From Burkholderiales bacterium (GTDB taxonomy: Bacteria > Pseudomonadota > Gammaproteobacteria > Burkholderiales > Burkholderiaceae_E), in contig CANKWX010000003.1 in assembly GCA_947487165.1 (NCBI GenBank), forward strand, positions 1-64,000: a stretch of DNA of 64,000 nucleotides, read 5' to 3'. Below the pieces are notes generated by a model that was given only the letters and a program-made list of their open reading frames with translations, made no database searches and had not been told where the DNA came from. The number at the start of each line of letters is the position of its first letter. Positions within the stretch are counted from its first letter, which is position 1. Shown one piece after another: positions 1-64,000 of the stretch. The translations under genes and the position numbers were made by a program.

Positions 1-20
1 AACCCCTCAACGACAAGTCG

Positions 21-830
21 ATGTCGATCACGATCAAAAACGAAACAGAAGTGGCCGCCATGCGGCTGGCCGGACGACTGGCCTCAGAGGTGCTCGACTT
101 CATCGGCCCGCATGTCAAGCATGGCGTGACCACCGGCGAGCTCGACACCTTATGTCACCAGTATATGGTCGAGGTCCAGCAGACCATCCCGGCACCGCTC
201 AACTATGCGCCGCCCGGTTACCGACCCTTTCCGAAATCGATCTGTACTTCCGTCAACCATCAGATCTGCCACGGCATACCGGGCGACAAGGTACTCAAGA
301 ACGGCGATGTCGTGAACATCGACATCACGGTCATCAAAGATGGTTTTCATGGCGACACCAGCCGGATGTTTTTCGTCGGGGAGCCCTCGATCGCTGCACG
401 CCGGCTGTGCGAAGTGACCTTCGAGTCGATGTGGCTGGGCATCGATCAGGTCAAGCCCGGCGCGACCATCGGCGATATCGGTCATGCCATCCAGCGTCAT
501 GCGGAAGGCGTGGGCTTTTCGATCGTGCGCGAATTCTGCGGCCACGGCATCGGCCGGCGGTTTCACGAAGATCCGCAGATCCTTCACTACGGCCGCCCGG
601 CCACCGGCGAGCGCTTGTTGCCCGGCATGATCTTCACCATCGAACCGATGGTCAACGCCGGTCGGCGCGAAATTCGCGAGATGTCCGATGGCTGGACCAT
701 CGTGACCAGGGATCACAGCCTGTCGGCCCAGTGGGAACACACCGTGTTGGTGACCGAAAGCGGCCATGAGGTCCTGACCGTGTCGGCCGCTTGCCCCGCG
801 AGGCCGAGCGCTCTGCCTGCGGCTGCGTAA
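21..830 (+). CDS. map: Methionine aminopeptidase, type I
   Basis: Removes the N-terminal methionine from nascent proteins in the cytoplasm. The 269-residue product has the full set of dinuclear-metal ligands of the pita-bread fold: D101 (VNIDITV), D112 (GDTSR), H175 (CGHGIG), E208 (FTIEPM) and E239 (QWEHT). The substrate-binding His is H84 in CHGIPG. Length and spacing fit the type Ia bacterial enzyme. The C-terminal 20 residues are Ala/Pro rich and lie beyond the catalytic fold. glnD follows on the same strand after a 72-bp gap, an order common in Burkholderiales. Only 20 bases precede the start, so the promoter is not visible. Confidence 0.97.
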   Translation: MSITIKNETEVAAMRLAGRLASEVLDFIGPHVKHGVTTGELDTLCHQYMVEVQQTIPAPLNYAPPGYRPFPKSICTSVNHQICHGIPGDKVLKNGDVVNIDITVIKDGFHGDTSRMFFVGEPSIAARRLCEVTFESMWLGIDQVKPGATIGDIGHAIQRHAEGVGFSIVREFCGHGIGRRFHEDPQILHYGRPATGERLLPGMIFTIEPMVNAGRREIREMSDGWTIVTRDHSLSAQWEHTVLVTESGHEVLTVSAACPARPSALPAAA

Positions 831-902
831 TCATGGACTGGCGCGACGGCACACAGGCAGACATGGCAACCGACGCGCTTTTCCCTGCGAAACCCTGATG
901 CG

Positions 903-3482
903 ATGAGCGACCCCAGGCCCTCTCAGCCGCCGAGCGATGCCGGCACGATGCGCGCCGAGTTGCGCAGGCAACGCGGCGAACTGATCGAGCGATTCAGGCA
1001 GCGTCCGGAAGTTCATCGCCTGCTGACCGGCATGGTCCGGATCACCGATCGCTGCCTGGTGACCCTCTGGCGAGACAGCGGCATGCCCACCGATTGCTGC
1101 CTGGCGGCGGTAGGCGGATATGGTCGCGGCGAGTTGCAGCCGCATTCCGATGTCGACCTGGTAATCCTGGTGCCCGATGCCGAGGCCGATCACCGGACCC
1201 AGAGCATCGAAAAATTCGTCGGCCAATGCTGGGATGTCGGCCTGGTGATCGGGCACAGCGTGCGCACCGTCGAACAGTGCCTGACCGAGGCCGCCATCGA
1301 TGTCACCGTCCAGACCAGCCTGCTGGAGAGGCGTTATCTGTGCGGCAGCCGCAGGATCTATCGCACGCTTGCCGAAAAGCTGCTGGCAGCCACCGACCCG
1401 CGAGCTTTTTATCACGGGAAAATGTTCGAGGTTCGACAGCGTCACGCCAAGTTTGCCGACACGCCCTACAGCCTCGAGCCGAATGTCAAGGAAAGCCCGG
1501 GCGGACTGCGCGACCTGCAATCCATCCGCTGGATCTCGCGCGCGGCCGGGCTCGGGCTCAACTGGTCGGGCATGGCCGAACGCGGCCTGATGACCACACG
1601 CGAAGCACGACTGCTCGCCAATGATGAGCGCCGACTCAAGGTCATACGGGCCTGGCTGCACATCATTTCGAATCGCCGTGAGGACCGCCTGGTCTTCGAC
1701 CTTCAGGCTCAGGTCGCGCAGGCCCAGGGCTTTGATGCGACCAATGCCCGAATCGCCAGCGAGCAGCTGATGCAGCGCTACTACCGGATCGCCAAGTCGG
1801 TCACCCAGCTCAGCACCCTGCTGCTGCAGAACCTCGAGGCCGAGCTGTTCCCGGAAAACGCCGGCGTCGCCAAGGCGATCGACGATGAATTTCAGAATAA
1901 TCGCGGGCTGCTCGATGTGGCCGACGACACCCTCTTCGCCCGCAAGCCGGCGGCGATCCTGCGTGCATTCCTGACCATGGAAAGCCACAGCGAACTGAGC
2001 GGCATGAGCGCCCGTACCCTGCGGGCGATCTGGCGCGAACGAGGCCGAATCGATGCGCGATTCCGCCGCGATCCCGAGAACCGCGCCGCTTTCCTGCGTA
2101 TTCTGCAAAGCGACGACGCGGTCACGCATGAGCTGCGGCGCATGAACCAGTGGTCGGTGCTCGGACGCTATCTGCCTGTCTTTCGTCGAATCGTCGGCCG
2201 GATGCAGCACGACCTCTTTCATGTCTACACCGTCGATCAGCACATCCTGATGGTGGTTCGCAATCTGCGTCGCTTCACCAAAGCCGAGCATGCGCACGAA
2301 TACCCGTTCTGCAGCCAGCTGATGGCGGGGTTCGAGCGCCGCTGGCTGCTCTACCTTGCGGCGCTTTTTCATGACATCGCGAAAGGGCGCGGCGGCGACC
2401 ACTCGTCCCTCGGCAGGCAGGACGCCCGGCGTTTCTGTCGTGCCCACGGCCTGTCTGCAGAAGACTGCGATCTGGTCGAGTTTCTGGTCGACCAGCACCT
2501 TGCCATGTCGCAGGTCGCTCAAAAGCAGGATCTGAGCGACCCCCAGACGATTGCCAGCTTCGCCGCGCGAGTCGGCTCGGAGCGGCGACTCACAGCGCTG
2601 TACCTGCTGACCGTGGCCGACATTCGGGGCACCAGTCCGCTCGTCTGGAATGCCTGGAAGGGCAAACTGCTCGAAGACCTTTACCGACTGACCCGCGATC
2701 TGCTGAGCGGGGAAGTCACCAGCCCCGACGAGCGCCTCGATGCCCGACACGCCGAGGCAAGACGACTGCTGAACCTGGCCGGCCTGGCCCCCGCCGCCTA
2801 TGCCGATTTCTGGAAGCGCCTCGAAATCGGCTACTTTCTTCGCAACGATCCGCAGGATGTCGCCTGGCACACGCAGGTGCTGCACCAGACCCCTGTGCCG
2901 GAGCATCCGGTGGTGCGCACGCGACTGTCGCCGATCGGTGCGGGTTTCCAGGTCGTGGCCTACCTGCCTGACCAGCCCGATCTGTTTGCCCGGATCTGCG
3001 GCTACTTCGACAGCAAGAATCTGTCGGTGCTCGATGCGCAGGTCCACACCACCAGCGACGGGCGTGCCCTCGACAGTTTTCTGGTGGTTGACCCCAGCCA
3101 CTCGTTTGAGTATCGCGACATCCTCTCGCTGGTCGAGGTCGAGCTCGCGGCGCGACTGACACAGCGCAAGCCGCTCGAAGCGCCGGTGCGCGGCCGACCG
3201 TCGCGGCGGTCACGCTACTTTCCGATCGCGCCGCAGGTCGACCTGCGACCCGACGATCGCGGCAATTGTTACCTGCTGTCGGTGGTCACCAACGACCGTA
3301 CCGGACTGCTCTATGGCATCGCCCGCGCACTGACCCGCCATGGCGTCAACCTTCAGGCCGCGCGCATCATGACACTGGGCGAACGGGTCGAGGATGTCTT
3401 TCTGATCGAAGGGCCAACGCTCGCCAATGCACGCCAGCAGATCCAGCTTGAAAACGACCTTCTGGCGGCAATGCAGGATTGA
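903..3482 (+). CDS. glnD: Bifunctional PII uridylyltransferase / uridylyl-removing enzyme
   Basis: Senses glutamine and adds or removes UMP on PII signal proteins, setting nitrogen status. The 859-residue product shows the four expected modules. The nucleotidyltransferase domain has GGYGRGEL at 71-78 followed by the metal-binding D83 and D85. A linker follows, then an HD domain (about 435-560) with HDIAKGRGGDHS. Two C-terminal ACT domains lie at about 690-770 and 800-859, the second around RTGLLYGIARAL. The length matches the family. It probably shares transcripts with map. It ends 16 bp from the convergent def stop. Confidence 0.96.
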   Translation: MSDPRPSQPPSDAGTMRAELRRQRGELIERFRQRPEVHRLLTGMVRITDRCLVTLWRDSGMPTDCCLAAVGGYGRGELQPHSDVDLVILVPDAEADHRTQSIEKFVGQCWDVGLVIGHSVRTVEQCLTEAAIDVTVQTSLLERRYLCGSRRIYRTLAEKLLAATDPRAFYHGKMFEVRQRHAKFADTPYSLEPNVKESPGGLRDLQSIRWISRAAGLGLNWSGMAERGLMTTREARLLANDERRLKVIRAWLHIISNRREDRLVFDLQAQVAQAQGFDATNARIASEQLMQRYYRIAKSVTQLSTLLLQNLEAELFPENAGVAKAIDDEFQNNRGLLDVADDTLFARKPAAILRAFLTMESHSELSGMSARTLRAIWRERGRIDARFRRDPENRAAFLRILQSDDAVTHELRRMNQWSVLGRYLPVFRRIVGRMQHDLFHVYTVDQHILMVVRNLRRFTKAEHAHEYPFCSQLMAGFERRWLLYLAALFHDIAKGRGGDHSSLGRQDARRFCRAHGLSAEDCDLVEFLVDQHLAMSQVAQKQDLSDPQTIASFAARVGSERRLTALYLLTVADIRGTSPLVWNAWKGKLLEDLYRLTRDLLSGEVTSPDERLDARHAEARRLLNLAGLAPAAYADFWKRLEIGYFLRNDPQDVAWHTQVLHQTPVPEHPVVRTRLSPIGAGFQVVAYLPDQPDLFARICGYFDSKNLSVLDAQVHTTSDGRALDSFLVVDPSHSFEYRDILSLVEVELAARLTQRKPLEAPVRGRPSRRSRYFPIAPQVDLRPDDRGNCYLLSVVTNDRTGLLYGIARALTRHGVNLQAARIMTLGERVEDVFLIEGPTLANARQQIQLENDLLAAMQD

Positions 3483-3498
3483 TCCAGGCAGCGGGACC

Positions 3499-4029
3499 TC
3501 AGTCGTCGCTCAGCGTCCGCCCGGGAAAGAGCACCTCGGTGAAGCCGAATCGGGTCAGGTCACGAATGCGCCGGGGATAGAGAATGCCATCGAGGTGGTC
3601 GCATTCGTGCTGCACGACGCGGGCGTGAAAATCGCTCGCGGTGCGGTCAATCGACTGGCCATTCGCATCGTAGCCCCGATACCGGATATGACTGAAGCGC
3701 GGCACCCAGCCTCGCATTCCGGGCACAGACAAACAACCTTCCCAGCCCTCCTCCTCATGCGGGGAAAGCGCCTCAATCACCGGATTGATCAGCACCGTCT
3801 GCGGGACAGCGTCGGCATCGGGATAGTTCGGATGCGACGCGATGCCGAAGATCACAACCCGCAGATCGATCCCGATCTGGGGTGCGGCGATCCCGGCACC
3901 ATCGCGCGCCGCCATGGTGTCGAACAGATCGTCGATCAGGGCGCGCAACTGCGGCGAGCCGAAGTCGGTCACCGGGCGCGCCACCCGCAGCAGCCGCGGA
4001 TCGCCCATTTTCAGCACATCGCGAATCAT
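3499..4029 (-). CDS. def: Peptide deformylase
   Basis: Removes the formyl group from the N-terminal fMet of new proteins, acting before methionine aminopeptidase. The 176-residue product has the three family motifs: [10 protein letters not shown] (44-53), EGCLS with the metal ligand C99, and HECDHL with H141, E142 and H145. The start overlaps the mtnP stop in an ATGA junction, so it is the last gene of the minus-strand run smc-zipA-ligA-galU-mtnP-def. Housekeeping def is often next to fmt, which is absent here, so a second deformylase elsewhere in the genome is possible. All catalytic residues are present. Confidence 0.96.
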
Positions 4030-4808
4030 GCCGCGTCGGCCTTGCTGCCCCTCTCTGCTGCCGATCCTGCCGGCGCACGCAGGCAGGCTGACAGAATCCG
4101 GCGGACACGCTCCATGGCGAGTTCCATCACAACGCCGATGGCCTCAAGGGAAATCGCCTGCGCGCTCTCGCCGATACCGGCCGCATGATTGGCCACGACC
4201 GCCAGGGCACCGTAGGGCAATTCGAGTTCTCGTGCCAGCGCCGCTTCCGGCATGCCGGTCATGCCCACCAGATCACAGCCATCACGCTGCATTCGGCGAA
4301 TCTCGGCGGCGGTTTCGAGGCGCGGGCCCGGAGTGCAACCATAGGTAGCGCCAAGCGCGACGGTTTCACCGATCGCGCGGGCCGCTTCGGCATAGCGCGC
4401 GCGCACGCTCTCGGAATAGGGATGGGTGAAATCGATATGGGTCACCGGGTCATCGGGCCCCTCGAAAAAACTTCCTTTTCGCCCGCTGGTGTAATCGATG
4501 ATCTGATCGGGAATGACCAGCGCTCCCGGCCCGAGATCTGCGCGAATGCCGCCCACTGTGGCCACCGCCAGCACCTGCGTGGCACCCACCTCGCGCAGTG
4601 CCCACAGGTTGGCGCGATAGTTGATTTCGTGCGGCGCGATGGTGTGGCCGTAGCCGTGTCGCGCCAGAAAGACCACCTCGACACCCTCAATCGCACCGAA
4701 TGTCAGGGCACAGGAGGGATCGCCATAAGGCGTGCGGACCACCTCGCGCCGCCGACGCTCAAGGTCAGTCAGATTGGCCAGACCGCTGCCGCCAATGATT
4801 GCGAACAT
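4026..4808 (-). CDS. mtnP: S-methyl-5'-thioinosine / S-methyl-5'-thioadenosine phosphorylase family
   Basis: Phosphorolytic purine-nucleoside enzyme of the MTA salvage pathway. The 260-residue product has the phosphate-binding start IIGGSGL, the [19 protein letters not shown] segment and the [18 protein letters not shown] block. The segment facing the purine base reads VVANHAAG. In MTA phosphorylases this position carries aspartates that recognise the 6-amino group; the Asn form resembles the Pseudomonas S-methyl-5'-thioinosine phosphorylase. Preference for methylthioinosine is therefore likely but is inferred from that single segment. It lies 3 bp after galU and overlaps def by 4 bp. Confidence 0.87.
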
Positions 4809-4811
4809 CGA

Positions 4812-9130
<4,319 letters not shown>

Positions 9131-9134
<4 letters not shown>

Positions 9135-12100
9135 GCAGCCTCCGCAAAGCGTGTTGCAGCATCGATATCAACCGCGACGATGCGCGAAACGCCGCGCTCC
9201 TGCATCGTGACACCGACCAGTTGCTGGGCAAGTTCCATGGCGATCTTGTTGTGGGTAATAAACAGGAACTGCGTCTGGTCGGACATGCGCCTGACCATGT
9301 TGCAGTAGCGCTCGGTATTGGCATCGTCGAGCGGCGCATCGACCTCGTCAAGCAGGCAGAAAGGTGCCGGATTCAACTGGAAAAGGGCAAATACCAGCGC
9401 GATCGCAGTCAGCGCCTTTTCGCCGCCCGACAGCAGATGAACCGAGCTGTTGCGCTTGCCGGGAGGCTGCGCAACCACGCTCACGCCCGAATCGAGAATT
9501 TCTTCACCGGTCAGTACCAGACGCGCCTCGCCGCCACCAAAAAGCTCGGGAAACAGCGTACCGAAATGGCGGTTGACCGAATCGAAGGTGTCCTGCAGCA
9601 GCGTGCGGGTCTCGCGATCGATCCGGCGGATCGCATCTTCGAGTGTCGCCATTGCCTCGTTCAGATCGCTGCACTGGGCATCGAGAAAGGTTTTTCGCTC
9701 GCGCGACGTGGTGAGCTCGTCGAGGGCTGCCAGGTTGACCGCACCGAGTGCTGCGATCGCATTGACCAGACGGGTGACCTCGCCCTGCAGCCAGGAGGGC
9801 TTGGGAGCCTGCGCAAAGCTCGCCCGCAAGGCCTCGGTGTCTATCTCGGCCTGCGCCAGCTGCTCGGCAAACTGATCGGCGCCCAGGCGCGCGGCTTGCT
9901 CTTTGAGCTGAAGCTCGGTGAGCTGGTCGCGAAGCGGCTGCTGACTGCGTTCGTGGCCCAGGCGCAGTTCGTCCTGTTCGCGCATGGTCGCGGTCAGCGA
10001 ATCGAGCCGCGCACGCACTTCGGAAAGCGCCGACTCGCAGCGTACGCGTTGCTCGAGCGCCTGCTGCAGACCACCGCGAGCGGCCTCGGCCGACAGGGCA
10101 TCGAGTCGGATCTGCAAACCCGCGGCCTCGGTTTGCGATTGGGTAATGATCTGCAGCGATTGCTCGGCCTGCTCACGCAAGGACTGGCTTCGCGCCTCGA
10201 TCGAGCGGGCGGCAAACGCCGCCTCACGCTCGTCGCGTTCGATGTCACGCAGGGTGTCTCGGGCCGCCGACAGGCCAGCCTCGGCATCCTCATAAGCTGA
10301 CCGGCAGTTCTCGAGCGCCTCCTGATGATCGGCCAGCAGCAGGTCGAGCGACTCGAACCGGGCCACCTCTTCGGCGATGGCGTTTTCGCGGGTGGCCTGC
10401 TGTGTGGTGACCTCGGCCAGGTCGGCGTCGAGACGGCTGCGATCGGCCTGAGCACGCTGGACCTGCTGGGCGCAACGCTCGGTATCGAGCCGCAAACTCG
10501 CTGCCTGGCGGACCGACTGCGACAGCGCCTCGCGGTCGGTGCCGACCCGGTTGCGCGCCTCAGCCGCAGCAGCCTCGGCCCGCGCGGCCAATGAGCGCGC
10601 CTCATCAGCGATGAGCTCGAGCGCCCGGTGCTCGCGCTCGAGATGCTCGAGTTCCTGCTGGCGGGCGAGCACCCCGTCCTGCTCGGCATCCATGGCATAG
10701 AGCTGCACGCCGAAGCGACCCACCACATGCCCGCTGCGAAGCACGAATTGACCGCCAACAGGCAATCGCGCCCGATCGCGAATCGCCTCTGACCCGGACT
10801 CGGCGCAATAGCTGCCATGCAGCCAGTCGTCGAGCAAGGCGCGAACCTGTGCATCGGCGGTGTGCACCTGACCGGACAGCGGCACCAGGCCATCGGGCGG
10901 CACGATTGCAGCCATCGCGGGCGCGGGCGAAAAAAACCCGACCTTGGCCGGCGGGCGTTCATCGAGCAGGCCTGACAGGGATTCGATGCGACCGACCTCG
11001 AGCGCCTGAACCCGCTCGCGCAGCACCGATTCGATCGCCGACTCCCAGCCGGGCTCGATGCGCAAGCGCTGCCAGAGCCTGCGCAACTGGTCGAGTCCAT
11101 GACGAAGCAACCAGGGTGCGGTCGCCGCCCCGGTCAGGGTACGTTCCTGGATCTGACGCAGGGCATTGATCCGGGCGTCGACCTGCGACAGCCGCGATTG
11201 CGCCTCCCGGAGTGCTTCCTGCGCAGGCGCACGCATGCCATCGAGCTCAGCCCACCGTGACTCGGTCTGGGCGAAACGCTCGCCAGCCTCTTCTTCGATC
11301 GCCTCGGCCTCGGCCAGACGCTGCTGCAAGGCTTCGAGCTCAGCAACCGGCGCGGCTTCGACCCGCGCCTTGGCATCGCGCAGCCGATCTTCCCGACTGC
11401 CAAGATCACGCAGCGCCTCCTCGTGGCCACGCTGGCGGGTGGCAACCACCTGCAACTGCTGCGAGGTCTCGGCCGCCTGGGTGCGCGCACGCTCGAGGGC
11501 CTCGCGAGCATCGGCGAGCGCATCTTCTAGCATCGGCAGGCCGGCACCGGCGTCGTCGAGCCGCACCGCAAAGGCCTCCTGTCGCTCCTGCGCCACGGCC
11601 TGTGCTTCTTCATTGCGATCGAGCGCGTCACGCGCCTGAAGCTCGCGCTCACGCGCGGCGTCGGCCGCAAGCGCCAGCGCCGCAAGCCGCTCGCGCAACT
11701 GCGCCTGCGAGTCGGTCACGAAGCGGATTTCGCCCTCGAGCCGCGCCACCTCGGTCTGCGCCTCGTAGTAAGCGCCCTGCGCGCGATGCACATCGTCGCT
11801 GGTCTGGTAATGCGCGGCCCGCAAAGCCTCAAGCTGCGCCTCGACCGAGCGCTGGGCCGTGCGCTGCGCTTCGATCTCATTGACCGCTTCGGCGACCAAG
11901 CGGGCAATCCGCGCCTGCTCGACCAGCGCTTCGTCGCGGCGCACCAGCCAGAGCATGTGCTGTTTGGTTTCGCGCTCGGCATCGAGCGCCCGGTACTCGC
12001 GCGCCACCTCGGCCTGGCGCTCGAGCTTGTCGATCTGGGTGCCGAGCTCGCGCAGGACGTCGTCGACCCGGGTCAGATTGTCGCGGGTATCGGCCAGCCG

Positions 12101-12646
12101 GTTCTCAGTTTCGCGGCGTCGCTCCTTGTAGCGCGACACGCCAGCGGCTTCCTCCAGGAAGACTCGCAACTCTTCAGGCTTGGCCTCGATGATCCGGGCA
12201 ACCGTGCCCTGTCCGATGATGGCGTAGGCGCGAGGCCCGAGGCCGGTGCCCAGAAACATGTCGTGGACGTCCTTGCGCCGGACAGTCTGGTTGTTGATGA
12301 GGTAACTGGACTGCCCGTCACGGGTCAACACGCGTTTGACCGAGACCTCGGCATAGACGGCCCAGGCGCCGCCAAGTCGCGACATCGCATTGTCGAAGAT
12401 CAGCTCGACGCTGGCCCGCCCCGACTGCTTGCGCTCGGAGGACCCGTTGAAGATCACGTCCTGCATCGACTCGCCGCGCAGTTCGGAGGCCCGTGATTCA
12501 CCGAGCACCCACCTGACGGCATCCATGATGTTGGACTTGCCGCAGCCGTTGGGGCCGACCACGCCGACCAGCTGACTCGGTACCTCGAAGGCAGTCGGAT
12601 CGACGAATGATTTGAAGCCGGCGAGCTTGATCTGTTTCAGACGCAC
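9131..12646 (-). CDS. smc: Chromosome segregation protein SMC
   Basis: Condensin ATPase that organises and helps segregate the chromosome. The 1171-residue product has an N-terminal Walker A (GPNGCGKSN, 31-39), long coiled coils either side of a hinge (roughly 510-660), and a C-terminal ABC signature LSGGEKALTAIALVFALFQ followed by Walker B CLLDEVDAPLDDAN. The start codon is GTG, giving MRLKQIKLAGFKSFVDP, the classic SMC N-terminus. It is the first gene of a six-gene minus-strand run. Two exact tandem 13-bp copies lie directly upstream of the start. ScpA and ScpB are not in the window. Confidence 0.97.
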
Positions 12647-12651
12647 GGAAA

Positions 12652-12677
12652 CGCTCAGTCTGCCCGCTCAGTCTGCC
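12652..12677 (-). repeat. Tandem 13-bp repeat in the smc leader
   Basis: Two exact head-to-tail copies, reading GGCAGACTGAGCG on the minus strand (12677-12665 and 12664-12652), end 5 bases before the GTG start of smc. The weak purine-rich stretch that could serve as ribosome-binding site (GAGCG) lies in the copy nearer the start. It may be a recent slippage duplication. Confidence 0.85.
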
Positions 12678-12751
12678 TGAATAAAGCGCGGTCGATCGGG
12701 GCGAAAGGATGGTTGAGGCGAAATGACAGGCCCGGGGCAGCGGCCCTGCAA

Positions 12752-12779
12752 GGACCCCGCTTCAGGGTCCGCGTATACT
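12752..12779 (+). promoter_or_regulatory. Putative queF promoter with an adjoining hairpin
   Basis: A TATACT -10 hexamer lies at 12774-12779, 34 bases before the queF start. Just upstream is an inverted repeat GGACCC / GGGTCC (12752-12757 and 12765-12770). No good -35 is visible, so the promoter may need an activator, or the repeat may be an operator. No preQ1 riboswitch fold was recognised in the short leader. Confidence 0.4.
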
Positions 12780-12813
12780 ACCACCGCGTCATCAACCTCC
12801 CCGGAGACGCCGG

Positions 12814-13233
12814 ATGCCCAGCGCACCGTCAACCAAGCTAGAGACGTTCCCAAACCCCGCTCCTGAACGCGATTACGTCGTTCACATCGAGGCCCCCGAA
12901 TTCACCTGCCTGTGCCCCCTCACCGGTCAGCCAGACTTCGCCACGCTCACGCTCGACTACATCCCCGATCGGGCCAATCTCGAGCTCAAGGCACTTAAAC
13001 TCTATCTCTGGTCGTATCGCGACCAGGGGGCCTTTCATGAAGCGGTCAGCAACCGAATTCTCGACGAGATGGTCAAGGCCACCAAACCGCGTTTCATGAG
13101 GTTGACCGCCCGCTGGTACGTGCGGGGCGGGATCTTCACCACGGTCGTGGCCGAACACCGAAAACGCGGCTTCAAACCTCAGGCACGAGTCGATCTGGGC
13201 GCATTTCCAGTCGAATCGACGATGCGCGGCTGA
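12814..13233 (+). CDS. queF: NADPH-dependent 7-cyano-7-deazaguanine reductase, type I
   Basis: Reduces the nitrile preQ0 to the amine preQ1 in queuosine biosynthesis. The 139-residue length marks the short, single-domain type I (YkvM-like) enzyme rather than the long type II. Visible motifs are [15 protein letters not shown], which includes the active-site cysteine that attacks preQ0, then a conserved Asp/Glu region and the substrate segment [20 protein letters not shown]. The start is supported by a GGAG 7 bases upstream. It is divergent from smc and begins the plus-strand run. Confidence 0.94.
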
Positions 13234-13308
13234 GATCGAGCGACGCCGCCACCGAATCATCCTGCTTACCCCCCTCAATCACGCTTTTTTCGACTATCCA
13301 ATCCCGCC

Positions 13309-14127
13309 ATGAGCTCATTGCAATCCACCATCGAACAGGCCTGGGAAGACCGCGCCGCGCTCAACCCGGCCAACACCCCGGCTGCCATCCGCGAGGCGGT
13401 CAGTCATGTCATCACCGAACTCGACTCTGGCCGACTGCGGGTCGCCGAGAAGCATGCCGGCGAATGGCTGGTGCATCAGTGGGTCAAAAAGGCGGTGCTG
13501 CTGTCGTTTCGACTCGATGACAATCGGCCGATCGTCTCGGGCGGCCTTCAGTTTTATGACAAGGTGCCAACCAAATTCGAGGGCTGGAGTGCCGAGGACT
13601 TCGCCCGGGGCGGCTTTCGGGTCGTCCCGCCGGCGGTCGCGCGACGCGGCAGTTTCATCGGGCGCAATGTCGTATTGATGCCGTCCTACGTCAACATTGG
13701 CGCCTATGTCGATGAAGGGACCATGGTTGACACCTGGGCGACGGTCGGTTCGTGTGCCCAGATCGGGCGCAACGTGCATCTTTCGGGTGGTGTGGGCATT
13801 GGCGGAGTACTCGAACCCCTGCAGGCCAACCCGACAATCATCGAGGACAACTGCTTTATCGGCGCCCGCTCCGAGGTGGTCGAGGGCGTGATCGTTGAAG
13901 AGAACTCGGTACTGTCGATGGGTGTTTTTTTGAGTCAGAGCACGCGCATCGTTGACCGGGCGACCGGCGAGATTACTTACGGCCGCGTGCCGGCCGGCTC
14001 GGTCGTGGTGCCCGGCTCGATGCCTTCGAGCGGCGGGGTGAGCCTCGCCTGCGCGGTCATCGTCAAGCGTGTCGACGCCCAAACCCGTGCCAAGACAGCC
14101 ATCAACGAACTGCTGCGAGGCGACTGA
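13309..14127 (+). CDS. dapD: 2,3,4,5-tetrahydropyridine-2,6-dicarboxylate N-succinyltransferase
   Basis: Succinylates tetrahydrodipicolinate in the succinylase branch of diaminopimelate/lysine synthesis. The 272-residue product has the N-terminal helical domain ([17 protein letters not shown]), the DapD core [10 protein letters not shown], and a left-handed beta-helix of hexapeptide repeats (about 100-235) including [20 protein letters not shown]. Length is typical. dapE, the later desuccinylase of the same branch, is downstream. A TTTTTT run lies about 20 bp before the start. Confidence 0.96.
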
Positions 14128-14233
14128 CCGTCTCCTCAACCCTCCCACAACATCCCTGACACTGTTTTGTTCACTTTAATCCGCGGCATGAGCCAATCCA
14201 TATCCGGCAAGGTGCCACCAGGGAGTCTGATCG

Positions 14234-17940
<3,707 letters not shown>

Positions 17941-17944
<4 letters not shown>

Positions 17945-19917
17945 TCCGCATCCGCAACATCAGCCTCGGGCGCGGCAGCCGCATGCTGCTGCGCGATGCG
18001 AGCGCCGCCATCTCCCCGGGCGAGCGAGTTGCCCTGATCGGCGACAACGGCAGCGGTAAATCCACCCTGCTCGGCGCGCTGGCCGGCGAGATCGGCCTGG
18101 ATGGCGGCGACATCGATGCGCCGCCGATGTGCATCGCACGACTGGCCCAATCGATGCCCAAGGGCGAACAGCCGGCCTGGCGTTTCGTACTCGAGGCCGA
18201 TGCTGCGCTGATGCAGGCCGAAGCCTCACTCGAGCGGGCGCAAGCCAGCGACGACGGTCATGCAATTGCCCAGGCCCATGATGACTGGCTCAACTGCGAT
18301 GGCCCATCGGCCGATGCCCGTGCCCGCGAACTGCTGCACGGTCTGGGCTTTTCGCCGCAGGATGCCGAGCAGGCAGTCGACCGTTTCAGCGGCGGCTGGA
18401 AGATGCGACTCAATCTGGCCCGTGCGCTCATGGCGCCGTCCGATCTGCTGCTGCTCGATGAGCCGACCAACCATCTCGACCTCGATGCGGTGTTATGGCT
18501 CGAGCGTCGCCTGATGCGCCTTGACGCTACCCTGATCGTGGTCTCGCACGATCGCGATTTTCTCGACCGGGTGGCCACCGCCACCCTGCATCTCGATCAG
18601 GCCCAGCTCGTGCGCTATACCGGCGGCTATTCAGCCTGCGAATTGGCGCGTGCCGAGCGGGCCGCGCAGCGCGAGCGGGCGGTCATCACGCAGCAGGCGC
18701 GCATCGCTCACCTGCACTCCTTCGTCGAACGTTTTCGCGCCAAGGCCACCAAGGCCAAGCAGGCGCAAAGTCGCCTCAAGGCGCTCGAGCGAATCGAGGT
18801 GCTCGCGCCGCTTCGCCAGACGCGAGGCATCGACTTCGACTTTGCATCGGTCGGCGATTGCCCCGATCCGCTGGTACGCATGGACGCGGTTCAAGTCGGC
18901 TATCCGGCCGACGACGAAGGCCCGGGTCGGGTCGTGATCGAGGCCGCCTCGATGACCGTGGGCCGCGGCTCGCGAATCGGCGTGCTCGGTCGCAATGGCG
19001 CCGGCAAGACCACGCTGATCCGCACTGCGGTCGGCGAGCTCGCAGCCCTGGCGGGAGATCTGCAGCGCGCGCGCAGCGTAAGGGTCGGCTACTTCGCGCA
19101 GCAGCAGGTCGACGCCCTGAGAGCCAACGACTCGGCACTCGCTCACATGCAGCGCCTGGCACCCACCGAGCGCGAGCAGGTGCTGCGCGACTGGCTGGGG
19201 CGCTTTGGCTTCGGCGGCGAGGATGCCACCCGCCCGGTCGGGCCGATGTCGGGTGGCGAGCGCGCCCGGGTGGCGCTCGCGATGCTGGTCTGGGGCAAGC
19301 CGCAGCTGCTGGTGCTGGACGAGCCGACCAACCATCTCGATGCCAACACCCGCGACGCGCTGGCCGATGCGCTGGCCGAATTCGACGGCGCGCTGCTGCT
19401 GGTCTCGCACGACCGCTACCTGCTTCGGGCGACAGTCGATCAGTTCGTGCGGGTGGCCGACGGCAGCGTGTCGGCCTTCGATGGCGATCTCGAGGACTAT
19501 GCGCAGTGGCTGATCCAGCGCCCCAACGCCGGGCCGCCTTCCGCGGCTGTCGATCCGCATGCTGTTGCCCAGACCGATGCCGGCAATCCTCAGGCACGCC
19601 GGTCGGCGGATGGCGGCTCAGCCACCCGACGAGATGATCGCCGCATCGCCGCAGAACAACGCAGCCAGCTGGCCGCGCAGCGACGCCCTCTTCAGCGTCG
19701 GCTCGAGTCGATCGAAACCACGCTGGCCGGCGCTGAAGCAAGGCTCACGCAGATCGATCAGCTTCTTGCCGAACCCGATGCCTACAAGGATCCTGCTGCG
19801 GCGTCGGCGTTGGCCCGCGAGCGCAGCACGCTGGCACAACAGCGCGAACAGCTCGAAGAAACCTGGATCGATCTGAGCAGCCAGATCGAGGCACTGGATC
19901 AGGGCAACGCGGCCTGA
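17941..19917 (+). CDS. yheS: ABC-F family ATPase YheS
   Basis: Duplicated, membrane-free ABC ATPase of the ABC-F group, whose members act on ribosomes. The 658-residue product starts at GTG and matches YheS along its length. NBD1 has GDNGSGKST and FSGGWKMRLNLARAL, then LLDEPTNHLDLDAVLWLE. The P-site tRNA interaction motif linker has RFRAKATKAKQAQSRLKALE. NBD2 has GRNGAGKTT and SGGERARVALAMLVW. A charged coiled-coil tail follows. YheS has been linked to rescue of ribosomes stalled by nascent chains in E. coli; that role is carried over here by similarity only. Confidence 0.93.
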
Positions 19918-19931
19918 GTCGCCCAGGCGGC

Positions 19932-19950
19932 GCTCGCCCCGAGGGCGAGC
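19932..19950. terminator. Hairpin between convergent yheS and GST genes
   Basis: A perfect 8-bp stem GCTCGCCC / GGGCGAGC with a CGA loop lies in the 73-bp gap between convergent stops. There is no T-run on either side, so it is at best a weak bidirectional terminator or a 3'-end stabiliser. Confidence 0.4.
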
Positions 19951-19990
19951 CGGCCAGCCGCCACGATCTGCTGCCCTGCAACCGTGACCT

Positions 19991-20641
19991 TCAGCGCTTG
20001 GCCATCTGCGCCCGCAGTTCGGCATTGGCCTTTCGATCGGCCATCACCTTGACCACCGAGGCACGCTGCGACATTTCCTTGACGTAGTCGCGTGCTGGCG
20101 AAGCGGCCAGCGGGTCGTCGCCCCAGACGGCTTTGGCTGCCTGCGAAATCAGCGGCAGACTGACGATTGCCGCACAGTCGGCCACCGTAAAGGTGTCACC
20201 CGCCACATAGGGCGAAAACTTCGCGAGCTTCAGAAATGCGCCGACATTGCGCTCAAGCTCCTTGCGGGTGGCATCGATCACCGACTGCTCGACCGTGCCG
20301 CCGAAAAAGGCCTGCGAATAGACACGGCGTGCGACCAGCTCGAGGTGCAGTTCGAGATAGACGATCAGCTCGCGCACTTTCGCGCGCGCAAAGGGATCAG
20401 ACGGCCACAGCGACGGCGAGGGCTGCAGATCCTCGATGTATTCCATGATGACCGCCGACTCGCTCAGGGGGCCATGCGGCGTGCGGATGAACGGGACCTT
20501 GCCAAGCGGACTTTCGGCGAGTGTCGCCTCGTCCTTGGTCGCCCAGTTGAGCTCTTCTTCAAACGGCATGCCCTTCTCGAGCAGTGCAATCTTGACCTTG
20601 TTGTAATAATTGCTGATCGCGAAACCGCAAAGGGTGATCAT
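19991..20641 (-). CDS. Glutathione S-transferase family protein
   Basis: Cytosolic GST of 216 residues. The N-terminal thioredoxin-like domain runs LCGFAISNYYNKVKIALLEKG, then SPLGKVPFI, the cis-Pro loop that holds glutathione, and LSESAVIMEYIED, the usual gamma-glutamyl contact. An all-helical C-terminal domain ends the protein, with the N-capping motif YVAGDTFTVADCAAI. The substrate is unknown. A good ribosome-binding site (AGGAGA) precedes the ATG. It is monocistronic between two oppositely placed stops. Confidence 0.9.
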   Translation of the reverse strand: MITLCGFAISNYYNKVKIALLEKGMPFEEELNWATKDEATLAESPLGKVPFIRTPHGPLSESAVIMEYIEDLQPSPSLWPSDPFARAKVRELIVYLELHLELVARRVYSQAFFGGTVEQSVIDATRKELERNVGAFLKLAKFSPYVAGDTFTVADCAAIVSLPLISQAAKAVWGDDPLAASPARDYVKEMSQRASVVKVMADRKANAELRAQMAKR

Positions 20642-20742
20642 TTTCTGATGTCTCCTGTCTGATCAATCGGTTGGAAAAAGCTTGGAAAACGCAAAACCCA
20701 AGGGTACACAAGTTCGACGGGTCGTCGGCTCCGGCCGGGCGC

Positions 20743-22908
20743 TCACCATCCGAAGAGCCCGGTCCTGACAAGTGCCAGACAAACCGCCCAACCCGCCACG
20801 ACCAGCAGTGTGTAGTACAGCCGTCCCAATTTGCTGCGCGCCTGGTGCCGCCAGATCTGCATCATCGCAAGCGTCATCAGCAGCATCGATGCCGCAGAGG
20901 GCAGCAGCCACCAGGTCAGCGACTTCACGCCCATCGGCAGTGCCCCAACCAGCAGCAAAAACTGGTTGCGACCGATCTCGCCGGCCAGCTGCCGCAACGC
21001 AAACAGCAGAAAACCGAGTAGCGTCAGGCCGGCAAGCACCGGTATCCAGGGTGCCGCCGCCAGCAAGCGCCCCGCCCAGCCCTGCGGGGGCTGCCAGGTG
21101 CGCGCCCGAAAGACCCGCACGATCTCGGTGACGCTGTATACCGGAATCGCGCTAAAGAGCAGCAGCAGCGCGACACCGACCACCACCGCCGGCCCGGCCA
21201 ATGCCGCCAGGTGCTCCTGAATGCTCGCGCTGGCGCTCGCGTTGCCTCGGCGCACCGGCAGGCTCACCAATTGATCGGGCGTGTAGAACACCGGGGCTGC
21301 CTCGCTGGCACACGCCGCTTGCGCTCGCGCCTCAGGGTTGTCGAGGAAGTCCGAAATCAGGCGGTTGGCGCAGGGCAGCAAGAAGGCCTGACCGTGGGCG
21401 CCGCGGGCAAAGGTGACCGACTGAGCGCGCGACAGATGACTGGCCACCCGCTGAGCATGAGCAGGCGGCGTGATCGGATCGAAGCTGCCCGACATCAGCA
21501 GGGTCGGGATATCGGAGCGCACCGGCTCGAGCAAGGATTTGTCGAGCAGCCCGATGCCCCAGTTCCGACAGATCTCCAGGATCTGCTTGCCATCTTGGGC
21601 CGCTTCATCAGCCAGTCGCTTGATCACGCCCGGAAACTTCAATGCCGCGTCAGGTGTATCGCCGTACTCCGAGCAGACCACCGCCAGGTACATGCCGTCG
21701 GCCATGTCACTGCGCGAGGCCTGCATCAGCTGAACAAAATTGATCGCGAAGCTGTAGTCACCCCGCTCGGCGCGCTCGATGATGTAGGGCACCAGAGGCA
21801 CGGCCTCACGCGAGTAGATCGACTGATAGAGCGCGCCGTCGAGGTCGCGACCGCTCATGGTGTCGGCTTGCGCAGCAGGGCTGGCAGCGCGGGGCTTGCC
21901 GAGCAGAGGGCCGGCCGGACCCGGTAGCGCCACCGGCGATTGATCGAGCTTGTCCAGCAAGGCGAGATAGCGATCACCGAGTCCCGGATAGGCAAGGTTG
22001 CAGGACTCGGACTCGCGACAGGCGCTTGCGAACTCCTGCATGATCCGCTGCTTGACCACCGGCACATCAGTCACCAGGCTGAATCCCAGCGGCACCACCG
22101 CATCGAGAATCACCGCCCGCAAATGCTGCGGGCGCTCGCGCATCAGGAACTGACCCAGCTCGGTACCGTAGGACACACCGTAGAAATTGAATTTTTCGTA
22201 GCCCAGTGCCGCTCGGATCGCATCGGCATCGCGTGCATTCTCGAGCGAGTTGAACGCCGACAGATCCCCGGCTTCGGCTTGCAGACGTTTGCCGCACTGC
22301 GCAAGCGCCTCGCGTTCCCGTTCGGGCGTGGCGTTCGCCGGCAATTTCGTGGTCTCGCGGCACTGCAGTCGCGGCTGCGAAAAGTAAGTGCCACGCTGGT
22401 CCCACAGCACCAGATCCCGATTGAGGACGGGCCGCTTTGCCTGATCGGCCAGTAGCACCTGCGCAAAACCACCGATCGTCGAGCCGCCGGGCCCGCCCTG
22501 GGCAAGAAAGAGCGGGTCAGGCTTTCGATTGATCTGGTCTGCCGCCGGGATCAGGACCACCGCAAGCCGGATACGAGGCGACTCGGTCTTGCCGTGACGC
22601 AATGGCACCGAGACATAGCCACAAAGCGCCTCGTCTTCCCATTTATCGAGCTTGAAGATTCCGCAGTCTTCCGGCGACCAGTCGGCGCTGAAGCCGGCAT
22701 CGCGGGCGCGATTGTTCGCGGCTGCGGTGGCAGGCTGCCCGGCCAGAACGAGCAAGCCCAGGAGGGTCGCCAGGATCGCCGGGAATAGCCTCGCCAAGCG
22801 GGCCGACGCGGCTGGTTCGCCCACGCGCCCGGGTCGCAGGCCGCCTGCCCAGGCCCCGCCAGGCGGACGGGTGCGCGGACTGATTCGCTGTCGGTTGACC
22901 ATCAACAC
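20743..22908 (-). CDS. Exported alpha/beta hydrolase (tripeptidyl-aminopeptidase-like) with C-terminal membrane domain
   Basis: A 721-residue serine hydrolase. A long Arg-rich leader is followed by the hydrophobic stretch FPAILATLLGLLVLAG and an Ala-rich cleavage region, so it is probably exported. The catalytic domain has the oxyanion segment FLAQGGPGGST, LWDQRGTYFSQP, the nucleophile elbow GVSYGTELG, the acid in SGSFDPITPP and the His in ARGAHGQAF. This is the arrangement of proline-iminopeptidase/SlpD-like TAP hydrolases. The last 160 or so residues form four or five membrane helices, which is not usual for the family. The start is GTG at 22908 or ATG at 22902 behind AAGGAG. Substrate unknown; peptide hydrolysis is inferred. 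Confidence 0.85.
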   Translation of the reverse strand: MLMVNRQRISPRTRPPGGAWAGGLRPGRVGEPAASARLARLFPAILATLLGLLVLAGQPATAAANNRARDAGFSADWSPEDCGIFKLDKWEDEALCGYVSVPLRHGKTESPRIRLAVVLIPAADQINRKPDPLFLAQGGPGGSTIGGFAQVLLADQAKRPVLNRDLVLWDQRGTYFSQPRLQCRETTKLPANATPEREREALAQCGKRLQAEAGDLSAFNSLENARDADAIRAALGYEKFNFYGVSYGTELGQFLMRERPQHLRAVILDAVVPLGFSLVTDVPVVKQRIMQEFASACRESESCNLAYPGLGDRYLALLDKLDQSPVALPGPAGPLLGKPRAASPAAQADTMSGRDLDGALYQSIYSREAVPLVPYIIERAERGDYSFAINFVQLMQASRSDMADGMYLAVVCSEYGDTPDAALKFPGVIKRLADEAAQDGKQILEICRNWGIGLLDKSLLEPVRSDIPTLLMSGSFDPITPPAHAQRVASHLSRAQSVTFARGAHGQAFLLPCANRLISDFLDNPEARAQAACASEAAPVFYTPDQLVSLPVRRGNASASASIQEHLAALAGPAVVVGVALLLLFSAIPVYSVTEIVRVFRARTWQPPQGWAGRLLAAAPWIPVLAGLTLLGFLLFALRQLAGEIGRNQFLLLVGALPMGVKSLTWWLLPSAASMLLMTLAMMQIWRHQARSKLGRLYYTLLVVAGWAVCLALVRTGLFGW

Positions 22909-23197
22909 GGCTGCTCCTTTTTTGTCGAAAGCGTGGCTTACGCCACACGATTTGGCGCAGTGTCACACGCCGAGTTTTCAGCGAAAAAAACCGCGTGTCA
23001 TTTCCGGCAATTGCACCCCGACGCAGCCTTGATACCGATCAATCCATTCGAGAAGGGAATCACCCCCGAAGTCGGATTGCGGCGCTGAGCTTTGCCGGCT
23101 TGTGATCGAAATGGCCTGTCGTGGCCCACCCGATCAGCCGCCTCGCAGCTGCCTGCCAGGCCACGATTGCCCGAGCCGCCAGCCATCCTCGTCAAGG
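22909..23197. other. Intergenic region between divergent genes
   Basis: About 290 bases separate the hydrolase and the hydroxyacyl-CoA dehydrogenase. It holds a small inverted repeat GTGGC-TTAC-GCCAC (22933-22946) near the hydrolase start and A/T-rich patches that could be promoter parts. I see no coding remnant or RNA gene. Confidence 0.5.
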
Positions 23198-23203
23198 TAC
23201 AAT
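23198..23203 (+). promoter_or_regulatory. -10 element of the hydroxyacyl-CoA dehydrogenase
   Basis: TACAAT lies 7 bases before the ATG at 23211. Transcription starting at the normal distance from a -10 would begin at or next to the start codon, giving a leaderless or near-leaderless mRNA. No convincing -35 at 16-18 bp. Confidence 0.5.
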
Positions 23204-23210
23204 CGTCCGG

Positions 23211-24758
23211 ATGAGAACAGTTGAGACAGCAGTGATCGGTGTCGTCGGCGCCGGCGCAATGGGACGGGGTATCGCGCAGCTTTTCGCGCAGGCGGGTCAC
23301 AGGGTCCTTTTGCATGACGCTGCACCCGGCGCGGCGATGGCAGCACATGCCTCGGTCGCCGAGGCCATCGGCAAGCTGGCCGACAAAGGCAAGATCACCC
23401 GCGAGGCATTCGACGACACGCTGGCACGTCTGCAGCCGGTCGATGCGCTCGCCGAGCTTGCATCCGCCGATGTCGTGATCGAAGCCATCATCGAAGACCT
23501 GGCAGTCAAAAAGCGCCTGTTTGCCGAACTCGAAAGTCTTGTTGCCCCCGATGCGGTGCTGGTCTCCAACACCTCCTCGCTGTCGGTGACCGCGATTGCA
23601 TCGGCATGCCGCCATCCCGAGCGGGTCGCCGGCTATCACTTCTTCAACCCGGTTCCCTTGATGAAGGTGGTTGAGGTCATCCGCGGCGCCCGCACTGCAA
23701 GCGCCACCGTCGAGACCCTGCTCGCCCTCACCCGACACACCGGGCACGCACCGGTCATTGCCCAGGACGCTCCGGGCTTCCTGATCAATCATGCCGGCCG
23801 CGGTTATGGCACCGAAGCCCTGAAGCTGGTCGGCGAAGGCGTGACCGACCCCTATACCGTCGATCGCATCATGCGCGAGCAGGTCAATTTTGGTGGTGCA
23901 GGCTTCAAGCTCGGCCCCTTTGAACTGCTCGATCTGACTGGCCTTGATGTCTCGCATCCGGTCATGGAATCAATCTACCGGCAGTTCTATGACGAGCCGC
24001 GGTTTCGCCCTTCGGCACTGGCCGCGCAGCGCGTTGCAGGCGGCCTGCTCGGGCGCAAGACCGGCGAAGGCTTTTATCGCCACGAAGCCGGCCAGCAGAT
24101 TGCGGTACCTGAAACCGAGCCGCCCGCGCTCGCCGGACCTGCCCCTTTTTCGCGCGTCTGGGTGGCGCCTGGCCCACAGCGTTCGGCCCTTTGCGAACTG
24201 GTGGCGGCGCTCGGCGCGCCGCTCGACAATCACGACGCCCCTGGCGCAGACAGCCTGGTGCTGATCGCACCGCTTGGCATCGATGCCACGGCCACCGTCA
24301 GCGAAGCCCGTCTGCCCCCCGAGCGCTGCATTGCGATCGACACGCTCTTTCCCTTCGGCGCAAAAGCCTGCCGGCGCCGTGTTCTGATGGCGACGCCAGC
24401 CACCGATCCGATGCTGGCGATCGCCGCACAGCGACTCTTCATGGCCGACGGCGCCCGTGCCAGCCTGTTGCGCGACAGCACCGGCTTCGTTGCCCAGCGC
24501 ATCGTGGCCATGATGGTTGCGGTGTCGTGCGAGATCGCGCAGCAGCGCATCGCCGATCCGGCCGACATCGACCTCGCCGTCAGGCTCGGCCTCGGCTATC
24601 CGATGGGTCCGCTGTCGATGGGCGACGCACTTGGCGCGGCCACCATCGCACAAGTGCTGACCGGCATTCATTCGGTCACCGCCGACCCCCGTTACCGGCC
24701 CAGCCTGTGGTTGCGTCGCCGCGCGCAGCTTGGCTTGTCGCTGCTTCAGGGCGACTGA
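23211..24758 (+). CDS. 3-hydroxyacyl-CoA dehydrogenase (PaaH/HbdA-like, two C-terminal modules)
   Basis: NAD-dependent oxidation of 3-hydroxyacyl-CoA, as in fatty-acid or aromatic-CoA degradation. The 515-residue product opens with VIGVVGAGAMGRGIAQLFAQ, the dinucleotide fold. It continues with the NTSSLSVTAIA segment and YHFFNPVPLMKVVEVIRG, which holds the catalytic His. The 3HCDH C-terminal domain is present twice (about 190-285 and 410-510), as in PaaH-type enzymes. The ATG was chosen because the protein then begins just before the fold; the frame is open for 30 more codons upstream without homology. The APH-like kinase gene follows. Confidence 0.9.
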   Translation: MRTVETAVIGVVGAGAMGRGIAQLFAQAGHRVLLHDAAPGAAMAAHASVAEAIGKLADKGKITREAFDDTLARLQPVDALAELASADVVIEAIIEDLAVKKRLFAELESLVAPDAVLVSNTSSLSVTAIASACRHPERVAGYHFFNPVPLMKVVEVIRGARTASATVETLLALTRHTGHAPVIAQDAPGFLINHAGRGYGTEALKLVGEGVTDPYTVDRIMREQVNFGGAGFKLGPFELLDLTGLDVSHPVMESIYRQFYDEPRFRPSALAAQRVAGGLLGRKTGEGFYRHEAGQQIAVPETEPPALAGPAPFSRVWVAPGPQRSALCELVAALGAPLDNHDAPGADSLVLIAPLGIDATATVSEARLPPERCIAIDTLFPFGAKACRRRVLMATPATDPMLAIAAQRLFMADGARASLLRDSTGFVAQRIVAMMVAVSCEIAQQRIADPADIDLAVRLGLGYPMGPLSMGDALGAATIAQVLTGIHSVTADPRYRPSLWLRRRAQLGLSLLQGD

Positions 24759-24816
24759 GCAGCCCGACCCGGCAACGCCGCAACCGGCCCGGTTTATTCA
24801 TCTGGATGGAGACAGC

Positions 24817-25887
24817 ATGAGCAGCGAGAACCACGACAGCAACATCGGGACCCAGGCGGTCTCTGAGCGCCAGCGATTCGATGTCGGCGCACTTGAGGCC
24901 TGGATGCGCGACCATGTCGAAGGCTTTCGCGGGCCGGTCACGGTCGAGCAGTTCAAGGGCGGACAGTCAAACCCGACCTTCAAGCTGACCACCCCCGGCC
25001 ACAGCTATGTCATGCGATCAAAGCCCGGGCCAGCCGCAAAGCTGCTGCCCTCGGCGCATGCCGTCGAACGTGAATTCCGTGTGCTTTCTGCACTCGCCGA
25101 TACCGATGTGCCGGTGGCGCGAGTCTATGGCTTGTGCGAAGACGAAGGCGTGATCGGGCGTGCTTTTTACATCATGGATTGCGTCGATGGCCGCGTGCTC
25201 TGGGACCAATCCCTGCCCGGCCTGTCGAATGCCGAGCGCGGCCAGATCTACGACGAAATGAACCGGATCATGGCCGCGCTGCACAACGTCGACATCGCCC
25301 GCGTCGGGCTCACCGACTTCGGCAAACCGGGCAACTACTTCGCACGCCAGATCGGGCGCTGGTCCAAGCAGTATCAGCTGTCGCAGACCGAAAAGATCGA
25401 CGAAATGGATGAACTGCTTGCGTGGCTGCCCTCGCACATTCCCGAAGGCGACGAGAACTCGATCGTGCATGGCGACTATCGCCTCGACAACATGATCTTC
25501 GATCACCATCAGCCTAAGGTGCTGGCAGTGCTCGATTGGGAGCTGGCCACGATCGGTCATCCGCTGGCCGACTTCTCCTATCACTGCATGAGCTGGCATA
25601 TTCCGCCCGGTCAGTTCCGCGGGATTGCAGGCATCGACATTGCAGCGCTGGGCATTCCGTCCGAGGTCGAGTACATCCGACGCTATTGCGAGCGCACGAA
25701 TCGCAGCGACATCGGTCACTGGGATTTTTATCTGGCTTACAACGCATTTCGACTGGCCGCCATTTTGCAGGGCATCGTCAAACGCGCACTCGATGGCACT
25801 GCCTCGAGCCCGCAAGCGCTCGACCAGGCCAAGCGCGTCAGGCCGCTTGCTCAGATTGCCTGGGCGGCTGCGCAGAAGGTGCGTTGA
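24817..25887 (+). CDS. Aminoglycoside-phosphotransferase-like kinase (ACAD10/11-type phosphotransferase family)
   Basis: Kinase-fold protein of 356 residues, start set by GGAGA 4 bases before the ATG. It has VEQFKGGQSNPTFKL (nucleotide loop), the YVMRSKP lysine, the catalytic loop HGDYRLDNMIF and the metal-binding AVLDWELATIGHPLADFSY. This type occurs beside acyl-CoA enzymes and as the N-terminal half of human ACAD10/11, which phosphorylate 4-hydroxyacyl-CoA. Its place directly after a hydroxyacyl-CoA dehydrogenase fits acyl-CoA catabolism rather than antibiotic resistance. The substrate is inferred from context. Confidence 0.87.
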   Translation: MSSENHDSNIGTQAVSERQRFDVGALEAWMRDHVEGFRGPVTVEQFKGGQSNPTFKLTTPGHSYVMRSKPGPAAKLLPSAHAVEREFRVLSALADTDVPVARVYGLCEDEGVIGRAFYIMDCVDGRVLWDQSLPGLSNAERGQIYDEMNRIMAALHNVDIARVGLTDFGKPGNYFARQIGRWSKQYQLSQTEKIDEMDELLAWLPSHIPEGDENSIVHGDYRLDNMIFDHHQPKVLAVLDWELATIGHPLADFSYHCMSWHIPPGQFRGIAGIDIAALGIPSEVEYIRRYCERTNRSDIGHWDFYLAYNAFRLAAILQGIVKRALDGTASSPQALDQAKRVRPLAQIAWAAAQKVR

Positions 25888-25954
25888 CACCAGTCCGGCC
25901 AAGCAACGCCCCCGGCAGACTGAGGTCTGCCCAACCTCATGGAGTGCTGCAACG

Positions 25955-26647
25955 ATGATCGACGTCTATTCATGGGCCACACCAAATGGCCACAAGGTCC
26001 ACATCATGCTCGAGGAGTGCGGGCTGCCCTATGCCGCACACGCCGTCGACATCAGCGCTGGCGAACAGTTCTCGCCCGAGTTTCTGGCGATCAGCCCGAA
26101 TAACCGGATTCCTGCGATCACCGATCCTGATGGTCCCGACGGCGAGCCGATCTCGCTCTTCGAGTCCGGCGCCATCCTGCTCTATCTGGCCGGCAAGACC
26201 GGACGATTTCTGCCCCGCTCCACCCGGGGCAAATATCAGGCGCTGCAGTGGCTGATGTTCCAGATGGCCAGTGTCGGACCGATGCTCGGCCAGACCCATC
26301 ACTTCCGGGCCTATGCGCCCGAGAAGGTCGAGTACGCGATCAATCGTTTTTCCAATGAAGCCATGCGGCTTTACGGCGTGATGGACAAGCAGCTGGCCAC
26401 CAGCGACTACATCGCCGGCAAGGAATACACCATCGCCGACATGGCGGTCTGGCCGTGGCTGCGATCACATGAAAGACAGGGCATCGATCTTGGCGAATTC
26501 CCCAACGTCAAGGCCTGGTTCGAGGCCATCGGCAATCGGCCTGCGGTGCAGCGCGGGATCACCGTATTGGCCGATCGGCGCAAACCCGAGCTCGATCAGG
26601 CTGCCCGCGAAAATCTGTTTGGCAAGACGCAGTACACAAGGCGCTGA
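25955..26647 (+). CDS. Glutathione S-transferase, Nu-class/YfcG-like
   Basis: A 230-residue GST starting MIDVYSWATPNGHKVHIML, the TPNGxK active-site pattern of YfcG/YghU-type (Nu-class) enzymes, which have disulfide-reductase activity with glutathione. It continues with NNRIPAITDPDGPDG, the cis-Pro loop, and FESGAILLYLAGKTG. The helical domain contains QWLMFQMASVGPMLGQ and YTIADMAVWPWL. GGAG lies 10 bases before the ATG. It follows the kinase gene after 67 bp and may be cotranscribed. The physiological substrate is unknown. Confidence 0.91.
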   Translation: MIDVYSWATPNGHKVHIMLEECGLPYAAHAVDISAGEQFSPEFLAISPNNRIPAITDPDGPDGEPISLFESGAILLYLAGKTGRFLPRSTRGKYQALQWLMFQMASVGPMLGQTHHFRAYAPEKVEYAINRFSNEAMRLYGVMDKQLATSDYIAGKEYTIADMAVWPWLRSHERQGIDLGEFPNVKAWFEAIGNRPAVQRGITVLADRRKPELDQAARENLFGKTQYTRR

Positions 26648-26717
26648 CGATCCCTGTGATGCGCACCGCGCTGCCCGAGCCGTGCAGGAGCCCGAGCAAG
26701 GCGGGAGCGCGAAGCGT

Positions 26718-27212
26718 TTACTGCAAGGGCTGCTTGAGCGCTTCGGGCAGGGCAATCGACATCACATCGATGCCTTCGTCAGCCAGCTCCCTGGCCTCCT
26801 GCATGCTGGCCACACCACGAATGGCGCGCTCTGGCGCCTCGTTGTAGTGGATACGCCGAGCTTCCCGGGCAAAGCGATCGCCGACATCCTCGGTGCTGGC
26901 GATCAGCTTGCGAGCCATCTCGATCAGGCGCGCCTGAAGCTCGCGCGGATCGACCGGAGCCCCCTGCGATTCGCCAGTGCCCTGGGCCTTTGCCGCCACA
27001 CTGCGTTCGCTGCTGGGGCGATCGCCGATGGGTCGCTCGCCGGCGCCCGACAGATTCAGGCGCGGCGCCGATGGCATGCGCCGAATGCTGGTACTGGCGC
27101 ACATCGGACACTCGATCAGATGGCGAGCCAGTTGCGTGTCATAGTCCTGCGCCGACCCGAACCAGCCTTCAAAGGCATGGTCGTGTTCGCAGGCGAGATC
27201 GAAGACTTTCAT
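26718..27212 (-). CDS. DUF1178 family protein
   Basis: Short protein of unknown function, 164 residues, beginning MKVFDLACEHDHAFEGWFGS, the conserved N-terminus of DUF1178. Likely metal ligands are C8 with H10 or H12, and the pair C35-x-x-C38 in ECPMCAS, making a small zinc-ribbon-like head. A charged linker follows, then the conserved C-terminal helix region EARRIHYNEAPERAIRG. No SD is visible. Its start codon is only 11 bp from the divergent mnmH start. Confidence 0.88.
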   Translation of the reverse strand: MKVFDLACEHDHAFEGWFGSAQDYDTQLARHLIECPMCASTSIRRMPSAPRLNLSGAGERPIGDRPSSERSVAAKAQGTGESQGAPVDPRELQARLIEMARKLIASTEDVGDRFAREARRIHYNEAPERAIRGVASMQEARELADEGIDVMSIALPEALKQPLQ

Positions 27213-27223
27213 GGACGCCAAAA

Positions 27224-28300
27224 ATGAAGGACCCGGCAATTGCGCCGATTCAGGAGGTCGTGGCTCGACTGGGCGAATTCAATGCCCTCATCGATGCCCG
27301 CAGCCCCTCAGAATACGCTGAAGATCGCCTTCCGGGCGCGATCAATGCACCGGTGCTCGATGACGCGCAGCGAGCCCTGGTCGGTACCACGCATGCTCAG
27401 GTCGGTGCTTTCGAAGCGCGCAGGCTTGGCGCGGCCATCGCGGCGCGCAATATCGGCGATCTGATCGATCGCCTGTTCGCCCAACGCGACCGAGACTTCA
27501 GACCGCTGGTGTATTGCTGGCGGGGCGGGCAGCGATCAGGGTCACTGGCCACGGTGATGGCGCGCATCGGCTGGCGAACAACCGTGATCGAGGGGGGATA
27601 CCGCGCCTTCAGACGCCATGTCATCGCCGAGCTCGACGCCTTGCCAAAGCCCTTGCGACTGATCGTCGTCGGTGGCCGCACAGGCAGCGCCAAAAGCCGG
27701 CTGCTCGAGCAGATCGCACTGAAGGGCGGCCAGGTGCTCGATCTCGAAAAACTCGCCAGCCACCGTGGATCGCTGCTCGGTGGCCTGCCCGCCGAAGCGC
27801 AGCCTGGCCAGAAGCGATTCGAAACCATGCTCTGGGAGGCGCTGCGCGGCTTCTCAGACGAGCACCCCGTCTTCGTCGAATCCGAAAGCCGCAAGATCGG
27901 TCAGTGTCAGATTCCTGGCGCATTGATCGACGCTATCCGTCGATCGCAGGTAGCGATCATCGAGGCACCGATCGCGGTTCGAAGCCATTTCCTGCTCGAC
28001 GAATACCAGCACTTTCTGAAGGACGTCCCGCGGCTCTTCACCCTTCTCGACTGCATGGTCCCCCTGCACGGGGCACAACGCATTGGTGAATGGAAAACGC
28101 TTGTTGACGCCGACCGCTGGCCGGATCTGGTGGAACGATTACTGCTCGAGCATTACGACCCGAGCTACGACCGATCGATGAAGCGCAATTTCGACCAACT
28201 CGCCGCAGCGCCTGTGGTCAGGATCGCTGCCACCACGGCGGCCGCGCTGGATCAGGCTGCCGATGAGCTGATCAGGCTGGGCGAATCAGGCGCAGGCTGA
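27224..28300 (+). CDS. mnmH: tRNA 2-selenouridine/geranyl-2-thiouridine synthase
   Basis: Acts on the wobble 2-thiouridine of certain tRNAs, geranylating it and replacing sulfur with selenium. The 358-residue product has an N-terminal rhodanese domain with the catalytic C98 in VYCWRGGQRSGSL, and a P-loop domain with VVGGRTGSAKSRLL (149-162). The start gives FNALIDARSPSEYAEDRLPG at the expected distance from the N-terminus. Full use of the selenium branch needs SelD, which is not in the window. It ends 4 bp from the convergent ppiD stop. Confidence 0.94.
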   Translation: MKDPAIAPIQEVVARLGEFNALIDARSPSEYAEDRLPGAINAPVLDDAQRALVGTTHAQVGAFEARRLGAAIAARNIGDLIDRLFAQRDRDFRPLVYCWRGGQRSGSLATVMARIGWRTTVIEGGYRAFRRHVIAELDALPKPLRLIVVGGRTGSAKSRLLEQIALKGGQVLDLEKLASHRGSLLGGLPAEAQPGQKRFETMLWEALRGFSDEHPVFVESESRKIGQCQIPGALIDAIRRSQVAIIEAPIAVRSHFLLDEYQHFLKDVPRLFTLLDCMVPLHGAQRIGEWKTLVDADRWPDLVERLLLEHYDPSYDRSMKRNFDQLAAAPVVRIAATTAAALDQAADELIRLGESGAG

Positions 28301-28304
28301 GGCC

Positions 28305-30212
28305 TCAAGGCTGACGGGCGTCCTCACTCTTGCCGGCCGGATCCACAGTACGCACCACCTTAGAACGCGTCTTGATCGCATCGATATAGCTGACGGTGTC
28401 CTGCTGGCCCACGACACGCAGCAGTTGCTGCCCGATCGCCGCCTGGCGAAGCCCGAGCGTGGCCTGATCGGCCGGCATGACGCGAGTCAACCAGACCACC
28501 GCGTGCCCGTCTGCGCCCAGATCAATCGTCCCATAGGCCGGCAGGGTCTGAGCCGGCAGGCGATAGACCGCCTCGATCACCCCCGCGGGCAGACCCTCGG
28601 CCGCTGCACGGGTTAGCGCGCGGGGCGCAGAAAAGCCGGTGTCGTCGGACTTGCCTGCCTTGAGTGCGACAAGCCGTGCCTCGGCAGCCGCCTTGGCAAG
28701 AACGCCCGCCTCCTTCGTGACCACCTTCTGGCGTACCTGATCACGAACCGCATCAAGGGCCTTGATCTGAGCCGGCTTGTACTCGACGATGCGCGCCGCT
28801 GCCATCTGCCCCGGTGCGATCTCGATTGCCTCGGTGTTGCGCTTGTTGCGCACAACATCATCACTGAAGATTGCTGACAACAGGCGGGCATTGGCAAGCG
28901 GCGAACCGGGCGCGGCGCCAGGCGACGGCTGGCGGGTCACGCCGTCGGCCGAGCGGATCTGCAGCTTGTACTTGTCGGCGGCAGGCTTGAGCGAGTCCGA
29001 CTGCTCGTAGACCGTGTTCGTGAACGAATCGGCGGACTCGGCAAACTTCTGCCCAGCCTGCTGCAGGCGGACTTCCCGGTCGATCTCGGCGCGCACCGAC
29101 TCGAAGGACTTCTCGGTTGCCGGGCGAACCGCAGTCAACTGGATGATGTGCTGTCCGAACTCGGTTTCGATGGGGCCGACGATCTCGCCGTCCTTGATCG
29201 AAAACACTGCATCGGCAAAGGGCTTGACCATCATGCCGCGGGCGAAAAACCCGAGGTCACCGCCCTGTGAGGCCGACCCCGGGTCGTCGGATCTGGACTT
29301 GGCGAGCGCAGCGAACTGGCCGGGATCGGCCTTGACCCTGGCCAGCAGTTCCCTGGCCTTTTCGAGCGCTTCAGGACTCGCCTTGACCAGAATATGACGG
29401 GCGCGCCGCTCTTCGGGAATACCGAACCGGGACTTGTTCTGCTCGTAGTAGGTCTTGAGGTCTTCCTCGCCCACCACGACCTGCTCGGCCAAGGCCTCAC
29501 GCCCCAGCACCAGATACTCGATACGGGCAGATTCGGGCGTCTCGAATTCCTGTTGATGGCCATCGTAATAGGCCTTTATCTGGGCATCACCTGGATTCAC
29601 GCCCGAGGCATAGTCGGCGGCTGCAAAACGAAGGAAACGAATCTCGCGCCTTTCTTCCTGCAGTGCTACGACGGCATTGCGAACCGACTTGGGAAGGATC
29701 GCTGACCCGTCGACCGAATCGGGCAGCGCCTGCATCGCAAGCTCGCTGCGGATACGCGCCTCGAAAATCGCCGGCGTCATGTTCTGAGCACTCAGCAAGG
29801 CCTTGTAGCGCGGCTCATCGAAGCTGCCATCGGGCTTGCGCAACCCGGGAACGCCGAGAATGTACTGCCGCACCTGCTCGTCGGTGACGACGATCCTGCG
29901 CTCGGCCGCATCGGCGGCGATCGCCTTTTGTGCGATCAGCCCATCGAGCACTTCCTTGCGGGCTTCGGGTGTGTCAAACAGCTTGGCATCGAGCGTGCCG
30001 CCCATCATCTGACGCATCTGCTCGACGCGCTGGCGCATGGCCTGATCGAACTCGATCTGTGTAATCGGAACGCCACCGACTGAGGCCAGGCCCGCATCGC
30101 GAGACGAAGTCCCCTCGTATCCGGAAATCCCTAAAAACACAAATGCCGGAAGGATGAGGATCAGCAGGAAGAACTGCAGCAGGCGCTGATGTTTTCGAAC
30201 GGCGTCAAACAT
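28305..30212 (-). CDS. ppiD: Periplasmic folding chaperone / peptidyl-prolyl isomerase PpiD
   Basis: Inner-membrane-anchored chaperone facing the periplasm, next to the Sec translocon. The 635-residue product has one N-terminal transmembrane helix (11-30, LLQFFLLILILPAFVFLGIS), a SurA-like N-terminal domain, and a parvulin domain (about 265-360) with ERRARHILVKASPEALEKA and SQGGDLGFFARG. A long C-terminal SurA-like region follows. Length fits PpiD (about 620-640). In betaproteobacteria it is usually near tRNA-Asp, tRNA-Val and lon, as here. Confidence 0.93.
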   Translation of the reverse strand: MFDAVRKHQRLLQFFLLILILPAFVFLGISGYEGTSSRDAGLASVGGVPITQIEFDQAMRQRVEQMRQMMGGTLDAKLFDTPEARKEVLDGLIAQKAIAADAAERRIVVTDEQVRQYILGVPGLRKPDGSFDEPRYKALLSAQNMTPAIFEARIRSELAMQALPDSVDGSAILPKSVRNAVVALQEERREIRFLRFAAADYASGVNPGDAQIKAYYDGHQQEFETPESARIEYLVLGREALAEQVVVGEEDLKTYYEQNKSRFGIPEERRARHILVKASPEALEKARELLARVKADPGQFAALAKSRSDDPGSASQGGDLGFFARGMMVKPFADAVFSIKDGEIVGPIETEFGQHIIQLTAVRPATEKSFESVRAEIDREVRLQQAGQKFAESADSFTNTVYEQSDSLKPAADKYKLQIRSADGVTRQPSPGAAPGSPLANARLLSAIFSDDVVRNKRNTEAIEIAPGQMAAARIVEYKPAQIKALDAVRDQVRQKVVTKEAGVLAKAAAEARLVALKAGKSDDTGFSAPRALTRAAAEGLPAGVIEAVYRLPAQTLPAYGTIDLGADGHAVVWLTRVMPADQATLGLRQAAIGQQLLRVVGQQDTVSYIDAIKTRSKVVRTVDPAGKSEDARQP

Positions 30213-30241
30213 GGGCTGGGCTCTTTTCGGAAGCGACTAGC

Positions 30242-30270
30242 AAAAAGGGGCGAACTCTCGTTCGCCCCTT
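30242..30270 (-). terminator. Rho-independent terminator of tRNA-Asp
   Basis: On the minus strand an 11-bp perfect stem AAGGGGCGAAC / GTTCGCCCCTT with a GAGA loop runs into TTTTT. It lies 17 bases after the tRNA-Asp CCA end and before ppiD, so it separates the tRNA transcript from ppiD. Confidence 0.9.
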
Positions 30271-30286
30271 GCTTGCGTCATCAGTC

Positions 30287-30363
30287 TGGCGGAGTGGACG
30301 GGGCTCGAACCCGCGACCCCCGGCGTGACAGGCCGGTATTCTAACCAACTGAACTACCACTCC
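30287..30363 (-). tRNA. tRNA-Asp (GTC)
   Basis: A 77-base gene with encoded CCA. The acceptor stem GGAGTGG pairs with CCACTCC, the anticodon loop reads CTGTCAC with anticodon GTC, and the T-loop reads GTTCGAGCC. It was probably once cotranscribed with the upstream tRNA-Val, as in related genomes; about 1 kb of decayed sequence now separates them. Confidence 0.97.
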
Positions 30364-30541
30364 TGAATGTCTCACTGCGTCACCAAGAAGAACATCGTTG
30401 CTCTTGGCGACAAGCCTTCGATATTACCACAATCAGATGCGTGAGGAAATCGCTCGCCGGTCGTCCGCGCCCATCGCACGGCGCTGTGGTGAACACCGCT
30501 AGAGCGCCTGGCTTGGAACGCCTTGCAGCCAGCTTCTGAAA

Positions 30542-31076
30542 TCATCCTTCCACCATCTCGCCTTGCATTACGCCCAACTGAGGCGGGTTGCGCTCATCAT
30601 CGGCCGAATTGATCGCCAGCACATACGTCTGGATAAGCCCCAGGCGGGACGAAGGGTCATCGTCGCGCGATGCATCCCATTGATCAACATGGTCGTTGGC
30701 ATCACCGTTGAAGGGTGCTTTCAGCCGCGAATCGAGCAGCGCATCGGCCATGGCGCGGGTGGGTGCCACCGCGTAGAGCGCCTGATCGCCACCGTTGGTG
30801 GCAACGCCGTACTTGACCGAGGGGAACTGCAGGCTCGCGGGCTACACGGTGTCGTCGCCGCCCCGATACGCAGGAATAGCGGCTGGCCCAGATCCAGGCG
30901 TGTATTCCGCACATCTAGCTGCCGAGCACCAGCCGAAGGTGCCGGAGGCCCAGGCCTTCGGTCATCAGCCAGCACTGCGCATCGACCATATCCTCATCGC
31001 TGTAGCGCGGAAATCTTGCGCGCAATCCATCCGAGGGTTTGCTCGAATCAGCGGATGCATCGCCCACATCGTCGCA
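30542..31076 (-). pseudogene. Decayed MetX-like (homoserine O-acetyltransferase family) hydrolase
   Basis: Two fragments of one alpha/beta hydrolase in different frames. The 5' fragment contains SSKPSDGLRARFPRYSDEDM and then LGLRHLRLVLGS, and is cut by TAG at 30917-30915. In the MetX family this position is the nucleophile Ser before Met-Gly, and the same frame continues MCGIHAWIW after the stop. After a frame change and apparent internal deletion the 3' fragment reads GVATNGGDQALYAVAPTRAM, DANDHVDQWDASRDDDPS and AINSADDERNPPQLGVM, then stops. The N-terminus and the C-terminal catalytic His region are missing. Boundaries are approximate. Confidence 0.8.
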
Positions 31077-31107
31077 CTTCATGCTCGCACCTATTCGCAT
31101 GCGGCTG

Positions 31108-31389
31108 GTTTCGGCGCATGTTTCGCTGCGATGGTTAGTGCTCAATCCTTCAATGCGAGGCTTGGGGGAAGGCAGGCAACTGATAAAGCAGGCACTCGGC
31201 TTCGTCGATTCGCGCTTCACATGAACCTACCTGTGGAACTTCAGCAGGCTCGATGTAGCACGACGCCTCTACGGGTCGGGTGGCTTTGTGTTGACTGAGG
31301 AGCGCGGGGGTCAACAGTGGTATGAAACAGTGATCGAGCAACGTTCTGATCGCTCGTCTCTTCGTACCATCCCCGGGGAAACAGGCTGA
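31108..31389 (+). pseudogene. Remnant of a GNAT acetyltransferase
   Basis: One frame carries the C-terminal half of a GNAT of the kind often fused to MarR. It reads SLRWLVLNPSMRGLGEGRQL (acetyl-CoA binding loop), then an in-frame TGA at 31222-31224, then YLWNFSRLDVARRLYGSGGF and QQWYETVIEQR. The N-terminal part cannot be recognised. It ends 7 bases before the 3' end of tRNA-Val, which is on the other strand. A single TGA readthrough would restore the domain, but loss of the N-terminus argues for a dead gene. Confidence 0.75.
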
Positions 31390-31395
31390 CTGGAC

Positions 31396-31471
31396 TGGTG
31401 GGTGCTGAGGGGCTCGAACCCCCGACCTACGCCTTGTAAGGGCGCCGCTCTACCAACTGAGCTAAGCACCC
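31396..31471 (-). tRNA. tRNA-Val (TAC)
   Basis: A 76-base gene with encoded CCA. The acceptor stem GGGTGCT pairs with AGCACCC, the D-loop is AGTTGGTAGA, the anticodon loop CTTACAA gives anticodon TAC, and the T-loop reads GTTCGAGCC. Its 3' end faces the decayed segment and its 5' end faces lon. Confidence 0.97.
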
Positions 31472-31510
31472 AGACCGCATCAAAGACCTTAACACAGGGC
31501 TGTTTGGCCT

Positions 31511-31554
31511 TTCAAGAAGTCGTGCCCGAGTCGCTCTCGCAACTCGGGCACGAC
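31511..31554 (-). terminator. Terminator hairpin downstream of lon
   Basis: A perfect 13-bp stem GTCGTGCCCGAGT / ACTCGGGCACGAC with a 10-base loop lies 32 bp after the lon stop. On the minus strand it runs into TTCTTGAA, a weak U-tract, so termination may be partial. It sits between lon and tRNA-Val. Confidence 0.75.
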
Positions 31555-31586
31555 CACCCGACATCAGAACAGGCTAAGAGACCCGC

Positions 31587-34022
31587 TCAGTGTTTGACCA
31601 CCACGGTCGGGCCAGCCGCCTCGGCCGCCGGCGTGGCCGTAGCCGCGGCCACGGCCTCGACTGGCGCAGCGACAGCCTCTTCCTCGGGCAATGGAGCCGG
31701 CATGCGCTCGAGCGCGACCTCAAGCACCCGATCGATCCATTTGACGGGAATGATTTCGAGTCGATTCTTGACGTTGTCAGGAATCTCAGCAAGATCCTTC
31801 GCGTTTTCTTCGGGGATCAGCACAGTCTTGATGCCACCGCGATGAGCGGCAAGCAGCTTTTCCTTCAGGCCTCCGATGGGCAGCACCTCGCCTCGCAACG
31901 TGATCTCACCGGTCATGGCGACATCAGCGCGCACCGGAATATCGGTCAGCATCGAGACCAGCGCGGTGGTCATCGCGATACCGGCTGACGGCCCGTCCTT
32001 GGGTGTCGCGCCCTCGGGGACGTGGATGTGGATGTCGAGGTTTTCATGGAAGCCCGCTTTGATACCCAGACGCTGCTGGCGTCTGCGCACCACGGTCATG
32101 GCGGCCTTGATCGACTCCTGCATCACATCGCCGAGCTTGCCGGTGAAGGTGGTCTTGCCCTTGCCGGGTACCGCAACCGCTTCGATGGTCAACAACTCGC
32201 CACCAACCTCGGTCCAGGCAAGCCCGGTGACCTGGCCGACCTGATTCTGTTTCTCGGCAATGCCAAACGAGAATCGACGCACGCCCAGGAACTTGTCGAG
32301 ATTTTTGGGGGTGACCGCGACCTTCTTGTCGTCCTTCTTGAGCAACAGGGTCTTGACCACCTTGCGACAGATCTTCGAGAGCTCGCGCTCGAGCGCACGC
32401 ACGCCGGCTTCCCGGGTGTAGTAGCGAACGATATCGCGCAAGGCTGCCTCGGAGACCGTGAGTTCGCCCGGCTTCAGGCCATTATTCTTCTGCTGCTTGG
32501 GCAGGAGATAGCGCTGCGCAATGCTCGCCTTCTCGTCTTCGGTATAGCCCGACAAGCGAATGACTTCCATCCGGTCGAGGAGTGCCGGCGGAATATTCAG
32601 CGAGTTGGCGGTCGCCACGAACATGACATCCGACAGGTCGTAGTCGACCTCGACATAATGGTCGACAAAGGTGTGGTTCTGCTCCGGGTCGAGCACCTCG
32701 AGAAGCGCCGACGACGGATCGCCGCGAAAATCCATGCCCATCTTGTCGACTTCGTCGAGCAGGAAGAAGGGATTGCGCACCCCAACCTTGGCGATGTTCT
32801 GCAGGATCTTGCCCGGCATCGAACCGATGTAGGTGCGCCGATGCCCGCGAATCTCGGCCTCGTCGCGCACACCGCCGAGTGCCATGCGCACGAACTTGCG
32901 ATTCGTGGCACGTGCAATCGACTGTCCGAGTGAGGTCTTGCCCACACCAGGCGGCCCGACCAGACACAGGATCGGCGCCTTGAGTTTGTCGACCCGCTGT
33001 TGCACAGCGAGGTACTCGAGAATGCGTTCCTTGACTTTGTCCAGACCGAAATGGTCCTGGTCGAGCACCGCCTCGGCATTGGCCAGGTCATTGTTGACCT
33101 TGCTCTTCTTGCGCCAGGGCAGTCCGACCAGCACGTCGATGTAGTTGCGAACAACCGTGGCCTCGGCCGACATCGGTGACATGAGCTTGAGCTTCTTGAG
33201 CTCAGCCTCGGCCTTCTTGCGCGCTTCGGCGGGCATGCGGGCAAGGCGGATCTTTTTCTCGATCTCTTCCATGTCGGCGCCGTCTTCACCTTCGCCGAGC
33301 TCCTTCTGGATCGCCTTGACCTGCTCGTTAAGGTAGTACTCGCGCTGGCTCTTTTCCATCTGGCGCTTGACGCGTCCACGGATGCGCTTTTCGACCTGCA
33401 GGATGTCGAGCTCGGTCTCGATCTGGGCCAGCAGTTTTTCCAGCCGCTCACCAATCGGAAGTGTCTCGAGGATGTCCTGCTTCTGCTCGATCTTGATCGG
33501 CAAATGCGCTGCGATCGTGTCGGCCAGACGCCCGGCATCGTCGATGCCGCCAAGCGAGGTGAGGATCTCGGGCGGAATCTTCTTGTTGAGCTTCACGTAC
33601 TGGTCGAACTGGGCCAGGATCGCGCGGCGCAGCGCTTCAACTTCGGCACCCGGATCGGGGCCTTCGTCGATGCCGGTGACGTCGCAGGTGAAATGCGCAC
33701 CGCTGTCGTCGATGCCCGACAGCCGAGCGCGATGCGAGCCTTCGATCAGCACTTTGACCGTGCCATCAGGAAGCTTGAGCATCTGAAGAATATTGGAGAC
33801 GCAGCCGATCTCGTAGATGTCGGCGGCCACAGGATCGTCTTTCGACGCATTTTTCTGAGCGACCAGCATGATGCTCTTGCCGGCCTCCATCGCCGCTTCA
33901 AGTGCCTTGATGGACTTGGGGCGCCCGACGAAAAGCGGAATCACCATATGCGGAAAAACCACCACATCGCGCAAAGGCAGCAGCGGCAGTGACTGGAACA
34001 CAACGGGCGTGGATTCAGACAT
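31587..34022 (-). CDS. lon: ATP-dependent protease Lon
   Basis: Hexameric AAA+ protease that removes misfolded and regulatory proteins. The product is 811 residues from the ATG encoding MSESTPVVFQSLPLLPLRDV; ten upstream in-frame codons lack homology. Domains are the N-terminal substrate domain, AAA+ with Walker A GPPGVGKTSLG and Walker B FFLLDEVDKMG, and the protease domain with the Ser-Lys dyad region EGATPKDGPSAG. The last 30 or so residues are an Ala/Val-rich tail. A heat-shock-type promoter lies just upstream, which fits known sigma-32 control of lon. Confidence 0.97.
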   Translation of the reverse strand: MSESTPVVFQSLPLLPLRDVVVFPHMVIPLFVGRPKSIKALEAAMEAGKSIMLVAQKNASKDDPVAADIYEIGCVSNILQMLKLPDGTVKVLIEGSHRARLSGIDDSGAHFTCDVTGIDEGPDPGAEVEALRRAILAQFDQYVKLNKKIPPEILTSLGGIDDAGRLADTIAAHLPIKIEQKQDILETLPIGERLEKLLAQIETELDILQVEKRIRGRVKRQMEKSQREYYLNEQVKAIQKELGEGEDGADMEEIEKKIRLARMPAEARKKAEAELKKLKLMSPMSAEATVVRNYIDVLVGLPWRKKSKVNNDLANAEAVLDQDHFGLDKVKERILEYLAVQQRVDKLKAPILCLVGPPGVGKTSLGQSIARATNRKFVRMALGGVRDEAEIRGHRRTYIGSMPGKILQNIAKVGVRNPFFLLDEVDKMGMDFRGDPSSALLEVLDPEQNHTFVDHYVEVDYDLSDVMFVATANSLNIPPALLDRMEVIRLSGYTEDEKASIAQRYLLPKQQKNNGLKPGELTVSEAALRDIVRYYTREAGVRALERELSKICRKVVKTLLLKKDDKKVAVTPKNLDKFLGVRRFSFGIAEKQNQVGQVTGLAWTEVGGELLTIEAVAVPGKGKTTFTGKLGDVMQESIKAAMTVVRRRQQRLGIKAGFHENLDIHIHVPEGATPKDGPSAGIAMTTALVSMLTDIPVRADVAMTGEITLRGEVLPIGGLKEKLLAAHRGGIKTVLIPEENAKDLAEIPDNVKNRLEIIPVKWIDRVLEVALERMPAPLPEEEAVAAPVEAVAAATATPAAEAAGPTVVVKH

Positions 34023-34057
34023 CAGGAGGATTCCTTTTGGACGGCGAACCATCAGGA

Positions 34058-34084
34058 GCTTGGGACGAGTATGACCGTTTCAAG
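34058..34084 (-). promoter_or_regulatory. Sigma-32 (heat-shock) promoter of lon
   Basis: On the minus strand CTTGAAA (34084-34078), a 13-base spacer and CCCAAGC (34064-34058) match the RpoH consensus CTTGAAA-N11-16-CCCATnT well. The expected start site is about 28 bases before the lon ATG. Confidence 0.8.
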
Positions 34085-34348
34085 CATACGCCGATTGGGA
34101 GGCGAGAAAGCCCACAGAAGCAGGAGCGCGCTGCCGATGATCGGTCAATGCAAGCCGGACTGATCCGCGAGGCATTGCACAAAGCACTGCGCCAAGCCTG
34201 CTCGTGATGATGCCGGCATGCCCAGGCGTGCTGAGCGTCAGGCGACGCGGTGGCTCGCACTGTGGAACAGGCAAACCACACCACTGGCGAGGATCAAAGT
34301 GTTGCGAGTGCTGCGGCCACGCAACGCACCCGGTCGCCCTCGTTCAAC
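34085..34348. other. Intergenic region between clpX and the lon promoter
   Basis: About 260 bases between the clpX stop and the lon promoter. No conserved coding segment, RNA gene or strong T-tailed terminator was recognised. Short open frames here have no recognisable motif. Confidence 0.5.
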
Positions 34349-35611
34349 TCAGTTGGCGCCAGCCACCTTGGGGGCATCGGCATAGATGATGAGCGGCTTG
34401 CCTTCGCCGTCGATCGCGCTCTCGTCAATCACGACCTTCTGCACATTTTGCAAGGTCGGCAACTCGAACATGATGTCGAGCAAGACGTGTTCGAGAATGG
34501 ATCGCAGGCCTCGTGCACCAGTCTTACGCTTGAGCGCCTTGCGGGCGATCGCGAGCATCGCGGCCGGTCGGATCTCGAGTTCGGCGCCTTCCATCGCGAA
34601 GAGCTTTTGATATTGCTTGACCAGCGCGTTTTTAGGCTCGACCAGGATCTCGATCATGGCCTCTTCGTTGAGCTCATCGAGTGTGGCCACCACCGGAAGA
34701 CGACCGACCAACTCGGGAATCAGGCCGAACTTGATGAGATCCTCGGGCTCGACTTCACGCAGCACCGCACCAACCGCCCGCTCGGAAGCGCTGCGAACCT
34801 CGGCACCAAATCCGATACCGCTGCGCTCTGAGCGATTGCGAATGACTTTCTCGAGACCGTCGAAAGCGCCACCGCAAATGAACAGGATGTTGGTGGTATC
34901 GATCTGGACGAAGTCCTGGTTGGGATGCTTGCGTCCGCCCTGCGGGGGAACCGATGCCACAGTGCCTTCGATGAGCTTGAGCAAGGCCTGCTGCACGCCC
35001 TCACCCGACACATCACGCGTAATGCTGGGGTTGTCGGACTTGCGAGAGATCTTGTCGATCTCGTCGATATAGACGATGCCGTTCTGGGCTTTCTCGACTT
35101 CGTAATTACAGTTCTGCAGCAGCTTCTGAATGATGTTCTCGACATCTTCACCGACGTAACCCGCCTCGGTCAGCGTGGTGGCATCGGCGATCACGAAGGG
35201 CACATTAAGCATACGGGCCAGCGTCTGGGCGAGCAGGGTCTTGCCGCTGCCGGTGGGGCCGACCAGCAGGATGTTGCTCTTGGCCAGCTCGACCTCTTCT
35301 TTCTTGCCCTTGTGGCGAAGGCGCTTGTAATGGTTGTAGACCGCGACCGCGAGGATCTTCTTGGCGATGTTCTGACCGATGACGTACTGGTCGAGAATGG
35401 CGCAGATTTCGTGGGGGGTCGGCAGACCGGCCTTGAAGGCAGACTGGGTATCGGCCTGGGTCTCGTCGCGAATGATGTCGTTGCACAGCTCAATGCATTC
35501 ATCGCAGATGAACACCGAAGGGCCGGCGATGAGCTTTCTGACTTCGTGCTGGCTCTTGCCGCAGAAGGAACAATAGAGCAGCTTTTCGCTCGAACCCTTT
35601 TTTTCAGACAT
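34349..35611 (-). CDS. clpX: ATP-dependent Clp protease ATP-binding subunit ClpX
   Basis: AAA+ unfoldase that feeds tagged proteins to ClpP. The 420-residue product starts at the ATG with GGAG 5 bases upstream. A GTG two codons earlier is less well placed. The N-terminal zinc-binding domain has C14, C17, C36 and C39. The AAA+ core has Walker A GPTGSGKT and Walker [11 protein letters not shown], plus the ClpP-docking loop near [10 protein letters not shown]. It follows clpP after 52 bp. Confidence 0.97.
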
Positions 35612-35663
35612 GGTCACTCCGCCACAGAACCAGCATTGCCCGAACGCGCCGACCTGAAGATGA

Positions 35664-36326
35664 TCACGCCGGAACCGACTCTGCGCGGCTTGCGAGGGTC
35701 CGATCGATCAATCCGTAGCTTACCGCATCTTCCGCCGACAAAAAGTTGTCACGGTCGGTGTCGCGGGCGATGCGCTCGATCGGCTGACCAGTGGCTTCTG
35801 CCATCAGCCGGTTGAGCCTTTCGCGCAGATAAAGGATCTCTTTGGCCTGGATCTCGATATCCGAAGCCTGACCCTGCGCGCCGCCCGACGGCTGATGAAT
35901 CATGATGCGCGAGTTGGGCAAGGCATAACGTTTGCCCTTGGCGCCAGCGGCCAGCAAAAAGGCACCCATGCTTGCTGCAATGCCCATGCACAGGGTCGAG
36001 ACATCGGGTTTGATGAAGCGCATGGTGTCGAACATTGCGAGGCCAGCCGACACCGAGCCGCCCGGTGAATTGATGTAGAGGCTGATGTCCTTGTCGGGAT
36101 TCTCCGACTCAAGGAAGAGCAACTGTGCGACGACCAGATTGGCGGTCTGATCCATGACCGGACCAACCAGAAAGATCACCCGCTCGCGCAGCAGCCGCGA
36201 GTAGATATCGTAGGCCCGCTCGCCGCGGCCGCTCTGCTCGATCACGATGGGAACCATGCCCAGGCCTCGCGGCGCCTGCGACAGCTGTGCATTGACCAGA
36301 TCTTCGACCAGGCTGTTGAAAGTCAT
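35664..36326 (-). CDS. clpP: ATP-dependent Clp protease proteolytic subunit ClpP
   Basis: Barrel-forming serine protease working with ClpX. The 220-residue product has the catalytic triad at family spacing: S119 in [12 protein letters not shown]144 in MIHQPSGG and D193 in TDRDNF. The N-terminal 20 or so residues before VPIVIE probably form the propeptide. It lies 16 bp after tig and 52 bp before clpX, the conserved tig-clpP-clpX order. Confidence 0.97.
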
Positions 36327-36342
36327 CGTCGTCTCCTTGTGT

Positions 36343-37647
36343 TCAGCCGTTAGCGGCCATCAATTCGTCGAAGCTCACCGACTTGTCGGTCACGGTTGCC
36401 TTTGACAGCGCCCAGTCGACGACATTTTGCTCGACCACCATTGCCTCGACTTCTGCCAGACGCTCGCGGTCGCTGAAATACCAGCGAATCACCTCGCCCG
36501 GATTCTCATAGGACTGGGCAAACTCCTCGATGCGCTTGCGCAATTGATCGGGCTTGGCCTGCAAGCCGCTGCCCTTGACGATCTCGCCAACGATCAGACC
36601 CAGACGCACCCGCTTGTTGGCGGCCTCGATGAAGGCGTCGGGCGGGATAGGCATGTTGGCGACATCCATGCCGCGCTGCTTGAAGTCGGCCTTGGCACGC
36701 TCGGCGAGCACTTCAGACTCGGATCTTGCAAGGGCCTTGGGCACTTCGAAATCGGCCAGCTTAGGCAAGGCTTCCATGACGGCGGTCTTGTTGATATTCG
36801 ACAGGCGCTGGCTGACTTCACGCTCGAGATTGCCGCGCACATCGGCGCGCAGCTTGACGAGATCGCCATCGGCTACGCCGAGTGCTACTGCGAAATCGGC
36901 ATCAAGCGCCGGCAGACGCGGGGACTCGACCTTGCGCACGGTCACCTCGAACTGGGCCGTCTTGCCGGCCAGGTCGGGCGCAGAATAATCGGCCGGAAAC
37001 GCCACCTCGAACGTGACCGTCGAATCAGGCGACGCGCCACGAACGCCGGACTCGAAGTCGCTGAGCATGCGACCCTCGCCAAGCACGAACGGGAAATCGG
37101 TCGCTGAACCGCCATTGAACGCGACGCCGTCGAGCGTGCCGGTGAAATCGATGGTCACCCGATCGCCATCGGCGGCGGCCCGACCAGCCTCATCCCACAG
37201 GGTTCGCTGCTTTCGCAGGATCTCGATGGTCTTGTCGATCTCGGCTTCACCGATATCGCAGGTCGTGCGATCAAAAGACAGGGTGGACACATCGCCAAGC
37301 ACCACCTCGGGATACACCTCGAAGGTTGCCGAAAAACCGGCCGTGCCTTCTTCGGCACCCTCGCGAATGTCGATCTGAGGCTGACCTGCGACACGAAGAC
37401 CGTGCTCGGCCACCGCGTCGCTGAAGGCTTTGGAGACCGCATCGCCGAGCACCTCGCCCTGAGTCTGAGCACCGTAGGACTGCTCGATCATTTTCATCGG
37501 CACCTTGCCGGGCCGAAAGCCGGGCATGCGGACCGAGCGCGCCATGTCGCGCAATTTACGTTCGACCTGCTGACCGACCTCGGCCAGCGAGACCGAGAGG
37601 CTGAGGCGACGCTCGAGAGCGCCGGTCGATTCCAGTTGAGTGGCCAT
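36343..37647 (-). CDS. tig: Trigger factor
   Basis: Ribosome-bound chaperone and peptidyl-prolyl isomerase. The product is 434 residues from the ATG encoding [19 protein letters not shown]; the open frame upstream runs into the tRNA-Leu region and is not coding. The ribosome-docking signature is [12 protein letters not shown], which resembles the GFRxGKxP loop. The FKBP-type domain (about 155-245) has [19 protein letters not shown]. Helical chaperone arms make up the rest. First gene of tig-clpP-clpX. Confidence 0.96.
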
Positions 37648-37743
37648 CTTGTCGTTATCCAATCGTGTTCGGCAAATGAAAGTGGGACCGGGCATCGGGC
37701 GCCTGCAGGCTGACCATCTGAACGCAGACGGCTGCCTGCCGGA

Positions 37744-37828
37744 TGGTGCGGCCGAAAGGACTCGAACCTTCACACCTTGCGGCGCCAGGACCTAAACCTG
37801 GTGCGTCTACCAATTCCGCCACGGCCGC
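37744..37828 (-). tRNA. tRNA-Leu (TAG)
   Basis: An 85-base gene with encoded CCA and a class II variable arm. The acceptor stem GCGGCCG pairs with CGGCCGC, the anticodon stem is CCAGG/CCTGG around TTTAGGT, giving anticodon TAG, and the T-loop reads GTTCGAGTC. It lies directly upstream of tig on the same strand, the usual Burkholderiales arrangement. Confidence 0.97.
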
Positions 37829-37942
37829 GCAGGAGCACCGGTGCTCCGTCAACCCGGCATTGTAGACGAAGGCAGACAGTGACCCGCCGGGACGGTCGCA
37901 GGCGGGCATCGGCGCCAGACGACAGGCGCTTGATGGGACGCC

Positions 37943-40900
37943 TCAGTCGGGCTTGACCCGATACCAGGCCACATAGAGCGCGGGCACGAAGAGCACGGTC
38001 ATGATGGTCGCAACAATCAGCCCGCCCATGATGGCAAAGGCCATCGGCCCCCAGAGCACGTCGCGCGACAGCGGCACCATGGCCAGTACTGCAGCCGCGG
38101 CGGTCAGCAGAATCGGGCGAAACCGCCGCACGGCCGACTCGCGAACCGACTCCCAGACACCATGCCCGTCGGCCTGATACTGGCGGATCTGATCGACCAG
38201 GATCACGGTATTGCGCATGATCATGCCGCCCAGCGCCAGGGTCCCGAGCAGCGCGACGAAACCGAAGGGACGCCCCGATGCCAGCAGCGCCGCCGCAACA
38301 CCGATGATGCCCAGCGGCGCGGTCACCAGCACCATGAAGGTCAGGGAAAAGCGTTGCAACTGGATCATCAGCAGGGCGACGACAATTGCCAGCATGACCG
38401 GCAGTCCGGCACCGATCGAGGCTTGCGCCTTGAGGTTGTCCTCGAAGGGCCCGCCGGCTTCGATCCGATAGCCGGGTGGCAGGCTGTCGCGAATTGCAGC
38501 CAGTTGCGGATCGATCGCCATGGCGATGTCGGGCGCCTGCACCCCCTCGATCAGGTCGGCGCGCACAGTGAGCGCCAGTTCACGGCTGCGTCGCCAGATG
38601 ATCGGCTCTTCCATCACCTCCCGAATCGTCGCGATCTGCGACAGCGGCACCGACTTGCCCAGTGAGGTCTGGATCTGCAGATTGCCGATGCTGCCAAGAC
38701 TCAATCGCTCGGCATCCGGCGCACGCAGCACCACCTCGATCAGTTTGTCGCGCTCGCGATAGGTGCCGATGGTGGCGCCCGACACCGCGCCGCCGATCGA
38801 TCGGGCAACCTGCGCGCTCGACAGCCCGATGATGCGCGCCTTGTCCTGATCGACTTCGATGCGCACTGCGGGTGCACGATCACCCCAGTCGGCATGCGCA
38901 TCGATGGTGGTGGGATCGGCACGGATCACCTCGGCCACCTGCTCACCGATGAGCTTGAGACGCGCGGCATCGGGACCGATCACCCGGAACTGGATCGGGT
39001 AGGCCACCGGCGGCCCCAGCGGCGTTCGAAAAGCACGCGCCCTGACGCCCGGAAACTGATCGGCCAACTGCGCACGCAGTTTGGGAAGCACCCGGTCGCG
39101 AGAGGCGACATCGCGCGTCAGGATCACGAACTGGACGAAATTGCTGCGAAAAAGCTGCTGGTCGAGCGACAGGTAATAGCGCGGCGAACCGTTGCCGACA
39201 TAACCGACGAAAGTGGCAATGTCGGGCTCGCCGGCGAGCAGCGCCTCGAAGCGCCGCGCCTGTTCGTCGGTGGCCTTGAACGACGACCCTTCTGGCAACC
39301 ACATCTCGACCAGAATTTCGGCGCGATCGGATGACGGAAAAAATTGTTTTTCGGTCAGCTTCATGCCGAAAATGCCAAGCGCGAACAGCGCCAGCGTCGC
39401 AGCGATCGTGATTCGGCGGTAGCGCATGCAGGTCTCGATCAGCGATCGGAGGCGACGGTAAAAACCGCTGTCAAAAACTTCCTGATGCCCGCCCTTAGGC
39501 GCCTTGAGCACATAAAAACCGATGAACGGCGTTGCAGCAATCGCTGCCACCCAGGACACCAGCAGTGCAATCGTCACCACCGAGAAAATCGCGAAGGTGT
39601 ACTCGCCGGTCGAGGACTTGGCGGTGGCGATCGGCAGGAATCCGGCGGCAGTGATCAGGGTTCCGGTGAGCATCGGAAACGCGGTGCTGGTGTAGGCGAA
39701 GGTCGCTGCCTTGAAGCGGTCGAGACCCTCTTCCATCTTTCGCGACATCATTTCGACCACGATCATGGCGTCGTCGACCAGCAGGCCGAGCGCGATGATC
39801 AGGGCGCCGGTCGAGATTCGGTGCAGGTCGATGCGAAACCAGGCCATCATCAGGAAGGTGCCCGCCAGCACCAGCGGAATCGTGAGCGCAACCACGCCGC
39901 CGGCACGCATGCCCAGGCTGAGGAACGAGACCGCCAGAACGATTGCAACCGCTTCGAGCAGCGAATTCAGAAAGAGGCCGACCGCGTTCTTCACGATGCG
40001 GGGCTGGTCGGACACCTTTGCAAACTCGATGCCGATCGGCAGGTCGCGCTTGAGGCTCGCCATGGTGAGGTTGATGTTGTCGCCCAGGCGCAGCACGTCG
40101 CCGCTGGCCTGCATCGAGACTGCCAGGCCGATCGCGGGTTTGCCTGAAAACCGCATGGTGTAGGCCGGCGGGTCGGCGTAGCCGCGCCAGATGCGGGCAG
40201 CATCACCGAGACGCACCGTGCGCCCGCCGATGTTCAGGCGCAGTTCCTGCACCTCGCGCACCGTGTCGAACTGCCCGGTCACCCGCAGCGGCACCTGATA
40301 GCTGCTGCCCTGGACGTTGCCGGCGGGCGTGACAATATTCTGTGCGGCAAGCTGGTCGGCGATGCGCTGGACATCGATGCCCAGGTTGGCCAGCGCCTGG
40401 GGAGACAGCTCGATGAAGACCTTCTCGTCCTGGACGCCGATCAGCTCGACCTTGGCCACATCGGGCAGCCGCAACAAGGACTGACGTACCGACTCGACGG
40501 TGTCTCGCAGCTCGGCCATCGAAAAGCCATCGCCGGTGAAGGCAAAGATTGTTCCGAAGACATCGCCGAACTCATCATTGAAGAATGGCCCGACTGCTTC
40601 GGCCGGCAGCTGTCCACGGATATCGCCGACCTTTTTTCGCACCTGGTACCAGATCTGCGGCACTTCCTTAGGCGGCGCGGTATCGAGCAGTTCAATGACG
40701 ATCAGCGACTCGCCGGGTTTGGAATAGCTGCGAGTCCATTTGAAATAGGGCGTTTCCTGCAGCTTTTTCTCGATACGGTCGGTCACCTGCGTGTCGACCT
40801 GCTCGGCGGTGGCCCCTGGCCAGAGGGTGCGCACCACCATGGCGCGAAAGACGAAATCGGGGTCTTCACGCTGCCCGAGGCCGAAAAAGGCCATGGCGCC

Positions 40901-41041
40901 GGCAATCGCAATCGCAATCAGAAAGAAAATCGTGAGCTGGGGATGACGGATGGCAGCGGCCGAGACATTGAAGCGGCCCGACAGCGCAGGCGTGGCGTCG
41001 CTGGCGTCCTGATCGTTTTTCTCGTCAACAGACGGCCTCAC
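37943..41041 (-). CDS. RND efflux transporter, AcrB/MMPL-type inner-membrane pump
   Basis: Proton-driven exporter of 1032 residues, GTG start overlapping the adaptor stop (GTGA). It has the RND plan of 12 membrane helices with two large periplasmic loops. TM1 is IFFLIAIAIAGAMAFFG. The proton-relay Asp pair is in GLLVDDAMIVVEMM (TM4). The later helices include FVALLGTLALGGMIMRNTVI. The porter-domain text PGATAEQVDTQVTDRIEKKL is typical of the subgroup that pairs with lipoprotein adaptors. No outer-membrane channel gene is adjacent, so a TolC-type protein must come from elsewhere. Substrate unknown. Confidence 0.94.
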   Translation of the reverse strand: MRPSVDEKNDQDASDATPALSGRFNVSAAAIRHPQLTIFFLIAIAIAGAMAFFGLGQREDPDFVFRAMVVRTLWPGATAEQVDTQVTDRIEKKLQETPYFKWTRSYSKPGESLIVIELLDTAPPKEVPQIWYQVRKKVGDIRGQLPAEAVGPFFNDEFGDVFGTIFAFTGDGFSMAELRDTVESVRQSLLRLPDVAKVELIGVQDEKVFIELSPQALANLGIDVQRIADQLAAQNIVTPAGNVQGSSYQVPLRVTGQFDTVREVQELRLNIGGRTVRLGDAARIWRGYADPPAYTMRFSGKPAIGLAVSMQASGDVLRLGDNINLTMASLKRDLPIGIEFAKVSDQPRIVKNAVGLFLNSLLEAVAIVLAVSFLSLGMRAGGVVALTIPLVLAGTFLMMAWFRIDLHRISTGALIIALGLLVDDAMIVVEMMSRKMEEGLDRFKAATFAYTSTAFPMLTGTLITAAGFLPIATAKSSTGEYTFAIFSVVTIALLVSWVAAIAATPFIGFYVLKAPKGGHQEVFDSGFYRRLRSLIETCMRYRRITIAATLALFALGIFGMKLTEKQFFPSSDRAEILVEMWLPEGSSFKATDEQARRFEALLAGEPDIATFVGYVGNGSPRYYLSLDQQLFRSNFVQFVILTRDVASRDRVLPKLRAQLADQFPGVRARAFRTPLGPPVAYPIQFRVIGPDAARLKLIGEQVAEVIRADPTTIDAHADWGDRAPAVRIEVDQDKARIIGLSSAQVARSIGGAVSGATIGTYRERDKLIEVVLRAPDAERLSLGSIGNLQIQTSLGKSVPLSQIATIREVMEEPIIWRRSRELALTVRADLIEGVQAPDIAMAIDPQLAAIRDSLPPGYRIEAGGPFEDNLKAQASIGAGLPVMLAIVVALLMIQLQRFSLTFMVLVTAPLGIIGVAAALLASGRPFGFVALLGTLALGGMIMRNTVILVDQIRQYQADGHGVWESVRESAVRRFRPILLTAAAAVLAMVPLSRDVLWGPMAFAIMGGLIVATIMTVLFVPALYVAWYRVKPD

Positions 41042-42144
41042 CGCGCCGCTCCACCGGCCTGGGGCACCGGTTCGTCGAGCAGGCGAACCGGCTGTCCGGC
41101 CAACAGCAGATTGGCGCCGGCGGTGACGATACGATCGCCGGGGTTGATGCCACTGGCGATCCGTACCGAATCATCAAGCAGACCCGCGGTCTTGACCTCA
41201 ACCGGCTCGACCGTGCGTTTGCCCATATCGACTCGCCAGACCAGCGTCTTGCCATCGCGCGAATAGAGCGCCGACATCGGCAGCACGATGAATGACGGGC
41301 CGGTCTGGCCGGTCGACTGCACCAGCGCGGTCATGCCGAGCGCGATGCCGTCGAGATTGCCGCTCAGGGTCAGGCGCGCGGCGTAGGTCCGCGACGCCGG
41401 ATCGGCAATCGGCGAGAGTTCGCGAATCTTTGCGGCGATTACCCGATCGCCGAGCGCCGGGACCAGCACCGACCAGGCTTTGACGCGACGCACGCCATCG
41501 AGATCGGCTTCGGGAATATTGACCGCGACCTCGCGCTCCGCGGTTTGCGCGATGCGGATGACCGGCTGGCCGGCGGTGACCACCTGTCCGACTTCGGCCT
41601 CGACTGCGGTGACCACACCAGTTGCATCGGCGCGCATGACCTGAAAGTCGATGGCATTGCGCGCCTGGCGCAACTGGGCCTGCGCCGCAGTCAAGCGTGA
41701 AACCGCCGAGTCAAAGGTGGCCTGCTGGCGATCGAGCGAGCCCTGGCTGATGTAGTTCTGATTCTTGAGGCTTCGCAGGCGGTCAAGCTCGACAGCGGCC
41801 AGATCGCGGTCGGTGCGAGCCGATTCAAGTTGCGCCTGCTGCGCCTGGAGCGCCGGTGCGAGATCGGTCGGATCGAGCCTGGCAAGCACCTGCCCAGGCA
41901 CGACGCGGTCGCCCACCGAGACATTGCGCTGCAAAAGCTTGCCGCCGACCCGAAAGCCGAGTCGCGACTCGATACGGGGACGAATTTCTCCTGGCAAGCT
42001 GAGCACGCCTGCACTGGCCGAGACCTTCGCCACCACTGATCGCACCGGACGGGGCGGCTCGACTTTCGCCTCAGGCTCCTTACCCTTGCAAGCTACCAGC
42101 AAGAAAAGCGCGGCGACCGCCGCCGGCAACAGAGTCAAGCGCAT
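41038..42144 (-). CDS. RND efflux periplasmic adaptor (membrane fusion) lipoprotein
   Basis: Links the RND pump to the outer-membrane channel. The product is 368 residues from ATG 42144; the preceding in-frame TTG is a less likely start. A lipoprotein signal ends in LLVAC with C19 as the lipidated residue. The order is: beta-barrel strand, lipoyl half GGKLLQRNVSVGDRVVPGQ, a helical hairpin (about 95-165), the second lipoyl half ADATGVVTAVEAEVGQVV, then beta-barrel and membrane-proximal domains. It is the first gene of a two-gene operon whose promoter carries a perfect palindrome. Confidence 0.93.
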   Translation of the reverse strand: MRLTLLPAAVAALFLLVACKGKEPEAKVEPPRPVRSVVAKVSASAGVLSLPGEIRPRIESRLGFRVGGKLLQRNVSVGDRVVPGQVLARLDPTDLAPALQAQQAQLESARTDRDLAAVELDRLRSLKNQNYISQGSLDRQQATFDSAVSRLTAAQAQLRQARNAIDFQVMRADATGVVTAVEAEVGQVVTAGQPVIRIAQTAEREVAVNIPEADLDGVRRVKAWSVLVPALGDRVIAAKIRELSPIADPASRTYAARLTLSGNLDGIALGMTALVQSTGQTGPSFIVLPMSALYSRDGKTLVWRVDMGKRTVEPVEVKTAGLLDDSVRIASGINPGDRIVTAGANLLLAGQPVRLLDEPVPQAGGAAR

Positions 42145-42174
42145 CAAGGATCCCGGGAAAGAGCCGCCAAATAA

Positions 42175-42194
42175 ATAACTGACGCGTCAGTTAT
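42175..42194. promoter_or_regulatory. Perfect 20-bp palindromic operator of the RND operon
   Basis: The sequence ATAACTGACGCGTCAGTTAT is its own reverse complement. It overlaps the last two bases of the -10 element and the expected start site of the RND promoter, the usual place for a TetR-type repressor site. No regulator gene lies beside it. Confidence 0.85.
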
Positions 42195-42221
42195 AGTAGA
42201 TGCGGCAGCGCAGCAAGTCAA
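42193..42221 (-). promoter_or_regulatory. Sigma-70 promoter of the RND efflux operon
   Basis: On the minus strand TTGACT (42221-42216), exactly 17 bases, then TACTAT (42198-42193): a strong housekeeping promoter. The start site would be near 42186, about 40 bases before the adaptor ATG and inside the palindrome. Confidence 0.85.
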
Positions 42222-42282
42222 TATGCTCAAGTCTCGCCTGCCTGCAGCAAAGCCTGTCACGTAAGCCTTCAGGCCGACCGCC

Positions 42283-42288
42283 TACAAT
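42283..42288 (+). promoter_or_regulatory. -10 element of hpnC
   Basis: TACAAT ends 5 bases before the GTG start of hpnC, so the transcript should begin at or beside the start codon. No clear -35 is seen. No ribosome-binding site fits between. Confidence 0.5.
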
Positions 42289-42293
42289 CCGGC

Positions 42294-43181
42294 GTGGCCT
42301 CTCCCCTGCACGGCGTCGAACACTACGAAAACTTCCCGGTCGCATCCTGGTTGATGCCGGCTCGACTGCGCCCGGCCGTTATTGCGATCTACCGCTTCGC
42401 CCGCCACGCCGACGACATCGCCGACGAAGGCGACGCAAGCAACGAAGCACGGCTCACCGCGCTGGCTGCACTTGAGGCCGATATCCAGCTTGCCCGTGCA
42501 GGCGCTACGCCGCGATCGACCTGGGTCGCCGGATTAGTGCCGCATGTCGCCGCCCACCACCTCGACTGGAGTCGTTTCGAGGCACTGCTGTCGGCCTTCA
42601 AACAGGATGTTGCAACACACCGCTACGCTGATGTCGCCACCCTGCTCGATTACTGCCGGCGATCGGCCGATCCGGTCGGCCAACTGATCCTCGAGCTGTC
42701 CGGACAACTCACCGATGAGAACCGTGTCCTGTCGGATCAGATCTGCAGCGCGCTACAGCTGATCAATTTTCTGCAGGATGCCGCCATCGACTGGCGCCGG
42801 GGCCGTCTCTACTTGCCGCTTGAATCGCTGGCAGTCCACGGCCTTACCGAAGCCGATATCGATCTGGCCGCCAACCGGCATCAGGCGGGACAGGCACTGC
42901 GTGACTGCATCGCACACGAGGCGCAGCGCGCTCAGGCGATGCTCGCCGGCGGCGCCCCGCTGGCAGCGCGCACCGGCGGGCGGCTCGGGTGGGAATTGCG
43001 CGCGATCGTGGCGGGCGGGCAACGCATTTTGCTCAAGCTCGCAGCAGGCGGGCATGATCCCTTTGCCAGTCGACCGGCACTCGAGCGCACAGATGCGCTG
43101 CCCCTCGCACTTGCCATCGTCAAACTCGCGCTTCGACCCTTACCAGCCCCCCTTCCCTTTTCGACTCACCCTCACCGATGA
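42294..43181 (+). CDS. hpnC: Squalene synthase HpnC (hydroxysqualene synthase)
   Basis: In the three-enzyme squalene route, HpnC converts presqualene diphosphate to hydroxysqualene. The 295-residue product begins with the HpnC text GVEHYENFPVASWLMPARLR. It has the first Asp-rich motif FARHADDIADEGD and the second FLQDAAIDWRRGRLYLP, both binding diphosphate through Mg. The GTG is the only start near the conserved N-terminus. It is the first gene of hpnC-hpnD-hpnE and overlaps hpnD by ATGA. Confidence 0.94.
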   Translation: MASPLHGVEHYENFPVASWLMPARLRPAVIAIYRFARHADDIADEGDASNEARLTALAALEADIQLARAGATPRSTWVAGLVPHVAAHHLDWSRFEALLSAFKQDVATHRYADVATLLDYCRRSADPVGQLILELSGQLTDENRVLSDQICSALQLINFLQDAAIDWRRGRLYLPLESLAVHGLTEADIDLAANRHQAGQALRDCIAHEAQRAQAMLAGGAPLAARTGGRLGWELRAIVAGGQRILLKLAAGGHDPFASRPALERTDALPLALAIVKLALRPLPAPLPFSTHPHR

Positions 43182-44053
43182 CGCCGGACGAGTACTGCCA
43201 GGACAAGGCCGCGCGCAGCGGCTCGAGCTTCTACTACAGCTTCCTGTTTCTGCCGCCCGAGCGCCGGCGCGCGATCACCGCGCTTTATGCCTTCTGCCGC
43301 GAAGTCGACGATGTGGTCGATGAGACCAGCGATCCCGGGGTTGCCCGCGTGAAGCTCGACTGGTGGGTGGGCGAAGTCGACCGCCTCTATGGCGGCACGC
43401 CGCAGCACCCGGTCACTCTGGCGCTGGCCGCGCATCTCGGCTCCTACGACATCACGCGGTCGCGGCTGATCGAAGTCATTGATGGCATGCGCATGGATCT
43501 CGAGCAGAACCGCTACCTCGACTACACCGGCCTGCGGCTTTACTGCCGGCGCGCGGCCGGCGTGGTCGGCGAAATGGCCAGCGGCATCTTCGGGCGGAGC
43601 GATCCGCAGACGCTTCGCTATGCCGACACCCTGGGGCTTGCCTTTCAGCTCACCAACATTATTCGCGATGTCGGCGAAGACGCCCGAAAGGGTCGCATCT
43701 ACCTGCCGATCGAGGACCTGCAGCGCTTTGGCCTGACCGCAGCCGACATCCTTGCAACCCGCCATAGTCCGCAGTTTGTCGAGCTGATGCGTTTCCAGGC
43801 GGCGCGCGCGCGCGACTGCTATCGCGAGGCCTATGCGCTGCTACCCGAGTCCGACCGGCGCAGTCAGCGTCCCGGGCTGATCATGTCGGCCATCTATTCG
43901 ACCCTGCTCGACGAAATCGAGCGCGACGGCTTTCTGGTACTCGACCGGCGAACCTCGCTCACGCCGATCCGTAAACTCTTGCTGGCCTGGCGCACCTGGG
44001 TGAGCGGGCGCCCGCCGAAACTGTCAGTGCCCAGGTCTGCGCCAGTCTCATGA
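43178..44053 (+). CDS. hpnD: Presqualene diphosphate synthase HpnD
   Basis: Condenses two farnesyl diphosphates to presqualene diphosphate, the first step of squalene synthesis. The 291-residue product has PDEYCQDKAARSGSSFYYSF, the first Asp motif YAFCREVDDVVDE and the second TNIIRDVGEDARKGRIYLP. Length is typical. Both ends overlap neighbours by ATGA, so translation of hpnCDE is probably coupled. Confidence 0.95.
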   Translation: MTPDEYCQDKAARSGSSFYYSFLFLPPERRRAITALYAFCREVDDVVDETSDPGVARVKLDWWVGEVDRLYGGTPQHPVTLALAAHLGSYDITRSRLIEVIDGMRMDLEQNRYLDYTGLRLYCRRAAGVVGEMASGIFGRSDPQTLRYADTLGLAFQLTNIIRDVGEDARKGRIYLPIEDLQRFGLTAADILATRHSPQFVELMRFQAARARDCYREAYALLPESDRRSQRPGLIMSAIYSTLLDEIERDGFLVLDRRTSLTPIRKLLLAWRTWVSGRPPKLSVPRSAPVS

Positions 44054-45408
44054 ACCACGGCCGATCGCCGGTCATCGTGATCGGTGCCGGCTGGGCCGGA
44101 CTGGCGGCAGCGGTTGCGCTGGTCGACGCAGGCGAGTCCGTGATCGTCATCGAGGCCGCGCCGCAAGCCGGGGGCCGGGCACGGGCGTTGACGCTGTCCT
44201 TCGATGGCAGCCCGGTCGAGGTCGATAACGGCCAGCACCTGCTAATCGGCGCTTATCGCGACACCCTGGCCCTGATGCGCCGGATTGGCGTCGACCCGGC
44301 GCAAGTCATGGCCCGAGTACCGATGAACCTGATCGGCCCAGGAGGCTTTCGCCTGCAAGCCGCGACGCTGCCGGCGCCCTTTCATCTCCTGAACCTGGCC
44401 ATCGGCCTGATCACCGCCCGCGGACTGCCCTGGTCGCATCGATGGTCGATGATCAGGCTGATGGGGCGACTGAAGCGCGAGGGTCCGGCGGCCTGTCCGG
44501 CCGACATGACAGTCTCGCAGTGGCTGGCCAGGCAGGGTCAGCCGGCAAGGCTGATCACCCGCATCTGGGCGCCGCTTTGCATCGGCGCACTCAACACACC
44601 ACCCGATGAGGCCTGCGCGCGCACCTTCGCGCGGGTGCTCGAGGATGCGCTGCTGGGCGACGCGGGCGCTGCCGATTTTCTGATGCCGCACGGCACGCTC
44701 AGCGACATCCTGCCGAACCCGGCGCTCTCGTGGCTGCAGGAGCGGGGTGTGCAGGTGCGGATGCGGTGCGTAGGTCGCACGGTGCGCCCGGGCTTGCAAG
44801 GCGATTGGCTGGTCGATACCGATGCCGGGGCCTTGTCGGCCTCGCGGGTGATCCTTGCGGTTCAGCCCTACCAGGCGGCACGCCTGCTCGATCAGACGCT
44901 GGCGGACGCTCAGCGGGCGCCTCTGGAGGCCTTCGAGTACGAGCCGATCGCAACCGTCTGGCTGGGCTGGGGATCGCCGCTGCGGCTGCCGGCGATCACG
45001 ATGCTCGATGAGGACATCGCCACCGGTCAGCACGGTCAGTGGCTGTTTGCCCGCACCGCGCCGCACGAGGGGCCGGTACGCAGCCTTGCCGGCGTGGTCG
45101 TGAGCGCGGCAGGTCGCGCCGACACGCAAGTCGGGCCACTTGCGCAGGCAGTGGCCGCACAGGTGGCCGCGCAACTCGGCTGCCCGCTGCCGGAGCATGC
45201 GCGTGCGATTGTCGACAAACGCGCCACGATTCGATGCAGTCCGGGGCGCCCGCGCATCGACGCCGACTCGCTCGCGCCGCACTGCCCCGGGATTTTTCTG
45301 GCCGGGGACTGGGTCTGGCACGCATATCCGGCAACCATCGAATCGGCGGTCAGGAGCGGCCTGGCAGCCGCAGACCATTGCCTCAGGAGCGTGCCTGTTC
45401 AGGCCTGA
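44050..45408 (+). CDS. hpnE: Hydroxysqualene dehydroxylase HpnE (FAD-dependent)
   Basis: FAD amine-oxidase-like enzyme that reduces hydroxysqualene to squalene. The 452-residue product has the dinucleotide motif VIGAGWAGLAAAVALVDAGE, then AGGRARAL, and a C-terminal FAD site in GIFLAGDWVWHAYPATIESAVRSG. It completes a self-contained squalene module. The cyclase that would make hopene (shc/hpnF) is not in the window. It ends about 30 bp from the convergent radA; the gap has a CGTGCG/CGCACG hairpin without T-run. Confidence 0.94.
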   Translation: MNHGRSPVIVIGAGWAGLAAAVALVDAGESVIVIEAAPQAGGRARALTLSFDGSPVEVDNGQHLLIGAYRDTLALMRRIGVDPAQVMARVPMNLIGPGGFRLQAATLPAPFHLLNLAIGLITARGLPWSHRWSMIRLMGRLKREGPAACPADMTVSQWLARQGQPARLITRIWAPLCIGALNTPPDEACARTFARVLEDALLGDAGAADFLMPHGTLSDILPNPALSWLQERGVQVRMRCVGRTVRPGLQGDWLVDTDAGALSASRVILAVQPYQAARLLDQTLADAQRAPLEAFEYEPIATVWLGWGSPLRLPAITMLDEDIATGQHGQWLFARTAPHEGPVRSLAGVVVSAAGRADTQVGPLAQAVAAQVAAQLGCPLPEHARAIVDKRATIRCSPGRPRIDADSLAPHCPGIFLAGDWVWHAYPATIESAVRSGLAAADHCLRSVPVQA

Positions 45409-45439
45409 GGCGCGTGCGCGTCGTTCGCACGACGCCGCC

Positions 45440-46810
45440 TTACCCTTGCCAGGCCGCCGCCAGTGCAGCATCGATGCGCTCGACCGCCACCACCTCCAGG
45501 CCCTCGAAGGCCTTCTTCGGCGCATTGGCCTTGGGCGCGATCACCCTCGAAAAGCCGAGCTTTGCGGCTTCGCGAAGACGCTCCTGGCCGCGCGGCGACG
45601 GACGGATCTCACCGGCCAGCCCGACTTCACCGAAGACCGCCAACCCGCGTGGCAGGGGCCGGTTGCGCAGCGATGAAACGATTGCGAACAGCACTGCCAG
45701 GTCGGCCGCCGGCTCGCCGATGCGAACACCACCGACCGCATTGACGAACACATCCTGATCGAAGCAGGCGATACCGGCATGTCGGTGCAGCACCGCCAGC
45801 AGCATGGCGAGCCGTGCCGGCTCAAGCCCGACCGACAGCCGCCTGGGATTCGGGACATGCGCGGTATCGACCAGCGCCTGCACCTCGACCAGCAGCGGGC
45901 GCGAGCCTTCCTGTGTGGCCAGCACGCAGGAGCCGGCCACCTGATTCTCGTGCTGCGACAAAAAGAGCGCCGACGGGTTGGACACGCCCCGCAGTCCGCG
46001 ATCGGTCATCGCAAAGACGCCAAGTTCGTTGACCGCTCCGAAGCGATTCTTGAAGGCGCGAACCAGTCGGAACGACGAATGGGTATCGCCTTCAAAATAG
46101 AGCACGGTGTCGACCATGTGCTCGAGCACCCTCGGGCCGGCAAGCGTGCCTTCCTTGGTGACATGGCCGATCATCACGATGATGGTGTCCGACTGCTTGG
46201 CCAGCCGGGTGAGCTGCGCGGCGCAATCGCGCACCTGTGCAACCGAGCCCGGTGCCGAGCTGAGCTGATCGGTGCAGACCGTCTGGATCGAATCAATCAC
46301 CACCACTTTCGGCGCCGAGGACTCGATGGCGGCGACGATGCGCTCAAGGCTGATCTCGGGCAGCAGCGGCACCCGGCTGCCATCGAGCCCGAGCCGCCTG
46401 GCACGCAGGGCCACCTGCGCTGCCGATTCCTCGCCGCTGACATAGAGCACCGGCAGATGCTGCGACAGATGCGCCAGCGCCTGCAGCAGCAGCGTCGATT
46501 TGCCGATACCGGGATCACCGCCGATCAGGACCACCGAACCCGGCACCAGACCGCCGCCGAGCACGCGATCGAATTCGTCGGTGCCGGTGGGATGGCGCGG
46601 CACCTCGGCAGCGACGACCGTGTCGAGCCACTGCACGCCGGCGCTGGCCGCAAGCGGCGCAAAGCGGTTGCCGGGCACTGGCGCGCGAGCCGCCTCGATC
46701 ATCGCCTCCTGCAAGGTATTCCAGGCGCTGCAGTGCGGGCACTGGCCGGCCCAGCGCGGCGAGGTACCGCCACATTCGCTGCAGACATGATGACTGCGAA
46801 CCTTGGCCAT
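45440..46810 (-). CDS. radA: DNA repair protein RadA
   Basis: RecA-related ATPase that promotes branch migration during recombination. The 456-residue product has the N-terminal C4 zinc finger C10, C13, C24 and C27, Walker A GGDPGIGKST, the RadA-specific KNRFG motif in RAFKNRFGAVNELGVF, and a C-terminal Lon-protease-like domain with VGLAGEIRPSPRGQERLREA. Length is typical. It follows alr on the same strand after 45 bp. Confidence 0.96.
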   Translation of the reverse strand: MAKVRSHHVCSECGGTSPRWAGQCPHCSAWNTLQEAMIEAARAPVPGNRFAPLAASAGVQWLDTVVAAEVPRHPTGTDEFDRVLGGGLVPGSVVLIGGDPGIGKSTLLLQALAHLSQHLPVLYVSGEESAAQVALRARRLGLDGSRVPLLPEISLERIVAAIESSAPKVVVIDSIQTVCTDQLSSAPGSVAQVRDCAAQLTRLAKQSDTIIVMIGHVTKEGTLAGPRVLEHMVDTVLYFEGDTHSSFRLVRAFKNRFGAVNELGVFAMTDRGLRGVSNPSALFLSQHENQVAGSCVLATQEGSRPLLVEVQALVDTAHVPNPRRLSVGLEPARLAMLLAVLHRHAGIACFDQDVFVNAVGGVRIGEPAADLAVLFAIVSSLRNRPLPRGLAVFGEVGLAGEIRPSPRGQERLREAAKLGFSRVIAPKANAPKKAFEGLEVVAVERIDAALAAAWQG

Positions 46811-46855
46811 GAGGCGTCCGTTGTCAGAAAGAAAAATTGTCGGAGAGGAAACGGC

Positions 46856-47923
46856 TCAGTCTTGCACGATCCGCGGCACCCGGGCCGCGACCGCGCACAG
46901 CAACTCGTAGCCGATCGTGCCGCAATGCCCGGCCACCTCGTCGACCGGCAGCAAGGGCCCCCAGAGCTGCACCGGCGAGCCGATGACGGCCGATGGCACC
47001 GCAGTGAGATCGACGGTCAGCATATCCATCGACACCCGCCCGACCAGATGGGTCCGGACACCATCGACGATCACCGGCGTGGTCGATGGCGCGCGGCGCG
47101 GATAACCGTCGGCATAGCCGCAGGCCACCACGCCGACCCGCATCGCGCCGGGCGCCATGAAGGTCGACCCGTAACCCACCGTGTCGCCCCGCACCAGATT
47201 CTGGATGGCGATCAGCCGGGACTCGAAGCTCATCGCCGGACGCAGCCCGATCGACGCTGCACTGCGATCGTCGAAAGGCGAAGCGCCGTAAAGCATGATG
47301 CCGGGTCGAACCCAGTCTGCATGGGTCTCGGGATGCAAACCCAAGGCCGCCGAATTGGCGAGCGAACGATCACCGCTCAATCCGCCGGCCGCAGCGTCGA
47401 ATCGCGCATGCGCCCGTGCCGTGCCATCAGGCAGATCGGCATCGGCAAAGTGGGTCATCAGCGACACCCCTGACACGCCCGGGAAGGCCGACAGCCGGCC
47501 ATGCAGTTCGACGACCTCGTCAGGACGCACCCCAAGCCGGTTCATGCCGCTGTTGACTTTGAGCCATACCGCGATCGGCGACCCGCGATGATTGCCGAAC
47601 CAGGCGACCTGCGACCGGTCGTGCACGACCAGGGACAGATCAAGTGCGCAGGCGGTCTCGAGATCGGTCGCTTCAAAGGCGCCTTCGAGCATCAGGATCG
47701 GCCCTTGCCAGCCGAGCTCTCGTGCGAGCGCGGCACTGTCGAAATCGAGCAGCGCCAGACCATCGGCCTGACGCAAGCCGCGAACCGCCGCCACCATGCC
47801 GTGCCCGTAAGCTCCGGCCTTGACGACCGCCCAGATCCGCGCACTGCCGCTCAGGCTGCGGGCCACGCCCAGGTTGTGTGCAAGTGCAGCAATCGAGATG
47901 CGGGCGGCGATGGGACGAGGCAT
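46856..47923 (-). CDS. alr: Alanine racemase
   Basis: PLP enzyme making D-alanine for peptidoglycan. The 355-residue product has the PLP lysine K35 in AVVKAGAYGHG, the substrate segment KVNSGMNRLGV, and the second-subunit catalytic Tyr region VGYGSTFMAPG. VSMDMLTVDLT near the C-terminus is also typical. The association alr-radA-lplT is seen in other betaproteobacteria. It is divergent from lplT with a 94-bp gap. Confidence 0.96.
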   Translation of the reverse strand: MPRPIAARISIAALAHNLGVARSLSGSARIWAVVKAGAYGHGMVAAVRGLRQADGLALLDFDSAALARELGWQGPILMLEGAFEATDLETACALDLSLVVHDRSQVAWFGNHRGSPIAVWLKVNSGMNRLGVRPDEVVELHGRLSAFPGVSGVSLMTHFADADLPDGTARAHARFDAAAGGLSGDRSLANSAALGLHPETHADWVRPGIMLYGASPFDDRSAASIGLRPAMSFESRLIAIQNLVRGDTVGYGSTFMAPGAMRVGVVACGYADGYPRRAPSTTPVIVDGVRTHLVGRVSMDMLTVDLTAVPSAVIGSPVQLWGPLLPVDEVAGHCGTIGYELLCAVAARVPRIVQD

Positions 47924-47984
47924 CTCTCAACTATAGCGCCCGAATCCCATCGACCTTCGAACCGCCCGCGCCGAGGCTTCATGG

Positions 47985-47990
47985 TATAAA
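47985..47990 (+). promoter_or_regulatory. -10 element upstream of lplT
   Basis: TATAAA lies 27 bases before the lplT ATG in the alr-lplT divergent gap. No strong -35 is seen at the right distance. Confidence 0.45.
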
Positions 47991-48017
47991 CCGCGCGACC
48001 ATAGCTCAGGCGATCCG

Positions 48018-49280
48018 ATGAAGCGCGGCTTCTACACCATCATGGCGGCGCAGTTCTTTTCGTCGCTCGCAGACAATGCATTGTTGATCGCTGCCATCGC
48101 GCTGCTGATCGAGATGCATGCGCCTGACTGGATGAAGCCGCTGCTCAAGCTCTTCTTCACGATCTCCTATGTGATGCTCGCGCCCTTCGTCGGGTCGTTT
48201 GCCGACTCGATGCCCAAGGGCCGGGTGATGCTGATCACCAATTCGATCAAGGTGATCGGCTGCGCAATGATGTTTGCCTCGGTCCATCCTCTGCTGGCCT
48301 ATGCGGTGGTGGGCCTGGGCGCGGCTGCCTACTCACCCGCCAAATACGGCATCCTGACCGAACTGCTGCCACCCGAAAAACTGGTCGCGGCCAACGGCTG
48401 GATCGAAGGCACGACGGTGGGTTCAATCATCCTGGGCACGGTGCTCGGCGGCGTGCTGATCAGCCCCCGGGTTTCCGGCGGACTGCTCGCTCTGGACCTG
48501 CCTTACATCAATACCGGCATCGACACGCCGGCCGAATCCGCAATCGCCGTGATTGCGGCGGTTTATGCACTGGCGGCACTCTTCAACTTCCGGATTCCCG
48601 ACACCGGCGCACGCTATCCGCGTCAGCAGACCAACCCGCTGCGGCTGATCGCCGACTTTGGAAAATGCCTGGGCTTGCTCTGGCGCGACAAGCTGGGGCA
48701 GATCTCGATGGCGGTGACCACCATGTTCTGGGGAGCGGGCGCCACGCTGCAGTTCATCGTGCTGAAATGGGCAGAGGTCCAGCTCGGCATGCCGCTCTCG
48801 AAGGCGGCCATCCTGCAGGGCGTGGTCGCTATCGGTGTGGCGATCGGCGCGGTGGTCGCGGCACGGTTCATTCCGTTGCGCGGATCACTGCGCGTGCTCC
48901 CTTTCGGCGTGGCGATGGGGGTGCTGGTGCCGCTCATGACGCTGGTTCATGAGCTGTCGGTCGCCTATCCACTGCTGGTGCTGATCGGCGCGATGGCCGG
49001 CTTTTTCGTCGTGCCGATGAACGCGCTGCTGCAGCATCGCGGCCATGTGCTGATGAGCGCCGGTCACTCGATCGCGGTTCAGAACTTCAACGAAAATCTT
49101 GCGGTCCTGCTGATGCTCGGGCTGTATGCGCTGATGATCAATTTCAACTGGCACATCAATACCGTGATCACGCTGTTCGGCAGCGCGGTCGCGGTCGCCA
49201 TGCTGCTGGTGATCCGCCGGCACAAGCGCAATCAGGCCGAACGCGACTCGATTGCCGAAATCGGTCACTCGTCGCACTGA
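48018..49280 (+). CDS. lplT: Lysophospholipid transporter LplT
   Basis: Major-facilitator protein that flips lysophospholipids to the inner leaflet for re-acylation. The 420-residue product begins MKRGFYTIMAAQFFSSLADN, which matches LplT, and shows about 12 hydrophobic helices. Conserved stretches include MLAPFVGSFADSMPKGRVML and AAYSPAKYGILTELLPPEKL. The usual partner aas (acyltransferase/acyl-ACP synthetase) is not adjacent. The stop lies 30 bp from the convergent glycosylase stop. Confidence 0.93.
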   Translation: MKRGFYTIMAAQFFSSLADNALLIAAIALLIEMHAPDWMKPLLKLFFTISYVMLAPFVGSFADSMPKGRVMLITNSIKVIGCAMMFASVHPLLAYAVVGLGAAAYSPAKYGILTELLPPEKLVAANGWIEGTTVGSIILGTVLGGVLISPRVSGGLLALDLPYINTGIDTPAESAIAVIAAVYALAALFNFRIPDTGARYPRQQTNPLRLIADFGKCLGLLWRDKLGQISMAVTTMFWGAGATLQFIVLKWAEVQLGMPLSKAAILQGVVAIGVAIGAVVAARFIPLRGSLRVLPFGVAMGVLVPLMTLVHELSVAYPLLVLIGAMAGFFVVPMNALLQHRGHVLMSAGHSIAVQNFNENLAVLLMLGLYALMINFNWHINTVITLFGSAVAVAMLLVIRRHKRNQAERDSIAEIGHSSH

Positions 49281-49310
49281 GACACAGACAATAAAACCGC
49301 AGCGATCGTC

Positions 49311-50039
49311 TCAGACTGGCTGACCGCGAGACGCCCCGCTGTCGATCGTGCGCCGGGCAAGTCGCAAGTCTGACCAGGCCTGAGCTTTTTCCTGCGGCCG
49401 CCGCAGCAGCTCGAGCGGGTCAAGCGTCACCACCACCGGAATCTGCAGCGAGCCGCGCTGCCAGACGTGAACACGCCCGCGCAAATCGCGATCGGCTGTC
49501 CCGACCTCGAGCAGGGACTGTGCCGCCGCATTGCCGAGTGCGAGGATGAGCGAAGGCCTGACCAGTTCGATCTGATGTCGCAGATGGCCGGCGCACAGGG
49601 CAACTTCATCGGGCTGGGGCCTGCGATCGTCAGCGGCGCGACATTTCAGCGACTGGGTGATAAAGACATCGCGCGCGCGGCTCGCGCCTACGGCATTGAG
49701 CATCTGCTCGAGGAGCTGGCCAGCTGCGCCGCTGCAAGGCTTGCCCGAGGCATCGTCGGCCGCGTCCGGCTGATCGGCAACCACCATCCAGACTGATTCC
49801 TGGTGCCCGCTGCCAAATACTGGCGCCGAGCGGGACAATGAACGGGGGCAGGCGGTGCACCCAGCGATTGCCCGCTGCAGGCCTGGCCAGCTCGGTGGTG
49901 CGCCGGCCAAGCTTACGGTGACGTCGACTGGCTCGATCACGACGACGTCGGCCGGCGCGTTGGCAGCGCCCCCCTGCCGACGCTCCCAGACCGGCCCGAG
50001 CGAGAGTGCACGCCAGGCCTCACGCTGGCGCTTATCCAT
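49311..50039 (-). CDS. Uracil-DNA glycosylase family 4-like protein with altered active-site motifs
   Basis: Homologue of Fe-S family 4 uracil-DNA glycosylases, 242 residues. All four cluster cysteines are present: C61, C64, C133 and C149. The fold motifs FITQSLKCR and LILALGNAAAQSLL are clear. However, motif A, normally GEAPG...GxPFVGxAG, reads VADQPDAADDASGKPCSGAAG. The HPSxLLR-type motif reads TLDPLELLR, with Asp (D207) where catalytic His is expected. It may be inactive or act on another lesion. The start overlaps the rimI 3' end by 8 bp; start chosen after the rimI frame. Confidence 0.8.
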   Translation of the reverse strand: MDKRQREAWRALSLGPVWERRQGGAANAPADVVVIEPVDVTVSLAGAPPSWPGLQRAIAGCTACPRSLSRSAPVFGSGHQESVWMVVADQPDAADDASGKPCSGAAGQLLEQMLNAVGASRARDVFITQSLKCRAADDRRPQPDEVALCAGHLRHQIELVRPSLILALGNAAAQSLLEVGTADRDLRGRVHVWQRGSLQIPVVVTLDPLELLRRPQEKAQAWSDLRLARRTIDSGASRGQPV

Positions 50040-50556
50040 GAGACAGCCCGACTTCATCGACCGGGCCGGCCTCACCGAGCCGTCGGACCATCACGATGGC
50101 ATCCTCACGCGTGCCGCCCGGCGCGGGGTAGTAGCGGCGGCGCAAGCCGATCCGGGCAAACCCGGTCCGCTCGTAAAGACGCAGTCCGAGGGTGTTGGAG
50201 GGTCTGCACTCGAGCAGCATCGAGCGGGCACCGCGCTTTGCCACGCTGTCGAGCAGCCAGCGCAACCAGGCTTCTCCAAGCCCTCTGCCCTGTACCGGCT
50301 CATCCACGCTGAGATTGAGCAGGTGCACCTCATCAGGCAACCACATCAGGATCGCGTAGCCGAGCACCTCACCGCTGCGCTCCTCAAAGACCCAGGCATC
50401 GTAGCCGGCGGCCAGAGAATCGGAAAAATTCCCGACCGTCCAGGGAAACGCGAAGATGCGGGCTTCGATTCGGGCCACCGACGCGAGGTCCGATGCCTGC
50501 ATCGGACGAACCTCCCAGAGCGGAGCATCGGGCCGGGGCCGCAGCGAGGCGCTCAT
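50032..50556 (-). CDS. rimI: Ribosomal-protein-alanine N-acetyltransferase
   Basis: GNAT enzyme that acetylates the N-terminal alanine of ribosomal protein S18. The product is 174 residues from the ATG that overlaps the tsaB stop (ATGA). It has WEVRPMQASDLASVARIEA, the acetyl-CoA loop VDEPVQGRGLGEAWLRWLL and the C-terminal GLRLYERTGFARIGLRRRYY. Placement after tsaB is the classic tsaB-rimI pair. Confidence 0.94.
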   Translation of the reverse strand: MSASLRPRPDAPLWEVRPMQASDLASVARIEARIFAFPWTVGNFSDSLAAGYDAWVFEERSGEVLGYAILMWLPDEVHLLNLSVDEPVQGRGLGEAWLRWLLDSVAKRGARSMLLECRPSNTLGLRLYERTGFARIGLRRRYYPAPGGTREDAIVMVRRLGEAGPVDEVGLSHG

Positions 50557-51341
50557 CGGATCTGACCGGCATCGCGGGCCGCTTTCATGGTCGCCCGCAG
50601 CGCCGCCTGCTCGGTGACATCGAGGGCGACCTTGTCGCGCAGGTAGTCGGGCGCGGCAAGCGCGGCATCGATACCGCGCCCCAGCCGCCACCCGAGCGCG
50701 GCCAGACGCGCCACCGCGCAAGCATCGGGCTGAACCGCAGCGCCAGGGCGCTGACGCAGATCGCCTGACTGCTGCGCCCAGGCAGCGAGCGCCGGATAGG
50801 TCTGAAAACCGTCACCCGCAAGCCATGCCCGATCGCCGCAGAACGCGTCGAACACCGTGAGCGCCTGCGCGGGCGATCCGATGACAGGCCCTGCCACCGG
50901 TTCAGGCCAGGCGTCTTCGCCGGCAAGATCGACATGTCGGAAGACCGCATGACAGGTCTCGCCCATCCGGACATCGAGCGCCACCATCAACCAGTCGGGC
51001 GACTGCCCTGCGTCAACCGCCGACTGTGCGGCCTGAAGCGCGAGCGTACGCATCGCATCGACCGCCACCAGCGGGCGATCCCAGCCGAAGCCCAGGCCTT
51101 GGGCGACGCCGCAAGCAACCCGCAAACCGGTGAACGACCCTGGCCCGCTGCCAAAACCGATCACATCAATGGCGCCGATGGCGATCCCCGACTCGGCGAG
51201 CACAGCGTCGACCATCGGCAGGACAGCCCGCGAATGTCCTTGAATCATGGGCTCGATGCGCATCGCACAGACGTTCGGGCCCAGCAGCGCCACCGAGCAC
51301 TGCCCGGCAGTGGTATCGATCGCAAGCACTGTCATGGCCAT
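50553..51341 (-). CDS. tsaB: tRNA threonylcarbamoyladenosine synthesis protein TsaB
   Basis: Non-catalytic partner of TsaD that is needed for the t6A modification of ANN-decoding tRNAs. The product is 262 residues from ATG 51341; ATG 51335, giving MTVLAIDTT, is equally possible. It has the actin/HSP70-like start TVLAIDTTAGQCSVAL, QGHSRAVLPMVDAVL and the signature GFGSGPGSFTGLRVACGVAQGL. It leads the overlapping set tsaB-rimI-glycosylase. Confidence 0.94.
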   Translation of the reverse strand: MAMTVLAIDTTAGQCSVALLGPNVCAMRIEPMIQGHSRAVLPMVDAVLAESGIAIGAIDVIGFGSGPGSFTGLRVACGVAQGLGFGWDRPLVAVDAMRTLALQAAQSAVDAGQSPDWLMVALDVRMGETCHAVFRHVDLAGEDAWPEPVAGPVIGSPAQALTVFDAFCGDRAWLAGDGFQTYPALAAWAQQSGDLRQRPGAAVQPDACAVARLAALGWRLGRGIDAALAAPDYLRDKVALDVTEQAALRATMKAARDAGQIR

Positions 51342-51461
51342 GGCGCGCTCTCGCGGGCCTGCGCAGGATTCGGACATCGCAATAGTTTAGGCCAGACATC
51401 GGTTTAGGCCAGAGATCACTCGGCGTTATGATCACCGACCGTCCATTTGCAATCGGTGCCG

Positions 51462-52175
51462 ATGAACCAAGCCCCCAAGCGACTGCTGGTCGTCGATGAT
51501 GACCCCAAACTGCGCGACCTGCTCAACCGCTATCTCACTGCCCAGCAGTTTGAAGTCGGTCTGGCAGTCGACGGCGCCAGCCTGAATCGCCTGCTTCAAC
51601 GCGAAACCTGGGATCTGATCATCCTCGACCTGATGCTGCCCGGCGAAGACGGTCTGTCGATCATGCGCAGGCTGAGGGGCGCCAACGTTCGCACGCCGGT
51701 CATCATCCTGACCGCCAAGGGTGACGATGTCGATCGCATCGTCGGCCTGGAGATGGGCGCAGACGACTATCTGCCAAAACCCTTCAACCCCCGCGAGTTG
51801 CTCGCCCGCATCAATGCCGTGCTGCGCCGCCAGCCCGGGCCCGAATCGCCCGGCGCGCCGGCGACCGATATCGGTGAAGTGCGCTTTGGCCCCTTCGTGT
51901 TCGATCCGGCACTGCGCTCGCTCAGCCGTGATGGCCAGGCGGTGCCGCTGACGACCGGCGAATACTCGGTGCTCAAGGTGTTTGCACGCCACCCCCGTCA
52001 GCCGCTCAACCGCGACAAACTGATGGTGCTGGCGCGCGGGCGCGAATATGGCGCCTTCGACCGCAGCCTCGATGTGCAGATCTCGCGACTGCGCAAGCTG
52101 ATCGAAGCCGACCCGACCAACCCGCGCTACATCCAGACGGTCTGGGGCGTGGGCTACGTGTTCGTACCCGACTGA
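51462..52175 (+). CDS. ompR: OmpR-family response regulator
   Basis: DNA-binding response regulator of 237 residues from ATG 51462. The receiver domain has the acidic pocket LLVVDDDPKLRDLL, phospho-acceptor D56 in LIILDLMLPGEDG and K106 in GADDYLPKPFNPREL. A winged-helix domain (about 135-237) has ALRSLSRDGQAVPLTTGEYS and ends YIQTVWGVGYVFVPD. It is close to OmpR, and to RisA of Bordetella. The EnvZ-like kinase follows after 8 bp. Confidence 0.9.
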   Translation: MNQAPKRLLVVDDDPKLRDLLNRYLTAQQFEVGLAVDGASLNRLLQRETWDLIILDLMLPGEDGLSIMRRLRGANVRTPVIILTAKGDDVDRIVGLEMGADDYLPKPFNPRELLARINAVLRRQPGPESPGAPATDIGEVRFGPFVFDPALRSLSRDGQAVPLTTGEYSVLKVFARHPRQPLNRDKLMVLARGREYGAFDRSLDVQISRLRKLIEADPTNPRYIQTVWGVGYVFVPD

Positions 52176-52183
52176 TCCGCGCG

Positions 52184-53554
52184 GTGAGGCTGTCGCTCTT
52201 CTGGCGGACCTTCGTACTGATCGCACTGGTGGTCGTGGCCAGTCTGCTGGCGTGGCTGCAGGTCTTTCGGGCCGCCGAAGTGCAGCCCCGGGCCGAGCGC
52301 TTCGCCTGGGAGATCGCCGCGGTGGTCAACGTGACCCGCGCCGGTCTGACCAATACGCAAGGCGCGCAGCGGCTCGAATTGCTCAACGCGCTGAGCACTG
52401 CCGAGAACATCCGTATCCGTCCGGCCGACTACAAGGACCGCATCGCGGCCTGGCCTGATCCTGAATTCGGAGGCCTGATGGAGGCGAAACTGCTTGAGCT
52501 GCTCGGTGACGAGACCCGACTCGCCGGTCGGGTCAACGGCGTCGACGGCCTCTGGATCCGCTTCGAGATGCAGGACGACCCCTACTGGATGTTGCTCGAC
52601 CCCGAACGTCTCGCACGGCAGGCCAATCGCAACTGGCTCGGCTGGTTCGGCATCGCGCTCGGGCTGGCTCTGGCAGCGTCCCTGGCGATCAGTCGGGTGA
52701 TCAACCGTCCACTCGCGAGCCTGGCAGGTGCGATCGATCGGGTCTCAAGAGGCGAAACACCCCCCACGCTGGGGGATAACGGGCCGACCGAACTGGCCCT
52801 GATCAACCGCCGCTTCAATGCCATGGCCGCCGAACTGGCCGCCCTCGATGCCGATCGGGCCGAGGCGCTGGCCGGCATTTCGCACGACATCCGCACACCG
52901 CTCACACGGCTGCGACTCGAGATCGAAATGTCCTCAGCCGACCCGACCACCCGCGATTCGATGGCCGAAGAAATCGACCGTATCGACGCGATCGTCCGGC
53001 AGTTCGTGGAGTTTGCCCGGCCCTACGATAGCGAGCCGGCGCTCGACATCGGTGTGCTGCATATCGTCGATTCGGTCCTGGACGCCTATCGGCATGGCCC
53101 GGATGCCGACGATCTGATCGTCACCGTGGCGGTCGATCCTTCTCTGAACTGGCGGGGCAGCCCGACGGTTCTCACCCGGATATTGTCGAATCTGGTCGAG
53201 AACGCCCATCGCTACGGCAAGGATGCGACCGGCTCAACCCGTGTCGAGCTTGCTGCCCAAAGACGCGCCAACGGCATCGAACTCACGGTCAGAGACCATG
53301 GCCCCGGAGTGCCTGCCGATCAGCTGGAGCGCCTGATTAGGCCCTTTACGCGTCTCGATGCCGAACGACACCGCCACGGCGGCTCGGGCCTGGGCCTGTC
53401 GATCGTCGTTCGACTGTCACGCCGATACAGCGGTGACCTTCGGCTGGAACTGCCGTCGGACGGCGGTCTGCTTGCCCGCGTCAGGCTCGAAGACGCGTCC
53501 CCATCGGCGTCCGACGAGGCCCGATCACGACGGGAAGCAACGGTCGGCAGCTAG
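52184..53554 (+). CDS. envZ: EnvZ/RisS-type sensor histidine kinase
   Basis: Inner-membrane sensor kinase of 456 residues, GTG start. TM1 is at 8-29, a periplasmic sensor region at about 30-150, and TM2 at 152-170. A HAMP domain (171-225) with ISRVINRPLASLAGAIDRVS follows. The phospho-acceptor is H234 in GISHDIRTPLTRLRLEIEM. The ATPase domain has the N box ILSNLVENAHRYGK, G1 DHGPGV and G2 GGSGLGLSIV. The H-box neighbour order HDIRTPLTR is the EnvZ type. Stimulus unknown; osmolarity or acid are inferred from relatives. Confidence 0.9.
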   Translation: MRLSLFWRTFVLIALVVVASLLAWLQVFRAAEVQPRAERFAWEIAAVVNVTRAGLTNTQGAQRLELLNALSTAENIRIRPADYKDRIAAWPDPEFGGLMEAKLLELLGDETRLAGRVNGVDGLWIRFEMQDDPYWMLLDPERLARQANRNWLGWFGIALGLALAASLAISRVINRPLASLAGAIDRVSRGETPPTLGDNGPTELALINRRFNAMAAELAALDADRAEALAGISHDIRTPLTRLRLEIEMSSADPTTRDSMAEEIDRIDAIVRQFVEFARPYDSEPALDIGVLHIVDSVLDAYRHGPDADDLIVTVAVDPSLNWRGSPTVLTRILSNLVENAHRYGKDATGSTRVELAAQRRANGIELTVRDHGPGVPADQLERLIRPFTRLDAERHRHGGSGLGLSIVVRLSRRYSGDLRLELPSDGGLLARVRLEDASPSASDEARSRREATVGS

Positions 53555-53596
53555 AGCGAATCGATCCGAACGGGCAGGTCGATAGACTGAACATAT

Positions 53597-53612
53597 CGTC
53601 AGTATATTGACG
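53597..53612. promoter_or_regulatory. Inverted repeat upstream of the rubrerythrin promoter
   Basis: CGTCAGTATATTGACG pairs at 7 of 8 positions. A second inverted repeat, ATTGA-CGT-TCAAT (53606-53618), overlaps its right arm. They lie just before a possible -35, so they may bind an activator or redox regulator. They do not match the Fnr box, which has a four-base spacer. Confidence 0.5.
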
Positions 53613-53617
53613 TTCAA

Positions 53618-53647
53618 TTGGATGCTGTCATCTGCGATCGATAGAAT
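53618..53647 (+). promoter_or_regulatory. Putative rubrerythrin promoter
   Basis: TTGGAT (53618-53623), an 18-base spacer and TAGAAT (53642-53647). Start expected near 53654, leaving a leader of about 66 bases before the ATG at 53720. Confidence 0.45.
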
Positions 53648-53719
53648 TCGCGAGTTCGCTGCTTCCAGCGATCACCTTGCGCGCACCCCGCGTTGCCAGT
53701 CCCCTATCCGGAGATCACG

Positions 53720-54142
53720 ATGCCCAAACTCAATGGCACCAAGACCCATGACAACCTCAAGGCCGCTTTCGCGGGCGAGAGCCAGGCTAACCGCCGTTAC
53801 CTCTACTTCGCAAACAAGGCTGACGTCGAAGGCCAGACCGAAGTCGCAACCCTGTTCCGCTCGACCGCCGAAGGCGAGACCGGCCATGCACACGGCCACC
53901 TCGACTATCTGGCCGAAGTGGGCGATCCGGCGACCGACATGCCGATCGGCTCGTCATCGAACAACCTGAAGGCGGCTGTCGCCGGCGAGACCCACGAGTA
54001 CACCGACATGTACCCGGGCATGGCCAAGACCGCTCGCGACGAAGGCTTCGATGAGATCGCCGACTGGTTTGAGACGCTGGCCAAGGCCGAGCGTTCGCAC
54101 GCCAACAAGTTCGCCAAGGCGCTCGAAACACTCGCCGCCTGA
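53720..54142 (+). CDS. Rubrerythrin (erythrin-only, no rubredoxin domain)
   Basis: Diiron protein of 140 residues that reduces peroxide. The ATG is set by GGAGA 5 bases upstream. The four-helix-bundle iron ligands are E20 ([12 protein letters not shown]), E53 and H56 ([10 protein letters not shown]), E90 (AVAGETHEY), and E124 and H127 ([10 protein letters not shown]). The C-terminal rubredoxin domain of classical rubrerythrin is absent, so electrons must come from another carrier. The two-cluster Fe-S protein encoded next is an obvious candidate, but this is inference. A strong terminator follows. Confidence 0.93.
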
Positions 54143-54190
54143 GACCGCACCGCGCCAGGCCGGATTCAACCGGCCGGCGCAGGTCGATGG

Positions 54191-54215
54191 GGGGAGCTTC
54201 CGAGCTCCCCTTTTT
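54191..54215 (+). terminator. Rho-independent terminator after rubrerythrin
   Basis: GGGGAGCT - TCCG - AGCTCCCC is an 8-bp perfect stem followed by TTTTT. It should end most rubrerythrin transcripts before the Fe-S gene, giving unequal expression of the cluster or full separation. Confidence 0.92.
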
Positions 54216-54276
54216 ATTCAGAGTGTCCCCTTGTCATCCAGTTCCCTTCTTCACAACCATCTCACCGACTGCCGCC

Positions 54277-55626
54277 ATGACCGTACGTGAAGGATCTCTC
54301 GAAGCGCCCACCCGCCATCCGATCGACTGGCGCAATCCGGCATTCTTCGACCGCGACGCCGCCCTCGACGAAATGGAGCGGGTGTTTGACATCTGCCACG
54401 GCTGCCGCCGCTGCGTGAGCCTGTGCAACGCCTTTCCGACGCTCTTCGACCTGGTCGACGAGAGCAAGACCATGGAAGTCGACGGCGTCGATCGCGACGA
54501 CTACTGGAAGGTCGTCGACCAGTGCTATCTGTGCGACGTCTGCTACATGACGAAGTGCCCCTATGTGCCGCCCCATCCCTGGAACCTCGACTTTCCGCAT
54601 CTGATGCTTCGCGCCAAGGCGATCCAGTTTAAGGAAGGCACGCCCACCAAGTTTCGCGACACCTCGCTCGCCTCGACCGATCGCAACGGCAAACTCGCCG
54701 GCATACCGGTGGTGGTCAGCGCGGTGAATGCACTGGCGCATTCACCTGCGGTGCGCTCAATGCTCGACAGCCAGATCGGCATCCACAAGGACGCCTGGCT
54801 GCCCGAGTTCACCTCGAAGCAGTTCAGCAAGACCGCCCGGGCATCGACCGCGCATCCGGTGCGCAACGGCGCCAAGACGCCCGGCAAAGTGGCGGTCTTT
54901 GCCACCTGCTATGTCAATTACAACGAGCCCGGCATCGGACATGACCTGATCAAAGTGCTCGAGCACAACCGGATTCCCTTTGTCCTGGTTCAGAAGGAGG
55001 CCTGCTGTGGCATGCCCAAGCTCGAGCTCGGTGACCTCGACGGCGTGGCACAGCTCAAGGACAAGAACATCCCGAAGCTGGCGGCACTGGCCCGTGAGGG
55101 TTACGCCATCCTGGCGCCGATCCCGTCTTGTGGGCTGATGTTCAAACAGGAACTGCCGCTGATGTTCCCGGAAGACATCGATGTCCAGGCGGTTCGCGGC
55201 GCGATGTTTGATCCCTTCGAATACCTGGTCGCCCGCAACAAGGACGGCCTGCTCGAGACCGATTTCACCGGTCCGCTGGGCAAGGTCTCCTATCATGTTG
55301 CCTGCCATCTGCGAGTCCAGAACGTCGGCCAAAAGACCCGCGAGCTGCTCTCGATGATTCCGCAGACCTCGGTCAACACCGTGGAGCGCTGCTCGGGTCA
55401 TGCCGGCACCTGGGGCGTCAAAAAGGAATTCCACGAAACCGCCATGAAGATCGGCCGCCCGGTGTTCCGGCAGATGGCCGAGCATCCGGATGGCGAACCC
55501 GACTGGGTGGCCTCCGACTGCCAGCTGGCGGGCCACCACATCGAGCAGGGGATGCAGGGCAAGGCCGACGGCAAGGTCGCCCATCCGCTCACCCTTCTCA
55601 GAATGGCCTACGGTCTGCCCGACTGA
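54277..55626 (+). CDS. Two-[4Fe-4S] oxidoreductase of the GlpC/HdrD type
   Basis: Predicted electron-transfer protein of 449 residues. The N-terminal ferredoxin domain has eight cysteines: C40, C43, C46, C50 (CHGCRRCVSLC) and C83, C86, C89, C94 (CYLCDVCYMTKC). Two cysteine-rich CCG-type domains follow, with EACCGMPKLELGD and SCGLMFKQELP, then VACHLRVQNVG, RCSGHAGTWG and SDCQLAGHHIEQG. This is the plan of GlpC and heterodisulfide reductase HdrD, but no GlpA/GlpB or Hdr partners are here. No membrane helix is obvious. A start at the ATG before TVREGSLEAPTRHP is chosen; a frame upstream covers the terminator. Function is not established. Confidence 0.88.
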   Translation: MTVREGSLEAPTRHPIDWRNPAFFDRDAALDEMERVFDICHGCRRCVSLCNAFPTLFDLVDESKTMEVDGVDRDDYWKVVDQCYLCDVCYMTKCPYVPPHPWNLDFPHLMLRAKAIQFKEGTPTKFRDTSLASTDRNGKLAGIPVVVSAVNALAHSPAVRSMLDSQIGIHKDAWLPEFTSKQFSKTARASTAHPVRNGAKTPGKVAVFATCYVNYNEPGIGHDLIKVLEHNRIPFVLVQKEACCGMPKLELGDLDGVAQLKDKNIPKLAALAREGYAILAPIPSCGLMFKQELPLMFPEDIDVQAVRGAMFDPFEYLVARNKDGLLETDFTGPLGKVSYHVACHLRVQNVGQKTRELLSMIPQTSVNTVERCSGHAGTWGVKKEFHETAMKIGRPVFRQMAEHPDGEPDWVASDCQLAGHHIEQGMQGKADGKVAHPLTLLRMAYGLPD

Positions 55627-55693
55627 ATCCTGATCGCACAACCCCTGATCGAAAACACCTCACCACCCCGCCACGACCATGACAGGAGTCACC

Positions 55694-56278
55694 ATGCCCG
55701 CCATCGCCCGCGAATCACTCATGACGCTCGAGGCCTATGCCAAGGCTCGCCCCGAATTCCGCCGCAGCGTCATCGCCCACAAGAAGCGCCGCAGCATTGC
55801 ACTGGGCGACCACGTCACCCTGCTCTTTGAAGACGAGCTGACGGTGCGTTACCAGGTCCAGGAGATGCTGCGCATCGAGAAGATCTTCGAGGAAGAGGGC
55901 ATCGCCCATGAGCTCGAGTCTTACAACCCGCTGATCCCCAACGGCCGCAACCTCAAGGCCACCATGCTGATCGAGTATGAAGACGCGACCACCCGGCGCG
56001 CCTCGCTCGGTCGCCTGAAGGGCGTCGAGCAGCGCGTGTGGCTGCAGGTCGAAGGTTCACCGAAAGTCTGGCCGATCGCCGACGAAGACCTGGAGCGCGA
56101 AAACGAGGAAAAGACCTCGGCGGTGCATTTCCTGCGTTGGGAGCTGACCGAAGAAATGGCAGCCGCACTGAAATATGGCGTGTCGCTGTCGATGGGCGTC
56201 GATCATCCCAATTATCAGGCGAGCGTTTCGCCGCTGAACGACGAGAGCCGCGCCTCGCTCGCGTCCGATCTGGCCTAA
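55694..56278 (+). CDS. DUF3501 family protein
   Basis: Protein of unknown function, 194 residues, beginning [25 protein letters not shown] lies 7 bases before the ATG. It has conserved DUF3501 text such as [38 protein letters not shown] and [19 protein letters not shown]. It has no cysteine, no membrane helix and no known catalytic motif. DUF3501 genes recur next to rubrerythrin and this Fe-S oxidoreductase type in proteobacteria, which suggests a shared process. Its stop overlaps the convergent ispDF stop. Confidence 0.88.
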
Positions 56279-57576
56279 GCCGCTGCCACCAGCAGGACCG
56301 TGGCGTGGGCCTCGATGCCTTCGCCACGGCCTGCGAAGCCGAGTTTTTCGGCAGTTTTGGCCTTCACATTGACCTGCGACGGCGCAACACCCAGATCAGC
56401 TGAGATGGCCGCTACCATCGCGGGAATATGGCTGGACAGCTTCGGCGCCTGAGCCACGACCGTACAGTCGACATTGCCCGGCACCCAACCGGCTGCCCTC
56501 ACCCGCGCAACTGCCTCACGCAACAGAACCCGGCTGTCGGCACCGGCAAATCGGGCGTCGGTATCCGGAAAATGCCGGCCGATGTCGCCCAGCGCCGCCG
56601 CGCCGAGCAGCGCGTCGGTGATCGCATGCAGGAGCACGTCGGCATCCGAATGGCCGAGCAAACCGCGATCGAAGGGCACTGTGACGCCGCCGATCAAAAG
56701 CGCGCGCCCTGGCACCAGCGCATGGACGTCCCAGCCTTGTCCGATCCGAAACCGTGCGCCGGCGGCGCCCGCCTCAGTCGTTGGGGAGGCGGCTGGAGAC
56801 ACGGCCGAGGAAAGCCCGGCGAATTCGCGTGTCATCGCGAGCGAGGCTCGCATCGCCTGCAGGTCATCCATCGTGGTCACCTTGAAATTGCGCAGATTGC
56901 CGGCCACCAGCGCCGGGGAGAGGCCACTGGCCTCAATTGCCGAGGCCTCGTCGGTCACGCTGTGATGACGCTCCAGCGCCTCGCGCAGCCGACCGAGCCC
57001 AAACACCTGGGGTGTCTGCGCAAGCCATAGCCCCTCACGATCGATGGTCTGCAAGGCGCGCTGGTTGCCACCCCGCTTGACGGTGTCGGCCACTGGCAGT
57101 GCCAGCAGCGCGCCGATACGCTCGGTGGCCAGCGCTGCATGCAGGCGATGCAGTGATGCAGCGTCGACGCCCGGGCGGGCGGCGTCATGCACCCAGACCC
57201 AGTCCTGATCGCCGGCGCCCTGTTGCAAACCGAGTTCGAGCAGCCCGCCGAGCACACTGGCACGGCGGGTCGCGCCGCCGCGCGCGACAATCCGAATTCG
57301 GCCATCTTTCAGGCCGGTCAGATCCCGCGCCACGTCATCGTCCGGTGAGACGACCACCATCAGGCACTCGATCCAGGGGCAGGCAAGCAGGGCCTGGACC
57401 GTGCGCTCGAGCATGGTGGCGCCATCGAGATCGAGATATTGCTTGGGGCGATCGGCACCAAGTCGCATGCCAACGCCGGCCGCCGGCACGATTGCGAAGT
57501 GTCTTGGAAGGGCGGTATCGGCCGCGCTGTCGAAGGGAGAATCGGACATGGCGTCGGTCGGCTGCCTGAGCGTCAT
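56275..57576 (-). CDS. ispDF: Bifunctional IspD/IspF, MEP isoprenoid pathway
   Basis: Fusion of 2-C-methyl-D-erythritol 4-phosphate cytidylyltransferase (IspD, about 25-265) and 2-C-methyl-D-erythritol 2,4-cyclodiphosphate synthase (IspF, about 275-433). IspD has [20 protein letters not shown] and [10 protein letters not shown]. IspF has [10 protein letters not shown] (metal Asp and His), [20 protein letters not shown] and [17 protein letters not shown]. The linker is Ser/Ala/Thr-rich. Start is ATG 57576; ATG 57549 is an alternative. It supplies the isoprenoid units used by hpnCDE. Fused ispDF is typical of alphaproteobacteria; separate genes are usual in betaproteobacteria. Confidence 0.95.
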
Positions 57577-57586
57577 TGGCGAAAGC

Positions 57587-57596
57587 TACAATTATA
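57587..57596. promoter_or_regulatory. Overlapping divergent -10 elements of ispDF and mfd
   Basis: The stretch TACAATTATA contains TACAAT on the plus strand (57587-57592, toward mfd) and TATAAT on the minus strand (57596-57591, toward ispDF). The two hexamers share two bases, so both promoters cannot be occupied at once. No strong -35 is seen for either. Confidence 0.6.
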
Positions 57597-57616
57597 GGTT
57601 TGGATCTGGTCCTCGC

Positions 57617-61143
<3,527 letters not shown>

Positions 61144-61147
<4 letters not shown>

Positions 61148-62010
61148 CCCGACTCGTCATCCAGCATCCGACCCTGAGCGATGCGGCCGTGGCCGCGCTC
61201 GAGCGCGAGGTCGGCAAGCCGCCGCACCGCCGCACCGCCTGCCTCGCGATCTGGGACACAGTGAGTTTGACCGGCGACCAGGTCGATGGGCTGGCCGCCT
61301 CGCTTCAGGTCGATGCCGAAATCGTCAACCCGGCCCTGCGTCTGGGCGACTTCGGTCTGGCGGCCTTCGACATGGACTCGACCCTGATCACGATTGAATG
61401 CATCGACGAGATCGCCGATTACATCGGCCGCAAAGCCGAGGTCGCAGCGATCACCGAAGCGGCGATGCGCGGCGAGATCACCGATTACGACGAGAGCCTT
61501 CGCCGACGCGTCGCACTGCTCGAAGGCCTGCCGCAGGACACGCTGCAGCGGGTCTGGGACGAGCGGGTACGGCTGTCGCCCGGCGCCAAGGAGCTGATCG
61601 ACGCAATGAAGCGCGCCGGCCTGCGCGTGCTGGTGGTCTCAGGCGGCTTCACCTTTTTTACCGAGCGCATCAAGCAGCGACTGGGCCTCGATCTGGCGCG
61701 CTCCAACGTGCTCGAGGTCAGGGACGGCAAACTGACCGGGCGGCTGGTCGGGCCGATCATCAATGCCCAGGGCAAGCGTCGCGTGGTCGAGCAGACCTGC
61801 GCGATGCTGGGCATCACACCCGCTCAGGCGATCGTGGTGGGCGATGGCGCCAATGACCTTGCGATGATGTCGATCGCCGGGATGTCGGTGGCTTACCGCG
61901 CCAAGCCGATCGTCCACAGCCAGACTCACCATGCAGTGAACCACAGCGGGCTCGACGCGATCCTGAACTACTTTTCAGATCAGACGACAGGCGCCACTAC
62001 GCTCGCCTGA
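61144..62010 (+). CDS. serB: Phosphoserine phosphatase
   Basis: HAD-family enzyme for the last step of serine synthesis. The product is 288 residues from the ATG overlapping the mfd stop. It has an N-terminal regulatory stretch (1-75), the nucleophile motif [20 protein letters not shown], motif [11 protein letters not shown], and the metal-binding [10 protein letters not shown]. The 3' end overlaps the convergent rimO 3' end by 31 bp. Confidence 0.96.
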
Positions 62011-63398
62011 AGGTCGTGATCGTCCGAGCCCGAAATCAGGACGGTCGCAAACTGCCCGACCTTGAGCGAGGCATGAGGCGCAATCTGCACCACACCATCG
62101 ATCTGCGGCGCATCGGCTGAGGAGCGCCCCACCGCGCCTTTGGGGCCGACCGAATCGATGATCACCTTTTGCGTACTGCCCACCTTGCGTGCCAGGCGCG
62201 CACGGCTGATCTCCTGCTGCACCGCCATGAAACGGCGGCGTCGCTCTTCGCGCAGCGCGTCGGGCACTGCACCCGGCAGCTCGTTGGCCGCGGCACCCTC
62301 CACCGGCGAATAGGCAAAGCAGCCCACCCGATCGAGCTGTGCCTCGCGCAAAAAATCGAGCAGGTGCTCGAACTCGTCGTCGGTCTCGCCCGGAAACCCG
62401 GCGATGAAGGTGCTGCGCACGGTGAGCTGCGGCACCGCCGCCCGCCATCCGAGCACGCGATCAAGGTTTTTTTCGCCGCTTGCCGGACGTTTCATGCGCT
62501 TTAGCACCTCCGGATGCGAATGCTGAAACGGCACATCCAGATAGGGCAGGATCAGGCCGTCTGCCATCAGCGGCAGGATCTCGTCGACATGCGGATAGGG
62601 GTAGACATAATGCAGGCGCACCCAGGCGTCGTGGCTGCGGGCCAGCTCGCCGAGCTCGCGGCACAGCTCGGTCATGCGGGTACGCACCGGTCGGCCCTCG
62701 ACAAAATCGGTCCGATACCGGATGTCGACGCCATAGGCACTGGTGTCCTGCGAGATCACCAGCAGTTCTTTTGCGCCCGACTTGAACAGGGCCTGGGCCT
62801 CGCGCATCACCTCGCCAATTGGTCGGCTCACCAGGTCACCGCGCATCGAGGGAATGATGCAGAAGCTGCAGCGATGATTACAGCCCTCCGAAATCTTCAG
62901 ATAGGCGTAGTGGCGGGGCGTGAGCTTGATGCCGGCTTCGGGCACCAGGTCGGTGAAGGGATCGTGCGGGCGGGGCAGATGGGTGTGCACATGCCCCATC
63001 ACCGCCTCGAGATCATGCGGGCCGGTCACGGCCAGCACACTCGGATGGACTTGCGACACCAGATTGCCGCCGGCTTCGCCGGGCTTTGCCCCGAGACAAC
63101 CGGTGACGATCACTTTGCCATTTTCAGCCAGCGCCTCGCCGATCGCATCGAGCGACTCCTGCACCGCTTCATCGATGAAGCCGCAGGTGTTGACGATCAC
63201 CAGATCCGACTTCTGGTAAGTGGGCGAGATCACATAGCCTTCGGCACGCAGTTGCGTGACGATGCGTTCCGAGTCGACCAGCGCCTTGGGGCAACCAAGC
63301 GACACGAACCCGACCCGCGGTGGCGAGTCGGCTTTGTCGATCGAGGAGGGGGATAACCGCTTTGAAAACTTGGGGCGTTTGATGCTGACAGGAGGCAA
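61980..63398 (-). CDS. rimO: Ribosomal protein S12 methylthiotransferase RimO
   Basis: Radical-SAM enzyme that adds a methylthio group to Asp of ribosomal protein S12. The 472-residue product has the MTTase domain cysteines C36, C72 and C101, the radical-SAM triad C173, C177, C180 (CNHRCSFC), and a C-terminal TRAM domain. The start is uncertain. TTG 63398 has an AAGG directly upstream that overlaps the phaR stop; no ATG lies before the conserved [18 protein letters not shown]. The phaR stop is 8 bp upstream. Confidence 0.95.
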
Positions 63399-63406
63399 GA
63401 TCGACC

Positions 63407-64000
63407 TTATTTGCTGCGCTCGCCGGGCCCAGGGCCTTCGCCTGTCGGCTCAGGTCTGGGGCTCTGAGCCGTTGGGATCGGAAACGGGAAACCCGGAAAC
63501 ACTGTCCGGGCCTGTTGCTGCATCTGTTCCTGCATCTGCACGAACAGGTTCTTCGACTGCTCGATGTAATGGCTCATCATGCCCTGAACCATCGGCGTCT
63601 GGACCTGCATGAACTGGGTCCAGAGCTCGGGGTTCGAGGGCAATCCCTTGACATCGTAAAAGGCCTTCGACTGCTCCTGGAACTTGCTCTGGATCTCGAC
63701 GAAAGACTGCATGGTCTTCTCAAGATAGGCGCCCATCATCCCCTGCATCGCATCACCATACGACCGGATGATCTGAGAGAGCATCGGTGCCGAGAAAAGC
63801 GGCGCGCCACCGGCCTCCTCCTCGAGAATGATCTGCAACAGGATGCTGCGGGTCAGATCCTCTTCGCTCTTGGCATCGACGACTTTGAAATCTTCGTTGT
63901 CCAGAACCAGCTGCTTGACATCGGACAGCGTGATGTAGGAGCTGGTCCGCGTGTCGTACAGACGACGGTTCGGATATTTCTTGATCAGTCGACTTTGGGC
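63407..64000 (-). CDS. phaR: Polyhydroxyalkanoate synthesis repressor PhaR (5' end outside window)
   Basis: Transcriptional regulator that represses phasin and PHA-related genes until it binds PHB granules. The 197 codons in the window begin within the DNA-binding domain: [20 protein letters not shown], then [19 protein letters not shown]. The granule-binding region ([20 protein letters not shown]) and a Pro/Gly-rich tail follow. Only the first few codons are missing. It is transcribed toward rimO. It shows that the organism makes polyhydroxybutyrate. Confidence 0.95.

What the first reader, a model, noticed from the sequence alone, without database searches (positions are those of the whole stretch)
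53720..56278. Rubrerythrin / GlpC-HdrD-like Fe-S protein / DUF3501 block: candidate undescribed redox system
Three genes in one direction code for a peroxide-reducing diiron protein without its own rubredoxin, an eight-cysteine ferredoxin plus double CCG-domain electron carrier without its usual Glp or Hdr partners, and a cysteine-free protein of unknown function. From memory this trio recurs in proteobacteria. A possible reading is that the Fe-S protein delivers electrons to rubrerythrin, with DUF3501 as assembly or docking factor, in aerobic bacteria. Sequence shows the genes and ligands; the joint function is inference.
Basis: partly seen in the sequence, partly recalled or inferred. Interest (0 to 1): 0.62.

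Follow-up and report, generated by a model that had tools for sequence, protein, structure and literature searches.

The report
Known OxyR-linked peroxide-defence gene trio
Three neighbouring genes encode an iron enzyme thought to destroy hydrogen peroxide, an iron-sulfur protein thought to feed it electrons and a helper of unknown role; the trio was described in 2016, but some relatives also carry an iron-storing ferritin gene inside the same cluster, a lead worth testing.

Summary
The window carries a one-domain rubrerythrin (RBR, 53720-54142), a GlpC-like Fe-S protein (RFO, 54277-55626) and DUF3501 (55694-56278): the "aerobic-type rubrerythrin system" of Cardenas et al. 2016 (PMC5114695). 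Published microarray data show the apparent orthologous trio rising together under H2O2.
My tests support one functional unit. In a phylum-wide draw the three genes occur in the same 17 of 299 genomes, adjacent and in one order in all 17. An OxyR-type operator precedes RBR in 40 of 71 loci, the window included, against 0 of 355 shuffles.
Three details I did not find in print: (1) RFO lacks two cluster cysteines (95 of 95 and 94 of 94 rows) that 5 of 5 GlpC-like relatives keep; (2) a terminator-like hairpin often separates RBR from RFO; (3) in 9 of 122 DUF3501-bearing genomes of the order an encapsulin-type ferritin gene lies between RFO and DUF3501, once with its shell gene.
Best mechanism: RFO re-reduces RBR after peroxide turnover; DUF3501 is a dedicated docking or assembly factor. 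Electron transfer, RFO's electron source and DUF3501's role are untested inference. The window itself is an ordinary member of a known system.

The parts
53582..53618 (+). OxyR-type operator: ATAG-N7-ATAT-N7-ATAT-N7-CAAT, four half-sites 11 bases apart, 138 to 102 bases before the RBR start
   Evidence: Sequence read; scores 14 of 16 against ATWG-N7-CWAT-N7-ATWG-N7-CWAT; 40 of 71 RBR-upstream regions score 14 or more against 0 of 355 dinucleotide shuffles, 0 of 72 RFO-upstream and 0 of 80 DUF3501-upstream regions. Spacing recalled from E. coli OxyR; pattern fitted after seeing the data.
53618..53647 (+). possible promoter: TTGGAT (53618-53623), 18 bases, TAGAAT (53642-53647), directly after the operator
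   Evidence: Read by eye; the consensus scan did not report it (it reported one other site, 53579-53608, against a shuffle mean of 0.6). Inference only.
53720..54142 (+). RBR: one-domain (aerobic-type) rubrerythrin, 140 aa
   Evidence: Best solved relatives are rubrerythrins 9ONM (E 2.5e-71) and 4DI0 (2.8e-71), then sulerythrin 1J30 (4.4e-53). E20, E53, H56, E90, E93, E124, H127 invariant in 84 sequences; assignment as di-iron ligands is recalled.
54189..54212 (+). terminator-like hairpin (10 pairs, then TTTATT) between RBR and RFO
   Evidence: where 4 such sites were found in the region against a shuffle mean of 2.3, so not significant by itself; terminator-like hairpin in the same gap in 39 of 69 complete loci, base-shuffled gaps mean 9.2, maximum 18 in 20 rounds.
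54277..55626 (+). [quoted passage not shown] two 4-Cys ferredoxin sites (C40-C50, C83-C94), CCG1 with 4 Cys (C211, C243, C244, C285), CCG2 with 3 Cys (C343, C372, C415)
   Evidence: AF2 model pLDDT 86.7, nearest solved folds LutA, EtfD, HdrB.
55694..56278 (+). DUF3501, 194 aa
   Evidence: PF12007 E 1.3e-73; solved relative 3FJV E 5.6e-68; AF2 model pLDDT 91.5 matches 3FJV at Z 25.7.

Best explanation
The locus is a copy of the aerobic-type rubrerythrin system. Shown: three adjacent genes, conserved as a unit, with an OxyR-type operator before the first. Supported by published expression data for the apparent orthologous trio: all three rise together under H2O2. Inferred: H2O2 activates OxyR, which turns on RBR, with less RFO and DUF3501 because a hairpin ends part of the transcripts after RBR. 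The RBR di-iron site reduces H2O2 to water. RFO, a soluble Fe-S wire built on the GlpC/LutA/EtfD plan, replaces the missing rubredoxin and re-reduces RBR. Its electrons probably come from ferredoxin/ferredoxin reductase or the quinone pool. DUF3501 has no required cysteine and no sign of a cofactor, so it is probably a docking or assembly factor for RBR.
For: Identity. Published system: PMC5114695. Co-occurrence: of 299 genomes drawn across the phylum, the window's own included, DUF3501 is in 17; RBR at 75% identity or more is in the same 17 (next best 54%); RFO at 42% or more is in the same 17 (next best, down to E 1e-30, 30-34%, GlpC-like, five genomes without DUF3501). All 17 are linked in one order and strand. 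Linkage: 69 of 80 nearest DUF3501 loci hold the whole trio in one order and strand; of the other 11, L088 keeps the tail of RBR at its contig end, 6 are cut by the contig end inside RFO, 1 (L080) is broken by a run of N, 1 (L096) is unresolved, and 2 (L109, L148) lack RFO between RBR and DUF3501. Regulation: OxyR-type operator; an OxyR-type gene near the cluster in 11 of 80 loci (the L137 copy identified). Expression: bpss1839 rubrerythrin +3.36, bpss1838 'ferredoxin' +3.31, bpss1837 hypothetical +3.37 (log2) after H2O2 (PMC4175613, passages). Activity of a relative: ferriperoxin is a peroxidase driven by NADPH plus ferredoxin reductase and is needed for growth at 10% O2 (PMC3317640). RFO fold: nearest are LutA (Z 23.3, 229 residues), EtfD (Z 21.7, 365 residues), HdrB (Z 18.3-19.0).
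Against: No test of electron transfer from RFO to RBR exists in anything I found. Ferriperoxin works in vitro with NADPH and ferredoxin reductase, with no RFO mentioned in the parts read, so RFO may be dispensable for activity. In the expression study the trio also depends on sigma E, so OxyR is not shown to be the regulator there. Two of the 80 loci have RBR followed directly by DUF3501 with no RFO between (L109, L148), and 25 organisms in PMC5114695 have RBR and DUF3501 without RFO; in L096 no RBR end is found in the 300 bases before RFO where the contig stops. 31 of 71 RBR-upstream regions lack an OxyR-type site of 14 or more; 15 of the 71 carry a different palindrome instead. The loci counted are mostly close relatives of one order, so they are not independent. 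The window's own hairpin is not above chance in its region.
Confidence: 0.65

Rival explanations
1. RFO and DUF3501 are maturation factors: they load or repair the di-iron site of RBR (and of neighbouring ferritins) and are not the turnover electron donor, which is general ferredoxin.
For: Ferriperoxin turns over with NADPH plus ferredoxin reductase (PMC3317640). B. pseudomallei RBR binds Mn, Co and Fe promiscuously with partial occupancy (abstract, PMC12585693), so correct metallation is a real problem. The terminator-like hairpin implies RFO and DUF3501 at lower amounts than RBR. RBR-DUF3501 pairs exist without RFO between them (L109, L148; PMC5114695).
Against: Fifteen conserved Cys in four cluster-like sites are more than a chaperone needs; nearest folds are electron-transfer subunits.
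Confidence: 0.2
2. RFO is a plain GlpC or HdrD homologue that moves electrons to quinone or reduces a disulfide, and lies beside RBR for regulatory reasons only.
For: NCBIfam GlpC is the best family hit, E 1.4e-66. Annotated GlpC proteins on Klebsiella and Salmonella plasmids match at 29-32% identity.
Against: 225 bits against the GlpC cut-off of 278. RFO lacks two CCG2 cysteines in every row that reaches them (95 and 94), while 5 of 5 GlpC-like proteins keep both. RFO and RBR go together in 17 of 17 genomes.
Confidence: 0.07
3. The module is broader than peroxide removal: RFO and DUF3501 serve several ferritin-like proteins, RBR and encapsulin-type ferritin, joining peroxide removal to iron storage or release.
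For: Encapsulin-type ferritin gene inside the operon in 9 of 69 complete loci, in 9 of 122 DUF3501-bearing genomes of the order and in 1 of 17 in the phylum draw; the first two sets share at least two genomes.
Against: Most operons, including this window, lack the ferritin, and G000 has none. Most encapsulin-type ferritins lie elsewhere: 19 of 28 genomes over the cut-off in the order draw, 17 of 18 in the phylum draw. The type short ferritin NE0167 comes from N. europaea, which has no rubrerythrin orthologue (PMC5960693), so it can work without RBR. Sharing an operon does not prove electron sharing.
Confidence: 0.15

Closest known systems
Aerobic-type rubrerythrin system RBR-RFO-DUF3501 (Cardenas et al. 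2016, PMC5114695)
   Same: Same three families, same linkage, same lack of rubredoxin domain, same GlpC-like RFO.
   Different: No difference in kind in the window. Added here: RFO cysteine signature, OxyR-type operator, terminator-like hairpin, ferritin insert in relatives; the words OxyR, terminator, encapsulin and serine do not occur in that paper's main text.
Sulerythrin and ferriperoxin (one-domain rubrerythrins; PMC3317640)
   Same: RBR matches sulerythrin 1J30 at E 4.4e-53; ferriperoxin is the characterised peroxidase of the type.
   Different: In H. thermophilus the RFO gene lies apart from the other two (PMC5114695).
GlpC of anaerobic glycerol-3-phosphate dehydrogenase
   Same: Two ferredoxin sites plus two CCG domains; best NCBIfam hit.
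   Different: RFO scores below the GlpC cut-off and lacks the second Cys of the CC pair and the last Cys of the CxxC in CCG2; no glpA or glpB was seen among the neighbours read by eye.
LutA, EtfD and HdrB
   Same: Nearest solved folds of the RFO model, Z 18.3-23.3.
   Different: 15-21% identity; EtfD is a 742-residue chain of which 365 residues align; RFO is 449 aa.
Encapsulin-associated ferritin (EncFtn; short form NE0167, 3K6C)
   Same: The fourth gene of relatives such as L112 matches 3K6C at E 6.8e-43 and TIGR04535 at 139 bits, cut-off 125.
   Different: Absent from the window and from G000. In the relatives it sits in the RBR operon; of 16 distinct genomes with the short form there, only G320 has an encapsulin gene.

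Membership tests
Aerobic-type rubrerythrin system (PMC5114695) | Rubrerythrin without rubredoxin domain, of the sulerythrin/ferriperoxin group | tested here: met
   140 aa, no Cys, Pfam Rubrerythrin plus a Ferritin overlap only; nearest 9ONM, 4DI0, 8FUH, 9ONR, then sulerythrin 1J30. Group membership by tree was not tested.
Aerobic-type rubrerythrin system (PMC5114695) | DUF3501 gene in the same cluster | tested here: met
   PF12007 E 1.3e-73
Aerobic-type rubrerythrin system (PMC5114695) | COG0247/CCG-domain Fe-S oxidoreductase (RFO) in the same cluster | tested here: met
   CCG domains and GlpC-like match
Aerobic-type rubrerythrin system (PMC5114695) | The three co-occur and co-localise across genomes | tested here: met
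   17 of 17 in 299 genomes; 69 of 80 loci complete, 8 cut by a contig end or a run of N (one of them keeping the RBR tail), 1 unresolved, 2 without RFO between RBR and DUF3501
Aerobic-type rubrerythrin system (PMC5114695) | Peroxidase activity with RFO as electron donor | not testable with these tools
   Needs purified proteins; activity with NADPH and ferredoxin reductase shown only for ferriperoxin (PMC3317640)
GlpC (NCBIfam NF008369, TIGR03379) | Score over the curated cut-off | tested here: not met
   225.1 against 278; 158.9 against 279.9
GlpC (NCBIfam NF008369, TIGR03379) | Five-Cys second CCG motif (C..CC..CxxC), as in the GlpC-like proteins compared | tested here: not met
   Ser 76/Ala 19 of 95 and Ala 84/Gly 10 of 94 at the two positions; Cys in 5 of 5 GlpC-like
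Hdr-type (HdrB/HdrD) catalytic CCG protein | CCG fold | tested here: met
   Z 18.3-19.0 to HdrB chains over about 235 residues
Hdr-type (HdrB/HdrD) catalytic CCG protein | Two complete five-Cys sites for non-cubane clusters (motif recalled) | tested here: not met
   RFO has 4 Cys in CCG1 and 3 in CCG2
OxyR regulon | Operator of four half-sites 11 bases apart | tested here: met
   14 of 16 in the window; 40 of 71 loci; pattern fitted after seeing the data
OxyR regulon | OxyR binds and activates | not testable with these tools
   No binding or oxyR-mutant data found for this gene
Encapsulin-associated ferritin operon | EncFtn gene present in the window's genome | tested here: not met
   0 TIGR04535 and 0 PF04454 matches in G000, 98% complete

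The most novel reading that the evidence does not exclude
RFO-DUF3501 is a general electron-delivery and docking module for ferritin-like di-iron proteins. In most operons it serves rubrerythrin; in a subset it also serves an encapsulin-type ferritin encoded between RFO and DUF3501 (RBR-RFO-ferritin-DUF3501, and once RBR-RFO-EncFtn-encapsulin-DUF3501). RFO would then be a candidate for the unidentified electron carrier that a 2024 review invokes for iron release from encapsulated ferritins (PMC11202242), and the short ferritins without targeting peptide would be shell-free partners of the rubrerythrin system. The degenerate second CCG site of RFO would be the adaptation that separates it from GlpC.
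Probability: 0.15. Interest if true: 0.66.

Novelty: already known. Interest (0 to 1): 0.36.

Why it matters
The trio is widespread (122 of 250 genomes drawn in this order have DUF3501) and was proposed as part of the ancestral mitochondrion (PMC7050145), yet in the papers read the natural electron donor of one-domain rubrerythrins and the role of DUF3501 remain open. The OxyR-type operator, the RFO cysteine signature and the ferritin-containing variants give concrete tests of both questions and of what encapsulin-type ferritins do where no shell gene is found.

Tried and rejected
DUF3501 function from fold: the model is confident (pLDDT 91.5) but its only strong match is 3FJV (Z 25.7), itself of unknown function. 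The other rows shown are Z 6.5 or less, which the tool's notes call common background, so no function is claimed.

RFO relatives by sequence profile in the PDB: no meaningful match (best E 0.13; single sequence, none at 0.01). Only the fold search helped; beside LutA, EtfD and HdrB it lists a Helicobacter protein of unknown function, 3KWL, at Z 16.8 and 8% identity, not followed.

"RFO is GlpC": rejected on score and on the cysteine test.

Neighbour genes as a clue: clustering of ORFs in 80 loci plus the window gave no constant fourth partner. Of the clusters printed I followed only the OxyR-type gene (11 of 80); many large clusters were frame-shadow ORFs. A short ferritin gene was found by reading the RFO-DUF3501 gap where it exceeded 200 bases (9 of 69 loci).

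Solo DUF3501 copies as a clue: L237 and L239 hold a second DUF3501 with no RBR or RFO within the 6 kb read. Both genomes also have a complete trio (L238, L240). Neighbours looked unrelated by eye.

L080, RFO-truncated and without RBR, is broken by a run of 100 N with an unrelated frame beyond it. On rechecking for this report, L148, first taken as cut by its contig end, proved to hold the tail of RBR directly before DUF3501, so it is a second exception without RFO beside L109. L088, which I had counted as cut, keeps the tail of RBR before RFO. L096 shows no RBR end in the 300 bases before RFO and stays unresolved.

Other control element: a palindrome TTAGA-N5-TCTAA lies before RBR in 15 of 71 loci and in 0 of 150 RFO- or DUF3501-upstream regions. 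The palindrome is Fur/PerR-like in layout (recalled); the regulator is unidentified.

Rows dropped before counts: RBR rows under 70% identity were left out of the ligand count (84 of 97 kept). RFO rows under 75% coverage were left out; rows under 40% identity became the 5 GlpC-like. Exact duplicates were removed. Structure alignments used 62 of 80 named loci for DUF3501 (A1, plus the window) and 48 of 80 for RFO (A2, plus the window).

A first version of the alignment script missed hits on the minus strand of unnamed loci; one search replaces it.
Full report
Check of the observation. RBR (53720-54142) is a 140-aa one-domain rubrerythrin without cysteine. RFO (54277-55626) is a 449-aa protein with 15 cysteines, two ferredoxin sites and two CCG domains. 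DUF3501 (55694-56278) is 194 aa. Solved relatives exist for RBR (9ONM, 4DI0, sulerythrin 1J30) and for DUF3501 (3FJV, E 5.6e-68); none was found for RFO by sequence.

It is known. A full-text search for DUF3501 gave five papers. Cardenas, Quatrini and Holmes 2016 (PMC5114695; text read from abstract to the end of the results, no figures or supplements) describe this trio as the aerobic-type rubrerythrin lineage, name the Fe-S protein RFO, count the trio in 185 of 4461 genomes, and propose that RFO replaces the missing rubredoxin domain. Follow-ups, each seen as passages: the mitochondrion of Andalucia godoyi (PMC7050145), a hot-spring operon and one with OxyR in Sideroxydans (PMC7852563), Acidihalobacter (PMC7760498).

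Independent test of the unit. I drew 299 genomes evenly across the phylum, the window's own included. DUF3501 is in 17. RBR at 75% identity or more is in the same 17; matches at E 1e-10 or better are in 54, the next best at 54%. RFO at 42% or more is in the same 17; the next five, at 30-34%, are GlpC-like and lie in genomes without DUF3501 (limit E 1e-30). By the coordinates of these three calls all 17 are linked as RBR-RFO-DUF3501 on one strand. Of 271 confirmed DUF3501 loci of a larger genome collection the best 80 were kept; these are near relatives and so not independent. Of the 80, 69 hold the complete trio in one order and strand. L088 keeps the tail of RBR at its contig end. Six are cut by the contig end inside RFO (L076, L087, L094, L113, L114, L146). 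L080 is broken by a run of N. L096 shows no RBR end in the 300 bases before RFO, where the contig stops, and is unresolved. L109 and L148 have RBR followed directly by DUF3501 without RFO. In the order draw DUF3501 is in 122 of 250 genomes; there I did not test RBR and RFO throughout.

What RFO is. All 15 cysteines are conserved in 95 distinct RFOs, apart from one gapped row at each of 8 positions. At the second CCG domain, position 373 is Ser in 76 and Ala in 19 of 95, and position 418 is Ala in 84 and Gly in 10 of 94; in 5 of 5 GlpC-like proteins both are Cys. RFO therefore has 4+4 ferredoxin cysteines, 4 in CCG1 and 3 in CCG2, and cannot hold a complete five-cysteine Hdr-type site in CCG2 (motif recalled). 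The text of PMC5114695 that I read does not mention this. The AF2 model (pLDDT 86.7) is nearest to LutA (Z 23.3), mycobacterial EtfD (Z 21.7 over 365 residues) and HdrB (Z 18.3-19.0): electron-transfer proteins. The working picture is a soluble Fe-S wire; its electron source is not identified.

What DUF3501 is. The model (pLDDT 91.5) matches strongly only 3FJV (Z 25.7). Twenty-six positions are invariant in 95 sequences, none of them cysteine. RBR-DUF3501 pairs without RFO between them exist (L109, L148), and 25 organisms in PMC5114695 have the two without RFO, so its partner is more likely RBR than RFO. Docking or assembly factor is inference.

Control. Before RBR lies a motif with four half-sites 11 bases apart, the layout recalled for OxyR. 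Scored against ATWG-N7-CWAT-N7-ATWG-N7-CWAT, 40 of 71 RBR-upstream regions reach 14 of 16 or more, against 0 of 355 dinucleotide shuffles (maximum 13), 0 of 72 RFO-upstream and 0 of 80 DUF3501-upstream regions. The window site is 53582-53618, score 14. The degenerate pattern was written after seeing the alignment, so the shuffles understate the freedom used, and several of the loci are near copies of the window; the upstream regions of the other two genes are the fairer control. An OxyR-type regulator gene lies near the cluster in 11 of 80 loci. For the L137 copy the best solved match is OxyR 4X6G, E 5.7e-90, and NCBIfam OxyR is its best family though below the cut-off (238.7 against 329). Whether the window's genome has an oxyR gene was not tested. 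Fifteen of 71 loci carry another palindrome instead, never together with the OxyR-type site. A terminator-like hairpin stands between RBR and RFO in the window (54189-54212; not above chance for the region alone) and in 39 of 69 loci against a shuffle mean of 9.2, which suggests RBR is made in excess.

Published behaviour. In a B. pseudomallei microarray after 100 uM H2O2 for 10 minutes, bpss1839 (rubrerythrin), bpss1838 ("ferredoxin") and bpss1837 (hypothetical) rise by 3.36, 3.31 and 3.37 (log2), near katG (3.64) and below katB (5.90) and ahpC (4.54), and all three depend on sigma E (PMC4175613, passages). That bpss1838 and bpss1837 are RFO and DUF3501 is my inference from gene order, from 3FJV coming from that species and from 4DI0 being its rubrerythrin (PMC5114695). 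Ferriperoxin of Hydrogenobacter thermophilus, a one-domain rubrerythrin, is an NADPH and ferredoxin-reductase-dependent peroxidase; its disruptant cannot grow at 10% O2 (PMC3317640, passages and discussion). Rubrerythrin is about 1.2% of the proteome in two ammonia oxidisers, while N. europaea has no orthologue (PMC5960693, passages).

Ferritin-containing variants. In 9 of the 69 complete loci the RFO-DUF3501 gap holds a fourth gene, a short encapsulin-type ferritin: all 9 genomes have a TIGR04535 match over the cut-off, and the L112 copy scores 139 bits, cut-off 125, and matches 3K6C at E 6.8e-43. No encapsulin gene was found in those 9 genomes, whose completeness is not told, with positive controls ringing. 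In the order draw, 28 of 250 genomes have a TIGR04535 match over the cut-off. In 8 it lies directly before DUF3501 (G521, G320, G332, G525, G430, G497, G386, G493); all but G525 were read as RBR-RFO-ferritin-DUF3501, and G525 has the same coordinates and score as the genome of L112. G525 and L112, and G430 and L147, appear to be the same genomes, so the two counts must not be added. Of the 8 only G320 has an encapsulin, on another contig beside its own ferritin. In G390 (L229) the operon is RBR-RFO-EncFtn-encapsulin-DUF3501; the ferritin tail holds LTIGSLK, like the targeting peptides tabulated in PMC11202242. One of the 17 phylum-draw operons, G103, placed outside the order and class, also has the short ferritin and no encapsulin. 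Against a general rule: in the phylum draw 18 genomes have an EncFtn-like gene at E 1e-15, only 5 of them also DUF3501 and only one linked; the window's genome has none; and the type short ferritin NE0167 is from N. europaea, which lacks rubrerythrin. [quoted passage not shown] A 2021 encapsulin survey notes rubrerythrins near Flp-fusion encapsulins; DUF3501 does not occur in its main text (PMC8346489, passages). A search for papers with two of encapsulin, rubrerythrin and DUF3501 gave 20; by the occurrence counts of the 15 listed, none holds both encapsulin and DUF3501. That covers only this open-access library.

Verdict. The window holds an ordinary member of a described, still biochemically untested system. 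The new value lies in details that make its mechanism testable and in the ferritin-containing relatives.

Noticed in passing
L229 (G390:C1:993500-1001000), 1236-4949 on the - strand: Five-gene operon RBR-RFO-EncFtn-encapsulin-DUF3501: ferritin and its shell gene inside the rubrerythrin operon.
   Followed up: partly
L112, L118, L126, L130, L133, L137, L141, L145, L147 between RFO and DUF3501; L230-L236; L003 2154-2459: Short encapsulin-type ferritin as fourth operon gene; no encapsulin gene found in the 9 named-locus genomes nor in G103, one (elsewhere) in G320.
   Followed up: yes
upstream of RBR in 15 of 71 loci, e.g. L112, L116, L120, L147: Palindrome TTAGA-N5-TCTAA, never found together with the OxyR-type operator; regulator unknown.
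   Followed up: partly
L109 1484-2574 and L148 1-716: RBR followed directly by DUF3501 with no RFO between, in two draft metagenome genomes.
   Followed up: partly
G000:C31:17875-18258: A second rubrerythrin-like protein in the window's genome, 44% identical to RBR and on another contig.
   Followed up: no
L237 4028-4630 and L239 3720-4385: Second, diverged DUF3501 copies without RBR or RFO nearby, in genomes that also have the full trio.
   Followed up: partly
window 51447-53554: Response regulator and sensor kinase genes directly upstream on the same strand; judged unrelated neighbours by reading only.
   Followed up: no
window 56275-57576, - strand: A fused IspD-IspF-like gene whose stop codon overlaps the DUF3501 end by four bases, convergent (read by eye).
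   Followed up: no
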